A stretch of DNA of 64,000 bases. It comes from Rickettsiales bacterium (lineage in GTDB: Bacteria; Bacteroidota; Bacteroidia; Cytophagales; Cyclobacteriaceae). The first letter of the stretch is position 1. Each line of letters opens with the position of its first letter. Position numbers and translations under genes: made by a program. The notes under the pieces were generated by a model that was not told where the DNA came from, ran no database searches, and saw nothing but the letters and a program-made list of their open reading frames with translations. Below, piece by piece: positions 1 through 64,000 of the stretch. Where the stretch lies: NCBI GenBank assembly GCA_002729235.1, contig PBTY01000055.1, forward strand, positions 79,983 through 143,982, in the 5' to 3' direction.

Positions 1-2358
1 GATAACCTTCCTGACGAGCTACCTATTCTTCCAATTAAAAATACGGTTCTCTTTCCAGGAGTTGTAATACCGATTACTGTAAGTCGAAATAAGTCCATCA
101 AATTGGTGAAAAAGGCCTACAAAGGGGATCGCATCATAGGGGTACTGGCTCAAAAAAACTACAAGAAAGAAGAAGCAGCATTTGCTGATCTTTATGATAT
201 TGGTACGGTTGCTAAAATCTTGAAAATGTTGGTTTTACCCGATGGTAATACTACAATCATTATTCAAGGCCGCCAGCGATTCAAGCTTGGAGAAGCTTTA
301 CAAGAAGAGCCCTTCTTGAAAGCAACTTACCAGGTGATTGAAGAGGAAGAGAACATCACAGAGGATGAGATGAAGGCTATCACCAGCTCTTTGAAAGAAG
401 CTGCTTACAAGGTGATGAAGTTGAATCCTGAGATACCTAAAGAAGCACAAGTTGCTTTAGAGAATATTCAGAGCTATACATTCCTGACTCACTTCTTATC
501 TTCCAATGTCAACGCAGACGTTTCAGATAAGCAAAAGTTGTTGGAGACAAATGAGCCGAAAACGAGAGCAGAATTATTGCTTCAGTTTATGCTTAAAGAC
601 ATACAAATGCTTGAGTTAAAGCAGGAGATAGCAAGTAAGGTGCACTCGGACATTGATCAACAGCAGAAGGAGTATTTCCTTCGTCAGCAAATGAAGGTGC
701 TCCAGGATGAGTTGGGTCAGGATGGACCAGATCAGGAGATCAATGCGCTTAGACAAAAAGCAAAGGATAAGAAATGGCCAGATGAAGTAAAAAAACACTT
801 CGCTAAAGAGCTTGACAAAATAGGTCGAATGAATCCAGCAGCTGCTGAGTATCCTGTGGCTATGAGTTATGCAGAATTGCTAGTTGATTTGCCCTGGGAT
901 GAAGGTACTGAAGATAATTTTGACCTGAAGCATGCCCGAAAAGTACTTGATCGTGATCACTTTGGGTTGGAAAAAGTAAAAGAAAGAATCCTGGAATACT
1001 TGGCGGTTAGAAAACTAAAGAATGACCTGAAAGGTCCGATTCTTTGTTTGTACGGACCTCCAGGAGTTGGTAAAACATCTCTCGGCAAGTCTATTGCTGA
1101 TGCACTTGGGAGAAAATATGTACGAATGGCACTAGGTGGAGTTCACGATGAAGCAGAGATTCGTGGGCACAGAAAAACCTATATCGGCGCAATGCCTGGT
1201 AAGATTATCCAGAACATCAATAAATCGAAAAGTTCAAATCCAGTATTCATTTTGGATGAGATCGATAAGGTGAGTTCTGACTTTAGAGGAGATCCTTCGA
1301 GTGCATTGCTTGAAGTGTTGGATCCTGAGCAGAACAGTACTTTCAAGGATAATTACCTGGAGGTTGACTATGACCTATCCAAAGTGTTATTCATTGCAAC
1401 AGCCAATTCACTTGAATCCATTCAGCCTCCTTTGAGAGATCGTATGGAGATCATCGATATCACGGGCTATACGCTAGAGGAAAAGGTGGAGATAGCTAAG
1501 AAACATCTCATTCCTAAGCAGAGAGACGAACACGGATTGAAGACCAAAGATGTTTCTTTCGATAAATCGGCCATAACGAAGTTGGTGAATGATTACACAC
1601 GAGAATCGGGTGTTAGAAGCCTTGAAAGAAAAGTAGCTGCTGTCATCAGAAATATTGCCAAATCCATTGCCATGGAGGAGGAGTATGATTCTAAGATTAC
1701 AGATGAGCAAGTCAGAAAAATACTGGGAGCAGAAGTCTTTGATAAGGAAGCTTATGAAGATAATAAAACACCCGGAGTAGTAACTGGTTTGGCCTGGACT
1801 CCTGCAGGTGGCGATATACTTTTTATTGAGACGAGCTTGAGCCGTGGTAAGGGTAAATTGACCCTTTCTGGTCAGCTTGGAGATGTGATGAAAGAATCGG
1901 CAATGACCGCTCTTTCGTATTTGAAGACACATGCTGAGTCGCTTGGTATAGATTACCGCGTGTTTGAGCACTATGATTTACATGTTCACGTGCCTGCTGG
2001 GGCTATTCCAAAGGATGGACCTAGTGCGGGTATCACCATGTTGACATCATTGGCTTCCGTCTATACCCAACGCCTCGTAAAGAAAAAACTTGCGATGACT
2101 GGTGAGATTACCTTAAGAGGAAAAGTATTGCCAGTAGGGGGTATCAAGGAAAAAATATTGGCCGCCAGACGTGCAGGGATTAAAGAAATCATCATGTGCG
2201 AACGAAATAAAAAGGACCTTGAGGAAGTTAATGAGAAGTACATTAAAGGCTTAGAGATTCATTTCGTTAGCACTGTCGAAGATGTACTGGAGATTGCTTT
2301 GCTCAATCAAAAAGCTAAAGATCCAATGGAATTTATTTTGCCAGAACCAGGTAAGTAA
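1..2358 (+). CDS. lon: ATP-dependent protease Lon (endopeptidase La), 5' truncated by window edge
   Basis: Frame is open from base 1 (DNLPDELPILPIKNTVLFPG...), so the listed start at 103 is internal; Walker A GPPGVGKTSLGKSIA, Walker B FILDEIDK, catalytic PKDGPSAGITM. Confidence 0.97.
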   Translation, partial: DNLPDELPILPIKNTVLFPGVVIPITVSRNKSIKLVKKAYKGDRIIGVLAQKNYKKEEAAFADLYDIGTVAKILKMLVLPDGNTTIIIQGRQRFKLGEALQEEPFLKATYQVIEEEENITEDEMKAITSSLKEAAYKVMKLNPEIPKEAQVALENIQSYTFLTHFLSSNVNADVSDKQKLLETNEPKTRAELLLQFMLKDIQMLELKQEIASKVHSDIDQQQKEYFLRQQMKVLQDELGQDGPDQEINALRQKAKDKKWPDEVKKHFAKELDKIGRMNPAAAEYPVAMSYAELLVDLPWDEGTEDNFDLKHARKVLDRDHFGLEKVKERILEYLAVRKLKNDLKGPILCLYGPPGVGKTSLGKSIADALGRKYVRMALGGVHDEAEIRGHRKTYIGAMPGKIIQNINKSKSSNPVFILDEIDKVSSDFRGDPSSALLEVLDPEQNSTFKDNYLEVDYDLSKVLFIATANSLESIQPPLRDRMEIIDITGYTLEEKVEIAKKHLIPKQRDEHGLKTKDVSFDKSAITKLVNDYTRESGVRSLERKVAAVIRNIAKSIAMEEEYDSKITDEQVRKILGAEVFDKEAYEDNKTPGVVTGLAWTPAGGDILFIETSLSRGKGKLTLSGQLGDVMKESAMTALSYLKTHAESLGIDYRVFEHYDLHVHVPAGAIPKDGPSAGITMLTSLASVYTQRLVKKKLAMTGEITLRGKVLPVGGIKEKILAARRAGIKEIIMCERNKKDLEEVNEKYIKGLEIHFVSTVEDVLEIALLNQKAKDPMEFILPEPGK

Positions 2359-2361
2359 TCG

Positions 2362-3354
2362 TTGAGATTTCTAATAGTCATATTCACCTTGATGAGTTTA
2401 TGTGCTCATGCGCAGTTCAACTCATACCAAAGCGTCAATACCCCATTTGGTGGGAGAAATGCTGCATTGGGTGGAAATGCTGTGAGTTTAGGTGATGGGG
2501 ATGTGATGCAGTTTTCGAGTAATCCTGCCATCTTGGATTCTGTACAAACTGGTTCGATTGGTTTGAGCTATAGTCCATTCTTTGCAGGTATTTTCGGTTT
2601 TCAGGGAGCTTATTCACATCAGTTCGATCAAATAGGTAATATGTCTTTTGCTATTTCCTATCTGGACTATGGTGATTTTACACAAACTGCAGATAATGGT
2701 GATGTGGAGGGTGAATTCTCTGCCAGTGACCTAATGCTTGTGGTAGGAAAAAGCCATACGGTTGGTAGCTTTTCCTTGGGAGTAAATTTGAAATATGCTC
2801 AAAGTGGTATTGAAACTTATGGGTCGTCCATGATCCTGGGAGATTTGGGAGGAGTTTATCGTTCTCCTAAAATGGATTGGACAATTGGTTTGGTATTGAG
2901 AAACTTTGGATTTGTTTTTAATCAATATTCCACCTCAAGTCTGTCGGTTCCTTTTGATGTAATCATTGGCACTTCCATCAAGCCTGAGCATATGCCATTC
3001 CGGTTTACCTTGACAGCATATAATTTTACGCAAGAAGATATTTACTTTCAAGAAGCTAATGATGTAAGTACTTCCAGATCTGTAGAGATAGCTGATCGAT
3101 TTTTGAGACATATTGCTATAGGTACTGAATTGATTATTAGTGATGGACTGCAGTTCTTGCTGGGATATAATCATTTGAGAAGACAAGAGCTGAAAATAAA
3201 TGATACAGCGTATGGCGCTGGATTTAGTTTTGGACTGAAACTCGCAATCAAGCAGTTTCAGATTCGCTACTCCCATGCAACCTATCAGGCAGCAGGAGGG
3301 ACGGACTATTTTACATTACAAACGAACATTCATTCCTTTAAAAAGGTATTATAA
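2362..3354 (+). CDS. porQ: Type IX secretion system protein PorQ-like outer membrane beta-barrel
   Basis: Signal peptide, N-terminal FNSYQSVNTPFGGRNAALGGNAVSLGDGDVMQFSSNPA typical of PorQ; TTG start directly after lon. Confidence 0.85.
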   Translation: MRFLIVIFTLMSLCAHAQFNSYQSVNTPFGGRNAALGGNAVSLGDGDVMQFSSNPAILDSVQTGSIGLSYSPFFAGIFGFQGAYSHQFDQIGNMSFAISYLDYGDFTQTADNGDVEGEFSASDLMLVVGKSHTVGSFSLGVNLKYAQSGIETYGSSMILGDLGGVYRSPKMDWTIGLVLRNFGFVFNQYSTSSLSVPFDVIIGTSIKPEHMPFRFTLTAYNFTQEDIYFQEANDVSTSRSVEIADRFLRHIAIGTELIISDGLQFLLGYNHLRRQELKINDTAYGAGFSFGLKLAIKQFQIRYSHATYQAAGGTDYFTLQTNIHSFKKVL

Positions 3355-3357
3355 CAT

Positions 3358-4737
3358 ATGAATAAGAATTTGACTCCAAGGCAAATTGTTGCCGAATTGG
3401 ATAAATACATTATCGGACAAAACGATGCTAAAAGAAACGTCGCTATTGCGTTGAGGAATCGTTGGAGACGTATGAATGTCAAGGCGGAGATTCAGGGAGA
3501 AATTGTGCCAAACAACATTTTGATGATTGGTGCAACGGGGGTTGGTAAGACTGAAATAGCTCGACGATTAGCACACCTGGCTGATGCTCCTTTTACAAAA
3601 GTTGAAGCTTCCAAATTCACTGAAGTGGGTTATGTGGGTAGAGATGTTGAAAGCATGATTCGTGATTTGGTGGAACAGGCTGTGGATATGGTGAAGACTG
3701 CCAAGAAGCAGGAAGTTGAAGAGAAAGCTAAAGATATCGTGGAAGGCATTATTCTGGATGCACTGATCCCTCCTTTGAAAGGGACGCCAACTCCACATGC
3801 TTCAGGCATGGGTAAAGATCAACCAGAAGATGAGCGTGAGCTGAATGAAAAGACACGTGAGCGATTCCGTGAAAAGATTAGAGCAGGGGAAATGGATGAG
3901 CGAAAGATCGAAATCGATGTGAAGCAGAATTCTACTCCTGGAATGGGAATGATCGGTGGCGGTATGGATGAAGCTTCCATGATCAACTTACAAGAGATGC
4001 TTGGCAGTATGATGCCTAAGAAGACCAAGAAACGTAAGGTTACTATTGCTGAAGCTCGTAAAATACTCTTGGAAGAAGAGTCATCAAAGTTGATTGACAT
4101 GGATGAGGTAAAGGAAGAAGCTTTGAAAAAAGCGGAGAATACCGGAATCGTGTTCATAGATGAAATTGATAAAATAGCTGGAAATTCTCGAGGCGGACAG
4201 GGTGGTCCTGATGTAAGTAGAGAAGGAGTTCAGAGAGATATGCTTCCAATAGTGGAGGGTAGTTCAGTCAATACCAAATATGGTATTGTTCACACTGACC
4301 ATATCCTTTTCATAGCTGCTGGAGCATTCCATTTCAGTAAACCATCAGACTTGATACCTGAGCTTCAAGGTCGGTTCCCAATTCGTGTGGAACTGGATAA
4401 CCTGACCAAAGAGGATTTCTTAAGTATTTTGAGAGAACCAAAAAATGCGCTTACTAAGCAATACATTGCTTTGATTAATGCTGAAGATGTGGAATTAACT
4501 TTTCAAGACGAGGCTTTAGTTAAACTTGCGGAGATTGCTTTTCAGATCAATGAGGAGGTAGAAAACATTGGAGCTAGAAGATTGCACACTGTAATGAGTA
4601 AACTGCTCAACGATATCTTGTTTGAGATACCGGATACTATTGGACCAAATGCACGAATAGTGGTAGACAGTGCACTTGTAGAAGAAAAACTAAGTGGACT
4701 GGTCAAGAACAAAGACCTGAGCCAATACATACTTTAA
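3358..4737 (+). CDS. hslU: ATP-dependent protease ATPase subunit HslU
   Basis: [66 protein letters not shown]-terminal sensor region GARRLHTVM. Confidence 0.97.
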
Positions 4738-4739
4738 GA

Positions 4740-5519
4740 TTAAGCCGCTTCTGCGGCTTTTTTTATGGGTTTGCTAGTAGCTAGTTCATAATCTTCATCA
4801 TAGTCTTGACGAATGGTTCCAAACAATCGATCCCATATCAAAGTGTAAAGTCCAAAGTTGCCTGTAAACTTTTTGTGATGTTGGTTATGTGCTACGGACG
4901 TGTTGATGTATCTGCCTATTTTGGTTTTGTGAAACCCTCTGGGAAATATCTCAAATCCGAGATGACCATAGACATTATAAATGATCTGGAAGATCATAAA
5001 AAGCACAATGATCCACGGGTGTGTGGGAACCGTAAATACCAGAATTGGAATGATCAGCGTTTCGATGACAGCCTCAAATGGATGAAAGGCATATGCAGTC
5101 CACGGAGACGGGTTTGTTGATAGATGATGAACCTTATGAACGGTTCTGAAGATCTTTGGGTGATGCATAAGGCGATGCGCCCAGTAAAAATAAAAATCAT
5201 GAATGATGAAGATGGGAACAACTGTCATTAACCAGTACCATCCTGATTTGGCTTCCAAGTCATAGATCAAAATATTACTCGTTCTAAGCGTTACAAAACT
5301 CCAATGAGCGATCACTGTGAAAATGGCAATGGTTACCAGACTGTATGTTAGATCACGAAAATAATCCGTATGTTTAGGGAATTTGGTTTGGATCTTCTTG
5401 AAGATTCGCTGATTTCTGAAAATCACATAAAACAGCATAAAAGCGATACCCGCAGCAATGATATACCGGATGCCGATTCTATAATAAGTGTAAGGAAAGC
5501 TGTTAATGAAATCTTCCAT
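4740..5519 (-). CDS. Sterol desaturase / fatty acid hydroxylase family membrane protein
   Basis: Histidine clusters HDFYFYWAHRLMHH, HKVHH, NQHHKK; multiple TM segments. Confidence 0.88.
   Translation of the reverse strand: MEDFINSFPYTYYRIGIRYIIAAGIAFMLFYVIFRNQRIFKKIQTKFPKHTDYFRDLTYSLVTIAIFTVIAHWSFVTLRTSNILIYDLEAKSGWYWLMTVVPIFIIHDFYFYWAHRLMHHPKIFRTVHKVHHLSTNPSPWTAYAFHPFEAVIETLIIPILVFTVPTHPWIIVLFMIFQIIYNVYGHLGFEIFPRGFHKTKIGRYINTSVAHNQHHKKFTGNFGLYTLIWDRLFGTIRQDYDEDYELATSKPIKKAAEAA
4742..4764 (+). terminator. Intrinsic terminator of hslU operon (lies inside 3' end of convergent CDS)
   Basis: AAGCCGC-TTCT-GCGGCTT followed by TTTTT. Confidence 0.85.
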
Positions 5520-5531
5520 TCTGAAATTTAA

Positions 5532-6029
5532 TTAGTTCTTTGACAAACGTTTTGGTGCTATGAATACTTTTTTGCTTGCGTTGTTTTCTGAGATTTTGGT
5601 CCAACTGTCAGTTTTGAACGTAAAACAGTAAACTCCCGCAGTAGGTAGGTTGTCTAGATAATCGGTACTGAAATGGTTGACCAAATCAGTCAGGCCAGGA
5701 TTATGACCAAATAAGGCAATTGATTGGATTTCGTCGCTTTGCTCTTTGATGAGGTTAATTATTTCTGATGGTCCAGTATGATAGAGTTTTTCACTTAGCT
5801 CAATTTCGTCTTCGGGATAGCCCCATTCATCACCCATCAATAATGCAGTGTATAGCGCTCTACTGGCAGGGCTACTGATCATTAATTCTGGAGTAGGTTC
5901 GGTTTGACTCAGGTGTTTACCAACCCTGGGGGCATCTCGTCTTCCTCTGATTCCCAGAGGTCTATCCCGATCACTCACTTCAAAGGACCAGGAAGATTTG
6001 GCATGTCTAATGATGTATAAGGTTTTCAT
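5532..6029 (-). CDS. SixA-like histidine phosphatase family protein
   Basis: N-terminal LYIIRHAKSSW and GHNPGL motifs. Confidence 0.88.
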   Translation of the reverse strand: MKTLYIIRHAKSSWSFEVSDRDRPLGIRGRRDAPRVGKHLSQTEPTPELMISSPASRALYTALLMGDEWGYPEDEIELSEKLYHTGPSEIINLIKEQSDEIQSIALFGHNPGLTDLVNHFSTDYLDNLPTAGVYCFTFKTDSWTKISENNASKKVFIAPKRLSKN

Positions 6030-6037
6030 TTTTGGTG

Positions 6038-7051
6038 TTAATCTGGGATGTAGAAATCAAATTTGAGGTCGTTCATACATTTAAAATGACCTTTAGGGCA
6101 TTTTTCGAAACCGATTTTACTGCATGGTCTGCATTTTAATTTCTTGTTTTCAAAGATGATGAATTTGGTTCGATAGGGATACATTCCAAATTCAGGGACT
6201 GTACTTCCCCAAATGGTGTATATAGTTTTTTTAAAAGCTGCTGCAATGTGCATCATTCCTGTATCATGACTAAACACCCAATTTGCTTGTTTAATCAGAG
6301 AAGCAGATTGGTTGATATTGAATTTGCCACAAGCATTGTATACGATAGCTTTTTTACCTAGTTCTTCTAGACCCTTATCAAATTTGGTGGGTTGATCATA
6401 AGGTTTGAAGAAAGTCTCTATTTCTTCACCGGTTTTTCCTTCTTCCTTTCCTCCGATTAAAACAATGGGTTTGTTTATTCGGTCACATAATTCAATCAGT
6501 CTGTTGACTGGCAATTTCTTTGTCTGGTATTTACCTCCAATAATTACCGCCGCATATCCACCTCTATATTCTTCAGGAAGCCATTCCATTTCCACCTCAT
6601 CCTTTTCAGGAATGAAATAGTCAAGTCCTAAGTTGTCTAAGGAAATATTTAAGCCTCTTATTGTATCCAGATATCGATCAACAACATGTCGGTTAGGTAG
6701 TCGATTGATTTTGAAATTCGTCAACAACCACTTTTTCACATTTAGCTTATCTATAGAAAGGCTTTTCACTCCTAAGGTACGTTTAATTAGGAAGGTGCGA
6801 AGATTATTATGTAAGTCTATGATCAGGTCATAGTGCTCCATACGGAGTCTGCTAATTAAATCCCATAGTCCTGCATCTGTGAGATAGTGTACCTTGTCAA
6901 GATATGGATTTTCATGGAGGACATCAGTATAAATCTCCTTTGATGCATAATGAACTTCTATTGCGTCCATGGACGTTTTCAAATTGCGAATTACTGGTGA
7001 GGTAAGCACCACATCACCTAGGGATGAAAACCGAATCACTAAAACTTTCAT
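6038..7051 (-). CDS. Glycosyltransferase family 9 (heptosyltransferase-like)
   Basis: VLVIRFSSLGDVVLTSPVIRNLK; HDTGMMHIAAA; C-terminal CRPC..KCPKGHFKC. Confidence 0.9.
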   Translation of the reverse strand: MKVLVIRFSSLGDVVLTSPVIRNLKTSMDAIEVHYASKEIYTDVLHENPYLDKVHYLTDAGLWDLISRLRMEHYDLIIDLHNNLRTFLIKRTLGVKSLSIDKLNVKKWLLTNFKINRLPNRHVVDRYLDTIRGLNISLDNLGLDYFIPEKDEVEMEWLPEEYRGGYAAVIIGGKYQTKKLPVNRLIELCDRINKPIVLIGGKEEGKTGEEIETFFKPYDQPTKFDKGLEELGKKAIVYNACGKFNINQSASLIKQANWVFSHDTGMMHIAAAFKKTIYTIWGSTVPEFGMYPYRTKFIIFENKKLKCRPCSKIGFEKCPKGHFKCMNDLKFDFYIPD

Positions 7052-7169
7052 TGTGTGGAAGATAGTATGCGCAGATGAATATTTATTACATTGTAATCAA
7101 AAGGGCTCGATAATTGTTCATTTGTTGATAGTGGTTTTTTATTCGTAATCTAATAAGGTTATTAACTAG

Positions 7170-8741
7170 ATGAAATGTCCTATGAGAGTGAGATACGTAC
7201 TATACCTTCTACTAATCATTTCGGTTTTTGCTGTTGATGCACAGCGAAAAAAAGATCAGGATACCAGTGCGCTGATTTCTCAACCTGGTCGTGTGGAGTT
7301 CAATATTTTTGATTTCACCATGCAGTATGATATAATTAACGGCGAGGATAATGGGCTGTTGGTATACCTCGAGACAGAGGATAGGACAGATGAAGGGTAC
7401 AATTGGACCTTCAATTTGTTGGATACGACCTTAAATCAGGTTTGGACAAGGATATTACCAATTCCATTTGATACTTATCTTACTGGTACCGAATACCATG
7501 ATGGTAAGTATTACTTATTGTTTAACGCCTCTCGATATAGAAATGAGGACCTTCTGCTCATTGAACTTGATGCTCAGTTTGGTGAGATTAGATCCATTGA
7601 GATCAACACCGTTTTTCCAATTCAGCTGACCTTTTTTGAGGTGATAGATGACAATATTCTACTTTCTGGATATACAAACTTTAGACCAGTACTATTGACA
7701 TTTAATCTGAACGTCCAGAAACCTCGAGTGGTGCCCGGATTTTATGATAATAAAAGTGATATCATCGATATCGTAATTGATGACGAGTCTCACATGTTCA
7801 CGGTGATACAATCGGAGAAAATGATTAATAATCGCTATACCATGCGAGCTAAGACCTTCACATCTGAGGGAGATTTGATCCAAAACAATATAATCACCCC
7901 TGGAGAAAAGAAGAACCTGGTAGATGGAGCAAGCACATCTTTTTATGGAGGGTTTCAGTATGTTGCTGGCACTTATTCCAAGAAGCCTTCACAATATAGC
8001 CGAGGATTGTACCTCACTAAGTTTGTAAATGGACGGCAACAGTTTGTGAAGTACCATGATTATGCTGATTTGAATAATTTCTTTGGGTATATGAATTCCC
8101 GTCGTGAACAGCGAATCAAAGAACGAATCGAACGGAAAAAGGAAAAAGGTAAGAAGCCAAAATTCAGTTACAGATTATTGGTTCATGATATTATTCAGAG
8201 AGGTGATGAATACTTAATGATTGCTGAAGCTTATTATCCAAGATATTCATCTTATTCTTCTCCAGGGTCTTATGGTTCATATAACAACAGCTACACATCC
8301 TACAATCCTAGTTTTATGGGGTATAAATACACGCATGCGATTGTGGTGGCTTTCGATAGGAATGGAAATATCATTTGGGACAATAGCTTCGGAGTAGATG
8401 ATATTGAAACTTATTCTTTGGAAGAGTTTGTTGCAGTGAGTCAGTTTGATGATAAGACTGTTTTGATGTATTTGGAGGAGAATACTATCCGTTCTAAAGT
8501 GGTTCAAGGGAATGAAATCTATGAGGGGATGACCTTTAACCCTGTGAAGCTTGCTTATGAAGCGGATGAAGTTAAGTCGAGAGATCCTGCCATTGAGGGG
8601 CTGAAAAATTGGTATGGTAATGTCATGTATGCCTATGGTGAGCAGCGAATACAAAATGATGAAGGAGAAGGGGGGAGAACCAGTAGGAAAGTGTTTTATA
8701 TCAATAAGATCACCTACAATTTGGGGCAAGAGCCTAACTAG
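7170..8741 (+). CDS. Hypothetical secreted protein
   Basis: Long ORF with signal peptide (YVLYLLLIISVFAVDAQ); no family recognised. Confidence 0.75.
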   Translation: MKCPMRVRYVLYLLLIISVFAVDAQRKKDQDTSALISQPGRVEFNIFDFTMQYDIINGEDNGLLVYLETEDRTDEGYNWTFNLLDTTLNQVWTRILPIPFDTYLTGTEYHDGKYYLLFNASRYRNEDLLLIELDAQFGEIRSIEINTVFPIQLTFFEVIDDNILLSGYTNFRPVLLTFNLNVQKPRVVPGFYDNKSDIIDIVIDDESHMFTVIQSEKMINNRYTMRAKTFTSEGDLIQNNIITPGEKKNLVDGASTSFYGGFQYVAGTYSKKPSQYSRGLYLTKFVNGRQQFVKYHDYADLNNFFGYMNSRREQRIKERIERKKEKGKKPKFSYRLLVHDIIQRGDEYLMIAEAYYPRYSSYSSPGSYGSYNNSYTSYNPSFMGYKYTHAIVVAFDRNGNIIWDNSFGVDDIETYSLEEFVAVSQFDDKTVLMYLEENTIRSKVVQGNEIYEGMTFNPVKLAYEADEVKSRDPAIEGLKNWYGNVMYAYGEQRIQNDEGEGGRTSRKVFYINKITYNLGQEPN

Positions 8742-8808
8742 TGAGAAAAAAGTAAAATTCCTCTAATGTGGTTCCGCGAGATGCCTTTATATTTGCGCCA
8801 ATCTGATC

Positions 8809-9351
8809 ATGCAAAAACGTCTCCTGTTCAACAGTAAGCTGCTCCAGATCACAATCAGCAGATTGTGTCAACACCTCATTGAAAATCATGGCGATTTTGA
8901 AAATACGGTTATTCTTGGAATGCAACCAAGAGGTATCTATCTGGCAGAGCGTATCCGAAAAGAACTGGAGAAAGTACTTAGTATAAATATCAATATAGGT
9001 TATCTCGATACTACTTTTCACCGAGATGATTTTAGAAGACGTGATCAGCCAATCACTCCAAATCAAACCAAAGTACCATTCCTTATTGAGGATAAAAAGG
9101 TCATCCTAATAGATGATGTTTTGTATACAGGTAGGTCTGTCAGGGCAGCACTAGATGCGATGACTATGTTTGGACGACCGGCTAAAGTAGAGCTGTTGGT
9201 ACTTATTGATAGAATGTATAGTAGAGACATACCGGTTGCCGCAGATTATATAGGACGTAAAGTGAATACCATGCCTTCTCAGCGAGTGCTTGTGGAGTTG
9301 GTAGAGCAAGGGAAAAAAGACAATATTTGGTTAATGAACGACGCTGAATGA
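8809..9351 (+). CDS. pyrR: PyrR bifunctional pyr operon regulator / uracil phosphoribosyltransferase
   Basis: PRPP motif VILIDDVLYTGRSVRAA; GMQPRGIYLAERI; overlaps pyrB by ATGA. Confidence 0.95.
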   Translation: MQKRLLFNSKLLQITISRLCQHLIENHGDFENTVILGMQPRGIYLAERIRKELEKVLSININIGYLDTTFHRDDFRRRDQPITPNQTKVPFLIEDKKVILIDDVLYTGRSVRAALDAMTMFGRPAKVELLVLIDRMYSRDIPVAADYIGRKVNTMPSQRVLVELVEQGKKDNIWLMNDAE

Positions 9352-10274
9352 GTCAGTTAAAAACAAAACACCTACTTGGAATTAAAAATCTCTCGGCAGA
9401 GGAGATTCAGCTTATTTTTGAAACAGCTGACAATTTTAAAGATGTTTTGAATCGACCAATTAAAAAGGTGCCTTCTCTTAGAGATGTCACTGTTGCCAAT
9501 GTCTTTTTTGAAAATTCTACTCGTACACGGTTGTCTTTTGAGTTGGCGGAGAAGCGATTGTCAGCAGACGTAATCAATTTCTCATCAGCATCTTCATCAG
9601 TAAAAAAAGGAGAAACCCTACTTGATACGGTAAACAATATTTTGGCCATGAAGGTAGACATGGTGGTGATGCGTCACAGCAGCCCGGGTGCTCCTAATTT
9701 TCTCGCCAAACATATTGATGCAAATATTATTAATGCGGGTGATGGTACTCACGAGCATCCAACTCAAGCTCTTTTGGACTCATTCTCCATTAGAGAGAAG
9801 TTGGGAGATGTGGCTGGTAAGAAAGTGGTAATCGTTGGAGATATTCTGCATTCAAGAGTTGCATTATCCAACATCTTTGCTTTGCAAAAGCTAGGAGCTG
9901 AAGTAATGGTTTGTGGGCCGGCAACACTACTACCTAAATACATTGCTGATCTTGGCGTAAAAGTGGAGTTGGATATTCGCAGAGCACTGGAATGGTGTGA
10001 TGTGGCTAACGTACTCCGAATTCAGTTAGAACGTCAGAAAATGAGATATTTTCCATCCTTGAGAGAATACTCATTGTACTATGGGATTAACAAAGAGTTG
10101 CTTCAATCCCTCAATAAAGAAATAGTGATCATGCACCCGGGTCCTATCAATAGAGGTGTAGAAATTACTAGTGATGTAGCAGATTCAGAACACTCCATTA
10201 TTCTCGATCAGGTAGAAAATGGAGTAGCCATTAGAATGGCTGTATTATACCTCCTTGCAAGCAAGAAGGTATAG
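9348..10274 (+). CDS. pyrB: Aspartate carbamoyltransferase catalytic subunit
   Basis: FFENSTRTRLSFE, GDGTHEHPTQALLD, HPGPINRGVEI. Confidence 0.97.
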   Translation: MSQLKTKHLLGIKNLSAEEIQLIFETADNFKDVLNRPIKKVPSLRDVTVANVFFENSTRTRLSFELAEKRLSADVINFSSASSSVKKGETLLDTVNNILAMKVDMVVMRHSSPGAPNFLAKHIDANIINAGDGTHEHPTQALLDSFSIREKLGDVAGKKVVIVGDILHSRVALSNIFALQKLGAEVMVCGPATLLPKYIADLGVKVELDIRRALEWCDVANVLRIQLERQKMRYFPSLREYSLYYGINKELLQSLNKEIVIMHPGPINRGVEITSDVADSEHSIILDQVENGVAIRMAVLYLLASKKV

Positions 10275-10290
10275 TCTCAACCTCTTTCCT

Positions 10291-11658
10291 TTATTTTCCA
10301 GTATAGTTAAAGGGAGTGATTTGCATCAATTCTTCCTTGATCTCTTCACTTACATCCAATCCGGAAATGAAGGTGTGCAACGTGTCCTTGGTGATTTTGT
10401 CTCCAGTTCTTGTCAAAGCTTTAAGTGCTTCATAAGGATTGGGATATGCCTCTCTTCTCAAGATCGTCTGGATAGCTTCTGCCGCGACTGCCCAGTTGTC
10501 ATCCAGGTCTTTGCGGATTGCTTCTTCATTAACTTCCAGCTTATTAATCCCTTTCTTTAAAGATGCCAAGGCTATTAGAGTGTGTGAAAAAGGAACTCCA
10601 ACATTTCGGAGTACCGTGGAGTCTGTAAGGTCTCTTTGAAGTCTTGAGATTGGAAGTTTTGCACTTAAATGTTCAAAAAAGGCGTTTGCGATTCCCAAAT
10701 TTCCTTCAGCGTTCTCAAAGTCAATTGGATTCACTTTGTGAGGCATCGCAGATGAACCAACTTCATTTGGATTGATTTTTTGTTTGAAGTAATTCATGGC
10801 AACATACTGCCACACATCCTTACTAAAATCAAGAAGAATAGTATTGATTCGTTTGATCACATCGAATAAGGCAGCAAAGTGATCGTAATGTTCAATCTGA
10901 GTAGTTGGAAAACTTCTAGTCAATCCTAGCTTTTCACTGACGAATTGATTGCCAAACGCATGCCAATCATGATCAGGATAAGCCACAAAATGTGCATTGA
11001 AGTTACCCGTAGCTCCTCCAAATTTTGCAGCATAGATGATTTGATCCAGCTGCTCCATTTGACCTGAAAGTCTGCTTACGAAAACTTCAATTTCTTTACC
11101 TAGTCGGGTAGGAGAAGCAGGTTGCCCATGAGTCTTTGCTAGCATAGGAATAGCATCCCATTTTTTAGACACTGACTCAATTAAGGCATTGATTTCCTTC
11201 AAAAAAGGAATGAATACTTCCTCCAATGCATCTTTAGTTGACAAGGGGATGGAAGTGTTGTTGATGTCTTGTGAAGTCAATCCAAAATGGATGAATTCCT
11301 TGAATTCTGAAAGGCTTAGTTTATCAAATTGTTCTTTGATGAAGTACTCAACAGCTTTTACGTCATGGTTAGTTACTTTCTCTATGTCTTTGATTTTTAG
11401 CGCATCCTCTTCTGAAAAATCCTCATAGATCGCTTTCAATTGATCAAATACATCATGGTTCACTTCCTTCAATTGAGGAAGTGGAATTTCGCACAAGGCG
11501 ATGAAGTACAGCACTTCAACTTTTACGCGATATTTAATCAAAGCATACTCAGAAAAGTATGGAGCAAGAGAAGCTACTTTACTTCTATATCTACCATCTA
11601 CCGGAGAAATTGCTGTGAGGTCGTTTAACTGCATGACGTTCTTTTTTTGGAGGTGCAA
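10291..11658 (-). CDS. purB: Adenylosuccinate lyase
   Basis: LTAISPVDGRYRSKV, GSSAMPHKVNPIDFENAEGN signature; likely start at MQLNDL. Confidence 0.96.
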   Translation of the reverse strand: MHLQKKNVMQLNDLTAISPVDGRYRSKVASLAPYFSEYALIKYRVKVEVLYFIALCEIPLPQLKEVNHDVFDQLKAIYEDFSEEDALKIKDIEKVTNHDVKAVEYFIKEQFDKLSLSEFKEFIHFGLTSQDINNTSIPLSTKDALEEVFIPFLKEINALIESVSKKWDAIPMLAKTHGQPASPTRLGKEIEVFVSRLSGQMEQLDQIIYAAKFGGATGNFNAHFVAYPDHDWHAFGNQFVSEKLGLTRSFPTTQIEHYDHFAALFDVIKRINTILLDFSKDVWQYVAMNYFKQKINPNEVGSSAMPHKVNPIDFENAEGNLGIANAFFEHLSAKLPISRLQRDLTDSTVLRNVGVPFSHTLIALASLKKGINKLEVNEEAIRKDLDDNWAVAAEAIQTILRREAYPNPYEALKALTRTGDKITKDTLHTFISGLDVSEEIKEELMQITPFNYTGK

Positions 11659-11735
11659 AAATAGCTGTTTAATATAAACTTGTGTGCCAAAGCAAGGAGA
11701 TTTACCTTTGCACGACTTTAAAAAACACAGGAAAT

Positions 11736-12836
11736 ATGGCCTTCGGATTTTTCAAGAAAAAGAAGAAAGAAATTGAGACAGATAGTAGATACCAGAAACT
11801 GACCATAAAGGAAGTAGTAAACATTGCTGAGGAGGCTGTAAACCTGGTTTTTGAAAAGCCAGAGAATGCCTTTACCTACAAGCCAGGTCAATTTTTGACG
11901 CTTATCAGAGAAATCGAAGGAAAGAAAGTAAGACGTGCTTATTCTTTGTGTTCCAGCCCATTCATTGACGAATACCCAGCAGTGACTGTTAAGCGTGTTC
12001 CTGGCGGTATCATGTCCAACTACCTGAACGAATCTGTGAAAGCAGGTGATGTGATTGAAATCATGGAGCCAATGGGCATGTTTACCACAGAGTTTGATGC
12101 AAGCAATTCTCGTCATGTGGTATTCCTGGGTGGTGGTAGCGGAATTACGCCATTATACTCATTACTTCGTTCTATCTTATTGAAAGAGCCAAATAGCAAG
12201 GTTTCTCTAGTGTATGGAAATAGATCTAAGGACTATATTGTATTCCGTGAGGCTCTTGAAGAATTGAAAAAGTCAGAAGGTGATCGTTTCCAATTAGTTC
12301 ATATTTTGGAAGAGAACGATGGGTATGCAGAACACTCAGGAAGACCAACTGCTGAGGTCATGAAATCTATCATAGATGGACTAGGTGTAGATGCCTCCAC
12401 AGAGTTTTTTATCTGTGGACCAGAGCCAATGATGAATATTGCCAACGAAGGTCTGGGGTTATTGGGAATCGCTCCTGATAAAATCAGAATGGAGAGCTTC
12501 GATGCTGGAAAAACTTCACCATCGGTGGTTGTTGAAGAAAGCACTTCTTCTTCATCTTTTGACAAGAGTGAAGTGACCATCCTTTTAGGTAGTGAAGAAC
12601 ATGTTATCCAGGTTGGGCCCAACGAAACAATCCTTGATGCAGGACTGGATCAGGATATCGATATGCCATATTCTTGTCAGAGTGGTCTATGTACTGCTTG
12701 TAGAGCAAAATGCCATGAAGGTAAGATCGATCAGGAGGATGCTCACGGGGTGAGTAAATCGGAGCAGGAAGAAGGATATGTCCTGCTTTGTGTAGGAAAA
12801 CCTTTGTCTGACAAAATCAAAGTGGAGATAGGTTAA
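11736..12836 (+). CDS. Ferredoxin/flavodoxin-NADP reductase with C-terminal 2Fe-2S domain (PaaE/Hmp-like)
   Basis: RRAYSLCSSP FAD motif, GGGSGITPLYSLL, CGPEPMM, C-terminal CQSGLCTACRAKC; ATG at 11736 preferred over the listed 11682. Confidence 0.92.
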   Translation: MAFGFFKKKKKEIETDSRYQKLTIKEVVNIAEEAVNLVFEKPENAFTYKPGQFLTLIREIEGKKVRRAYSLCSSPFIDEYPAVTVKRVPGGIMSNYLNESVKAGDVIEIMEPMGMFTTEFDASNSRHVVFLGGGSGITPLYSLLRSILLKEPNSKVSLVYGNRSKDYIVFREALEELKKSEGDRFQLVHILEENDGYAEHSGRPTAEVMKSIIDGLGVDASTEFFICGPEPMMNIANEGLGLLGIAPDKIRMESFDAGKTSPSVVVEESTSSSSFDKSEVTILLGSEEHVIQVGPNETILDAGLDQDIDMPYSCQSGLCTACRAKCHEGKIDQEDAHGVSKSEQEEGYVLLCVGKPLSDKIKVEIG

Positions 12837-13000
12837 CTATCCTTGTTTTTCTTGGGCAATCGTCCTGTCTCTTTCAGGGCTTTGTGAATCATCCATTCTA
12901 ATTGACCATTGGTGCTGCGAAATTCGTCCGCAGCCCATTTCTCAATTGCCTTGAATGTTTCTTCGTCCATTCTTAATACAAATGGTTTTTTCTTAGCCAT
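12833..13000 (-). CDS. Arc-like/ribbon-helix-helix DNA-binding protein (55 aa)
   Basis: Manual translation MAKKKPFVLRMDEETFKAIEKWAADEFRSTNGQLEWMIHKALKETGRLPKKNKDS*; absent from supplied ORF track because it is short; resembles Arc family (short basic N-terminal strand then two helices). Confidence 0.82.
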   Translation of the reverse strand: MAKKKPFVLRMDEETFKAIEKWAADEFRSTNGQLEWMIHKALKETGRLPKKNKDS

Positions 13001-13003
13001 ATC

Positions 13004-13543
13004 CTAGTATTCGTTCCAGCTTTCTTTCAGCTGTTCGATTGCTTTTTTGAGTTCTTCAGGCTTCTGGGTTCCAAGCAATAATTTATCTCCATTGCTCAAA
13101 ACTAATTGCAGTCCCCATGATCCTTTGATGTTAAATGCTTTCCCGTTTCGAGGACTGATTCTGTAACCCCAACCCCCATACTCCATGATTGGTTTGTATT
13201 TTCTCACCTCAAGTGATTGAATATCGTTTTTGGAGATGGTTTTTTGTGAGCTGACGAATGGAAAGTAGGAATAATAGAGGTTGCCGGCATCAATTTCGAT
13301 AACTAAACTCATGGTGGTGAATAACCAGTGAATTCCTCCAAGGATGATAAAAGTGATTGCTGCTGTAATCAGCAATGCTGTATCACTCATGGGGCTGGTG
13401 CCCCATGGTTTTCCATTGATTATCTGAACACTAATTCCATAAGCCAATCCACCTAGTATGGTCAGCGCTATCGCCAATTCGAGCCAATAGAAGAAAGTGT
13501 TTTTAAAGCTTTGCTTTTCAGTATAGATTAATTTTCCTTTCAT
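13004..13543 (-). CDS. Hypothetical membrane protein with two TM segments, PH-like C-terminus
   Basis: Hydrophobic segments near N-terminus; sits between RHH and SPFH genes. Confidence 0.7.
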   Translation of the reverse strand: MKGKLIYTEKQSFKNTFFYWLELAIALTILGGLAYGISVQIINGKPWGTSPMSDTALLITAAITFIILGGIHWLFTTMSLVIEIDAGNLYYSYFPFVSSQKTISKNDIQSLEVRKYKPIMEYGGWGYRISPRNGKAFNIKGSWGLQLVLSNGDKLLLGTQKPEELKKAIEQLKESWNEY

Positions 13544-13554
13544 GGCATTAAAAT

Positions 13555-14412
13555 TTAGTGGTGAAGTGTTCCTGAGTTGACCACCGGAGCAACGTCTTTA
13601 TCAGCACACAAAACGACCATCAGATTGCTTACCATAGCAGCCTTCTTTTCCTCATCCAAATCGATTAATTGTTTTTGATTGATTTCATGTAGCGCCATTT
13701 CCACCATGCTAACTGCTCCTTCCACGATTTTGTGTCGTGCTGCTACGATTGCTGTAGCTTGCTGTCTTCTTAGCATAGCTCCAGCGATCTCTTCTGCATA
13801 GGCCAGGTAGCCAATCCTTGCTTCCAGGATTTCAATTCCAGCAATTGCAAGTCGCTCTTCAATTTCTCTTTCCAAATGCTCATTTACAGAGTCTAGACCG
13901 GACCTGAGAGTGACTTCAGCTTGTTCGTCATCAAAATTATCATATGGATAGCTTCCTGCTAGTTTTCTTACAGCCGCATCCGTTTGTACCCTTACAAAGT
14001 TCTCATAGTCATCCACTTCAAAAGCGGCGGAGAACGTATCTCTCACTCGCCAAACCAAGATCACGGAGATTAAAATTGGATTACCAATATGATCATTCAC
14101 TTTTACACGCTCACTATCAAAATTTCTAGCTCTCAGTGAAATCTTCTTTTTGTAATAGAATGGGTTGACCCAAAAGAAGCCATTCTCTTTCACGGTACCC
14201 TTGTATTTTCCGAACAAGACCAGAACTCTTGATCCATTGGGATTCACGAAAAAGAAACCTGGAGCCATAACGATTCCTATTAGAAAAGTGAATCCAAAAA
14301 AGGCTTGCTTGCTAGCAACAAGTAATGCGACAGAACCAAAAATGAGCATCAAACATATAGTTAATGCAACATATCCGGACATTGGTGAATAGGATTTTTC
14401 TTGTGATTGCAT
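13555..14412 (-). CDS. SPFH/Band 7/prohibitin domain membrane protein
   Basis: N-terminal TM pair, VLVLFGKYKGTVKENGFFWVNPF..., VRVQTDAAVRKLAGSYPYDN, coiled-coil ERLAIAGIEILEARIGYLAYAEEIAGAMLRRQQATAIVAAR. Confidence 0.92.
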   Translation of the reverse strand: MQSQEKSYSPMSGYVALTICLMLIFGSVALLVASKQAFFGFTFLIGIVMAPGFFFVNPNGSRVLVLFGKYKGTVKENGFFWVNPFYYKKKISLRARNFDSERVKVNDHIGNPILISVILVWRVRDTFSAAFEVDDYENFVRVQTDAAVRKLAGSYPYDNFDDEQAEVTLRSGLDSVNEHLEREIEERLAIAGIEILEARIGYLAYAEEIAGAMLRRQQATAIVAARHKIVEGAVSMVEMALHEINQKQLIDLDEEKKAAMVSNLMVVLCADKDVAPVVNSGTLHH

Positions 14413-14443
14413 GACTGGAGAGTTTAGTTAAATTAAAGTGATA

Positions 14444-14463
14444 TTAAAATGATATCATATTAA
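14444..14463. promoter_or_regulatory. Candidate operator: near-perfect 20-bp palindrome upstream of SPFH-RHH operon
   Basis: TTAA-a-ATGATATCAT-a-TTAA, 32 bp upstream of the SPFH start; TGATATTA at 14439 and TGATATCA at 14450 are 11 bp apart. Confidence 0.5.
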
Positions 14464-14538
14464 ATTACGAATAATCTATTCAAAAGGTTATAATGGATTT
14501 GTGATTAGTTTTGGGCGAAAGAACAATTAGGGTTCATT

Positions 14539-15030
14539 ATGTCTGGACAATACAATCGATGGGAACGGTTTTACAACCAAGTAAATTTGTGGTTCAATGG
14601 AACAGTTGCATTATCCATAATTCCATTTGGGCTGGCTTTTTTAGATACCCAGAGTGAATTTCCAGGTCCACCACTGGTGGTGGAATCTGTGACGAATATT
14701 CTTCAAGTCACATTTACACTAATTGCTGCTTTCTTGGTTTGGCTGGGTTTGACTCGATCTAAAAAACAATTGGCGCAGATTGACGATAAAGAAATTGCTG
14801 AAAAGCTTCAGAGTTACCTATCCATCAAAGTAAAATCATTTCTGATATTAGAACTGGCCGCTGTCCTAGGAGTTATTGGACTCTACCTTACCAAAAACCA
14901 GTTGTTTACTGGCTTGTATTTGGCAGTGATGTTTGTATTTAGTCTTACCCGACCAACTTTTGAGAAAATAGCGGGAGATATTCGAGTAAGTCAGAAGGCT
15001 TTAACAGAATGGGGAAAAGATCAACCCTGA
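14539..15030 (+). CDS. Hypothetical membrane protein
   Basis: ORF with several hydrophobic segments; own terminator downstream. Confidence 0.7.
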   Translation: MSGQYNRWERFYNQVNLWFNGTVALSIIPFGLAFLDTQSEFPGPPLVVESVTNILQVTFTLIAAFLVWLGLTRSKKQLAQIDDKEIAEKLQSYLSIKVKSFLILELAAVLGVIGLYLTKNQLFTGLYLAVMFVFSLTRPTFEKIAGDIRVSQKALTEWGKDQP

Positions 15031-15040
15031 TATAATAAAA

Positions 15041-15061
15041 AAGGCTGCCGAGGGCAGCCTT
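15041..15061. terminator. Intrinsic terminator hairpin between convergent genes
   Basis: AAGGCTGCC-GAG-GGCAGCCTT, A-tract upstream so functional T-tract on minus strand. Confidence 0.75.
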
Positions 15062-15080
15062 CCTGTTGTTATGCTAACAT

Positions 15081-16190
15081 TTACAGAGTAATACCTACGG
15101 TGATGGCGTTCATGCCATTACTGCCAGCTGGGCCTCTATCACCTGCGAAGACATTGTTTAAGTCATACATCGCAAACAAGTCCAATCCTTTGTAGCCTAC
15201 CTGAGCTCTTACACCATATCTAAAATTCTCTAGATAGTAATTTCCTTTTTCTTTGTCCTTTTGCTTTTTACCATCCTCGCGATAGACGAACTTAGTGTTT
15301 CCTCCAATTCGATATCCTGCATATCCACCAACACCGAATCTGATTCCTTGTTTCTTGTAGGTTCTGAAGCTAACGCTACCTCTTTCCAGGTTTTTTACTT
15401 TTTTCTTTCCTTTGGCAAAGTCTAGCATCGGTACGAATGATACATTTACATAAGGTGCAGTTAATCTGCTTTTGATTCCACTGATGTCAGGGTTCGTTAC
15501 TTGTACGTCATTGAATTCAATGAAGTCATCTCCTTTTTCAATTATTCTGTTCGGATCTTCCATTTTCCAGTTGTACCAGCTAAATCCAAATCCCCACTCC
15601 ATAAATAAGGGGCCTGTAACCCATGTTCTATTGGTGCTATTTAGTGCAATGTACCAGCTTCCCCATGGTTTTACGGTGTATGGCTGTCCCTCAGCGTCAG
15701 GAAATTCGCCATCATCCAGCCAATTATTCATCCCGATATCTACATTAAAGTGATGGTCGGTTCTGTCTATTGATTTTTCCTCGTAGTTGTATCTTCTTAC
15801 AGGGATGTCATCATCAAATTCATCTTCCAACTCATCCCAGTCGTCTGCATCTACCATAAGCTCCAGGTTGCCAATTTTGATTCTGGTTTTCACCTCACCA
15901 TCGCCAATAATCAAGGTGGTGTCCTTCATGTATTTGTTACCGTCTTTATCCCGTAACTCCACCTTCTCTATTTTCTTGGAATCGAGCGCTTTATTAAGGT
16001 CTGCTATCATTCGATTGATATCGTATTGTTGCAAGTCCTTCAAGGCTTCCTTGTCCTCTGTGTAGATTAAAATCTTGCTCTTATTGCTGAGTTCGATGAC
16101 TACAGTATCTCCCTGACTGTCCGATGCTTGTGTGGCCTTTGGTATAGCAACCAGGGCTATAGCCAAAAGAGTGGTTATTATCGCTTTCAT
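15081..16190 (-). CDS. Hypothetical outer membrane beta-barrel protein
   Basis: Signal peptide; alternating C-terminal strands; terminal aromatic/hydrophobic pattern. Confidence 0.65.
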   Translation of the reverse strand: MKAIITTLLAIALVAIPKATQASDSQGDTVVIELSNKSKILIYTEDKEALKDLQQYDINRMIADLNKALDSKKIEKVELRDKDGNKYMKDTTLIIGDGEVKTRIKIGNLELMVDADDWDELEDEFDDDIPVRRYNYEEKSIDRTDHHFNVDIGMNNWLDDGEFPDAEGQPYTVKPWGSWYIALNSTNRTWVTGPLFMEWGFGFSWYNWKMEDPNRIIEKGDDFIEFNDVQVTNPDISGIKSRLTAPYVNVSFVPMLDFAKGKKKVKNLERGSVSFRTYKKQGIRFGVGGYAGYRIGGNTKFVYREDGKKQKDKEKGNYYLENFRYGVRAQVGYKGLDLFAMYDLNNVFAGDRGPAGSNGMNAITVGITL

Positions 16191-16208
16191 GATCCTTTTA
16201 TTTTGAGT

Positions 16209-16850
16209 TTAGTTTCTGCTAAATATATTGTCCTTGGCGTCTCTTATGTCTGCTAGTATATCTACTGGAGACGCTTCTTTGGTAATTGTATTGAAGAATT
16301 CACCTAGTTTCTTTTTCTTGTCCACCGGTTCGTTTTCCGCGATGTAAGTGATTTTCACGGTTGGCTTTTCTATTTTGATAATGTCAAAGTCATAGTTAAA
16401 TCGTACTTCAGGTAATTCACTAAAATTCATTTCTTCGATAGCCACCATATGAATGGTCTCCATTTGGGTGATAAGAACTTGTTCTTCTTTCTCGGTTTTT
16501 ACCACGATTGGAGTCGTTGTTACCGATTTAGGAGTACTATTTTTAACTAGTTGACTAGCCACCCTTACACCATCTACTGGTATTTCAATTTTCTCCGGAG
16601 ATAATACCTGTTGTGGGAAATCTATTGAAGAAATCATGTTACCTGAGTAATTCTGCTCAACCTGGTAGTTTCTTACAATGATCGTTGCAGTGATCATCAG
16701 GATGATAGCTGCTGCAATACTCATTGGTATCCAGGCTATTTTTTTCTTTTTAGCGAGTTGACTTTGCACAGCACTCCAGCTTTCTGCCTTTGGTGTGACC
16801 TCATATTGGTCAATGCCTTCTCTAAATAGTCTGTCTAAATTATTTGCCAT
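16209..16850 (-). CDS. Putative anti-sigma factor-like membrane protein
   Basis: Single TM segment, overlaps the preceding ECF sigma gene; N-terminal cytoplasmic region. Confidence 0.65.
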   Translation of the reverse strand: MANNLDRLFREGIDQYEVTPKAESWSAVQSQLAKKKKIAWIPMSIAAAIILMITATIIVRNYQVEQNYSGNMISSIDFPQQVLSPEKIEIPVDGVRVASQLVKNSTPKSVTTTPIVVKTEKEEQVLITQMETIHMVAIEEMNFSELPEVRFNYDFDIIKIEKPTVKITYIAENEPVDKKKKLGEFFNTITKEASPVDILADIRDAKDNIFSRN

Positions 16851-17436
16851 GACTATGATCTTTTAATTCTTTGTTCTGTAATTCTACCAGTCGTCCTTGT
16901 AAGAATTTTCTGGCTCTACTTAGCTGAGACTTGGAAGTATTCTCATTAATACCCAGGGTCTCGGCAATTTCTTTATGATTATAACCTTCTATAGCGTAGA
17001 GGTTAAAAACAGTTCTATATCCAACTGGTAATTCAGCTATCAGATTCATCAAATCCTGTGCCTCCAGTGTATTCTCCAGTGTTTGATAGTTAGGTTCGAA
17101 TTCGGCTTGCTCCACATCCACTTCAAGGGACATGTTTTTGTTCTTCCGAATGTACATTAGCGATTCATTCACCATCACTCGTCTTACCCAGCCCTCCAGG
17201 CTTCCTTCGCCCGAATATTGATCCAATTTTTCAAACACTTTCACCATTCCACCGATCATCACATGCTCTGCTTCTTCACGATCATGTATGTATCGGATAC
17301 ATACTCCCAACATCTTTGGTGCGAATCGCTCATAGAAAGCTCGTTGTGCACTGGATTTGCCTTTTCGGCATCCTTGCAGCAGAGCTTCTTCTGAATTCGA
17401 TTTGTTGATTCGCAACATGTTTAAGTTGGTTTTCAT
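16840..17436 (-). CDS. ECF RNA polymerase sigma factor
   Basis: Sigma-70 r2 (RYIHDREEAEHVM) and r4 (ELPVGYRTVFNLYAIEGYNHKEIAETLGINENTSKSQLSRAR). Confidence 0.92.
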   Translation of the reverse strand: MKTNLNMLRINKSNSEEALLQGCRKGKSSAQRAFYERFAPKMLGVCIRYIHDREEAEHVMIGGMVKVFEKLDQYSGEGSLEGWVRRVMVNESLMYIRKNKNMSLEVDVEQAEFEPNYQTLENTLEAQDLMNLIAELPVGYRTVFNLYAIEGYNHKEIAETLGINENTSKSQLSRARKFLQGRLVELQNKELKDHSHGK

Positions 17437-17511
17437 GAGGAAGATGCACGAGTGCGTCAGGAAGTTGCGTGAGTATTGAAAATTTTTCTAAAAAGTTTTC
17501 AGTAAAAGTAG

Positions 17512-18504
17512 CTAATGACGAGCTTTTTTGAGTCTCATGGCCTGAATAAGCCATTTTGGTACTTTTTTGTGAGGTGATTTATTTTTCAAATTAATGATAA
17601 TTCCTAGATTTTTAAAGATAGGAATGCGGTGAGTTTCTACCATTTCGATGAGGTAGCCATCAGGATCCTCCAAGTACCCCCAATATCCATAGGCATCACC
17701 CATCCGGAAGTTTTCATCAGATAATATGGTAAAAGGTGAAATTTCTGAGAAGTATTTCACCCACGATTTCAAATTGAAAACATCAAAACATAGATGAATG
17801 AAACCAGGATCCCCCCAGTACCTATTCTCAAAGATTTTTCTGGCATTTCTGTCTTTCCGCTGGATCAAAACGATCTCATTATGACCAAAGAAAGCTCCGA
17901 ATCTGCCATTTGATTTGATGGTGGACGAAAGAGTGCACTCAAGAGTGAGATCTGTTTCTGACTGATGGGTTAGGGAATAACCGAAGTGTTGATAAAAGAT
18001 TAGTGACGTATCCAGGTCTGACACTCCAATTGTGCACCCCTTAACTCCAGTAGAAATGGCACTGGAATGAAGCAAGGCGTCTTCTTTAATATGAATGATG
18101 TTTTGGAATGGATCCATTATGGAAATCTCCCTCTGACTGATTGCGGAGTGCTCGATTTTCAATCGGTCAAGATGGCGCATGAATTCCTTCAGATCGCAAC
18201 TAAGCAGTGTGATGTAATTAATTCCCAGATCACCCCTCTGGATAGGTTTTTCTATATATTGAGGTGGATGCTCGGTATGCTGCCATAGCTCAAATCCACC
18301 TCCACCATGTTTGTTGATTAAAATGACGGCAGATTTGTTTCTAGATCTACCTCCCATATAAGGTGCCATATGTGTGGCTGGGTGATGGTCTTCCAGTACT
18401 TTGATGTTGGCCAATAACACCCTGGCATACCACTTCTCTGCTTCTACAATATCTGTAACCCCAATTCCAACTTGCTGAATGCCATAAAGAAGTTTATCCG
18501 CCAT
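17512..18504 (-). CDS. VOC/glyoxalase family protein with two domains
   Basis: LYGIQQVGIGVTDIVEAEKWYARVL, GYWGYLEDPDGYLIEMVE; start moved to MADKLLYG. Confidence 0.85.
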   Translation of the reverse strand: MADKLLYGIQQVGIGVTDIVEAEKWYARVLLANIKVLEDHHPATHMAPYMGGRSRNKSAVILINKHGGGGFELWQHTEHPPQYIEKPIQRGDLGINYITLLSCDLKEFMRHLDRLKIEHSAISQREISIMDPFQNIIHIKEDALLHSSAISTGVKGCTIGVSDLDTSLIFYQHFGYSLTHQSETDLTLECTLSSTIKSNGRFGAFFGHNEIVLIQRKDRNARKIFENRYWGDPGFIHLCFDVFNLKSWVKYFSEISPFTILSDENFRMGDAYGYWGYLEDPDGYLIEMVETHRIPIFKNLGIIINLKNKSPHKKVPKWLIQAMRLKKARH

Positions 18505-18655
18505 TATTAAAGCTACTTTTTTAGTAGTAAGATATAGACAGGTCATTTAGTTTAAAATTCACTTCAATGCCACCTTTTAATATCTGTGGAAAATTAATCC
18601 CAAGATTAATCGCAATTCATTCGACCATTCCCACCAATTCAATTAATTTTCCGTC

Positions 18656-19783
18656 GTGGAAAGTTTCGTAGTATCGGCACGGAAATACAGACCGCTTGGG
18701 TTTGATGAGGTAGTAGGCCAGGAGCATATTACTACCACATTAAAGAACGCCATTGATAACAATCATTTGGCGCAGGCACTCTTATTTTGTGGTCCTAGAG
18801 GTGTCGGTAAAACCACTTGTGCTCGAATCATGGCTAGAATGGTCAATGGGTTCGAAGCAGAAAATGGTGAAGCTGCTGCGAATAATTTCAACATCTATGA
18901 ATTAGATGCCGCTTCCAATAACTCTGTGGATGATATCAGAAATCTGATTGATCAGGTTAGGTATCCACCTCAGCAAGGAAAATACAAAGTCTATATCATA
19001 GATGAGGTTCACATGCTATCCACTCAGGCCTTCAATGCTTTTTTGAAGACTTTGGAAGAACCGCCTTCTTATGCCATTTTCATTCTGGCAACCACGGAAA
19101 AGCATAAAGTAATACCTACTATTCTCTCAAGATGTCAGATTTATGATTTCAATAGAATTGAGATCAATGACATGGTAGTGCAATTGCAAAAAATTGCTGA
19201 AAAAGAAGGAGTAGATGCAGAACCAGAAGCATTGCATTTGATTGCCCAAAAAGCGGATGGTGCTATGCGAGATGCTCTGTCTATCTTTGATTTGATCGTA
19301 ACCTTCTCTTCTGATAGCAAGGTTACATACCAAAATACGATCAAGAATCTTCATATTCTTGATTATGATTATTACTTCAAACTTGGTGATTTCTTCGCTG
19401 CAGAAGATATGTCAGGTGCGTTGTTGCTATTTGATGAAATTCTCAGAAATGGATTTGATGGGCATAATTTCCTTGTGGGTCTACAGGAGCATTTCAGGAA
19501 TTTACTAGTTTGTAAAAATCCAAATACACTGAAGTTGATGGAAGTTCCTGAGAATTCTATGGATAAGTACCAGGAGCAAGCAAATGCATTGAGTAGTTCT
19601 TATCTATTAACTGGTTTGAATTTGATGAATCAGGTGGACTTGAACTACAAGCAAAGCAAAAACCAGCGGTTGCATGTGGAGCTTTGCCTAATGAAGCTTT
19701 CGCAACTAAATAATGCGATAAAACTAAGTCAGTTTGGCGGCTCCAATGGTGATGGGGCAAAAAAAAAAGTAGCGGTGAATTAA
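18656..19783 (+). CDS. dnaX: DNA polymerase III subunit gamma (DnaX, in-frame product)
   Basis: VVSARKYRPLGFDEVVGQEHITTTLKNAI, CGPRGVGKTTCARI, YIIDEVHML, TILSRCQ; GTG start. Confidence 0.95.
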   Translation: MESFVVSARKYRPLGFDEVVGQEHITTTLKNAIDNNHLAQALLFCGPRGVGKTTCARIMARMVNGFEAENGEAAANNFNIYELDAASNNSVDDIRNLIDQVRYPPQQGKYKVYIIDEVHMLSTQAFNAFLKTLEEPPSYAIFILATTEKHKVIPTILSRCQIYDFNRIEINDMVVQLQKIAEKEGVDAEPEALHLIAQKADGAMRDALSIFDLIVTFSSDSKVTYQNTIKNLHILDYDYYFKLGDFFAAEDMSGALLLFDEILRNGFDGHNFLVGLQEHFRNLLVCKNPNTLKLMEVPENSMDKYQEQANALSSSYLLTGLNLMNQVDLNYKQSKNQRLHVELCLMKLSQLNNAIKLSQFGGSNGDGAKKKVAVN

Positions 19784-20388
19784 AGCCTGAAGCGAGCTCT
19801 ACTCCGCAAATGCCTACAGACATTCCCCCACAATCCAGTCCAGAACCAACACCGAATCAGGTTCCTCCAATAACTAGCATTCCCAAAATCAAAGTTCCTG
19901 GACCTTCTAGTACTGAAAGTAAGGAAACTCCTAGTCTATTTAGACGAGATAAAAGTGCGACCCCTGCAGAGGAGGATAAAAAAGACGTGCCAAGCAAACC
20001 TTTGTTGGAGGAACGTAGCACCGCGTTTAGTGAGGAGCAGGTGGTGTCTGTATGGGAGCAGTTCAAAAGTGAGCGAATAAGCGCCGGTGCATCTGATACA
20101 GAAAAATTGGTGCTGGATAGAAATGTAATAAAATCAGGAGAGGTATCTATCAAGATAACACTGGAGAGTCAACTGGAAAATAGTATTTTGGATAAGTTTG
20201 AGGTTGATTTAATCCGTTATTTTAGGAAAAAATTGGACAATACCTTTGTGCAGTTGGAGCGTGAGGTCAGTGAACACGTTACTGCTAAGAATTTGTACAC
20301 ATCTAAGGAGAAGTTTGAATATATGGCAAATCTTAATCCTGCTCTTCGCGAAATGAAAGACCGCTTAGGTCTTGATTTTGAGTATTAA
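19759..20388 (+). CDS. dnaX: Tau-specific C-terminal extension of DnaX in -1 frame after A10 tract
   Basis: -1 frame is open from the A10 run at 19759-19768 (KKKSSGELKPEASSTPQMPTDIPPQ...) through 20388; Pro/Ser-rich linker then globular domain. Confidence 0.75.
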   Translation, partial: KKKSSGELKPEASSTPQMPTDIPPQSSPEPTPNQVPPITSIPKIKVPGPSSTESKETPSLFRRDKSATPAEEDKKDVPSKPLLEERSTAFSEEQVVSVWEQFKSERISAGASDTEKLVLDRNVIKSGEVSIKITLESQLENSILDKFEVDLIRYFRKKLDNTFVQLEREVSEHVTAKNLYTSKEKFEYMANLNPALREMKDRLGLDFEY

Positions 20389-20515
20389 TTAACTGAAGAA
20401 AGATCCTTTGTGTAAGCTTTCGACTCATTGAACCACAGATATTCCTGATTAGACGATAAATACTTGACCCTTTGAAATACTCTAGCGAACTTTCATTCCT
20501 TAAAGAACTTATTGT

Positions 20516-20893
20516 ATGAAGTTACGCGCTATTTCTATTGATGATGACCCAACTTCGATCTTGATGGTCAAGCAGCTGGCAGAGAAAACTGAAAACCTTG
20601 AATTAGTAAATACCTATCAAGATGCAGTGAAAGGAGCTGCTGGTATTATCCTGGATAAACCAGATGTGTTGTTCCTGGATATCGAGATGCCGGAGTTTAA
20701 CGGGATAGAAATAATGAGATCTTTGATGAAGCCTCCAAAAATCATTGTGATTTCTGGAAATCCAAACTTCAAAGACAAAGCATTAGAGCTTAATGCAGTT
20801 ACATTCATCTCAAAGCCACCAGAAGAGGCTGAATTCAAAAAAGCAGTAGAAAAAGTTAGAGATATTTTCAATCAGGAATTGGCTAACGCTTGA
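20516..20893 (+). CDS. Single-domain response regulator (receiver only)
   Basis: ISIDDDP, DVLFLDIEMPEFNGIEIM, VISGN, FISKP. Confidence 0.92.
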   Translation: MKLRAISIDDDPTSILMVKQLAEKTENLELVNTYQDAVKGAAGIILDKPDVLFLDIEMPEFNGIEIMRSLMKPPKIIVISGNPNFKDKALELNAVTFISKPPEEAEFKKAVEKVRDIFNQELANA

Positions 20894-20926
20894 TCACCAA
20901 CCTTGGTGTTAGCTGAGTGATTGAAG

Positions 20927-20959
20927 AAGTCAGGTTGTATACAGCCTGACTTTTATTTT
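20927..20959 (+). terminator. Intrinsic terminator downstream of response regulator
   Basis: AAGTCAGG-N10-CCTGACTT followed by TTATTTTT. Confidence 0.75.
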
Positions 20960-22980
20960 TTGCGAACTTTTAGTTCATCACCTACAGATAAATTAGAGTC
21001 GGACATGTTGTTCAGTTTCATAATCTCCTCAACAGTCATGTCAAATTTCAAACTGATTTTGTAAAGACTATCTCCACCTTTTACAGTATATGTGCTGTAT
21101 GGTTGTTCCTTTTTATCCCCGACAATTAGTTGCTGTTCGGGTTGTATTTGGTTAGGGTCATCCAATCCATTCCATTCGAGAATCTGTGCGACTGTAACAT
21201 CATATTTTTTGGAAATTGCCCATAGGCCTTCACCAGGTTGCACAATATGAATTTGTGATGTTTTTGATTCTTTTTGGTCAACTCCTGTATCCTTTTTCAC
21301 GTTATCAACTTTTCCACTGAGTTCGGCAATCGTTTCGTTTTCGGGAGCTTTAACAGGAATGGCTGAATAATTTTGTTTAGGTCTATAGATCACTATTTCG
21401 TCACCTATGCTTAAGGTGCTATTAGTGTGGCGTCCATTCCAATCAGCTATTTCACTAACCTCCACATTGTATCTTTTTGAAAGAGCGTGAAATGTTTCTC
21501 CAGGTTGTATGATGTGTATTATTCTATCTCCATCAGGAATGTTTTTGGGCTCAAAGCGCTCTTCATCAGTGAATTTTTCTGGTTCAGAGACTTCAGGTTC
21601 TGTCTTTACAACGATCGGCTCTCGTGTCTTAATTGGTGTTTTTACGGTTTTATTACCAGATATTCTGGGTTTCTCTACTTTATGATATTCAACTGGTATA
21701 TCTGAAGGTCGCTTTTTATGGAGCCACATGAGTCTCCCGGGTTTAAGTGTCTCATTGTCGCTCATGCGGTTACGCTTCTTGAGCTGATCTAGTTTGATTC
21801 CGTATTTCTGGGAAATTTCCCACAAACTTTCGTCGTATTGTGCCACATGATGGTAGATGGCAGATTTGTTCTTCTTCCTGCTGACATAATAGATTTGACC
21901 AGCCTGAACAGTTGCTGTACTCTTCATGTCATTGTAATTCAGAAATCTGGAAGGATCAATTCCTGCCTTTTTGGAGAGTGACTGCACATCATCACCATTC
22001 GACGCCATCGTAGCCTGGATCCCATTCACTTTAAGGAAAACGGATTGCTTTTTGGAAATGATGTCACCTGCAATTCTATCTGGGTAATTATTTTTTTCAG
22101 GTTCTTTTATGGATCGAGACAAAGGAGGATTACCGCTTTTGTCTTTGCTATTGCCTTGTGCGAGCAGGTCGGGGATCTTTCCAGTCATTGGTACAATGAC
22201 AGTGTATTGTTTATCATCTGGTACTTTACCATGCAATAGCCATTTATTGTAGTCTTTTGTCAGATCTTCATCTGCACTTAGTTCTTTTGCTACCTGTTCA
22301 ATGGATTTACCTTCTCCACGAGTATATTCTGCTAGCTTTAGTCCTTCACTGTGTGGCTCACCGATTTCATTTTGAAAAGCGATGACGTGTGCGATATACT
22401 TCAAAACATACCAATGTGTTTTCTTAGTGATGGTCAATTTGTCGGACCCAAAATTCTCCTTATCAACATATTGTTTGGCTCCACCAGGGCCGGCCTGATA
22501 GGCACTCACAGCATAAATCCAGTTATTAAAAAAGAAGTTGTTTCGTTTGAAGTATTTAGCAGCGCCTCTTGTAGCTGAGACGATATTTTTACGTTCGTCA
22601 ATCTTAGAATCTACCCGAAGCCCAACTTCACGAGCTGTGAAATCTTTGAACTGCCAATAACCAACAGCATTGGAAGAAGAAACCGCGTCTGATATCAATG
22701 CACTTTCTTGAATTGCCAGGTATTTAAGATCTTCAGGGACTCCCTCTTCTCTCAGTACTCGTTCTACAATCGGGAAATAGAGATTAACGCGATCCAGCTT
22801 TATTCTAAAATATTTATCACTTGCTCTTAGCGCATTGACATGCTTTTGTATCTCCTCTTGTGCATCGCCATTGATTTTAAGTTTCACACCAGCAATTTCA
22901 ATAGATGAAGGTACCTGAGGTGTCTCACCTAAAAGTGAAGTAGATAGTATGCAAGTAATGACAAGTACTAGTATTCTCAT
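20953..22980 (-). CDS. Membrane-bound lytic transglycosylase D-like protein with LysM repeats
   Basis: VPEDLKYLAIQESAL, transglycosylase SLT domain GYWQFKDFTAREVGL, several LysM domains (IHIIQPGETFHALSKRYNV, YTVKGGDSLYKISLKF). Confidence 0.93.
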   Translation of the reverse strand: MRILVLVITCILSTSLLGETPQVPSSIEIAGVKLKINGDAQEEIQKHVNALRASDKYFRIKLDRVNLYFPIVERVLREEGVPEDLKYLAIQESALISDAVSSSNAVGYWQFKDFTAREVGLRVDSKIDERKNIVSATRGAAKYFKRNNFFFNNWIYAVSAYQAGPGGAKQYVDKENFGSDKLTITKKTHWYVLKYIAHVIAFQNEIGEPHSEGLKLAEYTRGEGKSIEQVAKELSADEDLTKDYNKWLLHGKVPDDKQYTVIVPMTGKIPDLLAQGNSKDKSGNPPLSRSIKEPEKNNYPDRIAGDIISKKQSVFLKVNGIQATMASNGDDVQSLSKKAGIDPSRFLNYNDMKSTATVQAGQIYYVSRKKNKSAIYHHVAQYDESLWEISQKYGIKLDQLKKRNRMSDNETLKPGRLMWLHKKRPSDIPVEYHKVEKPRISGNKTVKTPIKTREPIVVKTEPEVSEPEKFTDEERFEPKNIPDGDRIIHIIQPGETFHALSKRYNVEVSEIADWNGRHTNSTLSIGDEIVIYRPKQNYSAIPVKAPENETIAELSGKVDNVKKDTGVDQKESKTSQIHIVQPGEGLWAISKKYDVTVAQILEWNGLDDPNQIQPEQQLIVGDKKEQPYSTYTVKGGDSLYKISLKFDMTVEEIMKLNNMSDSNLSVGDELKVRKK

Positions 22981-23615
22981 AATTTTCTAAGAACCATTAA
23001 GCCATCACGTATTGGAAATAAAACGTTTTGTACTCCGGGGTGTTCGTGAACCAAACGATTAAACGCTCGCATGGATTCAGTTGCTTTATCCTTTTTATCA
23101 TCCTCTGCCACTTTTCCACTCCATAGCACATTGTCAATTACTATGAATCCACCAGCTTTTACATTGGGAAGAGTCATTTCAAAGTATGCTGGATAACTTC
23201 CTTTGTCTGCGTCAATAAATACCATATCCCATTCATAACTCAAAGTGGGGATGATTTCTTGTGCATTGCCTATCCGAAATTCGATTATATCCTTGTAGGG
23301 TGATTGAGAAAAGTAACCATTCACCTGATCTTCTAGTTCCTCATTGACATCAATGGTAATGAGTTTACCATTAGGTTGTATACCCTCCGCCAGGCAAAGA
23401 GCGGAGTATCCTGTGTAGGTGCCAATTTCCAGAATATTGGTTGGTTTGATCATGTGACTGATCATGGATAACACCCTTCCTTGTAGGTGACCCGAAAGCA
23501 TTCTGGGTTTTAAAACGTTGAGGTGAGTTTCACGGTTAATTTGACGCAACAAACCATTTTCCGCTTCAGTATTTTCTTCTATGTAGACTTGAAGATGCTC
23601 AGGTAGAAAATCCAT
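22977..23615 (-). CDS. SAM-dependent O-methyltransferase (class I, COMT family)
   Basis: ILEIGTYTGYSALCLAEG, MVFIDADKGSYPAYFE, VIDNVLWSGKV. Confidence 0.92.
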   Translation of the reverse strand: MDFLPEHLQVYIEENTEAENGLLRQINRETHLNVLKPRMLSGHLQGRVLSMISHMIKPTNILEIGTYTGYSALCLAEGIQPNGKLITIDVNEELEDQVNGYFSQSPYKDIIEFRIGNAQEIIPTLSYEWDMVFIDADKGSYPAYFEMTLPNVKAGGFIVIDNVLWSGKVAEDDKKDKATESMRAFNRLVHEHPGVQNVLFPIRDGLMVLRKL

Positions 23616-23647
23616 AGTACAAAATTAATAGATTTTCTACCTTCCTT

Positions 23648-24880
23648 CTACTTTGGGATGAAAGTTAACTGGCTCATTTCTTCTTTATTGAAGTTTGATC
23701 TCGCCAATTCCATCAAATGTTCAGCACTTGCCTGATCAATTCTGTCAAATAGTTCGTTGATATCAGGTATACGATTTAGGTCCAGCATACTTTTAGCCAT
23801 CATGAGCATCATGGCATTATTGTTCTCCTCGGACATGGCCAATTGTCCTTTCAATTGCTGTTTGGCTTTATGCAGCTGCATGTGACCAAGAGGGTTCTTT
23901 TTTAGCAAGTCAAATTCTTTTTCAATGAGTTTTAAGCTCTTCTTCAAGTTTTTGGGATCTGTAGCGAAGTAGATGGCTAAAGATCCAGTCTCTATGTAAG
24001 GAGTATAACTTGCATCTATTCCATAAACGAATCCATGTTTTTCTCTCAATGAAAGGTTGAGTCGTGAATTCATACTCGGACCTCCTAGAATATTAATTAA
24101 TAGAAAGAAAGGGATTCTATTCTCATCTTTTAATCCATAACTCGTTCTGCCCAGGGCTACATGAGCCTGAGTAATAGGCTTCTCGATCGTTTGTACAATT
24201 GGTGCCGTTTCAGTGAAGTAATTTCTTTGAGGTGTGTGGTTTTTATGTGGTATTTCTTGTAGGTATTTTTCAGCAAGACGCTTTAGCTTTTTAGCTGAAT
24301 AATTTCCAACACTTGAAAGAATAATTCTTTCCGTATTGAGATTTTTCTTCAAAAATTCCTTGAAATCTCCTTGTTTGAATCGGCTAACAGTATCTGTAGT
24401 TCCAAGAATGTTGCTTCCAAGTGGATGGTTATGAAAAACAATTTCATCAAAAACATCTTGAATAGCATCTTCTGGAGTATCTCGATACATAGCCATCTCT
24501 TCCAGAATTACCATTCGTTCTTTTTCAATTTCCTTTTCAGGGAATGTGGAATTGAAGGTAATGTCCGCAAGAAGTTCTACTGCTTTGTCCAGGTGATTGT
24601 CAAGGATGGAAGCATAAAAGCATATTTTTTCTCGGGTGGTATAGGCATTGAGCTCTCCTCCCAGAGAATCCAGTCGATTGATAATGTGGAATGATTTGCG
24701 CTTTTTTGTGCCTTTAAAAGCCATATGCTCCCAGAAATGAGCAATCCCTTGCTCCTCAGGGGCTTCATCACGGCTGCCAATGTCCAGCATGATACCCACA
24801 TGGGCAATTTTGGTGTTGCTTATCTGCTTGTGAATAATCCGAATACCATTCGGCAACTCAATCAACTCATGATCATTCAT
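23648..24880 (-). CDS. M16 family metallopeptidase
   Basis: HFWEHMAFKGT (HxxEH) and downstream glutamate region. Confidence 0.93.
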   Translation of the reverse strand: MNDHELIELPNGIRIIHKQISNTKIAHVGIMLDIGSRDEAPEEQGIAHFWEHMAFKGTKKRKSFHIINRLDSLGGELNAYTTREKICFYASILDNHLDKAVELLADITFNSTFPEKEIEKERMVILEEMAMYRDTPEDAIQDVFDEIVFHNHPLGSNILGTTDTVSRFKQGDFKEFLKKNLNTERIILSSVGNYSAKKLKRLAEKYLQEIPHKNHTPQRNYFTETAPIVQTIEKPITQAHVALGRTSYGLKDENRIPFFLLINILGGPSMNSRLNLSLREKHGFVYGIDASYTPYIETGSLAIYFATDPKNLKKSLKLIEKEFDLLKKNPLGHMQLHKAKQQLKGQLAMSEENNNAMMLMMAKSMLDLNRIPDINELFDRIDQASAEHLMELARSNFNKEEMSQLTFIPK

Positions 24881-24923
24881 AGGGGCGCAAATTTACTAAT
24901 TTTATACCTCTCAAACGTATTTT

Positions 24924-25874
24924 ATGCAAATACTGATTATTCAAACAGCGTTTATTGGTGACGTGGTACTCGCAACTCCTTTGGCAGAAAAACTACATCA
25001 GTACTTTCCACAGGCTGCGATTGACTTTTGTGTGCGAAAAGGGAATGAAGGTTTGTTTGATCAACATCCATTTGTAAGGAAAGTCCATTTATTAGACAAA
25101 TCAAGGAAAACAATTGGTTTGTATCAATTGATCAAAGAGTTTCGATCTATCAAATATGATTTGATCATTAACCTACATCGATTTCTAAGTAGTGGTTTAT
25201 TGACAGTGTTATCTGGAGCTGACCAAACCATTGGGTTTAGGAAAAACCCAGTTTCTTTTTTCTATTCGGAACAGTATTCTCATGACTTTGATGGAACACA
25301 TGAAGTGGAGAGAAATCTTAGATTGATTCAAGGAATTACCGATAAGGAGACCCAGCGTCCAAAACTCTATGTGGAGCATTTGTCTACATCGATTAAGGAG
25401 AGGTTTGGAGAAGAGTATGTGGTCATTGCACCAGGGTCTGTTTGGGAAACCAAGAAATTACCATTGAGTAAGTGGGTGGAATTGATCAAGGAAAAATTAG
25501 TAGATAAAAAGATTTTTTTAATTGGGGGTAAGGGTGATCGAAGTGATTGCGAAATCATAGTCAATCAGACATTGGGTTGTCAAGTACAAAATGTGGCTGG
25601 AGAGCTCAAATTGCTGGAATCAGTCACCCTAATTAGGGGGGCATCCATGAATTATGTCAATGATTCTGCCCCTTTGCATTTTGCTTCAGCTGTAAATGCG
25701 CCGGTAACAGCCGTATTTTGTTCCACAATTCCCCGATTTGGATTTGCACCTTTGTCAGATAAATCGTTTATTGCTGAAAGCAGTGAACACCTCTCATGTC
25801 GTCCATGTGCTATTCATGGTAGGAAAAAATGCCCTGAAGGACATTTTCGATGTGGGAATACAGTTATTTTGTGA
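24924..25874 (+). CDS. Glycosyltransferase family 9 (heptosyltransferase-like)
   Basis: ILIIQTAFIGDVVLATPLAEKL; NDSAPLHFASA; C-terminal CRPC..KCPEGHFRC. Confidence 0.9.
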   Translation: MQILIIQTAFIGDVVLATPLAEKLHQYFPQAAIDFCVRKGNEGLFDQHPFVRKVHLLDKSRKTIGLYQLIKEFRSIKYDLIINLHRFLSSGLLTVLSGADQTIGFRKNPVSFFYSEQYSHDFDGTHEVERNLRLIQGITDKETQRPKLYVEHLSTSIKERFGEEYVVIAPGSVWETKKLPLSKWVELIKEKLVDKKIFLIGGKGDRSDCEIIVNQTLGCQVQNVAGELKLLESVTLIRGASMNYVNDSAPLHFASAVNAPVTAVFCSTIPRFGFAPLSDKSFIAESSEHLSCRPCAIHGRKKCPEGHFRCGNTVIL

Positions 25875-25909
25875 GTTATGTGATTGCAATCATATAACCT
25901 GACGTGCTA

Positions 25910-26731
25910 ATGAGCCTAGAATTTAAAGAATTTGAGCCATCCTCAAAGGTGAGGGGGGTTATCAAATCTTTTTTCGAGATTGACTATGCAGAAAATGAGC
26001 TGCGTAAAGATTTCTTATTGCCCAATGGGGCCCCTGCATTTTTCATGATAAGAACTTCCTCCAGTGTTGATATGAATATCATGGAGGTTAAAAACAATAT
26101 CCAAATTGATCAAGGCATCTATATAGGGTATATCAGCACACTTGCCGAGTTTACACACCAGAAGATGCACGTCATTGGAGCTGTTATTTATCCAATGTAT
26201 CTATATCCTTTGTTTGAGGTCACTCCCAAAGACCTGTTGAACAAGTATACTCGTGTATCCCCAATCAAGGAGTTGCAAAAACTGAACGAGAATATTGATG
26301 ACTTATCGATTTCTGAAAGTGAATTTCCTGTTTTAATGGAGCAATTTGTGTTGGATCGACTTAAAATGATGGAAATCCGGGATGATGTGAAGTCTCTTTT
26401 TAAAAAACTTACAGGTCCAGATGGATACCGACTGACTGTGGAGGAAATGGCAGGGGAAGTGGGGTATACAAGAAGACATCTTTCTGACCTGTTCAACAAA
26501 TACCTCAGGATGTCGCCGAAACAATATGTAAAGCTGGCTCGATTCAATCAGGGTTTGAAACTTATCACGGAGATGAATGATGGTGATACCTATGCAGCGG
26601 TCGCTCATCAATTAGGGTATCATGATCAGGCTCATTTTATTCGAGATTTCAAGAGTATCTGTGGTAAGACGCCTAGTGAACTCAAAAAACTACCAGAATC
26701 TTTGGCTTATCAATTCAGGTATTTCAAATAG
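25910..26731 (+). CDS. AraC family transcriptional regulator
   Basis: C-terminal HTH: MAGEVGYTRRHLSDLFNKYLRMSPKQYVKLARF...AHQLGYHDQAHFIRDFKSICGKTPSELKK. Confidence 0.92.
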   Translation: MSLEFKEFEPSSKVRGVIKSFFEIDYAENELRKDFLLPNGAPAFFMIRTSSSVDMNIMEVKNNIQIDQGIYIGYISTLAEFTHQKMHVIGAVIYPMYLYPLFEVTPKDLLNKYTRVSPIKELQKLNENIDDLSISESEFPVLMEQFVLDRLKMMEIRDDVKSLFKKLTGPDGYRLTVEEMAGEVGYTRRHLSDLFNKYLRMSPKQYVKLARFNQGLKLITEMNDGDTYAAVAHQLGYHDQAHFIRDFKSICGKTPSELKKLPESLAYQFRYFK

Positions 26732-26834
26732 TTCTGTTTTATACAATTTTATTTCAATTAGCGGTGCTTACTTTGATATGCTTGTTCGCATTTTAAATGT
26801 TTGAATGCCTTTTTGGTATTCACCGCTGGTAAAG

Positions 26835-26864
26835 GGCTAAACCTGATGAGGTTTAGCCTTTTTT
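26835..26864. terminator. Intrinsic terminator between convergent AraC and ECF sigma genes
   Basis: GGCTAAACCT-GATG-AGGTTTAGCC then TTTTTT. Confidence 0.85.
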
Positions 26865-28093
26865 ATTTGTTCTAGCTTTTGAGTTAAGAAATGTAGGTCC
26901 TGCTGGTTTTTACATAAACCGATAGCCTTCAAAAGTTCTGTTTCAGCTTGATGGTTGTTTTTTAATTGAATGTAAAGTTCAGCGGATGTAGCTGCTACCA
27001 GATAATTCTCTTTCAGAGTTGGGTGATTTTTTATCTTCTGCAATTCCTCAAGCGCACTTTGGGCTCCGTTGACCATTGCAAATGGATAGATCCGATTCAG
27101 GGCAACAATTGGATTGGCATTTAATTGGTACAGATGATTATAAAGAATGAGGATATATGTCCAGTTGGTTTGATCATAGGTTTTAGCAGCACAATGGATT
27201 CCATTGATTGCGGCTTGGAGGAAATAAGAGTTTTTCATTCCATCTGTAACGGTCGTTAAGTATCGATTACCTAACGTAATATGTTGCTCATCCCATTTTG
27301 ATCGATCCTGAAATTCAAGTGAAACTGAGTGTTCATTGTCATCAATTCTAGCATCGAATCGTGATACCTGGAAATGCATCAAAGCCATTAAAGAACGGCT
27401 CCAATCATTGTTGGTTTCCTGTTTGTCAAGCAGAAGTTGATTAAGCCTCATGGCTTCTTCACATAGATCTTTGCGTATGAGTGACTCGCCTTCTGTGCTC
27501 TTATACCCCTCATTAAAGAGTAGGTAGATGGTTTTTAAAACCATTTGTAACCTGACTTGAATTGCTTCAGAGTTAGGAAGTTCTAGATTAATATTTTCTT
27601 CTTTGAATTGCTTTTTAGCCCTGGTGTAAGATTTCGCGATTGTCTCCTCTTTTTTCAACAAAGCGGTTGCAATTTCTCTGATGGATAGACCTCCAAGAAT
27701 TTTCAGGGTGAGAATGATTTGGTAATCCGTACTCAACTTGGGATTACAGCAAGCAAACATCATATTGACCATCTCATCTTTAAACTGCTCATTATTTGGA
27801 ACAGCTATTTCATAACTATTCTCTGGGAGTTGAGTGGCATAAAAGACTTTTTGTTGGCGCCTTAAATGATCAATTAGATTGTTTTGGGCAACCCTGATTA
27901 TCCAGCCAGAAGGATTGTCCGGAATCTTAGAATAGGCCCATGTTTGCATGGCTTTACTAAGAGCATCTTGTACCGCATCTTCAGCAGCTTCCAGATGTTG
28001 GGTGCCAAATTTTGAAGTCAATATGGTCACTGCCTTTCCAAATTCATTTCTGAAAAGGTGATCTACAACTTGTTTGACTGGCTTCTGGGGCAT
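26837..28093 (-). CDS. ECF RNA polymerase sigma factor, ECF42/DUF6596 type
   Basis: AAEDAVQDALSKAMQTW, LSTDYQIILTLKILGGLSIREIATALLKKEETIAKSYTRAKKQF, long C-terminal TPR-like extension; start moved to MPQKPVKQ. Confidence 0.9.
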   Translation of the reverse strand: MPQKPVKQVVDHLFRNEFGKAVTILTSKFGTQHLEAAEDAVQDALSKAMQTWAYSKIPDNPSGWIIRVAQNNLIDHLRRQQKVFYATQLPENSYEIAVPNNEQFKDEMVNMMFACCNPKLSTDYQIILTLKILGGLSIREIATALLKKEETIAKSYTRAKKQFKEENINLELPNSEAIQVRLQMVLKTIYLLFNEGYKSTEGESLIRKDLCEEAMRLNQLLLDKQETNNDWSRSLMALMHFQVSRFDARIDDNEHSVSLEFQDRSKWDEQHITLGNRYLTTVTDGMKNSYFLQAAINGIHCAAKTYDQTNWTYILILYNHLYQLNANPIVALNRIYPFAMVNGAQSALEELQKIKNHPTLKENYLVAATSAELYIQLKNNHQAETELLKAIGLCKNQQDLHFLTQKLEQIKKAKPHQV

Positions 28094-28139
28094 AAGGAGT
28101 AGCCACATCCAAACTGGAAGAATGTGGCTTTTCTTTATT

Positions 28140-28481
28140 TTACATCTCTACAGCTTCTCTTACTTCGACTATGCCTCCAAAATCAAATATTGGACAGCCT
28201 TTTGATAGTTCTACTGCTTCATCAAGGGTGTTAGCTTCTACGATGACATACCCACCTACAATTTCTTTGCCTTCAGTATATGGACCATCCGTGATGATTT
28301 CACCACCTTTCTCAACCACTTTTCCTTCATTATTGAGTGGTAGGCCAGGTACAGGTTCATCTGTCTTACTAATTTGAAGCATCCATTCATTCCATTTGGC
28401 CATATGTTGTTGCATTTCTTCTGGTGAAAGTTTAGCATAACCTTCGTCACCGCCACGGAATAAGTATAAGAACTGTTTCAT
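28140..28481 (-). CDS. YCII/DGPF domain protein
   Basis: KQFLYLFRGGDEGYAKLSPEEMQQHMAKW...GPYTEGKEIVGGYVIVEA; adjacent to ECF42 sigma. Confidence 0.92.
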   Translation of the reverse strand: MKQFLYLFRGGDEGYAKLSPEEMQQHMAKWNEWMLQISKTDEPVPGLPLNNEGKVVEKGGEIITDGPYTEGKEIVGGYVIVEANTLDEAVELSKGCPIFDFGGIVEVREAVEM

Positions 28482-28564
28482 GATAAAAAATTGGTTTGAG
28501 TTTAAAATTTAACGTGTTTTCATCTAATGACGAACGGACTTACAGCAAATGGACAGGCCAGGCA

Positions 28565-28596
28565 AAAAAAATCCACTTATCGAAAGATAAGTGGAT
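28565..28596 (-). terminator. Intrinsic terminator of DUF2892 gene
   Basis: ATCCACTTATC-GAAA-GATAAGTGGAT with poly-T on minus strand. Confidence 0.8.
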
Positions 28597-28619
28597 CACA
28601 TTTCTGAAAATACAAGGTC

Positions 28620-28820
28620 TTACCTCTTGCAAGTCTTTATGCCAAATGGAGCATAAAGAGGGCAGAAACTGATCAAACTTGTTAGGATAAAAATGCCCGC
28701 CAAAGCCAACAATACAATCGCTACAGTTCCAGAAATTACTCCTAGAAAATACAACGCTGCCACTACTACTGCCAATAATACCCGGATTATTCGGTCAGCT
28801 GATCCCATATTCTTTTTCAT
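28620..28820 (-). CDS. DUF2892/YgaP-like small membrane protein
   Basis: MKKNMGSADRIIRVLLAVVVAALYFLG...FCPLYAPFGIKTCK. Confidence 0.9.
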   Translation of the reverse strand: MKKNMGSADRIIRVLLAVVVAALYFLGVISGTVAIVLLALAGIFILTSLISFCPLYAPFGIKTCKR

Positions 28821-28909
28821 CTTATTGGTTTTTTAATTGTGATCTAATTGAATGATGAAGTAAAACTAGAATCTCGTGAAACCAATGTCAGTGACTTTAG
28901 TCACCGGGC

Positions 28910-29524
28910 CTAAAAAATTTCTATTTGATTGTCAGACTGAGTGATTTTCCCCTCACTCTCGAGCTTTTTTAGAACCCTTGTCACTACTTCACGTACCGTT
29001 CCAATTTCGTTGGCGATTTGTTTGTGAGATATTTTGATTGGATTCTTACCAGTTATTTTGGCTTTTTCCTGAAGATAGTTATGCAGTCGTTGATCCATTT
29101 TGTGGAAAAGTAAATGGTTGATTGTATCCAACAAATCGACATATCTCTGATTAAACTGTTTGAAAAAGAGGGTGTTGAAGTCTGGATAAGAACTTCTCCA
29201 GGTTGGGATTTTGCTTGTAGGGATCAATAAAATTTCTGAGGTTTCTTCAGTTTTTGCATAGATCCTACTTGGTTCATTTTCTATACTAGCCGAGAATGAC
29301 ATGATGCAACTTTCATCTGGTTGGATATAATAAAGCAATAACTCGCGATCTTCTTGCCGAGTGTAAACTTTAATGAGGCCACTGATAACAAGCGGTATCA
29401 CTTTGACATATTGCCCTTCATGAAGAAGCTCAGTATTGGCTTCTATTGTCATTACCTGAGAATTGGCTTCAATTTCCTGTGCCAACAATGGATTAAGTTG
29501 TTTTAATGCTTTGGTTAAGGCCAT
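28910..29524 (-). CDS. Crp/Fnr family transcriptional regulator
   Basis: cNMP-binding fold, C-terminal HTH SHKQIANEIGTVREVVTRVLKKLESEG. Confidence 0.9.
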   Translation of the reverse strand: MALTKALKQLNPLLAQEIEANSQVMTIEANTELLHEGQYVKVIPLVISGLIKVYTRQEDRELLLYYIQPDESCIMSFSASIENEPSRIYAKTEETSEILLIPTSKIPTWRSSYPDFNTLFFKQFNQRYVDLLDTINHLLFHKMDQRLHNYLQEKAKITGKNPIKISHKQIANEIGTVREVVTRVLKKLESEGKITQSDNQIEIF

Positions 29525-29532
29525 ATGAGAAA

Positions 29533-30933
29533 TTACTCCCAGAAGATCTCAATCACTTTCGTGTCCAGTAGGATACTTGTCTGACTTGCTTCTTCCGCTT
29601 TTTTAATTTTCAATTTACCACTTTGTCGGTAGATGTTTCTGTGCAGGACATGGATGCTATCCCTTTTATGAAATGCTACCGTATATTTCACTTCTTTAGG
29701 AACTTTGATTACCACAGCATCTTTTGTGGTATGAATCACTCGAGGTGATTCTCTCTCTTGTTGATGATAAACCTTAAGGATTTCTTCACAGGTTGGGACA
29801 CCATAGCCAAGGTAGTTATTTGGATATGGATGAAAATTGCCTGCTTTTTGAAAGAGATCAATAATCTCGAAATTGGTCAATGTACTATCCATTTGCCACA
29901 AACAAGCAGCCATACCAGTGACAACAGGGGTGGAATAAGAGGTGCCTTGCGTGGAGTATACCGCAATATCTGGTTTGACGAAATCAGTATAATCAGGACC
30001 AATGCTACTGTAATCTATCTTGTCCCAGACTTTTTGCTTACTCGACCCAACAGTTAAAGCATATTTGGCATCTCCCGGTGTACTTAATGTTTGCCACTTG
30101 ATCATGCCTTCATTTCCTGCAGCTACTACTATAAGCATGCCTCGTACTTTTGCTGCATGATCTACGGCTCGGGCAACCATGGAAGTTTTACCGTCCATTT
30201 GATTGGAGCTGTAGTTCTCTTCAGGATTGGTGTATCCCAGGTTGTAACCAAGAGATAAATTGATGAGTTTCACTCCCATGCTATCCATATCTTCAAGAGC
30301 TTTGATCAAAAGGTCTTCCTCAATTCGCTTCTCATAAGCTCCATGATCTGTTCGAGCAAGGTAGTAATCTGCATTTGTCGCCAGTCCATATAATATGTCC
30401 TTTCGAGCGTTGTAGCCACCAATTAATTGCCAGACTTCAGTGCCATGATTGTCATCCAGACCTGGTATACCTCCATACATTTCCAGATCCGGCGTTATGT
30501 AATCCTTGTAATATTTAATTTGATCGTTTCTGAAGAATAGCTCCAAAGATTCATTCTTATCAGCACCTAAAAAACCTCCATCTATTACTCCGATTTTAAT
30601 CCCAGAACCATTCAATCCTTTAGAGATAAAAGCTTCGGCTTTTACTTGTTCTAACGCAAATCCTAAAGTGCTATTTTTTGATTCTGTGGTGAGAGGGGCA
30701 AATTGTAAAACGCTTCTGTAGTGAATCCGTTTTTGCTTGAGAATATTTGTATCCTGAGATGTTAATTGATAACTACAATACCCGAGCCATTTAGAACATA
30801 CAATTGGGGCCTGATGAAGAAGTTGATTTACTGCCAAAGTATCCTTATTCGCGATCCAATATTTGGCTTGAGCCCAAGTATTAGACAGGCATATCGTGAG
30901 GAAAAATATAGAAAGTGAGAATTTTTTTAGCAC
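29533..30933 (-). CDS. S8 family serine peptidase (subtilisin-like)
   Basis: Signal peptide; IKIGVIDGGF, DDNHGTEV, GTSYSTPVVTGMAA triad. Confidence 0.93.
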   Translation of the reverse strand: MLKKFSLSIFFLTICLSNTWAQAKYWIANKDTLAVNQLLHQAPIVCSKWLGYCSYQLTSQDTNILKQKRIHYRSVLQFAPLTTESKNSTLGFALEQVKAEAFISKGLNGSGIKIGVIDGGFLGADKNESLELFFRNDQIKYYKDYITPDLEMYGGIPGLDDNHGTEVWQLIGGYNARKDILYGLATNADYYLARTDHGAYEKRIEEDLLIKALEDMDSMGVKLINLSLGYNLGYTNPEENYSSNQMDGKTSMVARAVDHAAKVRGMLIVVAAGNEGMIKWQTLSTPGDAKYALTVGSSKQKVWDKIDYSSIGPDYTDFVKPDIAVYSTQGTSYSTPVVTGMAACLWQMDSTLTNFEIIDLFQKAGNFHPYPNNYLGYGVPTCEEILKVYHQQERESPRVIHTTKDAVVIKVPKEVKYTVAFHKRDSIHVLHRNIYRQSGKLKIKKAEEASQTSILLDTKVIEIFWE

Positions 30934-31108
30934 AATTGTTCTTTATCAAATTCTAAGGTAAAAAGATATTAGGACACTTTTTTCTCTCAAATCGAAGTGT
31001 TTTTGTTTGATTTTTATTGATCCCGATTGAACAAAATAAATCTGGTTACTGAATTGCTCTCGTAGGTTAGGCGAATCACAAAAAATGATGTTTCAACAAA
31101 AACCTATG

Positions 31109-33268
31109 ATAATGACAATCAACAATTTTATTAAGAAAACAACTTTCATGCTGCTTTTAGTGACAGTAGCATTTGTAGGATGTAACGACGAAGATGATGT
31201 AGAGCCAATGGACCCAACAGGCTCTTTAACAGTGTCAGACCAGGCATTGACAGAAAACAATAGCATAATTGTATCAAGTGTTACGTTGGACATGGATGGC
31301 TGGATAGTAGTTCACGCATCTACTTCAGATGGAGGACCAGTAGTTCCTGGTATTATTTCTGAAGCAAAAATGGTGTCTGCAGGTACAAGTACCAACGTTG
31401 AGGTGATGCTTAACAGTGATGTGGAAGTTGCCGATGGAGATGTCGTGTATGTTATGCTTCACACGGATAATGGCACAGCAGGCTCTTATGAATTTGATGG
31501 AGCAAATGGACTAGACGGACCAATATTGGATGCCGATGGAAATATCGTTATGACCAGTATCACATTATCTGTTGATAGTGATCCCACAGGTACTTTAACC
31601 GTAATGGATCAAACGCTTTCTCAAAATATGGTGCATATCGCAAATGTGACCTTAGATAGGAGCGGTTGGATTGTAGTTCATGCCAGTACTGGTGAAGGTC
31701 CAGTTGTGCCAGGAATCATTTCAGAGCCCAAAATGGTTTCCGCAGGAAGTACGGATGACGTAATGGTTGAATTAACCGATTTTACAGATTTGTCGGATGG
31801 AGCTATGCTTTATGTGATGCTTCACACGGACGATGGTACAGCTGGTGAGTATGAGTTTGATGGAGCGAATGGCTTTGATAATCCAATTTTTGATGGATCA
31901 GGAAATATCGTAATGACGGCTATAACCGCTAGTGCTCCCACTATTTCGGTAGAAAATCAGGTGGTAAGTGAGAATATGGTCTCCATTGGCGATGTGAATG
32001 CGGCAGTTGATGGATGGTTGGTAATTCATGCAGATAATGGAGAAGGAGCACCTGGAAGTGTATTAGGTCAAACGATGGTTATGGCCGGATCCAACAGTGA
32101 TGTGATGGTAGATCTTGGTACGGCAACTTTCGCAGGAGGAGAAAAATTATTCCCTATGCTGCATATTGAGTCTCCTGCTGATGGAGAGTACGGTTTCCCA
32201 GATAATGGAGATGGTCCTGAGATTTTTGGTGAAGATGTGGTAGTCGTTGGTTTTGAAACAATAGCTCCATCTGGTGCCATTTCAGTTGCGGATCAAATCC
32301 TGCAGGGAAATACTTTGAGTGTTGGTTCAATAACTTTAGATGCAACAGGATGGGTCGTTGTTCATAAGAGCAATGCTACCAATGATGGACCGGAAGTTCC
32401 GGGAATAATCTCAACGCCAGTGCAATTAGAAGCCGGAACGACTGCAGATGTGGCAGTAACTTTGACTGAAGCCGTAAGTGCTGATGCCACACTTTATGTA
32501 ATGCTTCATACAGATAATGGCGAAATCGGTGCGTATGAGTTTGATGGGGCCAATGGATTTGATGCACCTATTACTACTGAAACATTCTCAGTGTTGAGTT
32601 CATCAGGTTCTTTTACCGCAAATGATCAGGTCACTTCACAAGACAAAATCATTGTAGAAAGCATTACAGTAGGACAGCCATCTTGGGTTGTGATTCATAG
32701 AGATAATGGTGCTGGATCTTTTGTTGCACCAGGGATTATTTCTGAGCCTGTAGCATTGGATGCTGGTACGACAGCTGATGTTGAGATTTCTCTAGCAGAT
32801 GGGGAAGGATTAACAGATGGAGAAACTCTTTGGATTATGATTCACAATGACAATGGTACGATAGGGTCTTATGAGTTTGATGGTGCAAACGGATTTGATG
32901 CTCCAATCTCATTCTCATCAATTGATATTATGACACCATCAGTAACGGCTTCTGATCAGTCAGTATCAGCTTCAAATACTATTACAGTAGATGAGGTGGT
33001 TTCGGGTGTAGATGGATGGATTGTGATTCATGCTGATAATGGTAGTGGTTCACCGGGTGATGTTATTGGTCAGACAATGGTGATGGCTGGTACAAATACG
33101 AATGTGGTAGTTGACCTTGGAGATGCTAGTGTGACTTCAGGAGCTAAATTATTCCCAATGCTACACATTGAATCTCCAGCAGATGGAGAATATGGATTCC
33201 CAGATAATGGGGATGGACCTGAAATTTTTAACGGAGAGGTGATCGTCGTGTCATTTACAGTTCAATAA
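31109..33268 (+). CDS. Lipoprotein with six tandem DUF7282-like domains
   Basis: Lipobox LLLVTVAFVGC followed by NDEDD; six repeats with GWIVVHA...GIISEPKMVSAG...LYVMLHTDNG. Confidence 0.75.
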   Translation: MMTINNFIKKTTFMLLLVTVAFVGCNDEDDVEPMDPTGSLTVSDQALTENNSIIVSSVTLDMDGWIVVHASTSDGGPVVPGIISEAKMVSAGTSTNVEVMLNSDVEVADGDVVYVMLHTDNGTAGSYEFDGANGLDGPILDADGNIVMTSITLSVDSDPTGTLTVMDQTLSQNMVHIANVTLDRSGWIVVHASTGEGPVVPGIISEPKMVSAGSTDDVMVELTDFTDLSDGAMLYVMLHTDDGTAGEYEFDGANGFDNPIFDGSGNIVMTAITASAPTISVENQVVSENMVSIGDVNAAVDGWLVIHADNGEGAPGSVLGQTMVMAGSNSDVMVDLGTATFAGGEKLFPMLHIESPADGEYGFPDNGDGPEIFGEDVVVVGFETIAPSGAISVADQILQGNTLSVGSITLDATGWVVVHKSNATNDGPEVPGIISTPVQLEAGTTADVAVTLTEAVSADATLYVMLHTDNGEIGAYEFDGANGFDAPITTETFSVLSSSGSFTANDQVTSQDKIIVESITVGQPSWVVIHRDNGAGSFVAPGIISEPVALDAGTTADVEISLADGEGLTDGETLWIMIHNDNGTIGSYEFDGANGFDAPISFSSIDIMTPSVTASDQSVSASNTITVDEVVSGVDGWIVIHADNGSGSPGDVIGQTMVMAGTNTNVVVDLGDASVTSGAKLFPMLHIESPADGEYGFPDNGDGPEIFNGEVIVVSFTVQ

Positions 33269-33292
33269 TTGATTGATTATTTGTTTGGCATA

Positions 33293-33322
33293 AAAGGGAG
33301 GCACGCTGTGCTTCCCTTTTTT
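33293..33322 (+). terminator. Intrinsic terminator
   Basis: AAGGGAGGCAC-GCT-GTGCTTCCCTT followed by T-run. Confidence 0.8.
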
Positions 33323-33420
33323 TATTCTAACATTTTCATGTTTTGGTTGTCTAATTATGGCGTGAATGGGTAGAAATACTACCTTTGAATACTTCACATT
33401 ATTACATAAGACAACATTCC

Positions 33421-34710
33421 ATGAGATATAAACAAATAGATAATCAGCTTTTTATTGAAAATAGGAAAAGACTGGTTTCTCGTTTGAAGTCCAACTCCGT
33501 TGTAATTGTTCATAGCAACGATATCATGCCTACCAATGCGGATGGTACGATGGTATTCAAGCAAAACTCAGATCTATTCTATTTATCTGGCGTCGATCAG
33601 GAAGAGTCCATTTTACTTTTAGCCCCAGACTTTCCAGACCCTAAGTTTAGAGAAATACTGTTCTTAAGAGAGACCAACGAAGAAATTGCCATTTGGGAAG
33701 GTCATAAGCTGACTAAGGAAGAAGGTGAGCAAACTTCAGGTATCAAAAACATTAAGTGGAACCAGGATTTCGATAAGATATTGTATCAAATTCTGGCTGA
33801 AACGGAGCATATCTACTTACCAAGCAATGAGCATATTCGTAATGCATCATTGGTGGAAACAGCTAATGACCGCTTCATTAAATCATGCATGGCGAAATAC
33901 CCGCTCTATAAATATGAACGCTTGGCTCCAATCATTTATGACTTGCGAACCATCAAATCAGAGATAGAAGTCAAGCTAATTGAGCATGCTTGTCATATTA
34001 CAGAGCAAGGGTTCCGTAGAATATTGGAAACGGTGGAGCCAGGAGTCTGGGAATATGAGGTGGAAGCTGAATATGCTCATAAGTTTTTATCCAATCGATC
34101 GAAGGGTTTTGCATATACTCCAATCATAGCAGGAGGATTCAACGCTTGCGTTCTTCATTATATTGAGAACAATCAGCAGTTAAGAGATGGAGATTTGATG
34201 CTGATGGATGTCGGAGCAGAATATGCAAATTACAATGCGGATATGACGCGTACGATTCCTGTAAATGGTCGATTCACTAAGCGTCAGCGCCAGGTGTATG
34301 ATGCGGTCCTTCGTGTCAAGACTCAGGCAACAGACTTGTTGAAACCAGGTAGTGCTATACCAGAGTATCATGCTGCTGTAGGCGAATTGATGACTGAAGA
34401 ATTAATAGAGCTTGGTTTGATTGACCGGACGGATGTAAAGAATCAGGATCCAGAATGGCCTGCATATAAGAGATACTTCATGCACGGTACGTCTCACCAT
34501 TTAGGATTGGATGTGCACGATGTGGCTTCAATTTATAAGAAGTTCGAACCTGGAATGGTCTTTACTGTGGAGCCCGGTATTTACATTCGAGAAGAGAATA
34601 TCGGTATTCGACTGGAAGATAACATACTCATTACAAAAGATGGTCATCGAAATCTGATGCGGAATATTCCAATTCATGCAGAGGAAATTGAGGATTTGAT
34701 GAATAAGTAA
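33421..34710 (+). CDS. pepP: Aminopeptidase P family (Xaa-Pro aminopeptidase)
   Basis: M24 motifs LMDVGAEYANYNADMTRTIPVNG, HGTSHHLGLDVHD, VFTVEPGIYI; start moved to MRYKQ. Confidence 0.93.
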   Translation: MRYKQIDNQLFIENRKRLVSRLKSNSVVIVHSNDIMPTNADGTMVFKQNSDLFYLSGVDQEESILLLAPDFPDPKFREILFLRETNEEIAIWEGHKLTKEEGEQTSGIKNIKWNQDFDKILYQILAETEHIYLPSNEHIRNASLVETANDRFIKSCMAKYPLYKYERLAPIIYDLRTIKSEIEVKLIEHACHITEQGFRRILETVEPGVWEYEVEAEYAHKFLSNRSKGFAYTPIIAGGFNACVLHYIENNQQLRDGDLMLMDVGAEYANYNADMTRTIPVNGRFTKRQRQVYDAVLRVKTQATDLLKPGSAIPEYHAAVGELMTEELIELGLIDRTDVKNQDPEWPAYKRYFMHGTSHHLGLDVHDVASIYKKFEPGMVFTVEPGIYIREENIGIRLEDNILITKDGHRNLMRNIPIHAEEIEDLMNK

Positions 34711-34713
34711 TCG

Positions 34714-35154
34714 ATGGAGATATTGGTTAGGCCCGGAAGCATCGATGAGGTCGTGGCTATTCAGGAATTGGTTCCAGAATTTGACAAACCTTACTCTAAA
34801 TCTGAATACAATCATCGTTTGTTAGCCTCAGAACATTTGATTTTGATTGCCGAATGTGATGGAGAGATAGCGGGCTTTAAGGTGGGGTATGATCGATTTT
34901 TAGATGGCGAAATGTTTTACAGCTGGATGGGAGCAGTGTTGCCAGAGCATCGAAGCAAAGGCATTGCCCGGTTACTTTTACACAAAATGGAAGTCTGGTG
35001 TAAGCTGAAAGGATATAAGGTGCTCAAGTTCAAAACGATGAATCGTCATCGTAACATGCTCAAATTCGCCATAAATGAAGGATTTAATATTGTTGATTTC
35101 GAGCCATATGCAGATCAACGGTTGTCACGAATTTATTTTGAGAAGAAAATATGA
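34714..35154 (+). CDS. GNAT family N-acetyltransferase
   Basis: MGAVLPEHRSKGIARLLLHKME acetyl-CoA motif. Confidence 0.9.
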   Translation: MEILVRPGSIDEVVAIQELVPEFDKPYSKSEYNHRLLASEHLILIAECDGEIAGFKVGYDRFLDGEMFYSWMGAVLPEHRSKGIARLLLHKMEVWCKLKGYKVLKFKTMNRHRNMLKFAINEGFNIVDFEPYADQRLSRIYFEKKI

Positions 35155-35567
35155 GTGTTTTTGAGTCTAATAAAGCTCCAGAACCAGTTGGTTTGTACCC
35201 ACATGCCAGAAAGGTGGGAGATTTACTTTTTTTATCTGGAGTAGGGCCCAGAGAAAGAGGTAAAACAGAAATTCCAGGAGTTACTTTGGGTGAAGGTGGA
35301 GAAATTCTGGAATATGATATTGAAAAACAATGTCACTCAGTTTTTAAGAATGTGAAGGATATTTTAGAAGCATCCGATGCCAAATGGACTGATTTAGTGG
35401 ATGTGACTGTCTTTTTGACCAACATGAAAGATGACTTTAAACCTTTCAATAAAATATACGCTGAGTATTTTCAGGATGTGCAACCATGCAGAACCACGGT
35501 GGAAGTAAATGCGTTACCAACACCAATAGCTATCGAATTAAAGTGTATTGCACACATAAAATCGTAA
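35151..35567 (+). CDS. RidA/YjgF family protein (2-aminomuconate deaminase-like)
   Basis: LFLSGVGPRE, VFKNVKDILEASDAKWTDLVDVTVFLTNM, CRTTVEVNALP. Confidence 0.88.
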   Translation: MSVFESNKAPEPVGLYPHARKVGDLLFLSGVGPRERGKTEIPGVTLGEGGEILEYDIEKQCHSVFKNVKDILEASDAKWTDLVDVTVFLTNMKDDFKPFNKIYAEYFQDVQPCRTTVEVNALPTPIAIELKCIAHIKS

Positions 35568-35640
35568 TTACTACGAAATCAATTAGTTCTTAAAGTGCTG
35601 GCATAATACTATTTCGTTATTTTTGAGCAAAATCTACAAT

Positions 35641-36321
35641 ATGAGTTTGGAATATAATACCGAGCGTACACAATTGACCTTGAGGGAGTATGGAAGAAAT
35701 GTGCAGAACCTTGTGGCGCATATTAAAACGGTAGACGATAAAGAAAAGCGCAATAAGCTCGCGGCGACTTTGGTGGAGTTGATGAAGATGATTAACCCTG
35801 AGTTTAGCAAAGATGCGCAGGAGTACACACAGAAAGTGTGGGATGACTTGTTCATCATTTCTAAGTTTGATTTGGATGTGGAAAGCCCTTTCCCAATTCC
35901 TGAGGCAACTATTTTGGATAGAAAGCCAGATAGAATGACTTACCAGTCAAACGAAATAAGGTATAGACACTATGGTAGAAACATTGAGATCCTAATCAAT
36001 GACGCTATAGCGATGGAGGATCCAGCAGAAAAGGAAGGAGCAATTATTGCTATTGGTAAGTTGATGAAATCATTCTATCAGACGTGGAACAAAGACAATA
36101 TTGAGGACGAGCAGGTGTTGAAGAATATCAAGCAATTGTCTAAAGATCAATTGACTATTGATATTGAAAAAGTAAAGACTTACGGGTTGTTCGATTCTGA
36201 AAAGAGATACAGCGACAACAACAATAACAACAGACACCACAATAGAAACCGTAACAATAATAACAAAGGCGGTAAAAGAAATCACTCCAACAACAACAAA
36301 AGAAGAAGAAACAACAACTAA
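35641..36321 (+). CDS. DUF4290 domain protein with Asn/Arg/His-rich C-terminal tail
   Basis: LEYNTERTQLTLREYGRNVQNLVAHI; adjacency to murA; start at MSLEY. Confidence 0.85.
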   Translation: MSLEYNTERTQLTLREYGRNVQNLVAHIKTVDDKEKRNKLAATLVELMKMINPEFSKDAQEYTQKVWDDLFIISKFDLDVESPFPIPEATILDRKPDRMTYQSNEIRYRHYGRNIEILINDAIAMEDPAEKEGAIIAIGKLMKSFYQTWNKDNIEDEQVLKNIKQLSKDQLTIDIEKVKTYGLFDSEKRYSDNNNNNRHHNRNRNNNNKGGKRNHSNNNKRRRNNN

Positions 36322-37628
36322 TGGCTTCATTCCGTGTGCGAGGTGGCAAACGCCTCAAAGGGAGCATCACTCCGCAAGGAGCAAAAAACGAAGCGCTCCA
36401 GATTATCTCTGCTGTATTATTGACAGCTGAACCTGTTCACATTCATAAGATTCCAGCAATTAGAGATGTTCTCAAACTCATAGATCTACTCGCAGATCTT
36501 GGAGTTCAGATTGAGAAAACTGATGAAGAATCATACCGATTTACGGCTAAGGAGGTTAATCTTAAATTTTTAGACACACAGGATTTCAAAGACAAAGCTT
36601 CTTCCTTAAGGGGATCTATCATGATTCTTGGTCCATTATTAGCTCGATATGGAAAAGGTAAAATGCCTAAACCAGGAGGTGATAAAATTGGTCGAAGAAG
36701 ATTGGATACCCACTTTGTTGGATTCCAAAAGCTTGGTGCAGAGTTTCATTATGACTCTACCACTAGTTTCTACACTGTAGATGGTTCCAAGTTAAAGGGT
36801 ACATATATGCACCTGGATGAAGCTTCTGTAACAGGAACGGCTAACATTATTATGGCCGCTGTTCTGGCAGAAGGTGAAACGACTATTTACAATGCCGCTT
36901 GTGAGCCATACATACAACAGCTATGTAGCATGTTGGTGCGTATGGGTGCTAAAATCGAAGGAATTGGAAGTAATCTTCTGAAGATTCAAGGAGTAGAAAC
37001 GCTTGGAGGCACTGAGCATACCATGCTTCCTGATATGATTGAAATTGGTAGCTTCATTGGTATGGCTGCCATGACACAATCCGAGATTACCATCAAAGAT
37101 GCTCGAATCGATATGTTGGGAATCATTCCTGATACTTTCAAGCGATTAGGGGTGAAGATGGAATTCAGAGGAGACGATATCTATATTCCAGCACAGGAGC
37201 ATTATGAGATAGAAAGCTACATTGATGGCTCTATCTTGACAATTGCTGATGCTATCTGGCCAGGGTTTACTCCGGATTTATTAAGTATTGTATTAGTTAC
37301 GGCTACCCAGGCAAAAGGGACTTGTCTGATTCACCAAAAGATGTTTGAAAGCCGCTTATTCTTTGTGGATAAGTTGATCGATATGGGAGCACAAATAATT
37401 TTATGTGATCCACATAGAGCGACAGTAATTGGCTTGGATCGAGCATTCCCATTAAGAGGTATCAGTATGACCTCACCAGATATTAGAGCGGGTGTCTCAT
37501 TGTTGATTGCTGCTTTGTCTGCAGAAGGGGATTCCACCATTCACAACATTGAGCAAATAGATCGTGGTTATCAGTTCATTGATAAGCGATTGAAGCAGCT
37601 CGGAGCAGACATAGAAAGGTTTGATTAA
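36321..37628 (+). CDS. murA: UDP-N-acetylglucosamine 1-carboxyvinyltransferase
   Basis: GGKRLKGSITPQGAKNEALQIISA, SLRGSIMILGPLLARYGK, PDIRAGVSLLIAALSAEG. Confidence 0.96.
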   Translation: MASFRVRGGKRLKGSITPQGAKNEALQIISAVLLTAEPVHIHKIPAIRDVLKLIDLLADLGVQIEKTDEESYRFTAKEVNLKFLDTQDFKDKASSLRGSIMILGPLLARYGKGKMPKPGGDKIGRRRLDTHFVGFQKLGAEFHYDSTTSFYTVDGSKLKGTYMHLDEASVTGTANIIMAAVLAEGETTIYNAACEPYIQQLCSMLVRMGAKIEGIGSNLLKIQGVETLGGTEHTMLPDMIEIGSFIGMAAMTQSEITIKDARIDMLGIIPDTFKRLGVKMEFRGDDIYIPAQEHYEIESYIDGSILTIADAIWPGFTPDLLSIVLVTATQAKGTCLIHQKMFESRLFFVDKLIDMGAQIILCDPHRATVIGLDRAFPLRGISMTSPDIRAGVSLLIAALSAEGDSTIHNIEQIDRGYQFIDKRLKQLGADIERFD

Positions 37629-37728
37629 AAAAAACGCCATGATTATCTCATGGCGCTCATCAACCAGCTTTAAGCAGTTTCTTATAGAAACTAAAGTACT
37701 TACGAACTGATAGATGTCGTTGGATTTC
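37627..37728 (-). ncRNA. Tandem structured element, copy 1 (candidate sRNA with intrinsic terminator)
   Basis: Minus strand: AGTTTCT-ATA-AGAAACT hairpin, GCTTAAAGCTGGTTGATGAG linker, CGCCATGA-GATAA-TCATGGCG hairpin + U8. Confidence 0.6.
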
Positions 37729-37812
37729 TAGATTCGGAAAAAAAACAATCATTTTTTAGAGGAAGGGATTCACTAATATTTAGGTTGATTGAGATTGAGT
37801 AGGAGTGGTAGT

Positions 37813-37885
37813 AAAAAAAGACGCCGTGATTACTCACGGCGCTCATCAACCAGCTTTAAGCAGTTTCTAAATAGAAACTACAATA
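37813..37885 (-). ncRNA. Tandem structured element, copy 2 (candidate sRNA)
   Basis: Same architecture; terminator stem CGCCGTGA/TCACGGCG shows a compensatory pair change relative to copies 1 and 3; T7 tract after TC. Confidence 0.6.
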
Positions 37886-38025
37886 TTCTTGCAAGGTAAG
37901 TAATGATTACTTTATTGGCCTAATCAACAAACGTCGTTTTCCCAGACTTCATCGAAAACCTGGTTATAATGGTCTTTTGGACGCTCAATTCGACTTGTTA
38001 TAATTATGTTAATTTTCTTTGGAGC

Positions 38026-38127
38026 AAAAAAAAACGCCATGATTACTCATGGCGCTCATCAACCAGCTTTAAGCAGTTTCTAATAGAAACTAAAGTACTT
38101 ACGAAATGAGGTTGTATGTTGGATTTC
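38026..38127 (-). ncRNA. Tandem structured element, copy 3 (candidate sRNA)
   Basis: Same architecture; CGCCATGA-GTAA-TCATGGCG + U9; 5' flank CGTAAGTACTTTAGTTTCTAT shared with copy 1. Confidence 0.6.
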
Positions 38128-38157
38128 GGTTTTATAAAAAAATCTCAAATTATTGAA

Positions 38158-38192
38158 AAAAAATAAAGCAAGACTATCGAGCCTTGCTTTTA
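38158..38192 (-). terminator. Intrinsic terminator of ECF sigma/anti-sigma operon
   Basis: Minus strand AAAGCAAG-N10-CTTGCTTT then ATTTTTTTTT. Confidence 0.8.
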
Positions 38193-38221
38193 TTGAAGTT
38201 AAGTTGTTGTATATAAGTTAT

Positions 38222-39004
38222 TTATATCGCTTCTCCATAAACCTGCATGGTACTTAAGGTTGGACTGTCCGCACCACCAGTTTGCTCCACAGTCACCGCA
38301 AAAGCATCCGCTTTAGCAATATTCTTCATGATTTGGAAGGTGCCCTCTTCAGCGTCAAATACCCCAGCATCCACAGGTACTCCATCTATCAGTGCCCATA
38401 ATTGATACTGCTGGTTCTGTGGAAGAGATGCCATATTTGCAGAGTTTAGATATACTTCTTCGTCATTTGGATTCCAGTAAATGACGGCTTTTGCATTGGC
38501 CGCATTATCTGTTCCATTAAGAATGATTCTGCTAAACTCTGGACTGACTAATACAGCTAAATCTTGCTGAATTTCAGATAATTCCTGGTTTACAGTATTG
38601 TAGCTTTCTGCCAGTTCGATATTTCTGGCTGTTAGTTGAGCGAGTCTATAATCTGTATCTTGCCATTCATTCCAGAAATAATACGCACTCATCATGGACG
38701 CTAATGCGATGATAACACTTGCGGCAAGAGCTAATTTCATACCGCTGGATGCTGACTCACTAGATTCTCCAAAGAATTTGACCACCTTGGAGTCCTCCAT
38801 GATGTATCGTTTTACAACTTCTGCAGGAGAAATGGAATACTGAAATGCCAATTGTTCAACAGTTTTTTGCAAGTTGTAGTACTCGTCTCTAATCTCTTCA
38901 TCATCAGCGATGAATTGCTCTACCTCAGCAGCATCCGATTTGCTCAGCTCTTCAGTGATGTATGCTGCTAAATATCCTTCGTTTAAAATTTCTTCTCTAC
39001 TCAA
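38222..39004 (-). CDS. Anti-sigma factor (anti-sigma-K factor RskA family)
   Basis: One TM helix; C-terminal NPNDEEVYLNSANMASLPQNQQYQLWALIDGVPVDAGVF typical of RskA. Confidence 0.88.
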   Translation of the reverse strand: MSREEILNEGYLAAYITEELSKSDAAEVEQFIADDEEIRDEYYNLQKTVEQLAFQYSISPAEVVKRYIMEDSKVVKFFGESSESASSGMKLALAASVIIALASMMSAYYFWNEWQDTDYRLAQLTARNIELAESYNTVNQELSEIQQDLAVLVSPEFSRIILNGTDNAANAKAVIYWNPNDEEVYLNSANMASLPQNQQYQLWALIDGVPVDAGVFDAEEGTFQIMKNIAKADAFAVTVEQTGGADSPTLSTMQVYGEAI

Positions 39005-39545
39005 AATCTCTTCTCAGTTTGTGTTTAATTTCTTTCAAACAATTCCTAAGACGCGTTTTCACGGTACCTAAGGGCATTTCCTCGTTCTCCGAAATCTCGG
39101 CATGGGAGTATCCTTCAAAGAAATTGAGCTGAATGAGTTTTTTACACATCTTGCCGATTTCATTAAGCACGGTTGATAGCCCTATGTAGTCTTCCTCGTT
39201 GTTTGAGGTTTCAAACATATCTACGAACCCCGTGATGTCGTCGGATTTGTCAGAAGATTTAAAATCTTTTGACCGTCGTGCATCAATAGCCCGATTTCTG
39301 GCTATACGATACATCCAGGTAAATAAAGTTCCCTTCTTTGAGTCATAAGTGTCGATTTGATCCCAAATCTTGATAAAGACTTCATGAAGGGTTTCTTCAG
39401 CAATTTCTTTGTGATTTAGTGTGCGATAGATAATTCCATAAAGAGCATCTGAGTAGTGGTCATACAAGTAATCCAGAGCAGTGGTATCCTTGTTTCTAAG
39501 ACGTTTGACCAATAATGTATTAAAGTCTACAGTTGTTGTTGCCAA
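38997..39545 (-). CDS. ECF RNA polymerase sigma factor (SigK-like)
   Basis: LYDHYSDALYGIIYRTLNHKEIAEETLHEVFIKIW; GYSHAEISENEEMPLGTVKTRLRNCL; overlaps anti-sigma gene. Confidence 0.92.
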   Translation of the reverse strand: MATTTVDFNTLLVKRLRNKDTTALDYLYDHYSDALYGIIYRTLNHKEIAEETLHEVFIKIWDQIDTYDSKKGTLFTWMYRIARNRAIDARRSKDFKSSDKSDDITGFVDMFETSNNEEDYIGLSTVLNEIGKMCKKLIQLNFFEGYSHAEISENEEMPLGTVKTRLRNCLKEIKHKLRRDFE

Positions 39546-39603
39546 AACTTATTTTTGGTTTAGCGTTTAATATCTTTATTAAGATAAAGTGTAAAGTCTA
39601 TAT

Positions 39604-40626
39604 ATGAAGCTTATTTACGGTAGTTTGTTTGGTGTAGTGGTCTTTTTAGGTGTTTTACTTATACAGTCAGATGATAACGAATCAACTCACCCTGAACGAA
39701 TCAACGGTGTGAGTCTTGTGAATCCCCATTCACCTATAGATTCATTGGATATGGCAGAAATTACACGAATCAATGCCTCATGGGTAGCGGTAATTCCTTT
39801 TGCCTTTTCGCGACCGGACGAACCAGGGGTTTATTTCAATCATGATCGACAGTGGTGGGGTGAGAAACTGGAAGGGTGCAAAGACCTGGTGGCATTAGCT
39901 CAAAGTAATGGCTTCAAGATCATGATGAAACCACATGTGTGGATGAGGGGGGATTGGATAGGAGAGTTTAAACTTTCTAAAGAAGAAGATTGGCAAGAAT
40001 GGGAAAAACAATACACCGAGTATATAATGGCTTATGCTAAATTGTCTCAGGAGCTGCGTGTGGAGCTTTTGTGTATTGGAACTGAATTAAAGCAAACAAT
40101 ATTACTGCGTCCAACATACTGGGAAAAGCTCATTCCCGAAATCAGAAAAGTGTATCATGGTAAGCTTACCTATGCCTCTAACTGGGATAATTATACCCAG
40201 GTGACATTCTGGGATCAGTTGGATTATATTGGTGTGGATGCCTATTTTCCGCTTAGCGATGTAGCTCACCCTGATCTTGATGAATTGAAAATCTCTTGTA
40301 AAAAGCTTAAATCTGGTCTTAAGAGCTACTCATTGACCCAAAATAAGCCAATGCTATTTGCAGAGTATGGTTTTAGAAGTGCGAATGGCGCTGCTGGGAA
40401 TCACTGGGAGATTACGAGAGAAACTACTGTTAACATGGATATACAAGTGATGACTTATGAAGCTTTCCTGTCCACTTTTTGGGAGGAAGAGTGGTTTGCT
40501 GGAGGGTTCCTTTGGAAGTGGCACTTTCATCCAGAGGCAGGAGGACTAGATAACAACGATTTTACTCCACAAAATAAGCCTGTTGAGGCAACCATTAAAA
40601 AATGGTATTTGAATTCTAGTCTCTAA
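39604..40626 (+). CDS. TIM-barrel glycoside hydrolase (GH113-like)
   Basis: INGVSLVNPHSP..., MMKPHVW, ELLCIGTELKQ, LDYIGVDAYFPLSD, PMLFAEYGFRS. Confidence 0.75.
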   Translation: MKLIYGSLFGVVVFLGVLLIQSDDNESTHPERINGVSLVNPHSPIDSLDMAEITRINASWVAVIPFAFSRPDEPGVYFNHDRQWWGEKLEGCKDLVALAQSNGFKIMMKPHVWMRGDWIGEFKLSKEEDWQEWEKQYTEYIMAYAKLSQELRVELLCIGTELKQTILLRPTYWEKLIPEIRKVYHGKLTYASNWDNYTQVTFWDQLDYIGVDAYFPLSDVAHPDLDELKISCKKLKSGLKSYSLTQNKPMLFAEYGFRSANGAAGNHWEITRETTVNMDIQVMTYEAFLSTFWEEEWFAGGFLWKWHFHPEAGGLDNNDFTPQNKPVEATIKKWYLNSSL

Positions 40627-41614
40627 AGTTGGTTAGTTCATTGAGTCTACTGCGTGGGATTATGGCCAAAGGACCCCGATAGATACCTGCATCTCCTCCC
40701 ATATCAGAGACTCTTACCGCAATACTATTGATCTGTTCAGGTTTAATGAGAGATTTAGGAATGTCATATACTCTTAACTCATTAAATGATTGAGACCACC
40801 CAAAGGGTTGGTGATCATTGGTTTCTCCAATCAATACGCCATTAAAATAGGTTTCATCAAAATCATCAATTCGGCCCATTACCAAAACCAGATCATCCAT
40901 TTTGTAGCTTTCCGGGAGCATAACACTTTTCCGATACCAGGCAACTCCATCCACTTTTGTTTTCTTCAGACTTCTCCATAGGCTTGGCACCATGATATCT
41001 TGCCAGTGTGTATCGTCATAATCCTCTCTGGCCCATGATTGACTATCTCCTTCTCTGAATTTCCAGTTCCCTTCTAGTAAAAATGTATTGTTAGGAAGGG
41101 TTTTGTCTGCATAAATGCCAACATCACCTTTGACGATGCCTCCTTCTAGGACTGTATCAAACACCCGAATAGCAATCAGGTTTTTACCATTCCGATTGAT
41201 GAGATCCTCTGGGATGTAATATTTCCTGAAGGAGTTGTAGGCTGTGTAGAAGTTAGGAGGAAATGATCCACTATGACCAATCATTTGACCATTTAGATAG
41301 ACTTCATCCACATCGTCAATAAATCCAAGGATTAGAAAGAGGTTTTGATCGTTGATATTTTTTAAGTCTACTGTGATTCGGTACCAGGCATAGCCATCAA
41401 ATCCACTGAAACCTTCATTTTCCCAAGGAGAGGGGACAAAGATTTTTTCCCAGCTATGATCATTGTATTCAAAACTGGACCAGCGAGGGTTGTCTCCAAT
41501 AGAAAACTTCCAGTATCCTCTTAGATCCACGACACGTTTCATGTCATCCTGCGCAAAGGATAGTGCAGGAAGCAATAAAATAGCCAGACTTATGAGGTGT
41601 TTCATTTTCATCAC
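40616..41614 (-). CDS. Secreted protein with two glycoside hydrolase family 2-type sugar-binding (jelly-roll) domains
   Basis: Two repeats: GYWKFSIGDNPRWSS...VPSPWE..AWYRITVDL...VDEVYLNG and GNWKFREGDSQSWAR...VPSLWR..AWYRKSVML...FDETYFNG. Confidence 0.8.
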   Translation of the reverse strand: MMKMKHLISLAILLLPALSFAQDDMKRVVDLRGYWKFSIGDNPRWSSFEYNDHSWEKIFVPSPWENEGFSGFDGYAWYRITVDLKNINDQNLFLILGFIDDVDEVYLNGQMIGHSGSFPPNFYTAYNSFRKYYIPEDLINRNGKNLIAIRVFDTVLEGGIVKGDVGIYADKTLPNNTFLLEGNWKFREGDSQSWAREDYDDTHWQDIMVPSLWRSLKKTKVDGVAWYRKSVMLPESYKMDDLVLVMGRIDDFDETYFNGVLIGETNDHQPFGWSQSFNELRVYDIPKSLIKPEQINSIAVRVSDMGGDAGIYRGPLAIIPRSRLNELTNFRD

Positions 41615-41763
41615 TTTCGGGTCTTCAATATTACGCAGTTATTACCTTTTAGCTGTCTGATTGATGTAAATGATTGTCACGAATTGTCTATAAAAACAAA
41701 AACCTTCCTGAATCAAGAAGGTATTTGTAATAGTATAAAGAAGTATTATAAATATTGTTTAGC

Positions 41764-42126
41764 CTAGTTTTTAGCTATGGCTGTTGAAGCTTGTTTAAGT
41801 TGGTCTTTGATGACTACTTTTTCAGTGATCACTCCGTATTTGTCTCTCAACTCTACGAAGTAGGTGCCTTCTTCTAAAGCACTTAAGTCATATCGCTGCA
41901 TGAATCCGTTAGTGCTTTTGAATTTGTCAGCTCTAACTAGCTCACCACGATCATCCTTTATTTTCACTCGAACCATTGTTGGCTCTTCGTTTTCATAAAG
42001 AACTTTGTACGTTACATCATCGCCTGGTATGATCGCTGCTCTTTCTTTTTTAGAGCCATTACCGGAAGCGAATGCAGTGCCCATAACTGTTACGATTACT
42101 GCTAAAGTCATTGTTAATCTTTTCAT
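41764..42126 (-). CDS. Small secreted protein, Ig-like/secretion-associated fold
   Basis: Signal peptide; LSALEEGTYFVELRDKYGVITEKVVIK. Confidence 0.65.
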   Translation of the reverse strand: MKRLTMTLAVIVTVMGTAFASGNGSKKERAAIIPGDDVTYKVLYENEEPTMVRVKIKDDRGELVRADKFKSTNGFMQRYDLSALEEGTYFVELRDKYGVITEKVVIKDQLKQASTAIAKN

Positions 42127-42362
42127 GAGTTTTGAGTTTTAACCTTTAGATTCCTTGTTATTGTTTACAATACAATTTTACGTGGAACTCTAAGCAGGTT
42201 TGTCACCCAGCAGTAAACGATTGTCATTAAATGTCACCGTTTTGTATGTAATGTTCAACAAAAGTATAAAACTATTGCGAATATGAAATATGATAACGTT
42301 TGTATTTTTTGAGATACTCCCGAAAGATGTGCTGAAAGTGGAAAAAGAAGCAGTGAAAGGAG

Positions 42363-42983
42363 TTATTGCATTAGCTCAATGCTGCCACACGCCACTTTTG
42401 CATTGGCATGGGTATGGGTGTGGTCATGACTTGGATCACACTCACCAACAAAGTCATCTTGCATTTCGTGGATGACAATAGAGAGATCAATGATGTCTAA
42501 TGAATTGCCACTAGCTAATTTCCAGATATCTGTTTTCAGAGTGAATATTCCAGAACCATCGTACCCTACGCTCACGTTGCCTACATCACCTGCTCGTGGT
42601 TTAGCCCATGGAAGACCTAGACTAGATTCTGTACAGAAATAGGTGGTCATGTCAAATCCTTGATTCCAATGCATTCCTGGCTGTGTACATGGACCAGAGT
42701 GCATGTGAACGGAATGAATGGTGTTTGGTGGAAAGTTTTCCAGATAGATTTCAATTGTCACAATGCTGTCTTCTGATTGGAAGAAGTCGACTATGCCATA
42801 TGATTGATCTCCTATTAAAAATGTGGAGTCAGTATCTGCATGGATACTGGTAAGTATTGCTTGCGCTCTTAATGTGCTGTCCTCAGTTTCGTCAGAGCAT
42901 GCTTGCAATGAAAGTAATCCACCTATCAATCCCAATAATGGAATATTAAGGTAGAAACGAAAAGAGTTATTCCTCTTCATCAT
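42363..42983 (-). CDS. Divergent Cu/Zn superoxide dismutase-like lipoprotein
   Basis: LQAC-SDETED lipobox; SVHMHSGPC, GMHWNQ, AGDVGNV, IVIHEMQDD, ACGSIEL align with SodC landmarks; start moved to MMKRNN. Confidence 0.7.
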   Translation of the reverse strand: MMKRNNSFRFYLNIPLLGLIGGLLSLQACSDETEDSTLRAQAILTSIHADTDSTFLIGDQSYGIVDFFQSEDSIVTIEIYLENFPPNTIHSVHMHSGPCTQPGMHWNQGFDMTTYFCTESSLGLPWAKPRAGDVGNVSVGYDGSGIFTLKTDIWKLASGNSLDIIDLSIVIHEMQDDFVGECDPSHDHTHTHANAKVACGSIELMQ

Positions 42984-43317
42984 CACTACCTGAATCTTCA
43001 GCAATGTAATCGCTCATGTAGTCCAGGTCGGAATACTTGTTTTCGTAATCGTCCTTGATGTCCTCTTTGAGGTTGCCATCATCATCAAAATCATCATCAT
43101 CAGCGATGATTGCTTTTGCCTCTGCAATTGTCATTCTTACCATGTAGTATTTCTCATCGGTTTCGAATGGTAGGGCGGACACTTTATTTCCTTCCTTATT
43201 ATAGAAATGAATTAATGAGTCATAGAAGCCATATGGATAGGCTAGTTTGATTTGCTCCTGGATTTCAGGATCTAACTTTTCAAAGTCTTTAATTACGCGT
43301 GGTTTTGAGGACTGCAT
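42967..43317 (-). CDS. Hypothetical acidic protein
   Basis: 116-aa ORF, Asp/Glu-rich C-terminus; overlaps start of next gene. Confidence 0.65.
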   Translation of the reverse strand: MQSSKPRVIKDFEKLDPEIQEQIKLAYPYGFYDSLIHFYNKEGNKVSALPFETDEKYYMVRMTIAEAKAIIADDDDFDDDGNLKEDIKDDYENKYSDLDYMSDYIAEDSGSDDEEE

Positions 43318-43391
43318 TGCTATATTTTTTGTCGAAAGGTAATGGACGTTTTATAAAATCAAAAGTTCGATCGGGAACAAAAATTATTTTT

Positions 43392-44093
43392 TTATACAAC
43401 TATCTTATATCCAGCGCCGTGGACAGTAAGAATATGTTTTGGGTTATTCGGGTTTTCCTCAATTTTTTGGCGGAGCTTCAATATGAAATTATCTACGGTT
43501 CTGGTGGTAGGTTGTGACTCATATCCCCAAACATCCTCCAGTAGTTGGTATCTGCTGACCACTTCACCTTTATGCTGTAGTAAATAGCTGAGCACCTCAT
43601 ACTCTTTATGCGACATTTTTAGCTCACCTTCATTTTTGTGAATGGCTGTGTAATGAACAAAATCAACCGTTAGAAAACCGAGCGTAACCGGTCCAGATGG
43701 TTCTGTAGGCCCCGTAGCTTTGTCCAGGCTCTCCACCCTTCTTAAAATTGCTTTTACCCTTGCCACCAATTCGCGAATGCTGAAGGGTTTAGTGATGTAG
43801 TCATCTGCTCCTAATTCCAATCCCAGCACTTTGTCGATTTCTTCTCCTTTGGCAGTAAGGAAAATAATGGGAGTGCTCACTCCTTGATTGCGAGCTGCTT
43901 TGCAGACATCAAAACCACTCATCTTAGGCATCATCACATCCAAGATGATGAGGTCAAACTTATCTCGCAATATAATATCAAGGCCTTGTTGGCCATCTTT
44001 CGCTACGGTAACCTCAAATTGCTCAAACTCTAAGTTGTCTTTGAGTCCAATTTGCATGTTTGGTTCGTCTTCTACTACTAATATTTTAGCCAT
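43392..44093 (-). CDS. OmpR family response regulator
   Basis: ILVVEDEPNMQIGLKDNL, LIILDVMMPKMSGFDVC, C-terminal winged helix DVWGYESQPTTRTVDNFILKLRQKIE. Confidence 0.95.
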   Translation of the reverse strand: MAKILVVEDEPNMQIGLKDNLEFEQFEVTVAKDGQQGLDIILRDKFDLIILDVMMPKMSGFDVCKAARNQGVSTPIIFLTAKGEEIDKVLGLELGADDYITKPFSIRELVARVKAILRRVESLDKATGPTEPSGPVTLGFLTVDFVHYTAIHKNEGELKMSHKEYEVLSYLLQHKGEVVSRYQLLEDVWGYESQPTTRTVDNFILKLRQKIEENPNNPKHILTVHGAGYKIVV

Positions 44094-45639
44094 GACTATC
44101 CCTGTAAAACACTAATCTAAATTTACTTCCTTTTCCTGGAGTGCTGTCCACTTCAATATCTCCTCCGTGTGAGTCCACAATGTGGCTAACCAAGGCCAAT
44201 CCGAGGCCTGCGCCTCTTGTAGTATGAACATTGCCCTCGGTCACTCTATAAAACTTATCAAAAATCTGGTGTACACGATCAGTTGGTATCCCCATTCCAT
44301 GATCTTCCACCTCCACCCATACCGCATCACCTTGAGTCCCTGTTTGAATACCAATGTATTTCTCATTGGGACTGTATTTGATGCTGTTGTCCACTAGGTT
44401 TACCAGGGCCTCGTAAAGCGCTTCCTTGTCTACCATAACTAGTGGAAGGTCGGGATGTAAGTGAACACTATATTCAAATCCATTTCGCTCTACGTGATAT
44501 GCATAATCATGCATTAGTTCTTTGACTAATTCATTCATATTGAGATTCACGGGATTGTAGACTCGTTTTTCTGCTTCTATCTGAGAGAAATTGAGGATTT
44601 TATTGACAATATTGGTTAGTCGGTTGGTTTCCTTGAAAATGATCTCTTCGTACTCTTTTCGCTTCTCTTCACTATTGAATCGGTTAAGCATTAATGTCTC
44701 CGCAAACATGCTGATGAGAGACAGTGGAGTTCTCAATTCATGGGACACATTGGATACAAAGTCAGCTTTGGTTTGAGCGAGATTTATTTCTCTACGGATA
44801 TTCCGGACTACTAATGAGAAGCCAAAAATCAATAAGAAAATAAGTATAAACGCCGCCATCAAATTGTATTGAGTTCGCTCTGCTACTAGTTCCGAAATGG
44901 TTTTGTTTGATGAACTAATCCCAACATTTAGGCTTGGTATCAACCACATGCTTTTACTTAGCATAACCTCTTTTCGAAGTGAATCAGTCACATAAACAAA
45001 CTGATCATCGTCTCCATATCCTAACGTGATGATCAAATCGCCCTCGGCTATTTGTTGAAGTTTCGGTGCGAGTACATTGTTGGCAAAACCAGATATGCTT
45101 ATGAATGCCGTTACAAATACGTTGTGGTCGCCATTGTCAATAACCGCATGAACCACCTGCATTTTGTCGTTGAGCTCCGTAATGATTCCTTTAGGTTCAA
45201 TTTTTCTATATCCGCCTTCTTTATAGCGCATCAACTGAGTTTTTAAGTCAGGATTAGCATCAAGAATAGAGTCTTGCAGATGTTTCCATGATATATGGTC
45301 GGTGGTGTCTCCAATTATTCTAACAACCTTGGATTTACCAGTGGTTAGATCCTCAAATACAATGGTGTGAATGTTGGAATAGTCCAGATAGGGTTCAGAG
45401 GTGTCAAAGCTGAGGTTTGGACTCAAGCCATTTTCTATTTTGTCCAGAAGACCGCTGATATTGTCATTGGAGAATTGGTTAATTGAGAAAATAATGGCGT
45501 CAAGCTGGTCGTGATAGACTTTTTCGATCATCTCCTCATCTTCTTTTACGGAGGTAATCTCGTAAACAGAGTAGATGATCAGAGGTAGTAAAATGGTACC
45601 AATGACCGTTCCGATAAGCCGGTTAGTCGCTGACTTCAT
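44086..45639 (-). CDS. Sensor histidine kinase
   Basis: Two TM segments; FVSNVSHELRTPLSLI, VDNSIKYSPNEK, GMGIP, GAGLGLALVSHIVDSHGG. Confidence 0.95.
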   Translation of the reverse strand: MKSATNRLIGTVIGTILLPLIIYSVYEITSVKEDEEMIEKVYHDQLDAIIFSINQFSNDNISGLLDKIENGLSPNLSFDTSEPYLDYSNIHTIVFEDLTTGKSKVVRIIGDTTDHISWKHLQDSILDANPDLKTQLMRYKEGGYRKIEPKGIITELNDKMQVVHAVIDNGDHNVFVTAFISISGFANNVLAPKLQQIAEGDLIITLGYGDDDQFVYVTDSLRKEVMLSKSMWLIPSLNVGISSSNKTISELVAERTQYNLMAAFILIFLLIFGFSLVVRNIRREINLAQTKADFVSNVSHELRTPLSLISMFAETLMLNRFNSEEKRKEYEEIIFKETNRLTNIVNKILNFSQIEAEKRVYNPVNLNMNELVKELMHDYAYHVERNGFEYSVHLHPDLPLVMVDKEALYEALVNLVDNSIKYSPNEKYIGIQTGTQGDAVWVEVEDHGMGIPTDRVHQIFDKFYRVTEGNVHTTRGAGLGLALVSHIVDSHGGDIEVDSTPGKGSKFRLVFYRDSHG

Positions 45640-45737
45640 TTAGTTTAGTTAGGATAATTAAGATACGAATCTATTCTTAGTTCGTTGGATTTCAACCATC
45701 AAATATTTAATTTCCTGTCGAACCAGAACAGAAAGTA

Positions 45738-46034
45738 ATGTCAAATGATACCAAAGGTCAAGTAGAAGGTATACTTGCAGAATTAGGAAAGAAAATAGAT
45801 CAACTTATAGTTGAAGCCAAAGGTGCGAGCAAAGAGGTTCGTGATGATGTGGAAGTGAAAATTCAAGAACTCAAGAAGAAAAAGGAGAAACTTGAAGATG
45901 ATTTCAATGAATACAAGGAAAAGAATGGAGACAAGTGGCACGATGCCAAAAGTCATTTGATGGTGGCTCTTAGTGAATTGAAGAAGGCTGTTGAGTCAGT
46001 CTTCAGAGACGATAAAAAAGAAGAAGCAGAATAA
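45738..46034 (+). CDS. Hypothetical coiled-coil protein
   Basis: Charged helical ORF, 98 aa. Confidence 0.65.
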   Translation: MSNDTKGQVEGILAELGKKIDQLIVEAKGASKEVRDDVEVKIQELKKKKEKLEDDFNEYKEKNGDKWHDAKSHLMVALSELKKAVESVFRDDKKEEAE

Positions 46035-46892
46035 TCAGATTCTATCCAGTACTTTCTTGATCAATGAATCGATCACTTTATTTGGATCTTTAGAAAAGCG
46101 ATTTCTTACTCTGTTGGCAATAATTGCATTGAGGCTAATCATCTCATGACCGAGAACTTTAGCCAGGCCATAGTAGCCGGCAGTTTCCATTTCCAAATTA
46201 GAGATCCAGAAGTCGTTGTGATGAAAATAGGTCAACTTGTCCACAAGGTCTGGATACTTAATTGGCACACGTAAAGTGCGTCCCTGAGGACCATAAAATC
46301 CGTGACATGTTAATGTGTTCCCGGGGGTCATTAAGTCTTTGAACAGTTCTATTAACTCCTCCGAACCCTTAACAACGTAAGGAGAGTAAGGAAGTCCTAT
46401 CGCCTTTTGCAGAGATTTTGCAATTTCCTTCTCGAATGTCCCCATCTCAAATTCATAAAAATGCATCATAGGATCCATACCGATACCGTATTCACTCATT
46501 ACATGAGTTCCTAGCCGCATGTCTTCCTGGATGCTTCCTGATGTGCCTATTCGGACAATCTTAAGTGAAGTAGGTTTTTGCTTTACTTCTCGGGTTTTGA
46601 GATCAATGTTGAACAAGGCATCCAACTCATTCATAAGAATCTCAACATTATCAGTACCCATGCCAGTACTAATGACAGTGAGTCTTTTACCCTTGTACAT
46701 CCCTGTATGAGTAATGAATTCACGTTTGTTCATTTCAAAGTCCACGTTATCAAAGTGACTTGAAATTCTATGAACTCTGCTAGGATCTCCTACAGTTATG
46801 ATTTTTTCTGAAACGTGTTCTGGTTTCAGGTTGAGATGATAGACACTCCCATCCGGGTTAATAATTAAATCAGTTTCTGATATTTTCGGCAT
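46035..46892 (-). CDS. Nucleoside phosphorylase (uridine phosphorylase family)
   Basis: ITVGDPSRVHRI, VISTGMGTDNVEI, VRIGTSGSIQ, LEMETAGYYGL. Confidence 0.9.
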   Translation of the reverse strand: MPKISETDLIINPDGSVYHLNLKPEHVSEKIITVGDPSRVHRISSHFDNVDFEMNKREFITHTGMYKGKRLTVISTGMGTDNVEILMNELDALFNIDLKTREVKQKPTSLKIVRIGTSGSIQEDMRLGTHVMSEYGIGMDPMMHFYEFEMGTFEKEIAKSLQKAIGLPYSPYVVKGSEELIELFKDLMTPGNTLTCHGFYGPQGRTLRVPIKYPDLVDKLTYFHHNDFWISNLEMETAGYYGLAKVLGHEMISLNAIIANRVRNRFSKDPNKVIDSLIKKVLDRI

Positions 46893-46908
46893 GGGAGCGT
46901 CTTTTATA

Positions 46909-47874
46909 TTATTCTGCTGTTTCTTTCTTTCGCTTCACTCCACGGTATGGATTGTAGCCGTTCATTTCTTTTTGATAAAAACCAGAGCCATCATAAGGTC
47001 TCACATCTGGATGTTTTGAGCACGCTTCAGAGCAGCACCCATTGTATTTTTTAGCTCCCTCTTCACTCATCGGCACATGTTTGTTACAATGAGGGTTGGC
47101 GCAGTTGACCATACGGTCAGACGGCTGCCCTGTCACATAGCACTTGGAGATGATAGTTGGATTGACAGTATTTAGGTCTTTGACAATGCGATTATCAAAA
47201 ACATAGCACTTGCCTTCAAAGTCTTCACCTTCTGCTTCCAGACCATATTTGATGATACCCCCATGTAATTGGTGTACATCTTCAAAACCCTGCTCAAGTA
47301 GATATGCGCTAGCCTTCTCACATTTGATTCCCCCAGTACAGTAGGTGATTACCTTTTTTCCTTTTAGGTGATCCAGCTCTTTTACTTTTTCAGGGAAGTC
47401 TCTGAAGTTTTCAATGTCTAGAGTGATGGCATTTTTAAATTTACCAACGTTGTGTTCGTAATTAGATCGAACGTCTAAAATCACGGTATCTTCAGGTTGC
47501 TCTCTTAAGATCTGTCTGAATTCCTCAGGCTCTACATAGCCGCCAGTTCTCTTTCTTGGATCAATTTGATGAAGGCTTGCATGAACAATTTCTGGTTTTA
47601 CTCTTACATGAAGTTTGGTAAAACAATGCTCAGGAACTTCGTCCACTTTGAATTCGATATCCGCAAAACGAGAATCAGCTTTTACGTCAGCCATGTATTG
47701 CTCACAGTCTGCTCTTAGGCCAGAAACTGTTCCGTTCAGCCCCTCTTCTGCAATGATGATTCTTCCTTTTAGGTTGAGCTCAAGGCATCTTAAGTGATGC
47801 TGCTCACGAAATGTCTCTGGATCCTCGATCCTAGAGTAACAATAATAAAGTAGTACTAGATAATCTTCTTTCAT
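46909..47874 (-). CDS. trhO: Rhodanese-type oxygen-dependent tRNA uridine(34) hydroxylase TrhO (YceA)
   Basis: IIAEEGLNGTVSG, ILDVRSNYEHNVGKF, VITYCTGGIKCEKASAYLLEQGF. Confidence 0.93.
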   Translation of the reverse strand: MKEDYLVLLYYCYSRIEDPETFREQHHLRCLELNLKGRIIIAEEGLNGTVSGLRADCEQYMADVKADSRFADIEFKVDEVPEHCFTKLHVRVKPEIVHASLHQIDPRKRTGGYVEPEEFRQILREQPEDTVILDVRSNYEHNVGKFKNAITLDIENFRDFPEKVKELDHLKGKKVITYCTGGIKCEKASAYLLEQGFEDVHQLHGGIIKYGLEAEGEDFEGKCYVFDNRIVKDLNTVNPTIISKCYVTGQPSDRMVNCANPHCNKHVPMSEEGAKKYNGCCSEACSKHPDVRPYDGSGFYQKEMNGYNPYRGVKRKKETAE

Positions 47875-47978
47875 AACCTAAGCCCTGTTTCCAGCAGGGT
47901 GTTGTGAATTAGAAATTATTAATAACATGTCGTAATATAATGAACGTCACTGATTTAATTCTTTTGCTATATCGAAAA

Positions 47979-48617
47979 TTACTTCTCGACTTTCATTGCT
48001 GGATTGCCAAAAACGGTTTCACCATCTTTTACGTCAGCAATTACTACTGATCCAGCCCCTATTCGCGCTTTTTTACCAATCTTCACTCCGGCAACAATTG
48101 TTACACCACTACCGATGAATGCCTCATTGGCGATTTCCACTCCTGCATTGATAACAGATCCTGCACCTATTTGCACAAAATCACCTACAGTCACATTGTA
48201 TTCCAATATGGCAGCCGAGTTGATGATGCAGTGCTGACCAACTTTAGAATCAGACCCGATTGTTGCTTTGGCATTGATGAAGTTGCCATGACCAATAGAG
48301 GCAGATTCTGAGATGTACGCCTCTTGATGAACTGCATTCGTAGGCATTACTTTTCTAGAATCCATCAGCATCTTCACCTGTTTCTTTCTAAGTGCATTGT
48401 CATCAGTAGCCACGAAAGCCTCTGTTTTTTGGCCAATCAACTTGATGAAACCATGATCGTCTGTTTTGCCTAAGACCGTAACATCATCGATCTCTGTGCC
48501 GTGAATAGATGCATCATCATCCAGAAACCCATATACCACAATTCGGTTGCTCTTGAAAATTTCCAATGCAGCCTTTGCAATTCCTTTCCCGCCGAAGATT
48601 ATTACTGGTTTGTCCAT
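47979..48617 (-). CDS. Sugar O-acyltransferase, PglD/NeuD-like hexapeptide family
   Basis: Rossmann-like N-terminus VIIFGGKGIAKAAL and left-handed beta-helix repeats. Confidence 0.85.
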   Translation of the reverse strand: MDKPVIIFGGKGIAKAALEIFKSNRIVVYGFLDDDASIHGTEIDDVTVLGKTDDHGFIKLIGQKTEAFVATDDNALRKKQVKMLMDSRKVMPTNAVHQEAYISESASIGHGNFINAKATIGSDSKVGQHCIINSAAILEYNVTVGDFVQIGAGSVINAGVEIANEAFIGSGVTIVAGVKIGKKARIGAGSVVIADVKDGETVFGNPAMKVEK

Positions 48618-48643
48618 ATCTCATTCTAAATCAGGCCGCAAAG

Positions 48644-49861
48644 TTAGTCACTTTCTTCCTTTTTTAGGAATAATCTGCGATATGGGGTTGCCATGAGCAA
48701 GAAGATGAGAAATGGGACGAATACAGATTTATACCTGACTAATGAGCCCAGGTTAGGGGAGGCCATTGGTAGAAGTGCTGCTAATGCCATGCAAAAGAAT
48801 AGAGCAAGGATGGCCAATTGATTGGGTTTGATATGTTTGAAAAAGATGGCGTTTTGGATCACCAATAAATAAATGAATAGCGATTCCAGTCCAAAGAAGA
48901 TCATCCAGGAACTCGTCTGCCAGATACCTGGTCTAAACAATCCTGTGTACAATGAATGAGGTATGTTTTTTAATAATGACAAATAAGATCCATCTAGATT
49001 AAATGAGATGATTTCATTTTCTTCAGAAAGGATTTTCATTCTTTCATAGTTCTCAGTAATGGCTCCAGGAAGTTTGTCCAAGTTCATGTTCCAGTTGAGC
49101 TGACTGGTTAGGCCAATCAGAACAATAAGTGCTGCAATACCTGATACCATTCTTATGGTTTTTTTCTCAATAAAAGTAGAGGCAACCTTGTCCCATGCTA
49201 AAAGGCCCATTGAAATGCCCATTAAAGCCGCCAGGTAAAATTTCATATAGAAAAGCATTGTGAGGCATAACAATGCAATGGTAACTTGAGAGAACCTGAA
49301 GCTGAATCCAAATTTGTAGCGAATGCAAACTCCTGCTAGAAAGAATACACTCCCATTGACCAGGGTGTCCTTCATTGCTCCTGATGACCAAAATAAGCTG
49401 GTTGGCCAAAGCAAGAAGGCGATGAACGCAGGGATCAATAATTTAGGATAGTGCCCAACTACCGATCTGAATAGGAACCAACTGCACAAAAATGAAAAGA
49501 AAGCAAGGTATAATGCACTAATCCAATAGTTGCCTTGCGTGGCAACGTACGGAATACTTAATATTTTGACGAATAAATCATTTCGACCTTCAGCCATAAA
49601 GACGGGATGATGACCTGTAAAAAGGTAATTGACGTATCTACTGAATGATTCTTCAGAGAGTTGGAACAACTCTAGTGCCTTTTGATGAAAAGCTACTGTA
49701 TCTCCTGACTCCAGATAGCTGAAGTAATACAGCCCGAATGCTATAGATGCACCAAATTTGGCTACAAGCCCAAACCAATAGTGTTTAGTTGGTCCTTCTT
49801 CGGGTTGAAAACTTAGCGCTAGGGCAATTATGAGGATAATGTTGAGGATTGTCCAAATCAT
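48644..49861 (-). CDS. Polytopic membrane protein (possible polysaccharide polymerase-like)
   Basis: Multiple TM segments; family not firmly recognised. Confidence 0.6.
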   Translation of the reverse strand: MIWTILNIILIIALALSFQPEEGPTKHYWFGLVAKFGASIAFGLYYFSYLESGDTVAFHQKALELFQLSEESFSRYVNYLFTGHHPVFMAEGRNDLFVKILSIPYVATQGNYWISALYLAFFSFLCSWFLFRSVVGHYPKLLIPAFIAFLLWPTSLFWSSGAMKDTLVNGSVFFLAGVCIRYKFGFSFRFSQVTIALLCLTMLFYMKFYLAALMGISMGLLAWDKVASTFIEKKTIRMVSGIAALIVLIGLTSQLNWNMNLDKLPGAITENYERMKILSEENEIISFNLDGSYLSLLKNIPHSLYTGLFRPGIWQTSSWMIFFGLESLFIYLLVIQNAIFFKHIKPNQLAILALFFCMALAALLPMASPNLGSLVRYKSVFVPFLIFLLMATPYRRLFLKKEESD

Positions 49862-51135
49862 GGTGCCAATTTAGGGCTAAGGATTGAGATACCTATGTTG
49901 CATTGAAGACATTTCTTTTCCTTGCACCAATGATTGTATTGGTGAATCAGTGCTTGCGACTCGTAGCTGTTGGTGGCAGCAATTCCTAATTCCTTCCACT
50001 TATCAACAATGTGGTTTTTCTCGGGTACAGTTTTTTCCAATAACGTTTGTGCTTTGTCTAGATAGCTGACTTCATCTAGGTATTTGCTATATGCAGCCAG
50101 GAGTGGCACCAGAGAGTTGATGATGAGGTTGTCAATAGCACTTGAACCCAAATGGTATGCTCTGGTAGATGGTTTCCCAAAATCATAGTGTCCTTCCCAA
50201 TAGGCTGTAGGCGTATTTTGAAAAAATTGAACAACCTCTTTGTGATCTGTTAACTCCATCACCTGGGCAAAAAGTTGTGATCGATTGGTTAATAGACTAG
50301 CTAGCTGGAATAGTCTTACTGATGGGAAATTAGCAGGACGCATTCTGGATCGATTCCAATGATGCCTTTTGAGGATAGGAGAAAGGTTGTGCTTTGATTT
50401 TAAGTAATTGAATTCTTCAGCTAAGGATTTTGAATAATCATCCCGAACTTCTTCCAAATAACCAGCACAACCGAATAACAAGGCTTCAATTGCTTGAGGT
50501 TTATTCTTGTATTTTTTCACAATGGAATAGGGGAGTGATTCTGATAGTTTTATGAATGTCTCCTGATTGACTTTGAATCCAAAATTCTTCAGAATCGTCT
50601 GGTAGGCGGTTTCTTCCCAATCGCCCTGGTTCTTGTGTAGAAGATCTAAAATCACCTTGCTTTTGGCTTTAAGTCTCTCCGCGAGTGCCTTATCAATCAT
50701 GGAAATTGTTTGCAGGCGGTTAGTTCCACTCAAGTGGTCCCGACATCTTATGACTGATGGTTGATTGATGTAGTGTTTGTAAGCTAGTTCTACATTCTCT
50801 ATCACATAGTTTTTGAGTTCAAGGGTGGGAACCTCATTTCCATCGATAGAGACTTCTTTATCATGAACCCAAACTACATGAAGAATTACATTTTCATATG
50901 CCTGGTCAACTTGGTGGTTGTGTTTATACCAGTCAGAAGATTTGTAGTGAATCTCGACCGAGCCAGACCAGGTGAGTTCATCAATTTTAATTTTAGCCTC
51001 CTTGAAATCAGGTCCGGAATCAGTGTTTTGATAGCCAGAAGTAAATACCGCTAAACTTGACCCATTGGTTAATGTAAGTTCAGGAGTGCTGAATTTTTGA
51101 AAATTCCAGAGATATTGAAGAAAATATTCGTCCAT
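49858..51135 (-). CDS. DUF2851 family protein
   Basis: MDEYFLQYLWNFQKFSTPELTLTNG...SGPDFKEAKIKIDELTWSGSVEIHYKSSDW. Confidence 0.88.
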   Translation of the reverse strand: MDEYFLQYLWNFQKFSTPELTLTNGSSLAVFTSGYQNTDSGPDFKEAKIKIDELTWSGSVEIHYKSSDWYKHNHQVDQAYENVILHVVWVHDKEVSIDGNEVPTLELKNYVIENVELAYKHYINQPSVIRCRDHLSGTNRLQTISMIDKALAERLKAKSKVILDLLHKNQGDWEETAYQTILKNFGFKVNQETFIKLSESLPYSIVKKYKNKPQAIEALLFGCAGYLEEVRDDYSKSLAEEFNYLKSKHNLSPILKRHHWNRSRMRPANFPSVRLFQLASLLTNRSQLFAQVMELTDHKEVVQFFQNTPTAYWEGHYDFGKPSTRAYHLGSSAIDNLIINSLVPLLAAYSKYLDEVSYLDKAQTLLEKTVPEKNHIVDKWKELGIAATNSYESQALIHQYNHWCKEKKCLQCNIGISILSPKLAP

Positions 51136-51184
51136 AGCGGTGGAGAAGATTTTCTAATATACGCTGTGATTTTGAAAAAAGAAA

Positions 51185-52006
51185 TTAATGCAGGTGCCTA
51201 AGTAACTGAGCAGCCATGGTCACTTGTACATTTTGCGCTGCCTTGCCCGCTTTTTCTGCGAAATCTTCACCGTCTCCAGCATAGATGATGCCTCTTGAAG
51301 AGTTGACTAGTAATCCACATTGCTTATTCATACCATAAGCACAAACTTTCTCCAGGCTACCTCCTTGAGCTCCAACTCCCGGAATAAGTAAGAAGTGCTC
51401 AGGAATCATTCTTCTGATCCCTATGAGAGTCTCTGCTCTCGTTGCTCCTACCACATACATCATGTTGTTCGGATTGCTCCATTCGGCACTTTTGGCAATC
51501 ACACGCTCATATAGCTTTTCACCTGTACCATCCATCATGAGTTCCTGGAAGTCGAAGGAGCCTTCGTTAGATGTGGCAGCAAGTAGAACCGCCCACTTTC
51601 TCGGGTACTCCAAATATGGTGTTACGGAATCCATTCCCATGTAAGGAGCAACGGTAACCGCATCGAAGTTCATGTTTTCAAAAAATGCTTTCGCATACAT
51701 GTTGGAGGTGTTTCCGATATCTCCGCGCTTTGCATCAGCAATGGTAAAAACCTCGTCTGGCAGGTATTCCATCGTTTTCTCCAGAGATGCCAGTCCTTTG
51801 CTTCCCAACGCTTCATAAAAAGCTAGATTGGGCTTGTAAGCCACGGCATATGGCAATGTAGCATCAATGATCTGTTTATTGAACTCAAAAATTGGATCTT
51901 CAGATTTTAGCAGATGCTTGGGAATTTTATCAATGTCGGTGTCTAAACCTACACAGAGGAAAGACTCCTTCTGTTTGATTTTGTCGAATAGTTGCTGACG
52001 TGTCAT
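51185..52006 (-). CDS. pyrF: Orotidine 5'-phosphate decarboxylase
   Basis: [45 protein letters not shown]. Confidence 0.96.
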
Positions 52007-52156
52007 GTGGCTAACGATTTGCTTTGCGAAAATAGCAAGAATACAGTTATTGATTACAGTTCACACATTAGAGAGTTCTGGTTAATCCATTTTGTAATTC
52101 AATTATTAGATTGTATGTTCATGTTGAAATGAGATTGAAATTCTAATTTCATATCT

Positions 52157-52969
52157 ATGAGGAATTCTTTTTTAGTCATAATGTCTCTTGTTTTCCTGTG
52201 TGCCTGTGATGAGGAGATTGAATTAGAGAATGATTGTTACACTGGCTCCGAAGCAGAAGTATTAAACCCTATTATTCATTTGGATTTTCCCGATTGTCAA
52301 CTTATCGAAGAAAGGTTTGTGGCCTCTTATGGAACTACCCAAAATACTTACTATTATTATGACGAAGGGTTGATGGTTAGAAAAGATTCTTATGGGGATG
52401 ACAAATACAATTCTACTAAACTGTTTGGTTATAATGCCAACAGAGAGCTGGAATACATGTTCACGGCTGATTCATCAGGGCTAGTTAGGGATACACTGGT
52501 TTCCTATGATTTTTGTAATGGGTTGCTCGTTCGTGTAATAAAATACGATCTGACTAACGATCAAATTGAATATCAAACGACCATCAATTATAACGACGAT
52601 CGAATCTTGGAAATGGAAGTGATTGGAATAGGTGAGAATTCGAAAATAAGATTTATTACAGATAACTACGGTAATCCTCTGGAGGCAAAGGTGATTGAAA
52701 TTGATGGTGCGATTCCTGAAAAATCTTATAGGTATACCTATCAGTATGATGATAAACTTAATCCATTTTATAAGTTTCCTGATTTCTTAAGTAATGATTA
52801 TTTCGCTCAGAATAATTTAATAGAATCAACTCTATTCATTGATGGGGTAGAGCAACAAAATCAGGACGAAATCCATCTTCAGTATTGGGAAAATAATCTT
52901 TTGAAGAGGACTAGTGATCAATTCAGCCAAGGACTTTATACAAGTGATTATGTCTATGATTGCGACTAG
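52157..52969 (+). CDS. Hypothetical lipoprotein
   Basis: Lipobox VFLCAC followed by DEEIE. Confidence 0.7.
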   Translation: MRNSFLVIMSLVFLCACDEEIELENDCYTGSEAEVLNPIIHLDFPDCQLIEERFVASYGTTQNTYYYYDEGLMVRKDSYGDDKYNSTKLFGYNANRELEYMFTADSSGLVRDTLVSYDFCNGLLVRVIKYDLTNDQIEYQTTINYNDDRILEMEVIGIGENSKIRFITDNYGNPLEAKVIEIDGAIPEKSYRYTYQYDDKLNPFYKFPDFLSNDYFAQNNLIESTLFIDGVEQQNQDEIHLQYWENNLLKRTSDQFSQGLYTSDYVYDCD

Positions 52970-53012
52970 TAATGGCAAAAAAAGAAGCCAGGAGTCCCTG
53001 GATCCTATGAAA

Positions 53013-53039
53013 AAAGCCGATTCATTACAAATCGGCTTT
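53013..53039. terminator. Intrinsic terminator-like hairpin
   Basis: AAAGCCGATT-N7-AATCGGCTTT. Confidence 0.65.
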
Positions 53040-53064
53040 AACGACGGTGATCTAAATAAAATCG

Positions 53065-53490
53065 TTAATCCACACTCATAAGCCATTCAAGTGCGCTTTC
53101 AGTATCTTCAAACAACTCGACTTGCACACCAATCATTTCAAAATTAGTAATAAGCCGCTTCATGTTGAGCTTGCCTACAGACTTGTCAGGAAGGATCATG
53201 GCCCAATACCTCCACCCAGCTCCAAGAACTCTGGGATTCCAATTTCCTATTGCCCATTCAGCGTCTTCGCTTGGTAGTGCAGAGTTGTTGCGATCATCAG
53301 AAAGCCATTTAATGCATCCTTCCTGTTCAAATACATCAGCTCCTTTAGTGAGTAGGGTTCTAAAGTGATCGCCATAAATGAATTTGTGAAACTTGTGATG
53401 AATAATCTTGATATCGGGGTAATACCAAAGGGAGGCATACTCATCTTCAATGATGGTTTCCTTCGATAGTTTAGTTTGATTCATTGTCAT
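53065..53490 (-). CDS. Hypothetical STAS/SpoIIAA-like protein
   Basis: ORF; single domain fold suggested by IKIIHHKFHKFIYGDHFRTLLTKGADVFE pattern. Confidence 0.6.
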   Translation of the reverse strand: MTMNQTKLSKETIIEDEYASLWYYPDIKIIHHKFHKFIYGDHFRTLLTKGADVFEQEGCIKWLSDDRNNSALPSEDAEWAIGNWNPRVLGAGWRYWAMILPDKSVGKLNMKRLITNFEMIGVQVELFEDTESALEWLMSVD

Positions 53491-53581
53491 TGAGTTTGGT
53501 TGTATGTATAAAAGTTATTCATATACTTACTCAAAGGGAAATGAAGATCGATCAATCAGATTGATTGGTCGCCAAACGGAA

Positions 53582-53611
53582 ATAAAAAAGGCTTTGGAAT
53601 ACCAAAGCCTT
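53582..53611 (-). terminator. Intrinsic terminator of lolA
   Basis: AAGGCTTTGG-AATA-CCAAAGCCTT, T-tract on minus strand. Confidence 0.82.
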
Positions 53612-53635
53612 CTGTTGTTGAATTAGTTTAAGATC

Positions 53636-54262
53636 TTATCTGAAGTCGATAACTTCTACATCTGGATACTTAGAGGTGTCAAACGTAAAGTAAGAATCCG
53701 CCAAGGGTACAGCTTTGAAGTTTTTGATATCGTAGATGTACTGATTGCCTGTTTTTTCAAAAACAGTGAATTTTTTCAGGTCATCATTTTTGTCAATAAC
53801 CAATCTGATTTTGTGATAGCTTTTATCATTTTTCTCAGGACTCAACTCTACAATTCTATCACCATTACCTTGAGTACTCATTAATACATACTTATAACCT
53901 TCTTTATAAAGATCATATATGTTACCCAGAGTTATTTCTTGTTCTTCTGGGTCAAAAGTACTCACAGTCACTTCCTGAAGATCCGCACTATAAGTGTATA
54001 CATCTGTGCCATTATTGTAGATCTCCTGACCTGCTACTTTCAAGACATACATATCACCTTTCACGGCGATTTCTCCTTTGATAGATTCGTCAATGTTTGC
54101 ACTTTCATTGATCATTTGTTGAGTGAAGTTAGCTTGAAAAGCCTCAATCTTCTTGTACTTGGAACTCATAGCATCTAGTACTGCAAGAGCTTCCGGATCG
54201 TATTGTGCGTAGGTCGTCAGGGCGGTGATGATTGCTGCAAATACAAAAATTACTTTTTTCAT
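53636..54262 (-). CDS. lolA: Outer membrane lipoprotein carrier protein LolA
   Basis: Signal peptide; KKIEAFQANFTQQMINESANIDESIKGEIAVKGDMYVLKVAGQEIYNNGTDVYTY. Confidence 0.9.
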   Translation of the reverse strand: MKKVIFVFAAIITALTTYAQYDPEALAVLDAMSSKYKKIEAFQANFTQQMINESANIDESIKGEIAVKGDMYVLKVAGQEIYNNGTDVYTYSADLQEVTVSTFDPEEQEITLGNIYDLYKEGYKYVLMSTQGNGDRIVELSPEKNDKSYHKIRLVIDKNDDLKKFTVFEKTGNQYIYDIKNFKAVPLADSYFTFDTSKYPDVEVIDFR

Positions 54263-54307
54263 GTTTATAAGTTTCTTGTGGTTTTAACACGTCAAACCAC
54301 CATTTTG

Positions 54308-56902
54308 TTAATACTTCTGATCTATCTCATTCAATAACTGTTCCAAAGAGTACTCATCCGGAATTAAAACTTCACGAGCCTTACTTCCTTCGAACGGACC
54401 AACAATACCTGCAGCCTCCAATTGATCAATTAAACGGCCAGCTCGGTTGTATCCAAGCTTCATTTTTCTTTGAATCAAAGAGGTACTTCCCTGCTGATGC
54501 ATCACAATTAATTTTGCTGCATCCTCAAATAAAGCATCACGCTCAGAGAGGTCTACTGCCCCAACTTCTCCTGATGATCCTTCATTGTCACCAACAAACT
54601 CTGGTAATAAATAAGCATCGTCATATCCTCGTTGTTCACCTACATATTCACAAATACGATCTACTTCTGGCGTATCAACGAACGCACATTGCAATCGAAT
54701 CAAATCAGACCCTAACGACAGAAGCATATCCCCCTGTCCAATCAGTTGTTCTGCGCCACCAGTATCCAAAATAGTTCTGGAGTCAATTTTAGAAGTTACT
54801 CTGAAAGATAAACGAGCTGGGAAGTTGGCTTTGATAATACCTGTGATCACGTTCACTGAAGGACGTTGAGTTGCAACAATTAAATGAATACCGATTGCTC
54901 TGGCTAACTGTGCTAAACGAGCAATTGGAGTTTCTACTTCTTTGCCAGCCGTCATCATCAAATCAGCTAACTCATCAATAACCAATACAATGTATGGTAA
55001 GTATTTGTGTCCTTTTTTTGGGTTTAGTCTGCGGGCAATGAATTTTTTATTGTACTCTTTCAGGTTTCTACAAGCAGCATCTTTGAGCAAGTCATAGCGA
55101 TTATCCATCTCAATACATAAAGAGTTGAGCGTATTTACCACTTTACTTGTATCAGTAATAATTGCCTCTTCACTATCTGGGAGTTTGGCCAGGAAGTGTC
55201 TTTCCAGGTGATTGAATAAGGTTAATTCAACCTTTTTAGGATCCACCATCACAAACTTCAACTGAGATGGGTGCTTCTTGTAGATCAAAGAAGTGATGAT
55301 CATGTTGAGACCAACCGACTTACCTTGACCAGTAGCACCCGCCATGAGCAAGTGAGGCATTTTAGCCAGATCAGTTACGAACACGTCATTGGAAATAGTT
55401 TTACCTAAAACAATCGGCAAGTCCATTTCACTCTTCATGAAGCGCTCTGTGGTGATGACAGATTTTACATCCACCATCTCCTTATTCTTGTTTGGTACCT
55501 CGATACCGATAGTGCCTCTGCCTGGAATTGGTGCAATGATACGAATACCCAATGCAGCCAAACTCAAGGCTATATCATCTTCGAGGTTTTTGATTTTTGA
55601 AATCTTCACCCCAGCTTCTGGGACTATTTCATATAGTGTTACTGTAGGACCGATAGTGGCTTTAATACTGGAAATACCAATTTTAAAGTTGATCAGTGTT
55701 TCTACAATCTTATCCTTGTTTTGCTCTAGCTCATCTTTTGAAACCTGAATATCCTTTTTCGGATAATCAATTAATAACTCAGGTGTTGGATAACGATATT
55801 TTGGAAGGTCCAATGTAGGATCATAGTTTTCCATCTCATCCACTCGCACTTCGTCATCCTCTGGAATTTCTACTGGAATACTAAATCGTGGTTTTTCTTC
55901 AACTGGCTCATCCTTGTGAGAGGGTTGCTCGATATCCAATTCCAAATCATCAGCAGGAGTTGCTTTTCTCGGTTTTGGCTTATTATCCAGCGTCCAGGAT
56001 TCCTCAACATCTGCAGGCTCTTCTTCCTCTTCGTCATCATCACCACCCAAGTCGAATGTAGGAAGATTGGATTTTGTAGGCTGTTCTTCTTCCGCAGGCT
56101 CATCCTCTTCAGGTTTCTGATCTTCTTTTTCTACCTCTTCTTTTACTTGTTTTAAGATAAAGTCAAGTGAGTTGTCTCGAATTGGCTGATCATCATCTTC
56201 ATTGTCTTCCGATTCAATAGTGTCCTCTTCTGGTACTTTTTCAGTTTTGGTGAACATAGCACTCATTCGCTCACGAAAACCCATCACCACTTCATCTACC
56301 ACTGGAATTTGTGTGATGTCAAAGAAGTACATGTTAAACACCAGGAATAAAAATATCAAGAACAGGACAGTGCCCCAACCCATGAGGCTATCCATTATAA
56401 TAGCTAATTCAAATCCAACCCCACCACTCAAGAATCCCCATTCTGACACTTCATCAGAGCTAATTAGGAAATATCCCATCAGGATACTAGTCCAGAGTAG
56501 ATAGAAAAAGGTAAATCCAAAAGCTCTACTAACCGAGAATACCCTTCTCTTCCAAACGATTCGGTGGCCTGCCAGAAATAGGAATGGAGGGATTAATAAG
56601 GCAGCAATACCAAACCAAAGAAATATAAAGTAGTGAGCGGTAACCGCACCTATGGCTCCAAACCAGTTTTGTACTTCGTGTCCTGAAGCCTTGATTTCTG
56701 TTTGCGTGATTGCCTCTACCACACTCTGATCAGCTTTACCTGTTATAAGGTAGGAAATAAACGAAACTGTCAGGAAAAATGCAGACAAAAGGAAGAACAT
56801 TCCTATGGCCAGATGGAATTTCCGGTCGTTTAAAAAATCTACCTTGAACTTGAAAGAGCGGGAAGATGATTGCTTTTGTTTCTTGTAGGTGTTTTGTGCC
56901 AT
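54308..56902 (-). CDS. ftsK: DNA translocase FtsK/SpoIIIE
   Basis: TM N-terminus, acidic linker, GATGQGKSVGLNMIITSLIYKKHPSQLKFVMVDPKKVEL, gamma domain STSLIQRKMKLGYNRAGRLIDQLEAAGIVGP. Confidence 0.96.
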   Translation of the reverse strand: MAQNTYKKQKQSSSRSFKFKVDFLNDRKFHLAIGMFFLLSAFFLTVSFISYLITGKADQSVVEAITQTEIKASGHEVQNWFGAIGAVTAHYFIFLWFGIAALLIPPFLFLAGHRIVWKRRVFSVSRAFGFTFFYLLWTSILMGYFLISSDEVSEWGFLSGGVGFELAIIMDSLMGWGTVLFLIFLFLVFNMYFFDITQIPVVDEVVMGFRERMSAMFTKTEKVPEEDTIESEDNEDDDQPIRDNSLDFILKQVKEEVEKEDQKPEEDEPAEEEQPTKSNLPTFDLGGDDDEEEEEPADVEESWTLDNKPKPRKATPADDLELDIEQPSHKDEPVEEKPRFSIPVEIPEDDEVRVDEMENYDPTLDLPKYRYPTPELLIDYPKKDIQVSKDELEQNKDKIVETLINFKIGISSIKATIGPTVTLYEIVPEAGVKISKIKNLEDDIALSLAALGIRIIAPIPGRGTIGIEVPNKNKEMVDVKSVITTERFMKSEMDLPIVLGKTISNDVFVTDLAKMPHLLMAGATGQGKSVGLNMIITSLIYKKHPSQLKFVMVDPKKVELTLFNHLERHFLAKLPDSEEAIITDTSKVVNTLNSLCIEMDNRYDLLKDAACRNLKEYNKKFIARRLNPKKGHKYLPYIVLVIDELADLMMTAGKEVETPIARLAQLARAIGIHLIVATQRPSVNVITGIIKANFPARLSFRVTSKIDSRTILDTGGAEQLIGQGDMLLSLGSDLIRLQCAFVDTPEVDRICEYVGEQRGYDDAYLLPEFVGDNEGSSGEVGAVDLSERDALFEDAAKLIVMHQQGSTSLIQRKMKLGYNRAGRLIDQLEAAGIVGPFEGSKAREVLIPDEYSLEQLLNEIDQKY

Positions 56903-56944
56903 GTTGATCTTAACGAACAAAAATAAAGGAGATTGACTCCATCA

Positions 56945-57973
56945 TCAAGCATTTTTTAAGATTGCCTTCTTGATCTCCTTGATAAGGCCCGGGCCTTTGT
57001 AAACTAATCCACTATATACCTGAACCAAATTAGCTCCAGCGTGCAGTTTAGCAACAGCGTCCTCTCCAGAGATAATGCCTCCAACAGCAATGATAGGGAT
57101 TTCTTTGTTCTTGCTTCTCAGGTATTTAATGACTTCAGTTGATCTTTCGAAAACAGGAGCTCCACTCAATCCACCTGCACCAATTTCATCGAGCATTTCT
57201 TGAGATGCCTTGAGCCCGCCTCTTTCAATGGTTGTATTAGTGGCAATCAAGCCATCCAGGTTGATGCTGGTGGCAATATCAATGATGTCATCAAGTTGAG
57301 CATTTGTCAAATCCGGAGCAATCTTCAGTAGGATTGGTTTATTGATGGTCTTCTTGGCATTTGCCGCTTGCAGGCTGACCAATAGTTTGGTCAAAGGCTC
57401 TTTTTCTTGTAATTCTCTTAGTCCAGGGGTATTCGGAGAACTGACATTTACAACGAAGTAGTCAACCGCAGGATATAGTTTTTCGAAGCACTTCAGGTAG
57501 TCACTGGTAGCCTCTTCATTTGGAGTGACTTTGTTTTTACCTATGTTTCCACCAATGACAATATTTCGAGGCCTATTTGTTAGGTTATTAAATGCAGCAT
57601 CCATTCCGTCATTGTTGAAACCCATTCTGTTGATCAGCGCCTTATCCTCTTTCAGCCTAAAAAGGCGAGGTTGAGGATTTCCTGGTTGTGCCAATGGAGT
57701 AACTGTTCCTATTTCGATGAACCCAAACCCCATGGCTTCAAATTCATGAATGTATTCCGCATTTTTATCAAAACCAGCCGCCAGTCCAATCGGGTTAGTG
57801 AAAGTAAGTCCAAACAATCTTTGCTCTAGACTTGGATGTTTGTAATCGTAAATGGCTTTGAATATCGGTTTGATCAAAGGGATTTTGAATAGTCCTTTCA
57901 GTAGACCTGTTGTGAAATGATGCGCCTTCTCGGCGGACATTTTGAATAAAAAAGCTTTTGCTAATTGATACAT
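56945..57973 (-). CDS. pyrD: Quinone-dependent dihydroorotate dehydrogenase
   Basis: FTNPIGLAAGFDKNAE, VNVSSPNTPGLRELQ, GGIISGEDAVAKLHAGANLVQVYSGLVY. Confidence 0.96.
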   Translation of the reverse strand: MYQLAKAFLFKMSAEKAHHFTTGLLKGLFKIPLIKPIFKAIYDYKHPSLEQRLFGLTFTNPIGLAAGFDKNAEYIHEFEAMGFGFIEIGTVTPLAQPGNPQPRLFRLKEDKALINRMGFNNDGMDAAFNNLTNRPRNIVIGGNIGKNKVTPNEEATSDYLKCFEKLYPAVDYFVVNVSSPNTPGLRELQEKEPLTKLLVSLQAANAKKTINKPILLKIAPDLTNAQLDDIIDIATSINLDGLIATNTTIERGGLKASQEMLDEIGAGGLSGAPVFERSTEVIKYLRSKNKEIPIIAVGGIISGEDAVAKLHAGANLVQVYSGLVYKGPGLIKEIKKAILKNA

Positions 57974-58188
57974 TCAGATAGGAATCAGGTTTATAGCATG
58001 GCAAAAATAGAGGAATTAATAATGAGGTCAAGAAGATTTAAAGCTTGATTTGCTAGGTCTTGATAGTCAGCGTCTTGCAGATTAACTCCAGATAATTCCC
58101 ACTCATCGTATGAATATGCTCACTCCTCGATTATTCATAACCAATCTTCGTTTAGTTATGTAATATTGATAAATAAACGAGGGTCCAA

Positions 58189-58362
58189 ATGACAGCTTTA
58201 GACACCATCAAACAGCAAGTGAGTCAGTTACCAACCGAAGAATTGTACTCACTGAAATCGTTTCTAAATCATTCCATCATTCATGAGAAAATCATGGATG
58301 TACAGCGCAAGCAAGGAATGAGGGAAATTAGAACAGCGCTCAAAACCGGGTATCAGTTTTAA
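58189..58362 (+). CDS. Hypothetical 57-aa protein
   Basis: Manual translation MTALDTIKQQVSQLPTEELYSLKSFLNHSIIHEKIMDVQRKQGMREIRTALKTGYQF*; absent from ORF track. Confidence 0.5.
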   Translation: MTALDTIKQQVSQLPTEELYSLKSFLNHSIIHEKIMDVQRKQGMREIRTALKTGYQF

Positions 58363-58413
58363 GATCAACCGGATTTAAATGACTTTGTCTAAGACTGGAG
58401 CACATTTTGTGCT

Positions 58414-59313
58414 TCAGCTTCTTGGATGAAATTCGTTGATTACTTGCTTGAGATAATCTCTATCCAGGTGGGTATAAATTTCTGTGGTCGTAATCGATTC
58501 ATGACCGAGCATTTCCTGAACTGCACGCAAATCAGCACCTCCTTCTATTAAATGAGTCGCAAATGAGTGGCGAAAGGTGTGAGGACTAATGTTTTTCACA
58601 ATACCAGCTGTCAGGGCCAGGTCTTTAATGATGTTGAAGACACTTATCCGCGAAATTCTCGAACCACGAAGGTTCAGGAAAAGATAATCTTCCTGGCCTT
58701 TTTTGATGTCCTGGTGAATACGAACCTGATCCTTATAAATTTTCATATACTTCAAGGCCGATTTCCCGACAGGTACCAATCGTTCCTTATTTCCTTTTCC
58801 GATTATTCGAAGAAATCCAACATCGTCATAAATATTGCTAATCTTCAATTCGATTAATTCAGACACCCGGAGTCCAGAACTATACAATGTCTCGAGCATG
58901 GCTCTATTCCTGGCGCCAGCATCTTTTGACATGTCAATGGCCGATAAGATTTGTTCAATTTCATGAAATTCGAGTGTGTCAGGTAGCTTTCTGCCAATTT
59001 TGGGAGACTCCAGCAGCTCAGAAGGATCTTTCTCAATTAATTCTTCATACACGAGAAACTTATAGAAAGATTTGATCCCTGATAGAATACGAGCCTGAGA
59101 ATAGGGAGACATCCCCAGTTCGTTAATGAACTCTACGAAATCAATGAGGTCTCCCTGCGAAACTTTGAGCGGACTTAACGTTAGGTTTTTGATTTCGAAA
59201 AACTGTCTTAATTTCGTAATGTCATGCAAATATGCCTCAATGGAATTATCAGCTAGTGATCGTTCCAGTTTCAGGTAGTTTCTAAATTGCTTGATGTATG
59301 CGTCCCAGCTCAC
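58414..59313 (-). CDS. xerD: Site-specific tyrosine recombinase XerD
   Basis: ETLYSSGLRVSELIEL, SPHTFRHSFATHLIEGGADLRAVQEMLGHESITTTEIYTH. Confidence 0.94.
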   Translation of the reverse strand: MSWDAYIKQFRNYLKLERSLADNSIEAYLHDITKLRQFFEIKNLTLSPLKVSQGDLIDFVEFINELGMSPYSQARILSGIKSFYKFLVYEELIEKDPSELLESPKIGRKLPDTLEFHEIEQILSAIDMSKDAGARNRAMLETLYSSGLRVSELIELKISNIYDDVGFLRIIGKGNKERLVPVGKSALKYMKIYKDQVRIHQDIKKGQEDYLFLNLRGSRISRISVFNIIKDLALTAGIVKNISPHTFRHSFATHLIEGGADLRAVQEMLGHESITTTEIYTHLDRDYLKQVINEFHPRS

Positions 59314-59367
59314 AGAGCGAATTTACTTGAAATGAACAGATAGGCACAAGCCTTTACCTATACCATC

Positions 59368-59784
59368 ATGAAGATAATTATTATCAATGGCCCAAATTTG
59401 AACCTGCTTGGAACACGTGAAACAGATATTTATGGGAACCAAAGGTTTGAGGATTACTTTGATACACTGAAGCAGAAGTATTCAGGGATGGATTTAGATT
59501 ATTTTCAATCCAATCATGAAGGGGCATTGATAGATAAACTCCATGAAGTTGGGTTTTCTTATGATGGAATCATCGTCAATCTAGCTGGGTATACTCATAC
59601 TTCTGTTGCTCTTGCTGATGCAATTGCGGCAATAAAAACACCAGTTGTTGAAGTGCATATTTCCAATATCCATGCGAGAGAAGCATTCCGAACACATACT
59701 TATACCGGGGGGAAAGCTAAAGGAATCATTTCTGGTTTGGGTCTGAAAGGATATGAATTAGCCATTAATTACTTTCTAGATTAA
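59368..59784 (+). CDS. aroQ: Type II 3-dehydroquinate dehydratase
   Basis: IIINGPNLNLLGTRETDIYG, NLAGYTHTSVALADAI, EVHISNIHAREAFR. Confidence 0.96.
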   Translation: MKIIIINGPNLNLLGTRETDIYGNQRFEDYFDTLKQKYSGMDLDYFQSNHEGALIDKLHEVGFSYDGIIVNLAGYTHTSVALADAIAAIKTPVVEVHISNIHAREAFRTHTYTGGKAKGIISGLGLKGYELAINYFLD

Positions 59785-60833
59785 TGAACCAGGCAAACTT
59801 TTACCCAGGACCATCCAGAGTTTACTCTAACATTACCGAATACATCTACGAAGCCTACATGGAAGGCTTTATGTCGATAAATCATCGTAGCGAACAGTTT
59901 ATGGAGCTTTATCGCAATGTCAAAGCAGAATTGCGAACGAAATTGCTGGTACCAGGGGATTATGAAATCATATTCACTTCATCAGCCACCGAATCCTGGG
60001 AGATCATTGCTCAGTCTCTTACCGTAAAGGGAAGCCAACATTTCTTCAATGGTTCATTTGGAGAAAAATGGGCAAGCTATGCGGAGGAGTTAACCACTGT
60101 CACTAAGACCCATTTCGGAATCAATGAAAAGCTGCCAACTGGAGATATTGCCGAGGGAGTAGATGTGCTCTGCCTTACGCATAATGAGACTTCCAATGCC
60201 ACGATGGTATCAATGGAAAGCATGAAGATGCTTCGGGCGGAAAATGAAGGTAAGTTGATTGCAGTAGATGTGACTTCTTCTTTCGGAGGAGTTAAACTCG
60301 ACTATTCTTTGGCTGATGTTTGGTATGGTAGTGTGCAGAAATGCCTTGGCTTGCCAGCAGGTATGGGGTTCATGATCTTATCGCCAAAAGCGATCCAGCA
60401 GGCAGAGAATATTGGAGAGAATAAACGCTACAATAGTTTGGTAAGGCTCTTGGAAAATGCTGCCAAAGATCAGACTTCATATACCCCGAATGTATTAAGT
60501 ATTTACTTGTTGTATAGGACTCAGCAAGTCTCTAAAGGGATTGACTACATTTCTGAGAAGTTGACCAATAGAATGGCTTCTTATACGGACTTATTCAATA
60601 AAACGGAAGGAATCAGTTTTCTGGTCGAGAGTGAAAAACTTCGTTCAGCCACGGTTTTAGCATTGACTTCTGCATCTCCCGATAAGATTAAAGAGAAAGC
60701 ATTGGATAGAGGAATTGTCTTAGGTAGTGGTTATGGTCCATGGAAGAAATCTACCTTTAGAATCGCCAATTTCCCTGCTCTCAAGACCAAAGAGGTGGAA
60801 AAATTAATGGCCTTTTTTGCGAAGTATTATTAA
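59784..60833 (+). CDS. Aminotransferase class V (phosphoserine aminotransferase-like)
   Basis: FYPGPSRVYSNI, VDVTSSFGGVKLDYSLADVWYGSVQKCLGLPAGMGFMI. Confidence 0.88.
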   Translation: MNQANFYPGPSRVYSNITEYIYEAYMEGFMSINHRSEQFMELYRNVKAELRTKLLVPGDYEIIFTSSATESWEIIAQSLTVKGSQHFFNGSFGEKWASYAEELTTVTKTHFGINEKLPTGDIAEGVDVLCLTHNETSNATMVSMESMKMLRAENEGKLIAVDVTSSFGGVKLDYSLADVWYGSVQKCLGLPAGMGFMILSPKAIQQAENIGENKRYNSLVRLLENAAKDQTSYTPNVLSIYLLYRTQQVSKGIDYISEKLTNRMASYTDLFNKTEGISFLVESEKLRSATVLALTSASPDKIKEKALDRGIVLGSGYGPWKKSTFRIANFPALKTKEVEKLMAFFAKYY

Positions 60834-60860
60834 AAAAAAGGCTCTGTATCAACAGAGCCT
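60832..60860 (-). terminator. Intrinsic terminator for the minus-strand TPR gene
   Basis: AGGCTCTG-TATCAA-CAGAGCCT with T8 on minus strand. Confidence 0.8.
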
Positions 60861-60881
60861 CTTAGCTGATATTTTTGTTGA

Positions 60882-62192
60882 TTATCTTCTCTGAATCGTC
60901 ACAGATTCGTTGATCCAGCAGTCGACAGTAATTTTTTGTCCTTCTTCATAGCTCTCATTGAAGATTTCTTCGATAGAAGGGAACTGAGACTTTGCGGCCT
61001 CCATTTGCTTGGAGTTGCCAGCTTTCTGGTACATTTCGTATGCTGCCAAATAGACACCACGATCTTTCACACGGCTCTCCCCACCACTACACTCGTCAAA
61101 GCTTAAATAGTACAAGTTTCCAATGAGATTGTAGGCATCACTCGCTCCGGGTTTTACACTAAGCGCTTCGTAAGCCAAAGATCTTGATTTTCTCTTGTCA
61201 CCTTGTTTGAATGCTACAGAAGCAAGCCCCATGAAGGCTTCAAATTTCTGGTCCTTGTCTTCAGTCAGGTTGCTTGCCTTTTCGTAATACATGTTTGATT
61301 TGGCGTACTCCTGTGTTTTATAAAACCTATCACCAAGCGCTTTGGCTAGCGAAAATGATGGCTCAGCGGTAAAGAATATTTCTGCTGCCTTGGTAAAATA
61401 TGGCTCATCAGAACATTTGGCAGTTAAAGAATAGGAAAAAATCTTCTTAGCTGTATTGATGTCATCTGGATTGGCATTCATTTTTGGAACGAGATTCTCC
61501 TCGATGAATTCACAGCTAATCAAATCACTGCCCAATGAATTTAAGAAAGCATCTACTTTGTCTTGTTCTTTTTCAAGCTTTTCTTTCTTCCCTCCAGTAG
61601 CGATTTTCTCATCGATTACTGAAGTTATTTTGGTATGGATGTCCAATACATCAGTTGCCGGAAGCTCATCTGGTTTAGACTTATAGTAATAAGTAGCCAG
61701 TGTCATGTAAGGAGTCAGGTTGAAATCTGAGATGTCCGAAGAGCTAAATGTATATAGCTTATCATAAAGCTCCTTGAGTAGTGCGTATTTCGCTGGCACT
61801 TTGTAATACATTTTGAAAGCAGAGTAAGCTTTTCGGTCTAGCACAGAAGCCTCATCTCCAAAATACTTGATACGCATGTCGTACGTCCAGAGAAGTGAGT
61901 CTCTTAATGTATTGGTTCTTTCGGCGGATATGCCTGTTTCAATAAGGTTATCAATGATTTTTGGACCATCCTGATATATGGATTCGTGCAGATCTGGAGT
62001 GTTAGCATATAGCCATTGTACACTTGTCCAGCACTCCTGCCACTTATCGGTGGTCATCAAAAGTTTATAATAAGCCTGTTTTTCTTTGGCCATGTCATGC
62101 TTTTCAGCCTCTTCTGGCCAGTTCCACCCATTTTGTGCGGTGGCAAAAAAGGTCATTAGAAGACCTAATATTAGTCCTACTAGTCTAAACAT
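60882..62192 (-). CDS. TPR-containing secreted protein
   Basis: Signal peptide; TPR-like repeats (KFEAFMGLASVAFKQGDKRKSRSLAYEALSVKPGASDAYNLIGNLYY). Confidence 0.8.
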   Translation of the reverse strand: MFRLVGLILGLLMTFFATAQNGWNWPEEAEKHDMAKEKQAYYKLLMTTDKWQECWTSVQWLYANTPDLHESIYQDGPKIIDNLIETGISAERTNTLRDSLLWTYDMRIKYFGDEASVLDRKAYSAFKMYYKVPAKYALLKELYDKLYTFSSSDISDFNLTPYMTLATYYYKSKPDELPATDVLDIHTKITSVIDEKIATGGKKEKLEKEQDKVDAFLNSLGSDLISCEFIEENLVPKMNANPDDINTAKKIFSYSLTAKCSDEPYFTKAAEIFFTAEPSFSLAKALGDRFYKTQEYAKSNMYYEKASNLTEDKDQKFEAFMGLASVAFKQGDKRKSRSLAYEALSVKPGASDAYNLIGNLYYLSFDECSGGESRVKDRGVYLAAYEMYQKAGNSKQMEAAKSQFPSIEEIFNESYEEGQKITVDCWINESVTIQRR

Positions 62193-62284
62193 TAGTAAAT
62201 GAGTTATTTTTTCGCAATTTGGTTAAAAAAGATTCATTCTTGGCAAGCTTCCCAATTAGCTTTGCGTTAAAATTATAAGGACGA

Positions 62285-62854
62285 GTGTTCAATTTTAAAG
62301 AAATTCTTTCGGTTTCGCTGATTCTTTTCTCAGTAATAGACATACTAGGTAGTGTCCCGATCATCATTGATTTACGTAAAAAAGCCGGACATGTTCAGTC
62401 TGAGAAGGCAACATTGGCTTCAGGGCTTCTAATGATCCTTTTTTTATTCCTTGGAGAGAGTATTTTAAAGCTTTTTGGGATTGATATTGGTTCATTTGCC
62501 ATAGCAGGGGGGTTGATTATGTTTTTCATCGGGTTGGAGATGGTGCTCGGTATTCACTTTTTCAAAGCTGATGATACGGATCTCTCGTCATCATCTATTG
62601 TGCCTTTAGCTTTTCCACTGATTGCTGGAGCGGGTACTTTGACTACTTTAATTTCATTAAAGGCCATTTATGCCACACCAAATATTTTGGTAGGAGTCGT
62701 ACTGAACCTGTTGTTTGTTTATGCAGTGTTAAAGACATCAGGATGGCTAGAAAAGAAAATTGGAGCTGCCGGGTTCAATATTTTCAGAAAAGTATTTGGT
62801 ATTATCTTGCTGTCCATTGCGATCAAGATATTTAAAACCTACTTATTTGTTTAA
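62285..62854 (+). CDS. MarC family (UPF0056) membrane protein
   Basis: SLILFSVIDILGSVPIIIDL..., FPLIAGAGTLTTLISLK. Confidence 0.92.
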   Translation: MFNFKEILSVSLILFSVIDILGSVPIIIDLRKKAGHVQSEKATLASGLLMILFLFLGESILKLFGIDIGSFAIAGGLIMFFIGLEMVLGIHFFKADDTDLSSSSIVPLAFPLIAGAGTLTTLISLKAIYATPNILVGVVLNLLFVYAVLKTSGWLEKKIGAAGFNIFRKVFGIILLSIAIKIFKTYLFV

Positions 62855-63325
62855 ATGATTACGATCTACACAGACGGAGCAGCAAAAGGAAATCCTGGTC
62901 CAGGGGGTTATGGTGCCATTTTGGACTACAAAGGAAAGCGAAAGGAATTGTCGGAAGGATTTAGAAATACGACGAACAATCGGATGGAGCTGCTGGCTGT
63001 GATCAAAGCATTAGAGGCTATTAAAAAACCAGGATGGAATGTTCTAGTTTACTCTGATTCCAAATATGTGGTGGATGCGGTAGAGAAAGACTGGCTCTCA
63101 GGTTGGGTTCGTAAAGGATTCAAAGGGAAAAAGAATCCGGATCTGTGGAAGCGTTACCTGGAAGCGAGTAAACCACATAATGTTAAATTCCAATGGGTGA
63201 AAGGCCATGCAGGTCATCCTGAGAATGAGCGTTGCGATCAGCTGGCTGTGGAGGCTGCTGAGGGGTTTGACCTAAAAATAGACAAAGAGTTTGAAGCCAA
63301 TCAGGAAGATACGGGGATGTTTTAA
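62855..63325 (+). CDS. rnhA: Ribonuclease HI
   Basis: IYTDGAAKGNPGPGGYGAIL, NRMELLAVIKALEA, YSDSKYVV, VKGHAGHPENERCDQLA. Confidence 0.96.
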   Translation: MITIYTDGAAKGNPGPGGYGAILDYKGKRKELSEGFRNTTNNRMELLAVIKALEAIKKPGWNVLVYSDSKYVVDAVEKDWLSGWVRKGFKGKKNPDLWKRYLEASKPHNVKFQWVKGHAGHPENERCDQLAVEAAEGFDLKIDKEFEANQEDTGMF

Positions 63326-63388
63326 AGTTATCTGACTTCTGTGATCAGAAGATCTTTCGATTATAATCTGTTCGAATTTTTAGGTAAA

Positions 63389-64000
63389 ATGAGAAAGAAA
63401 AACACTTTTTTTCAATTCAAACAATTCAGAATAGATCAGGGACAGACCGCCATGAAGGTCACCACCGAGGGGTGTTTATTTGGAGCTTGGGTGGCTAGTC
63501 AGGTTCAAAATGCAAAGAGTGTTCTCGATATCGGATCTGGCACCGGTTTACTTTCTTTAATGCTAGCTCAGAAACTTCAAGATGCTCAAATTCATGGCGT
63601 CGAGTTAAACGAGGACGCCGCACCACAAGCAGATCAGAACTTTAAAGAAAGCCCGTGGGGTGAGCGATTATTCATTCATCAACAAAAGATTCAAGAATTT
63701 CAGGATACGCAGAAATTTGATCTAATTATTTCCAACCCACCTTTTTTCAAACAGTCATTGAATTCACCCGATGCAAATGTGAACCTGGCTCGTCATGATG
63801 ATAGCATGTCTCAGCAGGATTTGATCAAAGCGATTAAACTCAACCTCAACCAAGAGGGGCTTGCTTTTATACTTTATCCAGAGAGGGAAGCAAATAGTTT
63901 CAGACAGGATGCTATTGCAGAAGGCCTGTTTCCTGTGAAAGAGCTTGTGGTTTTTAATTCATCGGGCTCTAAAGTTTTAAGAACCATTATAGCTTATGCA
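63389..64000 (+). CDS. trmN6: tRNA1(Val) (adenine(37)-N6)-methyltransferase TrmN6 (YfiC), 3' truncated
   Basis: Manual translation MRKKNTFFQFKQFRIDQGQTAMKVTTEGCLFGAWV...VLDIGSGTGLLSLMLAQ...IISNPPFF; no stop before window end. Confidence 0.9.
   Translation, partial: MRKKNTFFQFKQFRIDQGQTAMKVTTEGCLFGAWVASQVQNAKSVLDIGSGTGLLSLMLAQKLQDAQIHGVELNEDAAPQADQNFKESPWGERLFIHQQKIQEFQDTQKFDLIISNPPFFKQSLNSPDANVNLARHDDSMSQQDLIKAIKLNLNQEGLAFILYPEREANSFRQDAIAEGLFPVKELVVFNSSGSKVLRTIIAYA

Follow-up and report, generated by a model that had tools for sequence, protein, structure and literature searches.

The enterobacterial small RNAs RybB and MicA are σE-dependent and Hfq-dependent, and their targets are the mRNAs of outer-membrane proteins. 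Near-identical sRNA copies, some of them in tandem and with a common conserved unpaired region, are found in other phyla as OmrA/B, LhrC and a Neisseria pair (PMC11697453). Within the Bacteroidota, Bacteroides thetaiotaomicron has the FopS family, paralogous RNAs of about 65–70 nt that are bound by RbpB (PMC11697453), and mapping in Flavobacterium psychrophilum has revealed an ECF motif that contains a CGT box (PMC9723704). In the case of F. psychrophilum SM6 (CGT −10 box), an ECF-type promoter drives, among others, a putative sRNA, Rfp11 (PMC9723704). A literature search found no paper on Marinoscillum sRNAs and no ECF-driven sRNA in Cytophagales.

Here we analyze a window (the whole stretch of DNA under study, 64,000 nucleotides) from a marine Marinoscillum (Bacteroidota) in which three near-identical minus-strand elements adjoin murA (37627–38133). 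FopS is the nearest described kind, and by analogy the elements may work alike without necessarily being members of that family. Both belong to Bacteroidota and are paralogous sets, with predicted or described RNAs of about 65–70 nt in which a conserved unpaired stretch is followed by an intrinsic terminator, and a further likeness is that FopS RNAs are mostly intergenic with one 3′UTR-derived member (PMC11697453). FopS RNAs have a single-stranded 5′ end with the R1 seed and σABfr promoters, whereas the elements here have a predicted 5′ hairpin and two of the three copies carry ECF-type boxes (PMC11697453). FopS has been deposited in Rfam (PMC11697453), and we assume its presence in the release searched, in which our elements have no match.

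The likeness to RybB and MicA lies in small terminator-ended RNAs, an envelope-stress ECF sigma factor and an adjacent anti-sigma factor; those RNAs are Hfq-dependent and unrelated in sequence, whereas the elements here occur in Hfq-less genomes. OmrA/B, LhrC and the Neisseria pair are likened to the elements by description, with no sequence relation expected, and the Rfp sRNAs of F. psychrophilum are likewise a different family compared by description (PMC9723704).

Three sibling elements between murA and an anti-sigma factor gene

The gap between the murA stop (37628, plus strand) and the anti-sigma stop (38222, minus strand) measures 593 bp, close to the 0.6 kb given by an earlier sequence-only reading of this DNA, and contains all three elements. 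The features of the locus are as follows.

36321–37628, plus strand: murA, the convergent neighbor
37627–37692, minus strand: sRNA copy 1 (type 1); covariance model match 37629–37692, 87.5 bits; hairpin 37692–37676, linker 37675–37656, terminator stem 37655–37635, T tract 37634–37627
37814–37879, minus strand: sRNA copy 2 (type 2); covariance model match 37816–37879, 89.4 bits; hairpin 37879–37862, linker 37861–37842, terminator stem 37841–37822, then T tract
38026–38091, minus strand: sRNA copy 3 (type 1); covariance model match 38029–38091, 90.8 bits; hairpin 38091–38075, linker 38074–38055, terminator stem, T tract to 38026
38222–39004, minus strand: anti-sigma factor gene (RskA_C, from a domain search)
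38997–39545, minus strand: ECF sigma factor gene (Pfam Sigma70_r2/r4), whose product is proposed to activate copies 1 and 3

Each element consists of a 5′ hairpin (AGUUUCU-loop-AGAAACU), the linker GCUUAAAGCUGGUUGAUGAG (in DNA form GCTTAAAGCTGGTTGATGAG), a terminator stem CGCCRUGA/UCAYGGCG and a T tract. This architecture is exactly that described by the sequence-only reading, which had proposed three minus-strand copies with hairpin, linker and terminator. Its further statement that loops vary while stems and linker stay constant is also borne out: on the minus strand the loops between AGTTTCT and AGAAACT are ATA, ATTT and ATT, and the 20-nt linker is invariant among the three copies. Allowing up to three mismatches, the linker is found in the window as three exact matches against 0.01 expected by chance. 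Copies 1 and 3 share the terminator stem CGCCATGA/TCATGGCG, whereas that of copy 2 is CGCCGTGA/TCACGGCG, so that both sides have changed together as had been reported, and a T tract follows each stem.

Minus-strand folding of the three copies is more stable than that of shuffled sequences (z −5.0, −3.8 and −4.2). Of five terminator-like sites in the region, three are those of these elements (0.8 expected), whose terminators are oriented on the minus strand only. The T tract of copy 1 overlaps the murA stop codon. The anti-sigma gene has its own terminator at 38190–38165, upstream of copy 3.

The elements in the window had no match in Rfam 15 at gathering scores, and nothing credible was found in Rfam for 19 related loci, in line with the earlier statement that no named RNA family was recognizable. 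The exact linker was absent from the viral contigs searched. Three other identities were considered and rejected. A small ORF is not kept, since the ATG of GGTTGATGAG is replaced by GATAAG, GATTAG or GGTATA in homologues. The murA-family elements are not attenuator or riboswitch leaders because the minus strand downstream of copy 1 holds no gene. Mimicry of a tRNA D-arm by the linker (GCUU...GAGC) fails in G089, G007 and G134, where the pairing is broken.

Conservation and covariation in related genomes

The element is present in all six Marinoscillum genomes and in two genomes of the sister genus g32, with one to three copies each at the murA locus. G000 and G162 have three copies (G162 has one orphan in addition), G182 has two, and G089, G007 and G134 have one each; the g32 genomes have a single copy, again at the murA 3′ end. 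An element adjoins the murA 3′ end in all eight genomes. Among named genomes, exact-pattern matches gave three copies in M. pacificum MRN461 and two in Marinoscillum sp. MSM7, and records of Cyclobacteriaceae bacterium SS2 and UBA7330 hold the same elements as the g32 genomes. In order-wide covariance searches, matches beyond Marinoscillum, g32 and the genus g61 were mostly bare terminators.

In an alignment of 13 distinct sequences, standard pairs fill 97.4% of pair cells (91.7% when shuffled, 35–48% when slid) and 10 cells are double-changed, compared to 2.1 when shuffled; this alignment was fitted to a model of the same structure, so these counts lean towards it, and they represent few independent lineages. 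A MAFFT alignment gave the same picture, with 94.4% of pairs kept and 8 double-changed cells versus 1.7. Variants among homologues include CGCCGCGA/UCGCGGCG and CGUCGUGA/UCACGACG in the terminator stem, and GUUCC/GGAAC and UUUCA/UGAAA in the 5′ hairpin. The linker core AGCUGGUUG is unchanged in 14 of 14 copies, and the murA-family linker is nearly invariant over 17 nt across Marinoscillum. Some terminators are imperfect, as T tracts are weak in the G134 copy and in the M. pacificum orphan copy. Homologues keep both stems through compensatory changes, and the covariation of both stems together with the constant core indicates that the stem structure is under selection.

These data bear on two simpler explanations. 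The first is that the elements are mere terminators, serving murA or acting against antisense transcription into murA, with no function in trans. The copy 1 terminator borders directly on the murA stop codon and an element lies beside murA in all eight genomes, both of which fit this explanation. However, murA is not terminated by the element, because the T tract lies on the minus strand only, and the invariant 17–20 nt linker, the covarying 5′ hairpin, the promoter boxes described below and the presence of three copies would all be superfluous, making this explanation very improbable. The second is a mobile or REP-type repeat that folds by chance, for which the one extra copy elsewhere in M. 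pacificum (L034) might be cited. We give it next to no credence: the 6.55 Mb genome holds exactly three copies at one syntenic locus, so the element is not scattered through the genome, an outcome that the sequence-only reading had named as refuting its proposal. Copy number and synteny largely refute a repeat, and the conserved upstream promoters and the compensatory changes also speak against it.

It should also be noted that the orphan sRNA copy of M. pacificum (L034, about 1100–1900, G162:C31) sits amid many degenerate GTGATCGGTGAGTCGGT-like repeats. Separately, in g32 (L116 and L117) a possible 30-aa membrane protein (MADSERQRLIKILNIILVVVAIFSLGLIFM) takes the place of the anti-sigma gene immediately upstream of the sRNA.

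ECF-type promoter boxes and the neighboring sigma factor

The sequence-only reading had assigned to the elements a 5′ flank common to copies 1 and 3 (GAAATCCAAC ... CGTAAGTACTTTAG). The flank is indeed shared, but it does not appear to be part of the RNA; most likely it is a promoter (−35 AAATCC, −10 CGTA) lying outside it, and this promoter, predicted by sequence comparison, would place the RNA start at the 5′ hairpin. CGTA is a classic −10 element of ECF sigma factors. The sites discussed in this section are as follows.

37701–37727, minus strand: predicted ECF-type promoter of copy 1 (AAATCCA 37727–37721, N16, CGTA 37704–37701)
38100–38126, minus strand: predicted ECF-type promoter of copy 3 (AAATCCA 38126–38120, N16, CGTA 38103–38100)
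37880–37958, minus strand: different upstream region of copy 2, from the alignment of three type-2 upstream regions
31038–31064, plus strand: AAATCT-N17-CGTA, resembling an ECF-type promoter, ahead of a gene for a DUF7282 repeat lipoprotein
39222–39248, minus strand: possible internal ECF-type promoter AAATCC-N17-CGTAGATATG within the sigma coding sequence and ahead of the anti-sigma gene

The motif AAATCCA-N16-CGTA precedes every one of the nine type-1 copies. Identity is 100% over the 11 box positions and averages 32% in the spacers, so the boxes are not leftover similarity. Across six genomes the motif occurs 49 times, compared to 13 for a reversed control, and nine of the 49 occurrences are the sRNAs. 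Several of the others, in intergenic DNA, precede orthologous genes, encoding SiaC (G000 and G162), an MFS protein (G007 and G134) or DUF7282 lipoproteins (G089 and G007); the exact motif in the latter two genomes is ahead of genes related to the DUF7282 lipoprotein gene of the window. The motif is also found ahead of BrkB, AhpC/TSA and sulfate permease genes (stress and envelope genes). The −35 and −10 boxes, at fixed spacing, are thus common to the sRNAs and the other motif-bearing genes.

Most likely, the promoter of copies 1 and 3 is recognized by the sigma factor encoded next door. In G104, from a sister genus, the motif directly follows the orthologous anti-sigma gene, ahead of a CHRD lipoprotein gene, which links the motif indirectly to this sigma factor. 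The sigma orthologue is present in six of six Marinoscillum genomes; it does not always adjoin the sRNA, being encoded at another locus in G134 and G104. ECF-type boxes were absent from the sRNAs of the sister genus, and the region upstream of the sigma gene itself lacks the motif. Inside the sigma coding sequence, AAATCY-N17-CGTAGATATG is kept in seven of seven orthologues and overlaps coding constraint. This internal site might drive the anti-sigma gene, and coding constraint could explain its conservation.

Copy 2 has a different upstream sequence (TTTTCGATGAA ... ACGTT ... AATCATT ... TACCTTGC), which recurs ahead of two M. pacificum (G162) copies, its type-2 copy and its orphan. This is probably a regulated promoter of another class, and because the upstream regions differ, the siblings probably answer to different signals.

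A wider set of RNAs with the same pre-terminator core

The core is not confined to the murA locus. Of 55 distinct non-coding occurrences of WAGCTGGTTG among the loci examined, 34 lead into a terminator, compared to 2 of 67 coding occurrences and a background of 1.9% at random non-coding positions; 13 of the 55 belong to the murA family, and a few loci, such as L122, L126 and L339, are biased, having been recruited by covariance searches. The recurrences, some intergenic and some in 3′UTRs, are in otherwise different structured RNAs, and the linker outside the core differs between them (GCUUA- versus UCUUGUCU-). Two families, F1 and F2, are present in six of six Marinoscillum genomes, with an invariant linker, UCUUGUCUAUAGCUGGUUGG, between 5′ hairpin and terminator; both also occur in g61.

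Family F1 (L239, L269, L288, L277, L284, L245): 3′UTR of a conserved gene
Family F2 (L262, L266, L255, L278, L243, L293): intergenic, between a nitroreductase-like gene (label read off the translation) and a secreted-protein gene

Their terminator stems covary, with 22 double-changed cells versus 5.3, a contrast that lies partly between the two families. Neither family matched Rfam. F2 lies about 50 nt upstream of the secreted-protein gene and may be a leader of that gene. Taken together, the murA-side RNAs are apparently part of a larger group of small RNAs, so far undescribed, that have a short pre-terminator sequence in common.

Two ways of overstating this relationship were rejected. The core is not a property of every terminator, as none of 77 terminators in 800 kb of M. 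pacificum carries it. Matches of model R3 to murA copies (about 12–28 bits) were not accepted as proof of kinship, as bare terminators elsewhere score about 24–28 bits.

Upstream of F2 (L262, L266, L255, L278, L243 and L362) there are two conserved TTTGGCAG boxes spaced by about 20 nt, some 60–80 nt upstream of the RNA and kept in g61, a possible regulator or promoter site. G134 has more core-bearing terminator elements, in L240 and, as a tandem pair about 340 bases apart, in L294 (TTCGTCCTTAATATAGCTGGTTGGGAACGGGAC).

Hfq, target searches and the role of the core

Hfq was detected in none of the eight genomes, while positive controls were detected. Exact complements of the core (11-mer and 9-mer-plus-ATG patterns) were mostly coding and not orthologous; they yielded candidate targets, and no conserved 5′UTR target was found among them. 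Linker duplex energies across 603 start regions (800 kb) gave a top value slightly better than those of 20 shuffles; the tenth value was no better.

That these searches found no conserved complementary mRNA sites fits an alternative in which the core would be a protein-binding site rather than a seed, with the RNAs titrating or loading an RNA-binding protein, e.g. an RRM protein of the RbpB kind. U-rich tails serve Hfq, and the pre-terminator core could be likened to such tails. Its constant position before the terminator in different RNAs (the murA family, F1, F2, others and 3′UTRs), where the remainder of the linker differs, is consistent with such a site, and since otherwise unrelated RNAs carry the core, a shared protein partner is conceivable. 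In Bacteroides, multicopy sRNAs are bound by RbpB (PMC11697453). However, the near-invariance of the murA-family linker over 17 nt is longer than a short protein site needs, and overall we regard this explanation as unlikely, though deserving of some weight. Equally tentative is a broader proposal, that Cytophagales have a class of Hfq-independent sRNAs and 3′UTRs in which the core is the docking site of an RNA chaperone and of which the murA-side RNAs would be one branch, under varied promoters that include those of ECF stress sigma factors.

Discussion

Our favored reading remains that of sibling sRNAs on the minus strand, each ended by a terminator of its own, as the sequence-only reading had proposed; compensatory changes, a kept linker and promoter-like boxes at constant spacing all argue for it. 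The ECF-type promoter and the wider set of core-bearing RNAs lay beyond the reach of that reading, and its suggestion of the linker as a candidate pairing seed may hold. Probably, these are Hfq-independent sibling sRNAs, with copies 1 and 3 under ECF control, that act in trans through the linker, most likely by pairing with mRNAs. Sequences, covariation, conservation, promoter-like boxes at fixed spacing and terminators are directly visible in these genomes; from them we infer that the elements are transcribed, which sigma factor recognizes the promoter, and that the RNAs act by pairing.

In the proposed mechanism, each element would be a small-RNA gene in its own right, about 65 nt long. A 5′ stem-loop at or near +1 would protect the 5′ end, the single-stranded linker would be the active part, and the intrinsic terminator would end the RNA. 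Copies 1 and 3 would be transcribed from the ECF-sigma promoter AAATCC-N17-CGTA by a sigma factor restrained by the adjacent RskA-type anti-sigma factor, while copy 2, with its different upstream region, would respond to another signal. Once the ECF regulon is switched on, the RNAs would accumulate and act in trans, much like σE-dependent sRNAs or the FopS family; most likely the linker would pair with mRNAs, with no need of Hfq.

The locus offers a compact, testable case for sRNA regulation without Hfq in the Bacteroidota, comprising three siblings, two of them apparently under a specific ECF sigma factor, and several unlinked RNAs with the same pre-terminator core. It bears on two questions, whether Bacteroidota possess an ECF-driven arm of sRNA regulation comparable to the σE sRNAs of enterobacteria, and whether the core is recognized by one shared RNA-binding partner.
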